From: a virus
Length of the DNA stretch: 25,554 nucleotides
Direction: 5' to 3' (one strand)
IMG/VR virus record: IMGVR_UViG_3300025674_000347
Location: 1-25,554 of that record
In this document: positions 1 to 25,554 of the stretch, piece by piece
How positions within the stretch are numbered: position 1 is the stretch's first letter
Layout of the letters: each line of letters opens with the position of its first letter
Notes under the pieces: model-generated
The model's database searches: none
Told to the model about the DNA's origin: nothing
The model's input: the letters and a program-made list of their open reading frames with translations, nothing else
Translations under genes and position numbers: made by a program

Positions 1-19
1 AGGCGGTTTGCCGGTAAGG

Positions 20-55
20 GGGGGAGAACTGCCTCTCGAGAGGCAGTGGTCCCCC
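20..55. repeat. 20-bp perfect palindrome with extended stem
   Basis: Bases 28-47 are a perfect palindrome (ACTGCCTCTC followed by its reverse complement). The stem continues outward with GGGGGA (20-25) against TCCCCC (50-55) after a 2-nt internal mismatch. It carries CTGCCTC in both orientations, the heptamer also found in the attachment core (180-186) and in both flanking repeats. Neither side has a T-run, so it is a poor terminator. A dimer-binding site for a recombination or packaging protein is possible (inference). Confidence 0.6.
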
Positions 56-90
56 AAAAGTGGCAAAATGGCCAATTCTAGGCCCCAGGA

Positions 91-125
91 GGTTCAATTG
101 AACCTTCCGACCCCTGCCTCTTTTT
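91..125. repeat. attachment-region repeat copy A
   Basis: A perfect 14-bp palindrome (GGTTCAATTGAACC, 91-104) is followed by TCCGACCCCTGCCTCTTTTT. It is nearly identical to copy C (289-321). It also shares GAACCT-CCG-CCCCTGCCTC with the tRNA-Pro fragment at 161-186, with one extra T. The similarity spans the T-arm and the 3' side of the anticodon stem but stops before the anticodon loop, and acceptor-stem sequence is absent. It may be an extra integrase-binding site or the scar of an older integration. Confidence 0.7.
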
Positions 126-146
126 CCGCTAAGTCATTGATATTAT

Positions 147-201
147 TGGTCGGGGAGAGAGGATTCGAACCTCCGGCCCCTGCCTCCCGAATGCAGGGGC
201 C
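147..201 (-). other. attachment site: 3' fragment of tRNA-Pro(CGG)
   Basis: On the minus strand, 191-147 reads as the 3' half of a tRNA: anticodon loop TTCGGGA (anticodon CGG, proline), the 3' side of the anticodon stem, a T-arm with TTCGAAT, a 3' acceptor strand CTCCCCG and ACCA. No 5' half follows at 192-230, so the tRNA is incomplete. The anticodon loop sits in a perfect inverted repeat, GGCCCCTGC (175-183) and GCAGGGGCC (193-201), around a 9-nt centre. That is the form of a tyrosine-recombinase core site with crossover in the anticodon loop. With the integrase gene adjacent, this is attL or attP. Confidence 0.8.
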
Positions 202-215
202 TAAGCGTAACTAAT

Positions 216-240
216 TGACATTAAACGATTCTTAATGTCA
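216..240. repeat. 9-bp inverted repeat beside the attachment core
   Basis: TGACATTAA (216-224) and TTAATGTCA (232-240) are a perfect inverted repeat around 7 nt. It lies between the tRNA fragment and repeat copy C, in AT-rich DNA. There is no T-run. Its position suggests an integrase arm or excisionase site rather than a terminator, but no known motif was matched. Confidence 0.5.
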
Positions 241-288
241 CAAAATGCTCAAAAGTGACGTTTTGTTCACTTCACGTTCACGGTTTCG

Positions 289-321
289 GGTTCAACTGAA
301 CCTCCGACCCCTGCCTCTTTT
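289..321. repeat. attachment-region repeat copy C
   Basis: GGTTCAACTGAACC (289-302) is followed by TCCGACCCCTGCCTCTTTT. Copy A differs by one base in the near-palindrome and by one extra T. Like copy A it mimics the T-arm and anticodon-stem side of the adjacent tRNA-Pro fragment. Copies A and C start 198 bp apart and bracket the true core. The rest of 322-459 holds no gene and only one further hairpin. Confidence 0.7.
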
Positions 322-424
322 GCGTTTTCGCGCTCAACAAAGGGTCCGTATAAATGACATGCGGGGGTGTTCGTCGCAGTCCGCTGCGGCGCGCAAAACC
401 ATCACAAAGTGTGGGACGCGGGGG

Positions 425-451
425 TGGGGAAACAGCGACGCGCTTTCCCCA
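425..451. other. hairpin downstream of integrase gene
   Basis: TGGGGAAA (425-432) and TTTCCCCA (444-451) form a perfect 8-bp stem around 11 nt, starting 9 bases past the integrase stop codon on the leftward transcript. No U-run follows in the leftward direction, so it is at best a weak terminator or an mRNA 3'-end stabiliser. Confidence 0.4.
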
Positions 452-459
452 CTTGCAGT

Positions 460-1401
460 TTAGTCCACCTCAAGCGCCCGTGCTGCGCCGCGCAGATAGT
501 CTGGGCTGAAACGCGCGTATATTTTTCGCGTCGTCTCGAGGCTGTCGTGGCCAAGATACTGCGCGATCTCCGCCATTGGCACGCCGGCCTCCGCCATCCA
601 GACGGCGGCGCTGTGCCGCAGGACGTGCGGCGTTACATCCTCCAGCCCCGCCCGCTGGACAGCCCTGGCGAACGACTTCTTGATGTCGAGCACCGGCTTG
701 CCGGCAAACTCGATGACGTGATGCGTCATCGCGACCTGCTTGGCAACGACCAGCGCTCGCTGTGCTCCCGGCGTCATCGGCAGCACCGCTCGCCCCTTGT
801 TTTTCGTCCCGATGCCGAGGTCGATCCGCTGGCGTGGGAAGTCGATCTGAGGCCACGTCAGCTGCAACAGCGCTGTTTTGCGCGCGCCGGTGGCAATTGC
901 TAGCTCCAGGAAAAGATAGAGGTGAGGCGTTGAGACGGCGGCGTCTCGGAGCGCGCGGTATTCGCCCTTGGTGATATGACGGTGCCGGGGTGCCGGCGGC
1001 GCAGGTAGTTCGAAGATCGCGCTTTTATCTGTTGCATGCGCTCGGACGGCGCTGCGCAGGTCGGTGATCTCGCGCCGGATCGTGCCGTCCTGTACGGCCT
1101 CGCGCCGCAGGGCGATATACTCGCGACATAGCTCGGGGCAGATCTGATCAGGCCGGAGAGCGCCCCAGAAGGGCCGCAGCGCTTTGTACGAATACCGGGC
1201 ACGCTCACGATCGCCGGCGGCGATATAGGCCTCCATGACCGCCGCGATGGTATCCTCGCGCGGTCGAGCCGCCTGCGCTCTCAAGTCCGCGAGGCGCTGC
1301 TCGGCAATGTCACGATCCTCAGTGCGGAGCGAGACGCGTCTGGTCTGGCCGCTCTCTCGCCAGACTGCGCACCATTTACCTCGGAAGAGCTTGAGCCGCA
1401 T
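460..1401 (-). CDS. tyrosine-recombinase integrase
   Basis: This 313-residue phage integrase catalyses site-specific integration and excision at the neighbouring tRNA-Pro core. The N-terminal residues 1-45 look like an arm-binding domain (RGKWCAVWRESGQTRRVSL). Residues 50-125 fit the core-binding SAM-like domain. The catalytic domain runs from about 140 and shows Arg174 (TGARKTALL), a lysine in the beta-hairpin near 200-202 (TKNKGR), His259-x-x-Arg262 (HVLRH), His285 (LGH) and the nucleophile Tyr295 (RKIYARF). All expected active-site residues are visible. It is the last gene of the leftward early operon. Its ATG lies 120 nt inside the excisionase frame with only a weak ribosome site, so translational coupling is likely. 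Confidence 0.95.
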   Translation of the reverse strand: MRLKLFRGKWCAVWRESGQTRRVSLRTEDRDIAEQRLADLRAQAARPREDTIAAVMEAYIAAGDRERARYSYKALRPFWGALRPDQICPELCREYIALRREAVQDGTIRREITDLRSAVRAHATDKSAIFELPAPPAPRHRHITKGEYRALRDAAVSTPHLYLFLELAIATGARKTALLQLTWPQIDFPRQRIDLGIGTKNKGRAVLPMTPGAQRALVVAKQVAMTHHVIEFAGKPVLDIKKSFARAVQRAGLEDVTPHVLRHSAAVWMAEAGVPMAEIAQYLGHDSLETTRKIYARFSPDYLRGAARALEVD

Positions 1402-1556
1402 TGTTCGTGGTCCGTTATGGCCTGCAATGTCACACGATGATGCCGCCCGACGCGGAAGGCGCGCAACTGTTTCCGCTTGATCATCCTCCTGATGCTGCTA
1501 AGCGGCACCCCCCATCGCTCCGCCAATTGGCCGACCGTAAAAATTTCCTGGTTCAT
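1281..1556 (-). CDS. excisionase / MerR-type HTH DNA-binding protein
   Basis: The 91-residue protein starts with a compact winged-helix excisionase-type domain at residues 5-48: FTVGQLAERWGVPLSSIRRM, then a basic recognition segment with KRKQLRAFRVGRHHRV. Such proteins bend DNA and direct the integrase toward excision. The start at 1556 is supported by GGAGG 4-5 nt upstream. Residues from about 52 on lie over the integrase gene in another frame and look unlike any domain, so the functional part is the first half. Assignment rests on the HTH pattern and its place directly upstream of the integrase gene. Confidence 0.8.
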   Translation of the reverse strand: MNQEIFTVGQLAERWGVPLSSIRRMIKRKQLRAFRVGRHHRVTLQAITDHEQCGSSSSEVNGAQSGERAARPDASRSALRIVTLPSSASRT

Positions 1557-1595
1557 TTTTCCTCCAATATCACCCTGCCCGCTTTGGCGGCTTGA

Positions 1596-2159
1596 TCAAG
1601 GCGCGGGTTCAGATCGAGTGGCTCGTCTCCAGTGCTGACGCCACGCATATCGGAGATCGCGATCGTCATTAGTCTCGAGACCCCAGTCGCTTTCCTTAAA
1701 TGCGGTCACCGTGGCGCTCGTCGACCAAGGATCATGGATAACCAATTGCCCATCTTTGTCGCGGTAGCATGTTTCGGGCACTATCTGGTCGTGCAGGTCG
1801 CAGCAGTCCTCGCACATCAGGCAAAGATCAAAAGCCTCGTCATCCTGCGGTATCCGCCACAAGTGCTCGGCATGAAAATAGCCGAAGCGCTCCAAAATAT
1901 CCTCGCGCTGCTGCTTGCAGAGCCGCTCCGCCCTCACAACGCGAGGGTCGACCCAAAACTCGCTCCAAGGCAGATCGCGCGCGGCGTGGACGGCCTGCGT
2001 CAATGCAACGGGCAGGTGCTTTTTGATGTCCTCAATTTCCTGTAAAAGCCATTTAGGGTCGCGTTTGTAAGATGGCGCGATCCATTGATGATCCGCTACA
2101 AACTGTAGCGTCTCACGGGCTAAACAACGCCTTTTATGATCAGGTAAATTTACCATCAT
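1596..2159 (-). CDS. hypothetical phage protein with Cys/His-rich centre
   Basis: A 187-residue protein I do not recognise. The N-terminus is basic (KRRCLARETLQFVADHQWI). The middle (about 95-130) contains HAEHLWRIPQ, then a cluster LCLMCEDCCDLHDQ with four cysteines and a histidine, and a later Cys before YRDKDG, which could bind a metal. The C-terminus is rich in Trp and Arg. Two ATG codons open the frame (2159 and 2156), without a clear ribosome site. The start region lies inside a 26-bp segment duplicated from the zinc-protein gene at 2752-2979, so the present start may be rearranged. It sits in the leftward early operon between excisionase and small accessory genes. Confidence 0.65.
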   Translation of the reverse strand: MMVNLPDHKRRCLARETLQFVADHQWIAPSYKRDPKWLLQEIEDIKKHLPVALTQAVHAARDLPWSEFWVDPRVVRAERLCKQQREDILERFGYFHAEHLWRIPQDDEAFDLCLMCEDCCDLHDQIVPETCYRDKDGQLVIHDPWSTSATVTAFKESDWGLETNDDRDLRYAWRQHWRRATRSEPAP

Positions 2160-2254
2160 CTATAACCCGATGGCACGCCGCTTGTCACGGCTCCCACAAT
2201 ATTACTCTCCTCGGCATCGCCCCGGCAACACTCGTCAATAACCTGATCGAGCTT
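2156..2254 (-). pseudogene. remnants of duplicated zinc-protein gene
   Basis: Two pieces match the 3' end of the intact gene at 2752-2979. Bases 2156-2181 match 2780-2805 at 24 of 26 positions and still read ACHRVID on the minus strand. Bases 2217-2242 match 2765-2790 at 20 of 26 and read VIDECCRG against VIDECCQG in the intact gene. Five of the six differences in the second piece are synonymous third-position changes. The pieces overlap in what they represent, so they come from two separate partial copies. No complete frame joins them. Confidence 0.65.
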
Positions 2255-2422
2255 GACCCAGACCAAGACCCAGACCAAGACCAAGACCCAGACCAAGACC
2301 TAGACCTAGACCAAGACCTAGACCAAGACCAAGACCGAAACCCATAACTAGACCCAGACCTAGACATAGACATAGACCTAGGCCCAGACCAAGACTTAAA
2401 CCCAGGCATAGACCTAGATCTA
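2255..2422. repeat. 28-unit hexanucleotide tandem array
   Basis: 28 consecutive hexamers with consensus GACCNA run from 2255 to 2422 with no phase shift. The first 14 units are almost perfect and vary only at position 5 (C, A, T, G). Later units are more degenerate (for example GACATA, GGCCCA, GATCTA). It lies between the Sm-like gene (2436) and the zinc-protein remnants. Frames crossing it give low-complexity protein on either strand and are not counted as genes. Together with the remnants it accounts for the gap 2160-2435. Confidence 0.9.
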
Positions 2423-2435
2423 TATCGTGCAGCGG

Positions 2436-2702
2436 TCATGACTTGTTCATGACTCCGAAACTTTCGATGGCCTGCACCTGGACATACCAAGCATCTACAC
2501 CGAGGGGTTGGGCGTCTTTCCACTGCGGCGCGGAAAACTCACCTGTCTCATAGACGATCATCGCGTTATTTAGTTTGACGCAGGTCCTATTCGCCCCTAC
2601 CAGCTTCCCGGTGTAGATGTACACGCCACACCATAGAGTAACAGTTTGTCCCAGAAGGCATTCGAGACCCTCGTTCTCAACGTCGTTTACCAGCACTTTC
2701 AT
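2436..2702 (-). CDS. small Sm-like phage protein
   Basis: The 88-residue protein has the pattern of a compact five-stranded barrel (Sm/SH3-like) seen in small proteins of many tailed phages: LLGQTVTLWCGVYIYTGKL, then GANRTCVKLNNAMIVYETGEF, then a conserved-looking AWYVQVQAIESFG end. The function of this group is not established as far as I know. The start at 2702 is well supported by AAGGAG upstream. It belongs to the leftward early operon. I recognise the family by sequence style only and cannot name a domain entry. Confidence 0.75.
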   Translation of the reverse strand: MKVLVNDVENEGLECLLGQTVTLWCGVYIYTGKLVGANRTCVKLNNAMIVYETGEFSAPQWKDAQPLGVDAWYVQVQAIESFGVMNKS

Positions 2703-2751
2703 TTTCCTTCTCCTTTTAGAAAGCGGTCATTTTTTTACGGCTACCACAACA

Positions 2752-2979
2752 TCACCCCGCCCGCTCGCCCTGACAGCATTCATCTATAACCCGGTGGCAC
2801 GCAGCGCATTGGCTATGCCCGGCGACCCAGACTAGTTGCGGCACCGCGCCCTCCTCGGCCCATGCACCGCAGCGCGTGCAATAGATCTGCTCGCGCGGAT
2901 CGGGCTCTGGCTCCGAGCGTTTACCGTCGATCGCCTGCGGGCGGTTGACATGCAAATGCTTGGCGATCGGGTTTTTCAT
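2752..2979 (-). CDS. small zinc-ribbon-like protein
   Basis: A 75-residue protein with two CxxC knuckles: YCTRCGAWAEEG and SQCAACHRVIDECC, the expected arrangement for a zinc ribbon. The N-terminus is polar (NPIAKHLHVNRPQAIDGKRS). I chose ATG 2979 because GAG lies 8 nt upstream; a GTG at 2988 in the same frame is the alternative. Parts of its 3' end recur at 2156-2181 and 2217-2242, so this gene has been duplicated and the copies decayed. Role unknown; DNA or protein binding is plausible from the zinc ribbon. Confidence 0.7.
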   Translation of the reverse strand: MKNPIAKHLHVNRPQAIDGKRSEPEPDPREQIYCTRCGAWAEEGAVPQLVWVAGHSQCAACHRVIDECCQGERAG

Positions 2980-3072
2980 CAGGCTCACTCAAAGTGGCGC
3001 GCGGCTCCAGCCACTACCGCGCGCCTAACCGGGCAGAGAGGGATGCAAACGCCCTTGGCTGGCCGGCATTCC

Positions 3073-3153
3073 TCAAAACGGCACGAGCCAGAGCGCCGCT
3101 ACAAAAGCGCTCGAAATAAAGGCCCAGCCGATCACGTCTCCGATCGCGCGCAT
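3073..3153 (-). CDS. 26-residue predicted membrane peptide
   Basis: The start codon overlaps the stop of the single-strand binding protein gene (TGATG), so it is translationally coupled. The product is [17 protein letters not shown] plus VAALWLVPF: a short charged head, then about 18 hydrophobic residues able to cross a membrane. It ends at TGA (3073-3075). No family is known to me. The tight coupling and amphipathic-to-hydrophobic pattern make it more likely to be real than a chance frame, but expression is unproven. Between it and 2979 I see no further gene. Confidence 0.5.
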   Translation of the reverse strand: MRAIGDVIGWAFISSAFVAALWLVPF

Positions 3154-3587
3154 CAGAACGGCATCTCGTCATTGAGGTCGTCGCTGACCGGCGCTTGCCA
3201 GTCCCGGCTCCCGCCACCGTCTCCGCCGCCGCCCGCGCTCTTTGCGTCGAGCATGGTGAGTTCGCCGCGATAGCGCTGGAGCACGATCTCCGTTGTGTAT
3301 TTTTCCTGGCCCTGCTGGTCGGTCCATTTCCGGGTCTGCAACTGGCCCTCGAGATAGACCGAGGAGCCCTTGCGCAGATACTTCTCGGCGACGTCGGCGA
3401 GGCGATCATTGAAGATCACGACGCGATGCCATTCGGTCTTCTCCTTCATCTCCCCGCTGGCCCTGTCCCTCCACCGCTCTGACGTGGCGAGGGACATATT
3501 CACGACCCGGTCGCCTGAGTTCATGGTGCGGACTTCTGGGTCTCGGCCTAGATGGCCGATAAGAGTAACTTTATTGAGCGACGGCAT
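3153..3587 (-). CDS. ssb: single-stranded DNA-binding protein
   Basis: The 144-residue protein has the OB fold of bacterial SSB in residues 1-112: [19 protein letters not shown], then a WHRVVIF strand, [20 protein letters not shown] and [10 protein letters not shown] glycine-rich linker (about 117-127) follows, and it ends in the acidic tip DLNDEMPF that docks partner proteins. It coats single strands during recombination and replication. Its start overlaps the stop of the annealing-protein gene (TAATG), and it forms one block with that gene and the exonuclease. Confidence 0.95.
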
Positions 3588-4237
3588 TATGCGGCCTCCT
3601 TTTGGCTGAGTTTATTTCGGGTCTCGTTGTAGACGCGCTGAAGCTCGGCGATCTGCGCGTCGGTCAAGCGCTCGTATTCCGGGTCGTCTTTGAGCGCAGC
3701 GCCGTTGGCTTTCAGTGCCTCGACGGTCATCGCGCTGCGGAGGCGCTCGGACCAAGTCTGGACGGTGCCGCTATGCGCGACCGATCCGATCGCGTCGGCA
3801 ATAGCCGATGCCTGCTCTTGTCTGGTCGGCGGCGGCACGGGCGACAACGCGTCATCCGGTGGGATCTCTCCATCTGAATAGAAGAAACCGTGCAAGTTGA
3901 CTGCGCGAAGCACAGCCCTATCAGTGGCGCGCTTGGTGGCCATGGCCACGGGATATGAGTTCTTATTGTTGCCCGGCGCGGCCTCGCCCCATGAGATGTA
4001 CTGAATGCCGTCTTTGACGACGACAGCCTTGGCGATGGCTGCGTTTTTCTCCGGCCAGTATTGCACGTCGAGATCGACCATCTGGATCGCCTGCGCGCCT
4101 GCCAGCAACTCGATGTAGCGGTGCTTGATGATCCTCATCCCCGACTGTTTGTGCAGCCACACCGCGTCCTGGATGTTGCTGCCCGGCGGCAGCAGGTCGA
4201 GCAGGCGGCGGTCGTCGCTACTTAAAGGCTTGTTCAT
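3587..4237 (-). CDS. probable single-strand annealing protein (Rad52-like)
   Basis: A 216-residue protein starting at ATG 4237, with an excellent AAGGAGG upstream; the frame stays open further upstream only as a shadow of the exonuclease gene. Features that fit phage Rad52/Sak-like annealing proteins are the segment [20 protein letters not shown], then [19 protein letters not shown] ending in DGEIPP, like the A-T-R-A-x-x-R-A-x-R helix of that group, and a polar linker and helical tail. Strong support comes from context: it lies directly between a YqaJ-like exonuclease and SSB, the usual trio for phage homologous recombination. Family placement is by pattern and context, not by a database search. 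Confidence 0.6.
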
Positions 4238-5051
4238 CAGCTTCCTCCTTGGTGAGCTTGATGGTCCGGCGCTTGCCGGTGTTGATAAGATCGACGCCGT
4301 GGCCGTGCGTCGAGCGAGCGTCAGCGGGCGCAAGATCCTTGAGTGCTTTGTCCGCGGCTTTGTGTTGAGCGGCGGCCTCGCGCGTGGCGATGTAGGTGCC
4401 GGCCGCGTCGGCCCAAGCATTGCTTGCGGTCATGTCCACGACGCGGTGCGGGACGGGCGGCGGCGGTGTGTCCGCCGGCGGCTCAAAATACGCCGGATCT
4501 GGCGGCGTATCCTCAACGAGACAGCGATGGAAATTGCGGTACAAGCGCAAAAGCTCGCTGGCATAGCCCTCGTCGATGTCGACGATGAAGCGCGCCCACT
4601 TGTGGTTGCCGAAGAACACCGAAAGCTCGCCGGTTTTAACCTCGCGCCCAGTCGCGGCGGCGGCGCACAGGGCTTGGACGTGGATCTGCGGTGTGTACGT
4701 CTCAAGCAAGCGCGGCTCGAACGCATCGCCACCGGTATGCTTGAAGTCGATCACGACGAGGCTGCCGTCATCGGCATCCCGTACATCGTCAGGATGCGCG
4801 ACGAGCCAGTCATAGTCTGGGTGGGTGTATTCCTGCTCGCAACCGACCGTGGCGAGGCCTGTCTCTTGCGCGTACCACCGCCTGTTGAGCGGCTCGGTGA
4901 ACAGACCCATCTGAACGCGCAAAACGCGGCTTAGGTCTTCCCGCTCTTTCCGGCCCGTCATCTCTAGCCAGAGGTCAAGCGGCCCGCCTGGGCGCAGCAG
5001 CATATACGCTTTGCTCGCGCCAAGCTGATGCTTGGGAAAGTCACGCTGCAT
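4218..5051 (-). CDS. YqaJ-like / lambda-exonuclease-type recombination nuclease
   Basis: The 277-residue PD-(D/E)XK nuclease probably resects double-stranded ends for the annealing protein downstream. Visible motifs are a helix with Glu53 (GLFTEPLNRRW), Asp88 in AHPDDV, the catalytic Asp102-x-Lys104 in VVIDFKHT, and the Gln-bearing helix YTPQIHVQALCAA (Q122, Q126) typical of this family. A proline-rich linker near residues 185-200 precedes a helical tail. Start ATG 5051 has GAGG about 9 nt upstream and overlaps the preceding small gene by 11 nt. The stop overlaps the annealing-protein start by 20 nt, so the genes are coupled. Confidence 0.85.
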   Translation of the reverse strand: MQRDFPKHQLGASKAYMLLRPGGPLDLWLEMTGRKEREDLSRVLRVQMGLFTEPLNRRWYAQETGLATVGCEQEYTHPDYDWLVAHPDDVRDADDGSLVVIDFKHTGGDAFEPRLLETYTPQIHVQALCAAAATGREVKTGELSVFFGNHKWARFIVDIDEGYASELLRLYRNFHRCLVEDTPPDPAYFEPPADTPPPPVPHRVVDMTASNAWADAAGTYIATREAAAQHKAADKALKDLAPADARSTHGHGVDLINTGKRRTIKLTKEEADEQAFK

Positions 5052-5220
5052 CGTCGAGGCCCTCAACGATCTCGGTGGCGCGAGCGAGGAAGTCGACCGC
5101 GTCCAGCGCGGCGGCGATGTCGGCGTCGCCTTCATGCCTGACGAATGCTTTAACGAGTGCGACGCGCAGCTCCATCGCCTGCGCCGGGTCCAGTGCGAGG
5201 CGCGCGTCAAGCCGCTGCAT
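5041..5220 (-). CDS. 59-residue hypothetical protein
   Basis: A short gene starting at ATG 5220 with AGGAGG seven bases upstream. It overlaps the previous gene by 14 nt and the exonuclease start by 11 nt. The product is Ala/Asp/Leu-rich and helical (begins MQRLDARLALDPAQAMELRV; ends EIVEGLDDAA), with no recognised motif. The strong ribosome site and four-gene chain of overlaps support it as real. A partner or inhibitor role with the nuclease is only a guess. Confidence 0.75.
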   Translation of the reverse strand: MQRLDARLALDPAQAMELRVALVKAFVRHEGDADIAAALDAVDFLARATEIVEGLDDAA

Positions 5221-5377
5221 GACGAGCCTCCTCGATCGCGCGGAGATCTGCCTCCATTTCCGCGTCGCGGATCAGTTGCTCGGCGGCTTCCCGCTCGACG
5301 CCGGCAGCAGCGAGGTCAGCCGCGAACTCGTTGCGGAGCAGCCGATGGTTGGCAGTTATGTATTGATCGTGGTGCAT
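5207..5377 (-). CDS. 56-residue hypothetical protein, first gene of leftward operon
   Basis: Starts at ATG 5377 with GGGAGG seven bases upstream and ends at 5207 inside the next gene. The product is a helical, charged protein (begins MHHDQYITANHRLLRNEF; then repeated Ala/Glu/Arg) resembling a small coiled-coil or HTH-like early protein, without a recognisable family. As the first gene after the left promoter and operator (5412-5433) it would be among the first proteins made on induction. Confidence 0.75.
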   Translation of the reverse strand: MHHDQYITANHRLLRNEFAADLAAAGVEREAAEQLIRDAEMEADLRAIEEARHAAA

Positions 5378-5411
5378 TGCGTTCCTCCCTGTCAGGAGAA
5401 ACTATCTGAAC

Positions 5412-5433
5412 GTGGACGTTATGTCCACAAAAA
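5412..5433 (-). promoter_or_regulatory. left operator/promoter of the early operon
   Basis: GTGGAC (5412-5417) and GTCCAC (5423-5428) form a 17-bp operator palindrome around 5 nt, between the repressor stop and the first leftward gene. Read leftward, 5433-5420 is TTTTTGTGGACATA, identical to 6125-6138 in the rightward control region. A weak promoter (TTGTGG, 17 nt, AGATAG) can be placed over it, so repressor binding would block RNA polymerase. The promoter is inferred; the repeats are seen. Confidence 0.7.
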
Positions 5434-5448
5434 ATGACTGTGAAAATT

Positions 5449-6066
5449 CTATACCGTTCGAATGATGTAAATGACGCGTCCGATGATCTCGATATTTTGC
5501 CCGTTGTCGTAAATTGTTTGATGGGAAGGATCGGTGCTCGCTGGCTCTAATCGACGCGGTCCCTCGGTGTCGCGATAGCGCTTGAAGGTGGTCTCGGCCC
5601 CCCGGCGCGCCACGACTAGCGTTTTATCGACGGGGAAGGTCTGAGAGTAATCGACCACTATGACCGAGCCTTGCGGTGCCTCTCGATCCATTGAGGTCCC
5701 GACGACGCGAAGCGCGACAAGCGTTGAAGAACTCGACGGGACCGGCACATTTTCGCCATATTCTGCCTCGGCCTCCGCGAAATTACTGGCTGAAGCCCAG
5801 GACACTATGGAGACCATGCGGACAGATGGAAGTGGCGCTGAGATATTGCTGCTTGGCGCTTGCCCCCCCGCCAAAAGGTAGATGTCACTCACTCGGAAGG
5901 CCGCCGCGTAGGCCTTGACCTGGGCGATCGACGGGTTGCGCTTGGCGCTCTCGTGCGCCTGATAGGTGGCGTACGGAATATTAAGCGCCTCGGCTGCGTG
6001 CCGAGCGCTTCTAAAGCCCGCAGCGATCCGCGCCAGCTTTAGCCGCTTGTGTAGATCGGGCTGCAT
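5449..6066 (-). CDS. CI-like repressor (HTH + S24 peptidase)
   Basis: The 205-residue prophage repressor has an N-terminal HTH (residues 5-55: LKLARIAAGFRSARHAAEAL then IPYATYQAHESAKRNPS) and a C-terminal LexA/CI-type S24 domain with the catalytic pair Ser125 (VGTSMDREAPQGS) and Lys162 (ETTFKRYRD), 37 residues apart as usual. It should hold the two early operons silent through the operators at 5412-5433 and 6085-6162. No Ala-Gly or Cys-Gly cleavage pair sits at the usual distance before Ser125; the only one, A66-G67, is 59 residues away. RecA-stimulated self-cleavage is therefore uncertain. Confidence 0.92.
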   Translation of the reverse strand: MQPDLHKRLKLARIAAGFRSARHAAEALNIPYATYQAHESAKRNPSIAQVKAYAAAFRVSDIYLLAGGQAPSSNISAPLPSVRMVSIVSWASASNFAEAEAEYGENVPVPSSSSTLVALRVVGTSMDREAPQGSVIVVDYSQTFPVDKTLVVARRGAETTFKRYRDTEGPRRLEPASTDPSHQTIYDNGQNIEIIGRVIYIIRTV

Positions 6067-6084
6067 GGTCGTGGCGTTGTAGAC

Positions 6085-6162
6085 TGTCCATATGAAATGG
6101 TCAAGCGGGAGGGGAGGGTTTCAATTTTTGTGGACATATAGTGCTTAAATAAGCTATATGTC
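6085..6162. promoter_or_regulatory. divergent immunity control region
   Basis: Elements between the repressor and Cro-like starts: an imperfect inverted repeat TGTCCAT/ATGGTCA (about 6085-6103) before the repressor gene; TTTTTGTGGACATA (6125-6138), matching the left operator; and GACATATAG (6133-6141) with CTATATGTC (6154-6162), a perfect 9-bp inverted repeat around 12 nt whose right arm covers the Cro-like ATG. This is expected of overlapping operators for repressor and Cro. Promoter hexamers are not clear enough to assign. Confidence 0.65.
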
Positions 6163-6382
6163 GATCATGGATGTCGACACGCTCATCAAACAGCTTGGGG
6201 GCGGCAGCTTTATCGCCCGCCGTCTCAATAAGCGGCGCACCGCGATCTCGAACTGGAAGCGCGTTGGGCTGCCCCAGAAGATCAGTGTGCGCGCGGCGCT
6301 TCTTCAGATGGCTGAAGAGACGGCAATGTCGGCGGAAGATCGAGCGGCGATCCGCGACTACCTCAAAGGGCCGCTGCGGTGA
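6158..6382 (+). CDS. Cro-like HTH regulator
   Basis: A 74-residue protein opposite the repressor. The pattern LIKQLGGGSFIARRLNKRRT followed by AISNWKRVGLPQ is a Cro/C1-type helix-turn-helix with the recognition helix at about residues 27-34 (TAISNWKR). The charged C-terminal helix (AEDRAAIRDYLK) may mediate dimer contacts. It should repress the repressor gene and moderate early transcription. ATG 6158 lies in the operator arm and lacks a good ribosome site; ATG 6167 (fourth codon) is the alternative. Its TGA overlaps the GTG of the next gene. Confidence 0.8.
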   Translation: MSIMDVDTLIKQLGGGSFIARRLNKRRTAISNWKRVGLPQKISVRAALLQMAEETAMSAEDRAAIRDYLKGPLR

Positions 6383-6918
6383 GCTTCGCGCGGGACGACG
6401 CCTGGCAGCGAGACCTACGCGACCGGGTCATCGTTCCGTTTTATCAGGAGAGGACGCGTGGTCGGTTCGTGCTGCTGGACGGGCCTGGGCTGGCGAGGGA
6501 ACTCCAGAGGCAGCACGGTGTTGACGCGCTCCTGCAAGCCTCCGATGGTCGCGCGATCGCCATCGAAGAGAAATTAGTCCGCTGGCCAGCGCGGGGTCAC
6601 GCGTACACCAGCTTCGTCCTGGAGACGGCTTCGAATATCAACGCCGGTCGCGAGCGTGACGGGTGGATGCGGACATCAAGCGCGGACTATCTGCTTTACG
6701 GGTTCCAGCAGCCGGACGGGACCGTTGACGCTTACCTGATCGACTTTCCGGCTTTGCGGCGCTGGTTCGAGCCGCTGGAGGAGACGTTCGCGACGTTTGA
6801 GACGCGTAGCACGCCCGACAGCCCAAACAGGTCTGTGGGCCGCGTCGTGCCGATCGCCGACGTTATGCGGAATGTAACGGCCTGGAAGATCGAACTGGGC
6901 CGGGGGGCTCAACCATGA
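6379..6918 (+). CDS. PD-(D/E)XK nuclease-like early protein
   Basis: The 179-residue protein starts with GTG overlapping the Cro-like stop. The core reads HGVDALLQASDGRAIAIEEK, so Asp49 and Glu63-x-Lys65 fit the D...(D/E)xK active site of restriction-like nucleases. It continues with SFVLETASN, GWMRTSSADYLLYGF and AYLIDFPALRRWF, a pattern I know from uncharacterised prophage proteins with this fold. Substrate and role are unknown. A DNA-processing nuclease is likely given the second nuclease-like gene that follows with a 4-nt overlap. Confidence 0.65.
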   Translation: MSFARDDAWQRDLRDRVIVPFYQERTRGRFVLLDGPGLARELQRQHGVDALLQASDGRAIAIEEKLVRWPARGHAYTSFVLETASNINAGRERDGWMRTSSADYLLYGFQQPDGTVDAYLIDFPALRRWFEPLEETFATFETRSTPDSPNRSVGRVVPIADVMRNVTAWKIELGRGAQP

Positions 6919-7229
6919 GTGCGCGCGAGAAAGCTGCCGGGACGCGGTCAGAGATCAAGGTCCGCGACCTGCTGCCGAGTGAATGGAGCGCTGTGCGCGT
7001 CGATCGCCGAGCGGGTCAGCTCGGTGCCGAGACCAGCCACGATCTTGAGGCAACGATCGCCGGTCGAACGGTCGCGATCGAGGTCAAGCGGCGGCGCGGC
7101 GGCGACAAGCAGCTCCGAGCATGGATGCCGCCGGCGGGCATCGTTGTGACGGACGAGCCGCGCGCTGAGCCGGTCGTGCACATGCCTATTTCGACGTTCA
7201 TAGAGCTTGCGGGGGGCGGAAATGACTGA
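6915..7229 (+). CDS. Holliday-junction-resolvase-like PD-(D/E)XK protein
   Basis: A 104-residue protein with the compact layout of Hjc/RecU-type resolvases. The N-terminal helix KAAGTRSEIKVRDLL carries Glu13, then come VRVDRRAGQLGAETSHDLEA with Asp43 and VAIEVKRR with Glu56-x-Lys58. These match the expected E, D and ExK metal-binding residues. A hydrophobic strand GIVVTDE and a C-terminal helix follow. Such enzymes cut four-way junctions formed during replication and recombination. It overlaps both neighbours by a few bases (ATGA at 6915; the initiator ATG at 7222 lies inside its end). Confidence 0.8.
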   Translation: MSAREKAAGTRSEIKVRDLLPSEWSAVRVDRRAGQLGAETSHDLEATIAGRTVAIEVKRRRGGDKQLRAWMPPAGIVVTDEPRAEPVVHMPISTFIELAGGGND

Positions 7230-8244
7230 GGGCACGAGCGAGATCGTGCGCGCGATCCGCGATGACCGAGAGCTGAGCCTGACCCCGGTCGAGCAGCTGG
7301 TGCTGATCTATATCGCGTCGCGACTGCCGAACGCCTATCCGAGCCAGCAGACGCTCGCCGATGAGATCGGCGTGGACGCAAGGACGATCCGGCGTGCTAT
7401 TCGGCGGCTGATCCAGGTCGGTGTTTTGACCGCGCGACCGATGGTGAGCGGCGGCGTCAATGTGTATCAGATACACCTCGATGGCGAGGTGACCCCAGGA
7501 CACCAGTGTCCTACCCCCCCGGACACCCATGTCCTACCCCCCAGGACACCCATGTCCTACCCCCCAGGACACCAGTGTCCTCCTAAGACCCCCTTTAAGA
7601 CCCCAACTAAGACCAAAACTAAGACCAAAGAACTCTCGTCGTTTCACGACGATATTGAGACTGCTTTCGATGCTTGGAACACGATGGCCGAGCGAGCCGG
7701 TCTCCCGACCGTGCAGCTGCGCAGCGACGCTCGCAAGAAAACGCTCTCAAAACGACTTGGAGACGCCGGAGGCCTAGAGGGCTGGCTGGCCGCTCTCGAC
7801 AAGGTAGAGCGCTCGCCATTCCTGCGCGGCGAGCGCGGGTCATGGAAGGCAAGCTTTGAATTTGTCTCAAAGGCCGCGAATTTCGCGAAGATTATGGAGG
7901 GAAATTATGACGACGACAAACGTGGTCCCAATGCGGGACGCAAGCCAACTAACAGCCCGGCAATGGGATCGGCAATGCGAGCTTACCTTGCTGTCATGGC
8001 CAGGCCTGACGATGGAAGTCCAGAGCCGGACGGGCCCGGATGGCCAGATGGATCTCGGCAGCTTGAAAGTTACGATCGGGGCGGAAGCGGATCTAGCGGC
8101 GCTGCGCGAGGTGGTCGAGCAAGCCTGCCTGCCGGCAAGCAGAGAGGCGATCGTGATGGCGGTGACCAAGCTCGCGCTGATCACGGCGCACTCGGAGAAA
8201 TGGGACAAGTACAAGTTGTCGGTCTACGCCGAGGTGCTGGCTGA
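7222..8244 (+). CDS. replication initiator (winged helix, lambda O-like layout)
   Basis: The 340-residue protein has an N-terminal winged HTH (residues 15-75: SLTPVEQLVLIYIASRLP, YPSQQTLADEIGVDARTIRR, AIRRLIQVGVL) like phage replication initiators. A low-complexity linker of Pro/Thr/Lys (about 90-135) is encoded by the iteron DNA. A second domain ends in SPFLRGERGSWKASFEFV and FAKIMEGNYD, a recurrent end motif of phage replication proteins. It should bind the iterons in its own gene and recruit the loader. ATG 7222 has a G-rich ribosome site; an in-frame TTG at 7207 is less likely. After about residue 230 the frame continues 338 nt over the next gene, so the tail may be dispensable or a frameshift may be involved. 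Confidence 0.8.
   Translation: MTEGTSEIVRAIRDDRELSLTPVEQLVLIYIASRLPNAYPSQQTLADEIGVDARTIRRAIRRLIQVGVLTARPMVSGGVNVYQIHLDGEVTPGHQCPTPPDTHVLPPRTPMSYPPGHQCPPKTPFKTPTKTKTKTKELSSFHDDIETAFDAWNTMAERAGLPTVQLRSDARKKTLSKRLGDAGGLEGWLAALDKVERSPFLRGERGSWKASFEFVSKAANFAKIMEGNYDDDKRGPNAGRKPTNSPAMGSAMRAYLAVMARPDDGSPEPDGPGWPDGSRQLESYDRGGSGSSGAARGGRASLPAGKQRGDRDGGDQARADHGALGEMGQVQVVGLRRGAG
7493..7626. other. predicted replication origin: iterons plus A-rich repeats
   Basis: Four iterons repeat with an exact 23-bp period: GGACACCAGTGTCC (7498-7511), GGACACCCATGTCC (7521-7534 and 7544-7557) and GGACACCAGTGTCC (7567-7580), separated by C-runs. The outer two are perfect palindromes. Directly after, TAAGACC occurs four times with an exact 12-bp period (7584, 7596, 7608, 7620) in lower-GC, A-rich DNA. 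An array of palindromic iterons followed by an easily melted block inside the initiator gene is the arrangement of the lambda origin in gene O. Function is inferred. Confidence 0.75.
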
Positions 8245-8422
8245 ATATCCAGGCGACGCCGTCCTAGAAACGCTGCGGAACTGGATAAGGCGAGGCGAGA
8301 AATGGATGCCGACCGTGCCAGATCTGATCGACAGCATCAGGATCAAGGCTCGTAAGCGGCTCGCCGTGCGCGAGGCGGTGGAGCGCGAGACCGAGCGGCG
8401 CGTGCTGAGGGAGATGGGCTGA
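7907..8422 (+). CDS. probable helicase-loader / replication P-like protein
   Basis: A 171-residue, mostly helical protein. The segment from about residue 60 (ADLAALREVVEQACLPAS, MAVTKLALITAHSEKWDKYK, VYAEVLAEYPGDAVLETLRN) and then GEKWMPTVPDLIDSI has the style of phage proteins with the YPxDxxxxAxxxW...KWxPTxxEL pattern, often annotated as P-like helicase loaders. The C-terminus is a charged helix. ATG 7907 is preceded by GGAGGGAA. It begins inside the initiator gene, giving a 338-nt overlap in another frame. Its position right after the initiator supports a loader role. Confidence 0.65.
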   Translation: MTTTNVVPMRDASQLTARQWDRQCELTLLSWPGLTMEVQSRTGPDGQMDLGSLKVTIGAEADLAALREVVEQACLPASREAIVMAVTKLALITAHSEKWDKYKLSVYAEVLAEYPGDAVLETLRNWIRRGEKWMPTVPDLIDSIRIKARKRLAVREAVERETERRVLREMG

Positions 8423-8619
8423 TGGCGAAGAAAAGCACAACAACTGTTGACCTGGAGGCGCTCGCGAAATTGCTTCGCGACCTTGAGCAGCCGTGTCCGG
8501 CGTGCCGATGGCAGGACTGTGACTGGACGGTGCAGTCCACCGATGCAGACCTGATGCGCGCCGATTACCGGGACCGTGCTGCGCGCGTCCTCGACTTTTT
8601 GGAGCTGGACCATGCGTGA
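8422..8619 (+). CDS. 65-residue hypothetical protein with CPAC motif
   Basis: Starts at ATG 8422, overlapping the previous TGA (TGATG). The N-terminus is polar, then comes LLRDLEQPCPACRWQDCDWT, with Cys-x-x-Cys and a further Cys that could bind a metal, and a helical end VLDFLELDHA. No family recognised. It is embedded in the replication block with overlaps on both sides, so it is probably co-translated with its neighbours. Confidence 0.65.
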   Translation: MAKKSTTTVDLEALAKLLRDLEQPCPACRWQDCDWTVQSTDADLMRADYRDRAARVLDFLELDHA

Positions 8620-9130
8620 CCCGATCGTCCAGCAGCTGATCGATCAGCACCTCCAGCGCGCTGAGGAAGGCCGCCGGCGTTTCGGCGGCACGATGGATCA
8701 GAACACGATGCCGCCGATCCAGCTGATTAAAGAGGCGATAGAGGAAGCGATGGACCTCTGTGTGTATTTGCAGGCAGCGGTCGTCAAGCTGGAGGCCGCT
8801 GATCGGGCAAAGGCCTGGAAGCCGCCGGCGGATCTGGAGCGGCTGATCGGTGTCGTCTCTGACTACTATCAGGTTTCGGAGGCGTTGCTGCGCGGTTACA
8901 GCAGGAGCGCTGATATAGCGCTGCCTCGACACGTCGCGATCCATCTCGGCAGGACGCGGCTCGGCTTGACCTACGAGGTTCTGGGGGCGGCGTTCAAGCG
9001 CGATCGCACGTCCGTCATGCACGCGTGTCGGCGGATCGAGGACCGTTTGCTTTGGCAGGAGGAGCGAGGGCAAACCGATCTGGCGGAGGACATCGAGGCG
9101 ATCTCGGACCAATTGGAATGGCGCTGGTGA
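8612..9130 (+). CDS. MazG-like / DnaA domain IV fusion protein
   Basis: A 172-residue protein; ATG 8612 has GGAG seven bases upstream. Residues 75-148 match the DNA-binding domain IV of DnaA: VVSDYYQVSEALLRGYS, ALPRHVAIHLGRTRLGLTYE, then FKRDRTSVMHACRRIEDRL, close to the DnaA signature (R replaces the usual H in RDHTTV). There is no AAA+ domain. Residues 10-60 (RAEEGRRRFGGTMDQN, then LIKEAIEEAMDLCVYLQ) resemble the helical MazG-like/NTP-pyrophosphohydrolase fold with its E-x-x-E-x-x-x-D pattern. It may bind DnaA-box-like DNA, act in origin control, or compete with host DnaA. Domain IV is firm; the N-terminal call is tentative. Confidence 0.8.
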   Translation: MRDPIVQQLIDQHLQRAEEGRRRFGGTMDQNTMPPIQLIKEAIEEAMDLCVYLQAAVVKLEAADRAKAWKPPADLERLIGVVSDYYQVSEALLRGYSRSADIALPRHVAIHLGRTRLGLTYEVLGAAFKRDRTSVMHACRRIEDRLLWQEERGQTDLAEDIEAISDQLEWRW

Positions 9131-9390
9131 GAAGGTGGCTCCCGATCGCGATGCAAGACTTGAGCGGCAATGGTGACGTGTCGTGGCGGGCGATCACTGA
9201 CGCGCCCATGACGATCGCGGAGGCTCGTCGCGCATATGACGCTGGAACGCACGAGATGGCTCAGCGTCGGGCGGGGAGCGGGATGCAGCTGGTGATCATT
9301 GAGCGCCGGCAGAGGTGCCGGCCTCGTCACTACTTCGCGGAGCGACGCGGCGAGAAGTTCGACCTATGGCTAAAACAAGAAACCCGCTAG
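9118..9390 (+). CDS. hypothetical early protein
   Basis: A 90-residue protein beginning at ATG 9118 inside the end of the DnaA-domain gene (13-nt overlap). Segments are DAPMTIAEARRAYDAGTHEM, a basic strand MQLVIIERRQRCRPRHYF, and a charged end. The TIAEARRAYDAGTHEM helix looks familiar from small proteins of alphaproteobacterial prophages, but I know no function. A second in-frame ATG at 9151 could be used instead. It overlaps the next gene by 25 nt. Confidence 0.65.
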   Translation: MALVRRWLPIAMQDLSGNGDVSWRAITDAPMTIAEARRAYDAGTHEMAQRRAGSGMQLVIIERRQRCRPRHYFAERRGEKFDLWLKQETR

Positions 9391-9869
9391 ATCCGCCTCC
9401 GCTCCTGATCGAGACGCCGGAGCGCCGCCAGCATTCTCCCGTCGTCGATCAGGCTATGCGTCCGAAAGCCGGGAAGGCGGTCGAGACGGTGCGCAGGGTG
9501 CTGTTCGAGCACCCACTCGACGTAATGCTACACCGAGCTTTGCTGACCGACCCGCAGCATGCCGCCGGGATCAAGGTCCGGCAGTACGCCGAGCTTGCTC
9601 AGCTGCGGTCACGCGTCACGTCCCGCTACGATCAGAGCGCTGGCATCGCGGCCGGCCCGGAAGCGGAGGCTCATGCGCGGGAGATGCTGCGCGAGGCTCT
9701 GCAACCGCTCGACGCCAGGGAGCGCAGCGTGGTGCTGGGATGCTGCGCGCACGGCGAGTGGCCGGGGGTGTGGGCGTTACGGCGGCATTGGCCGACCGAA
9801 AAGCGGACGCCGATCGAGGCTCTGCGCAGCGGGCTGTCAGACATCGCCGTCCGGTGGCGGATCACCTAG
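9366..9869 (+). CDS. DUF6456-like protein, possible regulator
   Basis: A 167-residue protein from ATG 9366. An N-terminal extension is followed by KAVETVRRVLFEHPLDVML. The second half has AGIKVRQYAELAQLRSRVTS, a linker, then LREALQPLDARERSVVLGCC and WALRRHWPTEKRTPIEALRS with a final SDIAVRW. That layout resembles the DUF6456 family of alphaproteobacterial and phage proteins, where a helical end is preceded by LD..ERxVL. As last gene of the rightward early block it could be a late-gene regulator, which is a guess. The 3' end overlaps the convergent HTH gene by 33 nt. Confidence 0.55.
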   Translation: MAKTRNPLDPPPLLIETPERRQHSPVVDQAMRPKAGKAVETVRRVLFEHPLDVMLHRALLTDPQHAAGIKVRQYAELAQLRSRVTSRYDQSAGIAAGPEAEAHAREMLREALQPLDARERSVVLGCCAHGEWPGVWALRRHWPTEKRTPIEALRSGLSDIAVRWRIT

Positions 9870-10049
9870 CCATGCGGCGCGCTGCTCCGGCGTCATGATC
9901 TCCAGAGCGTCGATCAGGGCGGTCAAATTGCGGCTGCTATTCGCGGAAGCCTTGGCGACGGCGCGCCATGTCACGCCGAGCCGCTGCGCCAGCTGCTTGG
10001 CCGTGATGTCCAGCGCCTGCAGGCGCATTGTGAGGTCATGTCTTGTCAT
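9837..10049 (-). CDS. small HTH repressor
   Basis: A 70-residue protein on the opposite strand from its neighbours. LTMRLQALDITAKQLAQRL followed by GVTWRAVAKASAN is a classic phage/plasmid helix-turn-helix, and the rest is a short helix (LTALIDALEIMTPEQRAAWLG). ATG 10049 was chosen because the HTH begins right after it; the longer frame to 10142 runs through promoter DNA. It probably regulates the divergent rightward promoter and itself via the repeats at 10085-10130. Its tail overlaps the gene ending at 9869 in antisense. Confidence 0.8.
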   Translation of the reverse strand: MTRHDLTMRLQALDITAKQLAQRLGVTWRAVAKASANSSRNLTALIDALEIMTPEQRAAWLGDPPPDGDV

Positions 10050-10084
10050 GTCGGTAGATATAAGCGCGCGCAGAAAAATGTCAA

Positions 10085-10133
10085 AAAAGTTCATGTATCT
10101 CTCTTGATAATGCCCCAAAAGTTCATATATACA
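10085..10133 (+). promoter_or_regulatory. promoter with duplicated operator
   Basis: AAAAGTTCATGTAT (10085-10098) and AAAAGTTCATATAT (10117-10130) are direct repeats with one mismatch, spaced 32 bp (about three helical turns). A near-consensus promoter overlaps the second copy: TTGATA (10104-10109) with TATATA at 10126 (16-nt spacer) or TATACA at 10128 (18-nt spacer), reading right toward 10181. The flanking HTH gene at 9837-10049 is the likely repressor. The remaining bases to 10180 are leader. Confidence 0.75.
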
Positions 10134-10180
10134 GTGTGTCAACAGGGGCGGGAAGGCCCGACCCAGTAAGGGAGAAAACC

Positions 10181-10441
10181 ATGAAGACGCTGCAAGATCT
10201 TATCGCCGATACCTACGCGGCTGACGAAACGACGTTTTATGTCTTCTGCGATGGCGGCAACGGCTCCAGCTTTGGCCAAGCCGGGCAGACGGTGACATAC
10301 GACAAGGAGGACGCGGAAGCCTACGGCCATCTCGTCATGCGCCCGACCGCCGCTCACCGGGCGGACGATGGCACCGCATGCGCTTACGCGAGCGAGTGGG
10401 TCGATGGCGAGAACGGCTATCGGTTTCAGGTGCGTTTCTGA
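10181..10441 (+). CDS. hypothetical protein
   Basis: An 86-residue acidic protein from ATG 10181 with GGGAG upstream. It begins MKTLQDLIADTYAADETTFY; aromatic and glycine-rich segments (VFCDGGNGSSFGQAGQ) suggest a small beta-rich fold, and it ends in GENGYRFQVRF. I do not recognise it. It is the first gene after the promoter at 10104-10131. Its leader is almost copied in front of the next gene (see 10449-10473). Confidence 0.65.
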   Translation: MKTLQDLIADTYAADETTFYVFCDGGNGSSFGQAGQTVTYDKEDAEAYGHLVMRPTAAHRADDGTACAYASEWVDGENGYRFQVRF

Positions 10442-10448
10442 CCCCGCC

Positions 10449-10473
10449 CCCAGTAAGGGAGAAAGACCATGAA
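10449..10473 (+). repeat. duplicated ribosome-site leader, second copy
   Basis: CCCAGTAAGGGAGAAA followed by GACCATGAA just before and across the start of the gene at 10469 repeats the leader at 10162-10185, which differs only by lacking one G. The block includes the ribosome site GGGAG and both ATG codons. It may be a past duplication or a shared translational control element. Confidence 0.7.
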
Positions 10474-10798
10474 AACCATCACAATCAACAACAAGCAGCA
10501 CCACATTTCCGCAGCTTTAGAGCGCGCCATCATGCGAGCCAGCGTTGCCGGTCCGCTTGCCATCAGCGACTTTGAGGAAGGCGTCGGGCGCAACCGCAAA
10601 AACCCTGTCGCCGCAGCGCGCAATTTGGCGGAGCAAACGGCTGGCGCACTGACCGTTGCCCTCGTTTGGCGGGCGTCGTCGAAGATCCCCGCGAGGTGCT
10701 TAAAAGCGCGGCCTCGCGTGCAAAAGTGGATATTGCCGAACACGCGCCGGATCAACCTCGTGCTCAAGAAGCTGCGCGCGGCGGGCGAAAAGTCGTAA
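10469..10798 (+). CDS. hypothetical basic protein
   Basis: A 109-residue strongly basic protein that begins MKTITINNKQHHISAALERA. A central helix-rich part (AISDFEEGVGRNRKNPVAAA) and a C-terminus dense in Arg/Lys (KARPRVQKWILPNTRRINLV) suggest nucleic-acid contact. No family recognised. The ribosome site is the second copy of the GGGAGAAA leader. It belongs to the small operon driven from 10104-10131. Confidence 0.6.
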   Translation: MKTITINNKQHHISAALERAIMRASVAGPLAISDFEEGVGRNRKNPVAAARNLAEQTAGALTVALVWRASSKIPARCLKARPRVQKWILPNTRRINLVLKKLRAAGEKS

Positions 10799-10814
10799 CC
10801 TTTGGGAGGATGAC

Positions 10815-11033
10815 ATGAGCAATTTTGCGATCGCCGAATTTAACGAATACCGCACCGTCGCGGATCTTTTGTGGCATGCTCGCAAGCGCGCCGACGAGGC
10901 CGTGACAGCTTTTGGCTACACGCAAGGCCGACCCGGCATCTGCTTCGATGATGTCGCGCGCCAACTGGAGGACATGCTCGCGGATCTACAGCCGACGATC
11001 GATCGCTTGGCGGAGGATACCGCCGAGGACTAG
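10815..11033 (+). CDS. hypothetical acidic protein
   Basis: A 72-residue acidic, helical protein with GGGAGG upstream of ATG 10815. It reads EFNEYRTVADLLWHARKRAD and ends in a heptad-like segment DVARQLEDMLADLQPTIDRL followed by an acidic tail, so a short coiled coil is plausible. No recognised family. Last gene before the terminator-rich gap. Confidence 0.65.
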   Translation: MSNFAIAEFNEYRTVADLLWHARKRADEAVTAFGYTQGRPGICFDDVARQLEDMLADLQPTIDRLAEDTAED

Positions 11034-11092
11034 ATGCTGTTGACAGCTCGGATCTCGAACTGTATCTTGTGTTTATCTCTATAACTCCGATG

Positions 11093-11120
11093 AAGCCCTG
11101 GCCCCGCCGGGGCTTTGTCG
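11093..11120 (+). terminator. rho-independent terminator
   Basis: GCCCC (11101-11105) and GGGGC (11109-11113) form a tight stem around 3 nt, or AAGCCC/GGGCTT can pair more widely. TTTGTCGTTTG follows. It lies 60 bases after the stop at 11033 and would end the small operon beginning at 10181. The U-tract is interrupted, so efficiency is uncertain. Confidence 0.6.
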
Positions 11121-11139
11121 TTTGTGGGGATGGTAGCCA

Positions 11140-11278
11140 GATCCGCCTGCTAAGAATGGTGGGTCGGTCCTTTCTTGGTGCTGACGTGAAAGCCCCGATC
11201 CTCCTGCAAAAAATACTGGGTCGGGACTTTGAAATTAAAGCCCCGATCCGCTGCCAAAAAATACTGGGTCGGGGCTTT
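11140..11278 (+). repeat. three tandem hairpin repeats before the late genes
   Basis: Three related units begin at GATCC (11140, 11197, 11245) and end at GGGTCGG(N)(N)CTTT: 11140-11173, 11189-11230 and 11237-11278. Units 2 and 3 share the stem AAAGCCCCGATCC with its GU-tolerant partner and the loop core CAAAAAATACT. Unit 1 is degenerate and has lost the left part of the stem. Only unit 3 has a good U-tract. The gap 11034-11298 otherwise holds no gene I would call. Confidence 0.75.
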
Positions 11279-11286
11279 TTCCTTTT
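11237..11286 (+). terminator. strong terminator (third repeat unit)
   Basis: AAAGCCCCGATCC (11237-11249) pairs with GGGTCGGGGCTTT (11266-11278) in a 13-bp stem with one G-U pair and a 16-nt loop. TTTTTCCTTTT follows from 11276. This is a convincing intrinsic terminator just before the first late gene at 11299. It would separate early from late transcription unless anti-terminated. Confidence 0.8.
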
Positions 11287-11298
11287 GAAAGCCTAAAC

Positions 11299-11472
11299 AT
11301 GCCTGAGCCCTCTTTTTTTGACCTGCCGGAAGCGCAGGTTGGGGAGGCGCGCGTCATGCTGCGGGAGACGAGTCAGGGCCGGGTGGACGTGATCATATTC
11401 GCGTCTTTCGAGAGCGCGGCGGAGGCCGAGGCCTGGGTGGACGGTATCCTGCCAGAGCCGGTGTATCACTGA
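11299..11472 (+). CDS. 57-residue hypothetical protein
   Basis: Runs from ATG 11299 to TGA 11472, which overlaps the next ATG (TGATG). It begins MPEPSFFDLPEAQVGEARVM and continues with strands and helix VDVIIFASFESAAEAEAWVD, like a compact alpha/beta domain. The codon overlap with the following gene supports it; the ribosome site is weak. It is the first gene after the strong terminator. Unknown family. Confidence 0.6.
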   Translation: MPEPSFFDLPEAQVGEARVMLRETSQGRVDVIIFASFESAAEAEAWVDGILPEPVYH

Positions 11473-11750
11473 TGGCAGGGAAGTCGGCAAAGCCGATCGC
11501 CAGGACGACGAAAGGCAAAGGCCGTCACTATCTGCCAGCCAGCCAGGGCGCGGGCATGACTGCCGCTGGCCGGCGAGCGTACAACGCGAAAAACAAGGCC
11601 AACCTCAAGCCGCCGGTGACCGGCAAGAAGCCGTCGAAAGCTGACGCGGCGCGGCGCAAGTCATTTTGCGCGCGGATGGGTGGCGTTGTGAAAAACGCAA
11701 AAGGGCCGGCGACGAGGGCGCGGGCGTCGATGAGAAGGTGGAAGTGCTGA
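11472..11750 (+). CDS. DUF6321-like small basic phage protein
   Basis: A 92-residue Lys/Arg-rich protein with the recognisable run YLPASQGAGMTAAGRRAYNA, then NLKPPVTGKKPS, RRKSFCARMGGV and a terminal ALRRWxC-like end (RASMRRWKC). I know this pattern from small proteins near the packaging and head genes of many marine and environmental phages (DUF6321-type). Function is unestablished; the high charge suggests DNA or capsid association. It overlaps both neighbours by single-codon junctions. Confidence 0.8.
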   Translation: MAGKSAKPIARTTKGKGRHYLPASQGAGMTAAGRRAYNAKNKANLKPPVTGKKPSKADAARRKSFCARMGGVVKNAKGPATRARASMRRWKC

Positions 11751-13060
11751 TGGCTGAAGGCCTGCTAGCTCGGCTCGCGCAGAAGGAGCCTGGACGCATC
11801 TATGGCGGCCTTTTGCCCTTTTCGCGCCCAGATACCGACTACATGTCAGGGCCAGAGCAGCCGCAGAAGTACGCTTTCGCGCCGCGTATAGACTTTGCGG
11901 CGGGCATTCCCGGCGATGTCTTAAGGGCTCTTGATATTGCGGGCCGGGCCACGTCAGGCGAGATGGTCACGCCAAGGCAGGCCAATGAAGTCGCGATGAC
12001 GATGATGGGCGGCTCGGCATTTGGCCGCGTCCCGGCTGGCGCACTCGCCACGGGGTTGATGGCGCGAGGCCCCGGCGCGAGTAAAGATGCGCGTTTCTGG
12101 CACCCCGTTGGGGGCGGCAAGAAGCTTTCTCGACCTGTTGAGGAAATGACATCGGAAGTCGCGCCGCTCAACAACATGGTCGATCGTCGCGCTTTGGATA
12201 TAGCTGAAATGCAAGGCGGCGTCCTTATCCCCGCTATTGGTGATCGAAGCGCGGCGGGGGGGCTCTTGTCGCGCGTAAACGAAACAAATTTGTCGGAAGC
12301 GGTAAAGCTAGAAGGCGGCCCAAATTTTATGAGAACGCACGCGCCTTACAATGAGGCATGGGCGTCAGACAAGGGCGTAGTGACATCGTTGGGAAGACGG
12401 GTGCGCAATGCGGCGAAGGATGGAGCGGACGTTTTCCTAGCATATAGCCCAATGGCCCACACGACGCTAGACTTCAACACCATGATGAGCGACGCGCTAG
12501 TCGCGCAATTGAGCGGTGCAAAAATAACAAAGAAAGCCAAGGCCGAATTTGATCGGAAAATAAAACAAAAATATCCAAGTTGGCCTGGAATAGATGATGC
12601 CAAGGTCGGTGCTTTCTTGCGGTCGTCGGATGGGCTCACTAGAACCGCGATAGTGCGCGAGATGGACAAGCCAAAATGGCGGAGCGCGGGCTTCCCAGAC
12701 GTGGCCGCAACGCGCAAGGCAATTACGGAGCCCGGCTTGTTGGATGCGGACTTGAACGCGTCGGGCTATGCGGTGGCAAAGATGGACCCAACTGGGCGTT
12801 CGGTATCCGCTCCTCTTGCTCCGCATTCAACGTACAACGCGCATTTGGCGGGAGAATACATCGGGGGTCTAGCGGCTCCTGTCCCCCGAGAAATTCTTTT
12901 TCGAGACTTTTTCAAAGAGCGCTTTGCTAATAGGCCGCCCAACTTTAACCCTGCAAACACTGGAGACAACAGGGCGTTCATGATGAGCAATGTCGAGCAG
13001 CCTGTCGATCAAGAGCTTGTTGATGCTGTGTCTACTTACCTTCGACAGAATCCCCAATAG
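11750..13060 (+). CDS. polyvalent-protein-like accessory protein
   Basis: A 436-residue protein from ATG 11750 (overlapping the previous TGA). The N-terminal 80 residues resemble virion-associated proteins with Gly/Ala/Pro-rich loops. The central region, PLNNMVDRRALDIAEMQGG, IGDRSAAGGLLSRVN, VKLEGGPNFMRT, then DVFLAYSPMAHTTLDFNTMM, resembles a conserved module I associate with large polyvalent proteins of phages and mobile elements. No catalytic motif can be named. From about 12160 to 12980 codon use is less GC-rich than in the flanking genes, suggesting later acquisition. It lies between a small late gene and terminase, a usual place for accessory cargo. Confidence 0.55.
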   Translation: MAEGLLARLAQKEPGRIYGGLLPFSRPDTDYMSGPEQPQKYAFAPRIDFAAGIPGDVLRALDIAGRATSGEMVTPRQANEVAMTMMGGSAFGRVPAGALATGLMARGPGASKDARFWHPVGGGKKLSRPVEEMTSEVAPLNNMVDRRALDIAEMQGGVLIPAIGDRSAAGGLLSRVNETNLSEAVKLEGGPNFMRTHAPYNEAWASDKGVVTSLGRRVRNAAKDGADVFLAYSPMAHTTLDFNTMMSDALVAQLSGAKITKKAKAEFDRKIKQKYPSWPGIDDAKVGAFLRSSDGLTRTAIVREMDKPKWRSAGFPDVAATRKAITEPGLLDADLNASGYAVAKMDPTGRSVSAPLAPHSTYNAHLAGEYIGGLAAPVPREILFRDFFKERFANRPPNFNPANTGDNRAFMMSNVEQPVDQELVDAVSTYLRQNPQ

Positions 13061-13250
13061 CGCGGCCATATTCGGTGAGGGTCACCCCTGCCATGTCGCA
13101 GGCGCTGCTTTCTACTAATTGGCAAAGCGCTTCGAGTTCCGCGTCGAATGTGCCGGGCTCTGTTGTTTGTGCGTGCATGACGGCGCGGGTGAGGGCGTCG
13201 CTTAGTCTTCCTGCCAATTCTGGATCAAGTTTAGGCGAAGCGGTGGACAT
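13032..13250 (-). CDS. antisense hypothetical protein beside terminase
   Basis: A 72-residue protein from ATG 13250 with GGAGG eight bases upstream. It is helical and acidic (LDPELAGRLSDALTRAVMHA, DAELEALCQLVESSAC, TEYGRAIGDSVEGK). It is the only minus-strand gene in the late region. Its end overlaps the 3' end of the polyvalent-like gene by 29 nt, and an AT-rich stretch (13260-13312) lies before it, so it may have its own promoter. Such inserted, opposite-strand genes are often expressed from the prophage. Function unknown. Confidence 0.65.
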   Translation of the reverse strand: MSTASPKLDPELAGRLSDALTRAVMHAQTTEPGTFDAELEALCQLVESSACDMAGVTLTEYGRAIGDSVEGK

Positions 13251-13312
13251 TCGTTCCTCCAAAACAACGAAGCTGACAGTACCCAAAAAACAACACTACT
13301 AAAAGGCTTGAT

Positions 13313-13687
13313 ATGGGACGCCGGGCGCATGAGCCGACGGACGAAGCGCGGCGCGTGGTCTGGGAGATGACCGCGTTTGGCATCCCGCAAGAGCGGGTGG
13401 CGCATGCGCTGGGCATAGATCGCTCAACGCTGCTCAAATACTACCGCGAGGAGCTTGATAGCGCTGCTGACGCGGCTGTGACCAACGTCGCGCGCAACCT
13501 GTACGCAAAGGCGATCGGCGACGGTCGCGAAGCAATGACTGCAGCGATCTTCTTCTTGAAAACGCGCGGCAAGTGGTCTGAACGGGACAAGGACGATCGA
13601 CAAGGTGGGAATGCCGGCACGCTCACGATCCGATGGGAGGACGACCGAGATCGTCCTACCGTATCGACCGAGGGCGGCGCAGAGTGA
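13313..13687 (+). CDS. terminase small subunit-like protein
   Basis: A 124-residue protein with AAGG upstream of ATG 13313. The N-terminus holds an HTH: ARRVVWEMTAFGIPQERVAH then LGIDRSTLLKYYREEL, as in DNA-recognising small terminase subunits. A helical oligomerisation part (NVARNLYAKAIGDGREAMTA) leads to AIFFLKTRGKWSERD, the usual end motif of this group. It should recognise the packaging site and regulate the large subunit, which follows with a 77-nt overlap. Confidence 0.85.
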   Translation: MGRRAHEPTDEARRVVWEMTAFGIPQERVAHALGIDRSTLLKYYREELDSAADAAVTNVARNLYAKAIGDGREAMTAAIFFLKTRGKWSERDKDDRQGGNAGTLTIRWEDDRDRPTVSTEGGAE

Positions 13688-14915
13688 CCTGCATCATGCG
13701 CTCAAGCGCTTTAGCGTTTTGGTCTGCCATCGCCGCTTTGGCAAAACGACGTTTGCGGTAAACCATGCGCTGCGAGCGCTGTTCTCGGCGGGACAGCCGG
13801 GTCGGCGCTATGCGATCGTGCTGCCGCTCTACCGGCAGGCCAAGCAAGTCGCTTGGGACATGCTGAAGGACTACAGCCGCTGCGTCCCGATAGCGACCTA
13901 CAATGAGGCAGAGCTTCGCGCCGACTTTGGAGACATTGGGCGCATCCAGCTGTTTGGCGGCGATAACCCTGACACGCTGCGGGGCCAGGGCTTCGACGGC
14001 GTGGTGATGGACGAGGTCGCGCAGATGGACCCGCGGCTCTGGGGCGAGGTGATCCGCCCGGCGCTGGTCGATCGCAAGGGCTGGGCGATCTTTCTCGGCA
14101 CGCCGAGAGGGCGGAATGCTTTCTACGACCTGGTGCAGCAGGCCGAGGAGGACGACACCGGCGAGTGGATGGTCGCGATCCGCAAGGCGTCCGAGACCGA
14201 GATCGTTCCGAAAGATGAGCTGCACGCGGCCAAGCGCCAGCTGACGCGAGAGCAGTATCTGCAAGAGTTCGAGTGCTCCTGGACCGCCAGCATTCGCGGG
14301 GCCTACTACGCCCGCGAGATGGAGGATCTGACCGAGGCCGGCAGGATCACGACGATCACGCCGCCGGGCGATGTCCTGGTGCATACGAGCTGGGATCTGG
14401 GGATCGGAGACGCAACAGCGATCGTCATGTGGGCGATCGTGGGCCGTGAGGTCTGGATCTTGGACTACTACGAGAACAGCGGTGTCGGCCTCGCTCACTA
14501 CGTCGAGCATCTGAGGTCGCTGCCGTATCGCTACGGAAACCATTTTCTGCCGCACGACGTGCAGGCCCGCGAGCTTGGCACTGGGATCACGCGCCAGGAG
14601 ACGCTCGAGCGCCTTGGGCTGCGGTGCGAGGTGCTGCCGCAGCAGCGCGTTGATGACGGCATCAATGCCGTTCGCAACCTTCTGCCGAGGACGTGGATCA
14701 GCTCGGAGAGATGCCAGCGTTTAGTTGAGGCGCTCCGACAGTATCGAGCGGCATGGGACGACAAACGACAGATGTACCGGGCGACGCCGGAGCGAGACTG
14801 GACGACGCACCCGGCTGACGCGGTGCGATACATGGCCATGGCGGTCGCCGAGGCCGAGGTGGACGTTGCCGGCTGGGCAAAGAAGCCTTCCAACGACACA
14901 GCTTGGATACGCTAG
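13611..14915 (+). CDS. terL: terminase large subunit
   Basis: The 434-residue DNA-packaging motor and nuclease. From the ATG at 13611: a family-typical start EIVLPYRPRAAQSDLHHALK, Walker A CHRRFGKTT, Walker B VVMDEVAQM, the coupling motif FLGTPRGRN, then the RNase H-like nuclease with SWDLGIGDATAI (first Asp), VWILDYYENSG (second) and a C-terminal HPADAVRYMA (third acidic residue). All ATPase and nuclease landmarks are visible. AAGG five bases upstream favours ATG 13611; a GTG at 13605 is possible. The unusually long overlap with the small subunit is real, because the conserved N-terminus lies inside it. Confidence 0.95.
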   Translation: MPARSRSDGRTTEIVLPYRPRAAQSDLHHALKRFSVLVCHRRFGKTTFAVNHALRALFSAGQPGRRYAIVLPLYRQAKQVAWDMLKDYSRCVPIATYNEAELRADFGDIGRIQLFGGDNPDTLRGQGFDGVVMDEVAQMDPRLWGEVIRPALVDRKGWAIFLGTPRGRNAFYDLVQQAEEDDTGEWMVAIRKASETEIVPKDELHAAKRQLTREQYLQEFECSWTASIRGAYYAREMEDLTEAGRITTITPPGDVLVHTSWDLGIGDATAIVMWAIVGREVWILDYYENSGVGLAHYVEHLRSLPYRYGNHFLPHDVQARELGTGITRQETLERLGLRCEVLPQQRVDDGINAVRNLLPRTWISSERCQRLVEALRQYRAAWDDKRQMYRATPERDWTTHPADAVRYMAMAVAEAEVDVAGWAKKPSNDTAWIR

Positions 14916-17063
14916 ATGGTGATGATCGAAGAAACGGTGGAGATCGAGGAGGTCGGCGAAGAGCAGACCCCCGATGCGTCTACCGAAGACGAGCTGATCA
15001 ATATCATCCAGGCCGAGGCCCAGGATGCGATCGGCTACGACACCGACACGATCGTCGAGCGCCGCGCGCTGAACTTGTCCCAGTACCTGGGCCAGCCGCA
15101 GGGCGACGAGCGGGCCGGCAGGAGCCAAGTGCTCGACCGGAGCGTGCTGGAGACCGTCGAGGCTCTGGTCCCGTATCTGCATCGGCTGGCGATCAGCGAT
15201 GGCGTTGCGCAGTTTGAGCCGGTGGGCGATGGCGACGAAGAGGTTGCCGAGCAGGCAACGGATGTCGTTGACCATATCCTCACGAAAATGAACGACGGCC
15301 ACCGGCTCGTGTCCACCTACATCAAGGATGGGCTGATCAGCGATGTCGGCGTGATCAAATGGTATTACGATACTTCGATCGAGGTGAAGATCGAGACGCT
15401 GTCTGGGCTGACCGACGAGGAGATGGCGCGGCTCGACATGGATGTCGAGGCCGATGTCGTGGAGCACACGGCGTATCCCGACCCTAACGGGGCGATGCTG
15501 CCGGTCCTCGATGAGCTTGGCCAGCCGGTGATCGACGCGATGGGCATGCCGGTCATGCAGCCGCTGATGTTGCACGACATCCGCCGGCGCATCCGCAAAC
15601 CCAAAGACAAGATATGCGTTGAGAACGTCGCGCCCGAGCAGTTCGTGATCGACCGCAACGCGACCAGCCCGACCTTTGAGGACTGCCGCTTCATCGGTCA
15701 CCGGGTGTTCAAGACGCGCTCCGAGCTTCGCGCGATGGGCTTTCCCGCTGACGTTGTGGACAGCCTGCCCTACGGCGACACCGAGTACAGCCTCAACCAG
15801 GACTACCTCGAGCGGTACGAGGACAGTGAGTACGACAACGATATGGGCGGCGAGGCCGGGGCGGAGAGCAACAGGCGCATTGAGGTGCTGGACTGTTACA
15901 TCCGCGTTGATCTGGACGGCGACGGCATTGGTGAGATCCATCACTGCATGACGGCTGGGTTCCAGAATGCGATGGAGTTGCTCTATCACGAGGAGGTTGA
16001 TCACATCCCGTTCGCGTGCTGGTCGCCGGTGCTGCTGCCTTACCGTGTCATTGGCCTCGGCGTCGCGTCATTGGCAAGCGAGAGCCAGCAAGTTCTGACG
16101 GCCCTGCAACGCTCTGTGCTGGACGCGACCTATCAAGGCGTCTCGCCGCGTCTGGCGGTCGTCGATAGCGAAGTCAATATGGACGACCTCTCGACCCAGG
16201 AGCCGGGCGGCATTGTCCGCACGAAAGGGCAAAACGTGATCACGCCGATCGGCACGCCGCTGGTCGGCACGCAGGTGCTGCCGGTGCTTGAGTATATGAA
16301 CACCCTGCGAGCGGCGCGCACGGGCGTGACGCTGGACGGCATGGGCCTCGACCCGACGAGCTTGCAGAATGAGACGGCCACGGCGGCGGCGTTGCGCTTT
16401 GACGCGGCGACGGCTCGCACCGAGATGGTGGCGCGGAACTTGGCGGAATGCGGCATCAAGCCGCTGTTCAAGGGCCTATTGCAGACCTTCCTGCGGTATT
16501 TCGACGGCGAGTTCGTGTTTCGCCTGCGCGACAAAGTCGTGCGGGTCGACCCGAATGCGCTCAACGCCGACATGGACGTGACGGTGTCGGTTGGGCTCGC
16601 CGGCCATCGCGACAAGCAAACGGCGCTCTATCAGGGCATCCTGGCGATCCAGGAAAAGATCCTAACGACGGCTGGCCCGAACAACCCGCTTGTCGGCTTC
16701 GAGCAATACTACAACACGCTTGGCGAGCTTTTGCGGATCGCGGGCATCACGTCGCCGGCGCGGTATTTCAAGGACCCGGCAACGCAGCCGCCGCCGCCCC
16801 CGCCGCAGCCTGACCCGAATATTGAGCTGATCAAGGCGCAGGTGCAGATCGAGCGCGAGAAGCTGGAGCTTGAGCGCGAAAAACTGGCGTTTGAGGCCGA
16901 GGTGGACAGCGTCAAGATGGGCGCTGAGTTGCAGGCCGAGGCCGATCGCAAGGCCGCTGAGCTTGCGCTGCGTGAGCGCGAGGTGTCGCTCAAGGAGCGC
17001 GAGGCCGAGATGAAATACCAGATCGAGCAGGAAAAGCTGCGCATCCAGGCGGCGAAGGTTTGA
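14916..17063 (+). CDS. portal protein (P22-like podovirus type)
   Basis: The 715-residue protein starts directly after the terminase stop. The acidic N-terminus is followed by the portal core: SQYLGQPQGDERAGRSQVLD, ALVPYLHRLAISDGVAQFEP, VVDHILTKMNDGHRLVSTYI, DVGVIKWYYDTS, then PEQFVIDRNATSP and VIGLGVASLASESQQVLTAL. This is the layout of portals of short-tailed phages with a P22-like design. Residues about 625-715 form a long, charged, heptad-rich coiled coil after a Pro-rich linker, reminiscent of the P22 portal barrel. It forms the DNA gate, scaffold docking site and tail connector. Size is within the usual range. Confidence 0.9.
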   Translation: MVMIEETVEIEEVGEEQTPDASTEDELINIIQAEAQDAIGYDTDTIVERRALNLSQYLGQPQGDERAGRSQVLDRSVLETVEALVPYLHRLAISDGVAQFEPVGDGDEEVAEQATDVVDHILTKMNDGHRLVSTYIKDGLISDVGVIKWYYDTSIEVKIETLSGLTDEEMARLDMDVEADVVEHTAYPDPNGAMLPVLDELGQPVIDAMGMPVMQPLMLHDIRRRIRKPKDKICVENVAPEQFVIDRNATSPTFEDCRFIGHRVFKTRSELRAMGFPADVVDSLPYGDTEYSLNQDYLERYEDSEYDNDMGGEAGAESNRRIEVLDCYIRVDLDGDGIGEIHHCMTAGFQNAMELLYHEEVDHIPFACWSPVLLPYRVIGLGVASLASESQQVLTALQRSVLDATYQGVSPRLAVVDSEVNMDDLSTQEPGGIVRTKGQNVITPIGTPLVGTQVLPVLEYMNTLRAARTGVTLDGMGLDPTSLQNETATAAALRFDAATARTEMVARNLAECGIKPLFKGLLQTFLRYFDGEFVFRLRDKVVRVDPNALNADMDVTVSVGLAGHRDKQTALYQGILAIQEKILTTAGPNNPLVGFEQYYNTLGELLRIAGITSPARYFKDPATQPPPPPPQPDPNIELIKAQVQIEREKLELEREKLAFEAEVDSVKMGAELQAEADRKAAELALREREVSLKEREAEMKYQIEQEKLRIQAAKV

Positions 17064-17335
17064 GGCGACGGGCATCGGGCGCGAGGCCGCGTCAGAGAGA
17101 CGTCCCCTGTCAAGCCTGCGGTCGGCTGATCGACCTAAACGTGCCCGGCCTGATCGTGCTGGGCGATGGAACCAACCTACACCTGCATTGCTACGAGGAG
17201 ACCTGCCGTGCCGATGGTCGGGAAGAAGCACTACGCCTACACGGCGAAGGGGATGGCGAAGGCCAAGGCTGCCGCCAAGAAGGCCGGAAAGCCGGTGAAG
17301 TCCGGCAAGAAAAAGAAGGGCTGAAACTATGGTGA
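17060..17335 (+). CDS. small zinc-binding-like protein with TTG start
   Basis: A 91-residue frame beginning with TTG that overlaps the portal stop by 4 nt. PCQACGRLIDLNVPGLIVLG followed by NLHLHCYEETC supplies Cys-x-x-Cys, two His and two Cys in zinc-ribbon order. After about residue 50 the frame covers the Lys-rich gene at 17208-17324 and looks like shadow (Gly/Glu/Arg-rich), so the functional part is the first half. No other start is available. Moderate confidence: the Cys/His pattern is good, the start codon is unusual. Confidence 0.5.
   Translation: MRRRASGARPRQRDVPCQACGRLIDLNVPGLIVLGDGTNLHLHCYEETCRADGREEALRLHGEGDGEGQGCRQEGRKAGEVRQEKEGLKLW
17208..17324 (+). CDS. 38-residue Lys/Ala-rich phage protein
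   Basis: A very short gene with GAGGAG seven bases upstream of GTG 17208 (ATG 17214 is two codons later). The product MPMVGKKHYAYTAKGMAKAK plus an Ala/Lys/Gly tail matches the small basic proteins of type MPxVGKKxFPYTxxG found next to portal or head genes in many phages. It is probably DNA- or capsid-associated; exact role unknown. It is embedded in another frame of the preceding zinc-like gene. Confidence 0.75.
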   Translation: MPMVGKKHYAYTAKGMAKAKAAAKKAGKPVKSGKKKKG

Positions 17336-18021
17336 TGTTCGGCGGCTACAACTACATGCCGGCTCCGTCGCAGGTCGATCCGCGCCTGCCGGTCTACAAG
17401 CCTCAGATGATGACGCTGCCCGGCGCGAAGCTGTCGAAGGACGATCAGCTCGCCAAGCAGAAGCAATTCGCTGGCGGCGTCCTGCAGGGCTATCAGTACC
17501 GGCCCCTGGCGCGGCCTGACCTGTTCGGCGTCAACCCGCAGGCGGCGATGAGTGGCACTGTACCGGACCCGGTACAGGGTGGCCGCTATCAAGGCCCAAT
17601 GGGTCTGATGGCCGGCATGCCGATGCAGACGAGCCTTGTGGCCCCGGCTGGCGTGCTTGGGGGCGATCAGATCACGCCGATCCAGCCAGAGGGCACGTTC
17701 GTGCCCGATGACGGCACTGGCGCTACCGACGCGGGCGAGGAGCAGGGCAAGGGTGCGTATACGCTGCAGGATCTGATGCGCATAGAGCGCGCTTTGGGCC
17801 AAGCGAATTTTGGCAACCAAACCCCGATCTCGGTGTTCGAGCTGGTCAAGGACGCCGGCGGCGGGACTTACGACGTGGACTTCGGGAAGCCTTATACGGG
17901 CCTTCTGTTCGCCACTCGCAACGACGCCGGCGAGATGGTGGATACCGCCCAGCATCTGGGCAAGTCCGCAGCCATGTCGCAGGCGCTCTACGGCGCGCGA
18001 AGCATTGACGAGAGCAATTGA
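17329..18021 (+). CDS. hypothetical virion-region protein
   Basis: A 230-residue protein from ATG 17329. The first 130 residues are Gly/Pro/Gln/Met-rich and probably disordered (YNYMPAPSQVDPRLPVYKPQ; MGLMAGMPMQTSLVAPAG). The end is more ordered: TLQDLMRIERALGQANFG and ISVFELVKDAGGGTYDVDFG. I do not recognise a family. Position between portal and scaffold suggests a head or connector accessory protein. Confidence 0.65.
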   Translation: MVMFGGYNYMPAPSQVDPRLPVYKPQMMTLPGAKLSKDDQLAKQKQFAGGVLQGYQYRPLARPDLFGVNPQAAMSGTVPDPVQGGRYQGPMGLMAGMPMQTSLVAPAGVLGGDQITPIQPEGTFVPDDGTGATDAGEEQGKGAYTLQDLMRIERALGQANFGNQTPISVFELVKDAGGGTYDVDFGKPYTGLLFATRNDAGEMVDTAQHLGKSAAMSQALYGARSIDESN

Positions 18022-18287
18022 TCTTGACGCCAGAGGAAGCTGACCTGCGCGCGGGTGATGCGCGCATGCTGCTGGAGCATCCATTGCTGCATAACGCGTT
18101 TGCCGATCTGACAGCCGCGTATCTGGACATGCTTCTCAAGACCGAGGACGAGCGCGGCGTGATGCGCCTGCGTGATGGTCTCAAGGTGATCGAGCAGGTC
18201 AAGGCGCAGCTGAAGTCGCATGTCGCGACGGGTCGGCTGCATGGCCGAGAGGCCAAGGAAATTAGAGGCAGACAGAGGTTTTTTTGA
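18018..18287 (+). CDS. conserved helical head-region protein
   Basis: An 89-residue protein with a TTG start at 18018 or 18024; no ATG is near the conserved part. It is almost all helix: LTPEEADLRAGDARMLLEHP, LHNAFADLTAAYLDMLLKTE, LRDGLKVIEQVKAQLKSHVA. The style (ARxLLExPLLxxAF ... LxxxLKxxExVxxxL) is common to small proteins between portal and capsid genes in many phages. Role not established. Its TGA overlaps the scaffold ATG (TGATG). Confidence 0.7.
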   Translation: MILTPEEADLRAGDARMLLEHPLLHNAFADLTAAYLDMLLKTEDERGVMRLRDGLKVIEQVKAQLKSHVATGRLHGREAKEIRGRQRFF

Positions 18288-19237
18288 TGAGCGACGCTAC
18301 CGCAGAGATGGTCGACAACGATCTAGTCGATGACCCGATCGAGGACGAGGCGACTGTCGAGCGACGCCCTTTCGATACGATCGACGAGGCCGCGCAGGAG
18401 ATGCGCCGCTTCTTCGAAAGCGATGAACAGCCGGCGGATGCCGGCGACGAGGCAGCGTTGGAAGACGCTGAAGAAGCTCCCGAACCAGCCGCCGCCGCTG
18501 AGCCGACCTTCGAGGTCGAGGTCAATGGCGAGATCCGGCAGGTGCCGCTGTCACAGTTAAAGGCAGCGTATACGGGCGGCGACGAGCAGCCGGTAGATCC
18601 GGCATTTACCGAAGCACAGATGCAGGCTCTAAGCCAGCACAGCCCTGAGCGGCAAGCGCAGGATCAGTGGGTCCAGCAGGTGCAAGCGTACCTGTCGAGC
18701 CCGATGCCTGAGCAGCCGGACCCTGCTCTGCGCGAGACTGATGTGATCGAGTACCTGACACAGAAGGACGCGTGGAGCCAGGAGCTTCTGGATCGCCAGC
18801 AGCTACAAGCGCAACTCGATGGCGTTGTGACCCAGCGTCGAACGGAGGCGCAACAGTTGCATCAGCGTTTGCTGGACACCGAGTGGAATGCGCTCACCAA
18901 GCATCACCCGGATCTGAAGGACCCCAACCGCTACAAGGCGTTCACCGCCGACATCCAAGAGGTAGCGCGTCATTACGGGTTCCGGGACCAGGAGATGTTG
19001 AATTGGTGGGACCACCGCCAGATCCGAATGGCGGCTGATGCGTTGAGGACCGTGCGCGCTCAAAGCGCCGCGCCAGATGTTGCGAAGCGGGTGGCAAGCA
19101 AGCCGCCGGTGATCTCGCAGGCTGGCCGCGCTGAGCCGGATGGGGCGCAGAAGCGAGCCTATAAGGAGGCCAGATCAAGACTTCGAAAGACCGGCAGCAT
19201 GCGTGACGCGGCTGCTGTTTTCCGAAACTTTGTCTAA
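18287..19237 (+). CDS. scaffolding protein-like
   Basis: A 316-residue protein; ATG 18287 has GAGG upstream. The first 75 residues are very acidic, then comes FEVEVNGEIRQVPLSQLKAA, a small module typical of phage scaffolds. Long Gln/Glu/Leu-rich helices follow (LDRQQLQAQLDGVVTQRRTE, WNALTKHHPDLKDPNRYKAF) and a basic C-terminus (KRAYKEARSRLRKTGSMRDA) that could bind the coat protein. Its place immediately before the major capsid gene is the classic one. It should guide procapsid assembly and leave before maturation. Confidence 0.8.
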   Translation: MSDATAEMVDNDLVDDPIEDEATVERRPFDTIDEAAQEMRRFFESDEQPADAGDEAALEDAEEAPEPAAAAEPTFEVEVNGEIRQVPLSQLKAAYTGGDEQPVDPAFTEAQMQALSQHSPERQAQDQWVQQVQAYLSSPMPEQPDPALRETDVIEYLTQKDAWSQELLDRQQLQAQLDGVVTQRRTEAQQLHQRLLDTEWNALTKHHPDLKDPNRYKAFTADIQEVARHYGFRDQEMLNWWDHRQIRMAADALRTVRAQSAAPDVAKRVASKPPVISQAGRAEPDGAQKRAYKEARSRLRKTGSMRDAAAVFRNFV

Positions 19238-19249
19238 GAGGAGGCCACC

Positions 19250-20191
19250 ATGGCTCTCATCACCAACGCCTTCACCACCTACTCGGCGGTGGGCAACCGG
19301 GAAGACCTAGTCGACAGCATTTACGACATCTCGCCGGTCGACACCCCGATCCTTTCATCGGTCGCTCAGACCAAGGCCACCGCCGTCAAGCACGAGTGGC
19401 AGACGGACAGCTTGTCTGCTAACACCACCGCTAACGTCCTGCTGGAAGGCGACGTCGTTTCGGCGCAGGCTTCCACGGCGACTTCGCGGGTCGAGAACTA
19501 TTGCACGATCTCGTACAAGGCTCTGGCTGTGACCGGCACTCAAGACGCCGTCAGCCACGCGGGCCGGGCGTCCGAGCTTGCCTACCAGCTGGCCAAGCGC
19601 TCGCGCGAGATCAAGCGCGACATGGAGACCATCATCACCGCGAACCAGGGCTACAATGCTGGTAATGCGACCACCGCGCGCGAAAGCCGCGGCCTCGGCT
19701 CGTGGATCACCAGCAATGACAGCCGTGGCACGGGTGGCGCTGATGCCGCTTCCGCGACCGCTGGTGCGACTGACGGCACGCAGCGGGCCTTTACCGAGGC
19801 CATGCTGAAGTCGGTCATGCAGCAGGTCTTCGACAACGGCGGCGAGCCGGAACTGCTGACGGTTGGGAGCTTCAACAAGCAGACCGTCTCGGGGTTCACG
19901 GGTCGGTCGTCTGCGCGTCAGATGATCGCTGAGGATCGCATCCAGGGTGCGGCGTCGCTTTACGCGTCCGACTTTGGTGACCTCAAGGTGATCGCCAACC
20001 GCTTCCAGCGGGCTCGCGATGCGTTCGTGCTCTCGCCGGAATACGCGGCTGTTGCCTACCTGCGGCCTTTCGCGGTCGAGGAGCTTGCCAAGACCGGCGA
20101 TGCGGAGAGCCGTTTCCTCCGCGCCGAGTGGACGCTTGAAGTCCGCAACGAAGCCGCTCATGGCGTCGTGGCTGACCTGACCACGTCCTAA
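19250..20191 (+). CDS. major capsid protein, SU10 type
   Basis: A 313-residue HK97-fold coat protein with an excellent GAGGAGG upstream of ATG 19250. Typical segments are NAFTTYSAVGNREDLVDSIY, ISPVDTPILSSVAQTKATAV with HEWQTDSL, the long helical stretch ELAYQLAKRSREIKRDMETI, and a C-terminal SPEYAAVAYLRPFAVEELAK and RAEWTLEVRNEAAHG, which I recognise as the SU10/DUF5309 capsid family. It is followed by a strong terminator, as expected for a highly expressed gene. Confidence 0.92.
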   Translation: MALITNAFTTYSAVGNREDLVDSIYDISPVDTPILSSVAQTKATAVKHEWQTDSLSANTTANVLLEGDVVSAQASTATSRVENYCTISYKALAVTGTQDAVSHAGRASELAYQLAKRSREIKRDMETIITANQGYNAGNATTARESRGLGSWITSNDSRGTGGADAASATAGATDGTQRAFTEAMLKSVMQQVFDNGGEPELLTVGSFNKQTVSGFTGRSSARQMIAEDRIQGAASLYASDFGDLKVIANRFQRARDAFVLSPEYAAVAYLRPFAVEELAKTGDAESRFLRAEWTLEVRNEAAHGVVADLTTS

Positions 20192-20200
20192 GCGCGTTGA

Positions 20201-20264
20201 GGCGGGTTCTCCCAGCCCGCCGACCCCGCGGGGGCGGCTTGCCATTGCCGCCCCCGTTTCTTTT
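20201..20264 (+). terminator. strong double-hairpin terminator after capsid gene
   Basis: A first stem GGCGGG (20201-20206)/CCCGCC (20216-20221) is followed by a perfect 10-bp stem CGGGGGCGGC (20229-20238)/GCCGCCCCCG (20247-20256) and TTTCTTTT. It lies 10 bases after the capsid stop codon. It probably sets a step down in expression between the capsid and downstream tail genes. Confidence 0.9.
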
Positions 20265-20273
20265 GGAGCTTCG

Positions 20274-20582
20274 ATGTCCCACAAGCAGACGTTTCGCGAG
20301 GCTTTCTCGCCAACAGCTCGCAATGTCACGATCGTGGATGGCGACGACCTGCACATCGGCGTTGAGGTCGATGCCGGCGCGTTGCGCGAGAGCGCCAAGG
20401 CTCTGCGCGATCTGAACGATCACGAGCCGTTGCACAAGGACATGCGGCTGGCTGCGATCATCCCCGAGGATGTTCTGCAACGATCCTTCCAGGAGGGCTG
20501 GTTTAATGACCGACGCGCCTGGAAGCGCTGGGCCAACGATCCAGATCATCGCGACTTCCGCGTCTGGGAGGGTCAACTGTGA
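20274..20582 (+). CDS. conserved hypothetical phage protein
   Basis: A 102-residue protein with TTTGGAG upstream of ATG 20274. The central helices LRESAKALRDLNDHEPLHKD and the end DRRAWKRWANDPDHRDFRVW plus EGQL resemble short proteins found after the capsid gene in podovirus-like genomes. Function unknown, possibly a head accessory factor. The stop codon overlaps the GTG start of the glycosyltransferase. Confidence 0.7.
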   Translation: MSHKQTFREAFSPTARNVTIVDGDDLHIGVEVDAGALRESAKALRDLNDHEPLHKDMRLAAIIPEDVLQRSFQEGWFNDRRAWKRWANDPDHRDFRVWEGQL

Positions 20583-21244
20583 ACGATCAGGGCATCAAGA
20601 TCCTGGTGGCGGTCCCGAACACCGGCCACTTGGTCACGGCAACGGCGGTCTCGATCGCCGAGATGTTGCAACACTTTGAGGCGTCCAGCGCGCCCTTCGC
20701 CAAAGAGGCGCGGCTGATCGCGGCACAGGGCTCGATCCTGCCCGAGATCCGGCACAAGCTGGTCGCCGAGGCTTACGAGTACGGCGCGACGCACATGCTC
20801 TGGGTGGATAGCGACATGCGCTTTCCCAAGGACGCGCTGAACAGGCTGCTGAACCACGGCAAGCACGTCGTGGGGGTCAATTACGCCCGCAAGGAGCCCG
20901 AGGCTCGCCCGACCGCTTTGACGCTTGATGAGCGCCCTTTGAGCGCTGGCTCGACGGGGCTGATCGAGGTCGCGCATATGGGGTTTGGCCTAATGTTGGT
21001 CTCGATGAGCGCCTATGACGCGATCGACCTGCCGTTTTTCGCGTTCGAGCCGATACCGCCGACGAATGCTCGGTGCTACGGCGAGGATGTCACCTTTGGC
21101 CGCAAGCTGCGCAAGGCAGGCGTCAAGGTCTTTTGCGATGCCGATCTGAGCCGTCATGTCCAGCATATCGGCCCCTATTCCTACACCCTGGCCGCTGACG
21201 AGGCCGTCGAGCCTGACAAGCCGCAGCTGCAATTGGTGACGTAA
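20579..21244 (+). CDS. GT2-like glycosyltransferase
   Basis: A 221-residue protein with a GTG start overlapping the previous stop. The GT-A fold is indicated by the N-terminal strand IKILVAVPNTGHLVTATAVS, then HKLVAEAYEYGATHMLWVDS with the metal/nucleotide-sugar motif DSDM (family DxD), FPKDALNRLLNHGKHVVGVN, an acceptor loop with GFGLMLVS, and GEDVTFGRKLRKAGVKVFCD. The donor and acceptor cannot be read off. Embedded among head genes, it may decorate virion proteins, DNA or cell-surface sugars. Context alone does not decide. Confidence 0.8.
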   Translation: MNDQGIKILVAVPNTGHLVTATAVSIAEMLQHFEASSAPFAKEARLIAAQGSILPEIRHKLVAEAYEYGATHMLWVDSDMRFPKDALNRLLNHGKHVVGVNYARKEPEARPTALTLDERPLSAGSTGLIEVAHMGFGLMLVSMSAYDAIDLPFFAFEPIPPTNARCYGEDVTFGRKLRKAGVKVFCDADLSRHVQHIGPYSYTLAADEAVEPDKPQLQLVT

Positions 21245-21245
21245 C

Positions 21246-21863
21246 ATGGCCATCTCGACATACGCAGAATTGAAGACCGCCGTCGCGGAGTGGGGGAACC
21301 GCACTGATCTGACGACGCAGATCCCCGACTTTATCGCGCTTGCCGAGGAGCGGATCAACGCGAAGTTGCGTGTTCGCCAGATGGTCGCGCGCGCCACAAC
21401 GGACGCCGCCGAGTATCTGGATCTGCCTGATGACTGGATCGAGGCTCGCGAGGTCAAGCTGACCAACAGCAAGACGACCGTGCTCGACTATTACAGCCCG
21501 ATCGCGCTCGACAAGCAGTTTCCCTACGGCGGCGCTGGCCAGCCGAGCGGGTTCACGATCGTTGGCTCGCAGTTGCGCCTGATGCCGGCCCCGAGCGGGT
21601 CGATGACGGTCGAGATCGGCTACTACCAGCAGGTGCCGGCTTTGTCGGACAGCCAAACGCAAAACGCGGTGCTGACCGACTTCCCGCGCGTCTACCTCTA
21701 CGGCTCGCTGGTCGAGATGCAGAACTATTTGATGGACGCGAAGACGTTGCAGCGTTTCGAGGCTCTGTTCGACGAGGCCGTTCGAGTGGCCAACACCGCG
21801 AATAAGTCATCGACGCATGCCGGCGGCAGCCTGCGCGTGACGCCTGGAGGAAATGTCGTATGA
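21246..21863 (+). CDS. head-tail adaptor (P22 gp4-like)
   Basis: A 205-residue protein from ATG 21246. The N-terminal helices STYAELKTAVAEWGNRTDLT and IPDFIALAEERINAKLRVRQ, strands with TTDAAEYLDLPDDWIEAREV, then FTIVGSQLRLMPAPSG, VEIGYYQQVPALSD and a final helix RVYLYGSLVEMQNYLMDAKT match the adaptor/tail accessory proteins of podoviruses. It should sit beneath the portal and link it to the tail hub. This supports a short-tailed virion together with the portal type. Confidence 0.85.
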   Translation: MAISTYAELKTAVAEWGNRTDLTTQIPDFIALAEERINAKLRVRQMVARATTDAAEYLDLPDDWIEAREVKLTNSKTTVLDYYSPIALDKQFPYGGAGQPSGFTIVGSQLRLMPAPSGSMTVEIGYYQQVPALSDSQTQNAVLTDFPRVYLYGSLVEMQNYLMDAKTLQRFEALFDEAVRVANTANKSSTHAGGSLRVTPGGNVV

Positions 21864-24637
21864 CCACCTGGACAAACATTTCCGGCGGGAGCGCCATCAG
21901 CGAGTCCTTGGCTGATCAAGCGGCGACCAGCGCAACGGACGCGAGCAATAGCGCCACCTCGGCCTCCACCAGCGCGACTGCGGCGGAAGCGGCCAAGACT
22001 GGCGCTCAAGCGTCTGAAACGGCCAGCGCGGCCAGTGAGACCGCTGCGGCGGCTTCAGAGGCCGCTGCGGCCTCGTCGGAAACGGCGGCGGCGGCGAGTG
22101 AGGCGGCGGCGTCGTCCAGTGAGACGGCGGCGGCAAGCTCTGCCACTAGTGCAGGCACCTCGGCCACTAACGCAGCCACCTCCGCGAGCAATGCCAGTAC
22201 CTCGGCTGCTAATGCGGCGACCTCGGAAAGCAACGCAGCCACATCTGAAAGCAATGCTTCCACTTCAGCCACTAATGCGGCGACCTCGGCGAGCGGCGCG
22301 GCTTCCAGTGCCACTGCGGCGGCTTCCAGTGCCACTGCTGCGGCGGCGAGCGAAACCGCTGCGGCGGCGAGCGAGACTGCTGCGGCGGCGAGTGAGACTG
22401 CTGCGGCCTCGTCGGAAACGGCGGCGGCTGCAAGCGAGAGCGCGGCTGCGGCCAGCGAGACTGCGGCGGCGGGCTCCGCCACCAGCGCCAGCTCCTCCGC
22501 CACTAGCGCCAGCACGTCAGCGTCAGGTGCCGCGACATCCGCGACGAACGCTGCCACCTCGGAGAGCAACGCCGCCACCTCGGAAAGCAACGCCTCTACC
22601 TCGGCAAGCAGCGCCGCCACCAGCGCGACGGCAGCGGCGGGGTCAGCCACATCGGCTTCAAATTCGGCTAGTAGCGCAGCCGCCGACCTAGCGACTTTCC
22701 AGGGCCAGTATCACGGCGCGTCAGCGACCGCTCCGACCACTGGCCTGGACACGGGGGATCTCTATTTCGACACCGTCGCGAACGCGATGAAGGTATACAA
22801 CGGCTCCTCCTGGGTCGCTGCATATATCTCATCGGCTGGCATGCTGGCAGCAGCCAACAATTTGTCAGATGTCAGCTCAACCTCTGCCTCTAGGACCAAC
22901 CTCGGCCTCGGCACGATAGCGACCCAAGCGGCCAATTCGGTGGCGATCACGGGCGGGTCGATCTCGGGCATCACTGATCTCGCGGTGGCTGACGGCGGCA
23001 CGGGCGCTTCCACGGCTTCGGCGGCACGCACAAACCTGGGGCTGGTCATTGGCACGGACGTGCAGGCCTACGACGCTGGGCTAGCCGACATTGCTGGCTT
23101 GGCTGTTACTGACGGCAATGTGATCGTCGGCAACGGCAGCAATTGGGTGGCCGAAAGCGGGGCGACGGCGCGGACATCGCTTGGCCTGGGCACGATGGCA
23201 ACACAGGCGGCGACCGGCGTGGACATCGACGGCGGCACCATTGACGGAGCCACCATCGGCGGCACAAGCGCGGGCGCGGTGACGGCGACGACGCTGACGG
23301 CGACGGACGCCTCCGTCATCAGCGCATCAAGCTCAAGCGACGCGCTCCGTATCACACAAACGGGCGCGGGCAATGCGCTAAAAGTTGAGGACAGCACAAA
23401 CCCTGACAGTACGCCGTTTGTGGTTAATGCGAGCGGCAACGTCGGTATTGGTACTTCGTCACCTACGCACATGCTCACAGTGGGTGAGGATGGCAGCAAC
23501 AACCCCGGTCAAATCTCTCTTGGAAGAGGCGGCTTGGAAGATGCAAAAATTTTCTTCACGCGAGCTGGAAACAACGACGCCGAGATAACTTATAATTCTG
23601 ATGAAGATTTATATATCAAAAATAACTTTGCCGCTGGTGATGTGGTGTACAGCAACAACCTTGGTGAACATATTTTTAAATATGGCAGTGCTGGTGCGGC
23701 TGAAGCCATGCGCATCGATAGCAGCGGCAACGTGGGCATTGGTACTTCGTCACCCGCCCTTCCGCTTCACATATCTTCAGCCACACCTGCTATACGTCTC
23801 ACTGATACTGACGATAATAGTGATGCTCAGGTGAGTGCCGCTGCGGGTGGACTGCTTGTTCTTGATGCCGACATTGGCAATGAAGTCGCTGGTACTGCCA
23901 TCCTTTTCAGAGTTGATGGCGGCAGTGAAAAAATGCGTATCGACAGCAGCGGAAATGTCGGTATTGGTACAGCTTCTCCTGATGCAAAGCTCGGTGTATA
24001 TTCCGGTTCTCTCGGCACAACGGATGGAGACCAATTAGAACTAGCAAGGTTTATCTCAGCGGCCAGTAATGGTAGTTATTTAAGAGTTTTCACAGAACGA
24101 GATGGTGATGGGACGAATTGGACTACCGCATTTACTCGTATTCAGCAACGTGTTGACACAACAGATCAAGGTTACATTCAATTTAATGGTGCTGATAATC
24201 TGTATGGAATAAGTATTGGTAATAATAACACTGAATACATGCGTATTGAAAATGGTGGCAACGTCGGCATCGGCACGTCATCCCCCGCCGCCGCGTTAGA
24301 CGTATCCGGCACCGCCCGCGCCACGCAGGGTATGCCAATCATCACTGAGGCTGGCACCGCCAAGACCCTCGCTTTGACCGACAACGGCGGTTACGTCCGC
24401 ACGACATCAGGGTCCGCTGTCACGATCACGGTGCCCCTCAACTCGTCTGTCGCGTTCCCGACTGGCGCGGAGATCGTTGTCTTTCAGGACGGCGCTGGGC
24501 TTGTGACATTTGCGGCCACGGGCGGCGTGACGATCAAGTCAAAGGACAGCAATTTGTCGCTCGGCGGGCAGTATTCCGCCGCCACGCTAAAAAAGGTGGC
24601 AACAGACACCTGGGATCTGATCGGGGATCTCGCTTAA
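21860..24637 (+). CDS. mosaic tail fibre / receptor-binding protein
   Basis: A 925-residue protein. Residues 10-280 are an Ala/Ser/Thr repeat (TSATNAATSESNAATSES and similar), likely a trimeric rod. Residues 295-330 contain GDLYFDTVANAMKVYNGSSW, a fibre link module. The middle carries repeats of RTNLGLGTIATQAA. At about 523, 622, 694 and 797 the motif GNVGIGTSSP recurs (TASP once), a module I know from fibres of marine phages. The end is ATDTWDLIGDLA. From about 23500 to 24260 the DNA is clearly AT-richer than its flanks, indicating recombination. It starts 4 nt before the adaptor stop, so is translationally coupled. Confidence 0.88.
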   Translation: MTTWTNISGGSAISESLADQAATSATDASNSATSASTSATAAEAAKTGAQASETASAASETAAAASEAAAASSETAAAASEAAASSSETAAASSATSAGTSATNAATSASNASTSAANAATSESNAATSESNASTSATNAATSASGAASSATAAASSATAAAASETAAAASETAAAASETAAASSETAAAASESAAAASETAAAGSATSASSSATSASTSASGAATSATNAATSESNAATSESNASTSASSAATSATAAAGSATSASNSASSAAADLATFQGQYHGASATAPTTGLDTGDLYFDTVANAMKVYNGSSWVAAYISSAGMLAAANNLSDVSSTSASRTNLGLGTIATQAANSVAITGGSISGITDLAVADGGTGASTASAARTNLGLVIGTDVQAYDAGLADIAGLAVTDGNVIVGNGSNWVAESGATARTSLGLGTMATQAATGVDIDGGTIDGATIGGTSAGAVTATTLTATDASVISASSSSDALRITQTGAGNALKVEDSTNPDSTPFVVNASGNVGIGTSSPTHMLTVGEDGSNNPGQISLGRGGLEDAKIFFTRAGNNDAEITYNSDEDLYIKNNFAAGDVVYSNNLGEHIFKYGSAGAAEAMRIDSSGNVGIGTSSPALPLHISSATPAIRLTDTDDNSDAQVSAAAGGLLVLDADIGNEVAGTAILFRVDGGSEKMRIDSSGNVGIGTASPDAKLGVYSGSLGTTDGDQLELARFISAASNGSYLRVFTERDGDGTNWTTAFTRIQQRVDTTDQGYIQFNGADNLYGISIGNNNTEYMRIENGGNVGIGTSSPAAALDVSGTARATQGMPIITEAGTAKTLALTDNGGYVRTTSGSAVTITVPLNSSVAFPTGAEIVVFQDGAGLVTFAATGGVTIKSKDSNLSLGGQYSAATLKKVATDTWDLIGDLA

Positions 24638-25524
24638 TGTTTGCGCGCGCGATGATGATAGGGGCGCAGGTAGCTGCGGCGGGCGGCGTTCCTTACAGCA
24701 TTGACGTTCTGTCTGTCGCTGGTGGCGGCGGCGGTGGCGGCACCAATGGTGGGGATTATATGGCTGGCGGCGGCGGCGCTGGTGGCTATCGGTATGTGAC
24801 CTCTCATTCCGTCAACACCGGGACCACTTACACGGTTACCGTTGGCGCGGGTGGCGCAGGTGGCGTTACCCGAAACCAAGGCGACAATGGCTCCGACAGT
24901 GTGTTCGACACCATCACGAGCGCCGGTGGCGGTGGGGGCGCTGCTGGGTCCGCAGGGGCCGGAGGCACAGCGGGCAGCAATGGTGGATCTGGCGGCGGCT
25001 CAGCCGCTAACGGCAGCGCTGGATCTGGCAACACGCCATCAACGTCTCCTTCCCAAGGCAATAACGGAGGCTCCGGCACGGCCAGCCAATGGTTTGGCGG
25101 CGGCGGCGGTGGTGGCGCTGGAGCGGTTGGAGGCGACGCTGCGACGTCCCCGACCACGACCGCTGGTCACGGTGGCGCGGGGTTGGCAAATAGCATTACG
25201 GGGTCATCCGTAACCAGGGCCGGTGGCGGCGGCGGGGGTATCAGCAATAATACCGGCGGGTCCGGTGGCACGGGCGGCGGCGGCGATGGCGGCGCTGATG
25301 ACAACGGAACGGCGGGGACCGCCAACACAGGCGGCGGCGGTGGTGGAAGCGGCGGGAATAGTGCTGCGGGCGCTAAAAACGGCGGCGCTGGCGGCTCGGG
25401 CGTCGTTATCTTGCGGATGCTCACCGCTGACTATAGCGGCACGACGACCGGAAGCCCGACCGTCACGACAGACGGCTCTTATACCGTGCTGCAATATAAT
25501 TCGTCCGGGAGCTACACGGCATGA
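24637..25524 (+). CDS. glycine-rich tail-tip-like protein
   Basis: A 295-residue protein starting in TAATG overlap with the fibre gene. It begins with a short hydrophobic stretch, then YSIDVLSVAGGGGGGGTNGG and long Gly/Ala/Ser/Asn-rich loops, closing with AGGSGVVILRM and a beta-rich end (VTTDGSYTVLQYNSSGSYTA). The VLxVAGGGGGG...GGSGVVILRY frame is the glycine-rich domain of phage fibre tips. It may cap the fibre and contact the receptor, as polyglycine adhesins do in other phages. Specific function is inferred from position and composition. Confidence 0.75.
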   Translation: MFARAMMIGAQVAAAGGVPYSIDVLSVAGGGGGGGTNGGDYMAGGGGAGGYRYVTSHSVNTGTTYTVTVGAGGAGGVTRNQGDNGSDSVFDTITSAGGGGGAAGSAGAGGTAGSNGGSGGGSAANGSAGSGNTPSTSPSQGNNGGSGTASQWFGGGGGGGAGAVGGDAATSPTTTAGHGGAGLANSITGSSVTRAGGGGGGISNNTGGSGGTGGGGDGGADDNGTAGTANTGGGGGGSGGNSAAGAKNGGAGGSGVVILRMLTADYSGTTTGSPTVTTDGSYTVLQYNSSGSYTA

Positions 25525-25554
25525 GCCATTTCGCGAAAATTGAGAACGATGTCG
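25521..25554 (+). CDS. start of another tail-region gene (partial)
   Basis: ATG 25521 overlaps the previous TGA (ATGA). The 11 codons before the window end read MSHFAKIENDV, the characteristic opening of a short protein type (MxHFAxIxxNxV) found beside tail genes in many marine phages. The gene is cut by the window edge. Confidence 0.6.
   Translation, partial: MSHFAKIENDV

Follow-up and report, generated by a model that had tools for sequence, protein, structure and literature searches.

Replication origins located within the initiator gene are already known from several phages. In lambda, four inverted-repeat iterons, spaced 20, 24 and 23 bp, lie in gene O and are followed, also inside gene O, by a T-poor, A-rich tract; two iterons plus the AT-rich region are reported to form the minimal unwinding unit, and the O protein to bind this region in single-stranded form (PMC7466680). 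The origin of P22 is annotated within the initiator gene 18 (32840-32984), and it contains dyad iterons followed by CAAAAGACAATA repeats in an A-rich tract. A similar order is found in phage 80alpha, where the origin annotated in the initiator gene gp20 carries dyads AACCGTTAACGGT followed by ACTAATAAT repeats at a 15-bp pitch. DUE repeats also occur in other replicons (PMC5043065), and at Bacillus subtilis oriC the DnaD Recognition Element and the DnaA-trios provide a short-period repeat next to initiator sites that is read in single-stranded form by an initiation protein (PMC10201434).

The sequence analyzed here (the window) is an IMG/VR virus record of 25,554 bases from a temperate phage, encoding an integrase, SSB, a YqaJ/RecE-type exonuclease, an S24 repressor, a RusA-like resolvase, an initiator, a helicase-loader-like protein and virion proteins (the integrase and virion genes were identified by reading their translations). 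No DNA-level match to the window was found among named phages, two scans of bacterial genome contigs for relatives gave candidate stretches only, none of them confirmed, and an Rfam search of the window returned nothing. At 21860-24637 the window encodes a tail-fibre-like protein, the N-terminal third of which carries a very long Ala/Ser/Thr repeat (SNAATSESNA...).

The initiator gene (7222-8244, + strand) belongs to the O-like replication initiation family phrog_345 (E 1.6e-20). Its product begins with a winged helix of the HTH_36 type (PF13730, E 1.3e-10; approximately codons 20-70, 7279-7434, + strand), the proposed reader of the iterons, with helices at 22-34, 42-49 and 53-65 in the structure model and DARTIRRAI as the recognition helix. 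It continues with a linker (codons 72-140) that is modelled with very low confidence and is probably disordered, and with a helical C-terminal domain (codons 145-232, 7654-7917, + strand; pLDDT ~90), homologous to that of P22 gp18 and proposed to be the helicase-recruiting part. A fold search with the initiator model gave nothing at E <= 0.001, the weak matches including winged-helix regulators and the DnaD N-terminal domain, and no solved structure was found with the C-terminal profile. The conserved domains stop near 7917, and the tail of the initiator from 7907 shares 338 nt (7907-8244), in a different frame, with the adjoining helicase-loader-like gene (7907-8422, + strand), assigned from its match to the phrog_2289 helicase loader family (E 1.8e-5) and from its substitution pattern. 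In some pairs of relatives this overlap is better conserved than the sequence around it, and in others loader third positions have changed in excess; the loader frame therefore appears genuine, and the tail of the initiator may likewise be translated. Further downstream, the product of 8612-9127 carries at its C-terminal end a domain resembling DnaA domain IV (PF08299, E 1.7e-17). This protein might regulate host DnaA or the origin, near which no strict DnaA box is present. Two other types of replication system were considered and rejected: a DnaA/oriC-type origin, as the window holds no DnaA-box cluster and a single strict box at 11687, and an iteron-plasmid Rep of the RepC type, with scores of 17.6 bits for RP-C (cut-off 24.4) and 13 for RepABC_RepC (cut-off 150).

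The initial annotation had placed a replication origin inside this gene, built from four palindromic iterons and four TAAGACC repeats situated between the winged-helix and C-terminal parts. Both periods proved to be exact: the dyads, GGACACNNRTGTCC, occur every 23 bp at 7498, 7521, 7544 and 7567, the TAAGACC words occur every 12 bp at 7584, 7596, 7608 and 7620, and all of them lie inside the linker DNA. In the 25.5-kb record, GGACACNNRTGTCC is present four times, each time in the initiator linker. Iterons 1 (7498-7511) and 4 (7567-7580), both GGACACCAGTGTCC, are perfect dyads with 6-bp arms around CA, and iterons 2 (7521-7534) and 3 (7544-7557), both GGACACCCATGTCC, have one inner mismatch; no strand is assigned to them. 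The symmetric layout that had been read from these two classes (1 equal to 4, 2 equal to 3) exists in the window, but not in the relatives L005, L007 and L008, where copy 3 departs from a centre common to copies 1, 2 and 4.

The dyads begin approximately 275 bp into the gene. Because 23 is not divisible by three, successive copies fall into three different frames (codon phases 0, 2, 1 and 0), near-identical DNA giving the peptides GHQCP, DTHV, TPMS and GHQCP, and the repeat is therefore selected as DNA. When codons were resampled from the phage's own genes with the protein held constant, a maximum of two dyad copies was obtained (37 of 20,000 trials) and four were never reached; the period-23 score of the linker is 48, against a maximum of 20 among 3,000 resamplings. 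The GGACAC-N2-GTGTCC dyads are under DNA-level selection within a protein-coding linker.

Three bases past the last dyad starts a series of four 12-bp repeats, TAAGACCNNNNN (7584-7631, + strand), the coding strand of which is T-poor and which, from comparison with other initiators, is proposed to be an unwinding and strand-capture element. With 44% A and 12% T at 7583-7630, in a gene of 61% GC, the tract is A-rich as first described, but at 56% A+T it is not strongly AT-rich; by inspection, the TnnT motif is found on its bottom strand. Three TAAGACC copies were obtained in 8 of 20,000 resampling trials, and four never. All four copies share one frame (phase 2), encoding KTP/KTK, and alone they cannot separate DNA from protein selection and could be a protein repeat, so the case for a DNA role is made by the comparison with other phages. 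It could thus be argued that the whole Pro/Thr/Lys linker grew by slippage as a protein-level repeat with no DNA function, all the more so as dipeptide linkers are common (for example PEPEPE in many other proteins). The mutually out-of-frame dyads, the use of one hexamer in different frames across initiators and the skewed Pro and Thr codons of dipeptide arrays (see below) speak against this explanation, which we consider very improbable.

Comparison of related phages supports an origin. In relatives L005-L008 (protein identity 84-92%), both the dyads and their 23-bp spacing are preserved, the centres of the dyads varying slightly. Two other contigs, L009 and L010, match the window in their flanks (~86-89% identical, ~80-98% in sliding windows) about as well as L005-L008 do, and by BLAST they align to 7220 and again from 7628, with nothing between; windowed identity is ~40-60% through most of the intervening segment. 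This exchanged cassette (7221-7627, + strand) spans exactly from the start codon to the end of the repeats and comprises the winged helix, the iterons and the 12-bp repeats, and the C-terminal domain is retained. In its place L009 and L010 carry a different winged helix (MarR_2/HTH_36), four GTCGTC...GACGAC dyads of the TGTCGTC-N3-GNCGACA type with a 22-bp period, and four 12-bp repeats of the TAAGATACAAGA type. The earlier expectation that iteron spacing would be kept among relatives while the sequence changes is borne out, wholly different dyads being spaced 22 instead of 23 bp. As far as can be judged from the two closely related contigs in which the swap is seen, the domain predicted to read DNA was replaced as one unit together with its putative targets and the 12-bp tract, as would be expected of a protein and the sites that it reads.

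The same association emerged from the dyads alone. Scanning 2.9 million viral contigs for GGACACNNNTGTCC-N9-GGACACNNNTGTCC (two dyads at 23-bp spacing), with genes ignored, we found 25 stretches, against ~0.01 expected by chance if the collection holds, as estimated, roughly 7e10 bases. Four are relatives of the window, and the remaining 21 fall into approximately 12 groups (grouped by eye), eight of which have an HTH_36 domain (that of L345 scoring under Pfam's cut-off); the dyads are within the HTH_36 open reading frame in seven of these eight groups and ~100 bp downstream in the other (L351). For the groups of L343, L344, L353 and L362, no winged helix was detected by Pfam or by eye. The C-terminal parts in the HTH_36 groups look unrelated, and recognition helices of the set resemble DARTIRRAI (SERQVRRAL, STRQIQRIT, SDRQVRRCI, TDRSVRRAI, DVRTVRRHI, TVRTVKRSI, TVRTVRRAV and SVRQVRRIL), with R54 and R58 nearly invariant across the set and different in L009, which combines other dyads with the helix GRQAVNATI. 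As HTH_36 domains often carry such helices, this likeness is only suggestive and not a proven code. A scan of viral contigs with the L009 dyad pattern returned its own group only. The GGACAC dyad pair is, on these comparisons, a marker of winged-helix genes in phages that appear unrelated. Near the GGACAC dyads of L361 (5339-5430), L363 and L346 we also noted AGAACCGTTAGT or AGAACCGTCA-like repeats with an AGAACC core and a pitch of ~12-15 bp.

These two comparisons bear on the question of which protein reads the dyads. Another DNA-binding protein of the phage might do so, for instance the repressor or the DnaA C-terminal-domain protein (8612-9127), since the phage does encode a protein resembling DnaA domain IV; this is highly unlikely in our opinion, given that the strict DnaA box is absent near the origin and that the dyads track the winged helix both when swapped and when searched independently. 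If the winged helix is the reader, its sites could nevertheless be operators through which the initiator regulates transcription via its own gene, with the origin elsewhere. Palindromic sites of winged-helix proteins are typical operators and autoregulation by initiators is common, but here the sites are situated well inside the gene and not at a promoter, a second repeat tract comes after them, and the P22, 80alpha and lambda origins are annotated at the corresponding place; we regard an operator function without an origin as unlikely. Operator and origin functions could coexist, the iterons also serving autoregulation. In contrast to these alternatives, it is very likely that the dyads and the tract together form an origin for theta-type replication within the initiator gene. 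This interpretation, already put forward in the initial annotation, is favored by the DNA-level repeats, the phrog_345 membership and the helicase loader next door, as well as the SSB, YqaJ/RecE-type exonuclease and RusA genes in the neighbourhood, by the exchange of the winged helix along with the repeats and the recovery of winged-helix genes from repeats alone, and by the in-gene origins of P22 and 80alpha, with iterons and then a repeat tract.

As for the tract itself, initiator homologues were collected by the C-terminal domain alone, giving 66 loci with many unrelated N-terminal domains, and many of them lack a strong palindromic repeat in a strict dyad test. The best period-6/12 run of each locus falls in the 330-nt linker in 40 of the 66 loci (3.8 expected by length), with AGAACC, AGATAC, AGAGAC, GGGACA and the 12-bp TAAGACC and TAAGATAC forms as recurring words. 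An unbiased scan of viral contigs for (AGANMC)x4 identified at least 51 distinct open reading frames of the AGANAC type, the commonest PHROG families among those listed being replication initiation, primosomal and DnaD-like loader, and nine of ten sampled AGATAC genes matched an initiator, primosomal or DnaD-like loader family (E <= 1e-6). In the reversed-word control, one of 31 open reading frames among the matches listed hit a DnaD-like family, and 18 pure AGATAC arrays compare with no pure CATAGA arrays, likewise among the matches listed; AGAGAC and AGACAC were dropped from this control, which is invalid for them because reversal merely rotates the repeat. The control has an array class of its own, GACCHA, outside initiator genes, so that period-6 or T-poor hexamer arrays as such are not origin-specific, and AGANCC arrays (PEPEPE) are common in structural and other proteins too, leaving only AGANAC informative by itself. 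Note also that (GACCHA)n-like arrays whose fifth base is C, A or T are found in the viral contigs L292, L295, L296, L307, L308 and L313 and the relatives L360 and L365, and that the window contains a degenerate, apparently intergenic (GACCHA)n at 2252-2420, with ~14 clean units and then decayed ones.

Different initiators translate one word in different frames: AGAGAC gives ET or RD (L217, L228), and AGATACA gives DT or KIQ. Dipeptide arrays use CCA for 39 of 44 Pro codons (110/398 elsewhere in the same genes) and ACG for 0 of 48 Thr codons (112/368 elsewhere), the counts being inflated by shared ancestry and slippage. Recurring 7-mers directly upstream of the arrays reach ~4x (direct) and ~3x (inverted) the codon-shuffled level, and ~1.6x and ~1.5x downstream; the upstream excess indicates the order iterons, then array. 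Named examples include Pseudomonas phage phi297 (GTGACA...GTCAC dyads, GGGACA x5), Aeromonas phage pAEv1818 and Rac YdaU of Escherichia coli K-12. Within ydaU of the Rac prophage (L333:2620-3477), TGTTCAAACA-type repeats are followed by AAAGATACAGATAAAGATC, which makes this a candidate site of oriJ, the Rac origin.

We give an even chance to the proposal that the tract after the iterons represents a widespread, so far undescribed origin module, in which a strand-asymmetric tandem array between iterons and C-terminal domain, often AGANAC (with AGAACC, GGGACA and 12-bp forms as variants) and present in initiators with unrelated N-terminal domains, would act as a single-strand register for directional helicase loading. 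By analogy, it would be the phage counterpart of the DnaA-trios or of the DnaD recognition element. In the open-access papers searched, we found no description of hexamer arrays. If the proposal is true, TDTDTD, TETETE, PEPEPE and KTKTKT linkers of initiators are shadows of origin DNA, origins could be located by sequence in many unannotated phages, and short oligonucleotides would allow a direct test of how phage initiators choose a strand for helicase loading.

A four-step initiation mechanism can be envisaged. The winged helix would bind the four GGACAC-N2-GTGTCC dyads, probably as one dimer each, for which the support is strong, and the dimers would lie on one face of the DNA, as 23 bp come close to two turns of the helix. 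The assembled complex would then strain the T-poor tract (7584-7631), which would open. In the weakest step, the tract repeat may set the register in which the initiator, perhaps through its C-terminal domain, captures a single strand, leaving the other strand for the helicase; this role is proposed by analogy with lambda, the DUE repeats of other replicons and the DnaD recognition element. Finally, as suggested by family membership, the C-terminal domain and the loader product (7907-8422) would recruit the host replicative helicase. Among these steps, direct comparative support is seen only for the predicted action of the winged helix on the dyads.

An origin call made from sequence only is here backed by the swap of reader and targets and by the repeat-only recovery of winged-helix genes. 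Together, these comparisons supply a set of sequences from which an HTH_36 iteron recognition code could be worked out, and with which one can ask whether phages swap origin cassettes to evade interference with their replication. What most deserves further study is the cassette swap, along with the general hexamer array.

How does this origin compare with the systems described above? Its layout matches those of lambda, P22 and 80alpha, yet the lambda-like arrangement claimed earlier does not extend to the C-terminal domain of the initiator, which is of the P22 gp18 type (hhalign probability 96.3, E 1.6e-9) and has no detectable homology to lambda O by hhalign (probability 0.1). Lambda also differs by its 18-bp iterons of other sequence and by the lack of a clean 6/12-bp tandem array. 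Of the characterised systems, P22 gene 18/ori is the nearest by homology of the C-terminal domain, although the P22 winged helix and iteron sequence are unlike those of the window, and in P22 a DnaB-like helicase gene comes after gene 18, whereas a loader-like gene follows the initiator here. 80alpha is a phage of Firmicutes, far more AT-rich and with different initiator domains. The DnaD Recognition Element and the DnaA-trios offer a model for a possible role of the hexamer arrays; they are chromosomal, and by inspection the TnnT motif is absent from pure (AGATAC)n arrays. The window origin very probably belongs to the already known in-gene type represented by lambda and P22.
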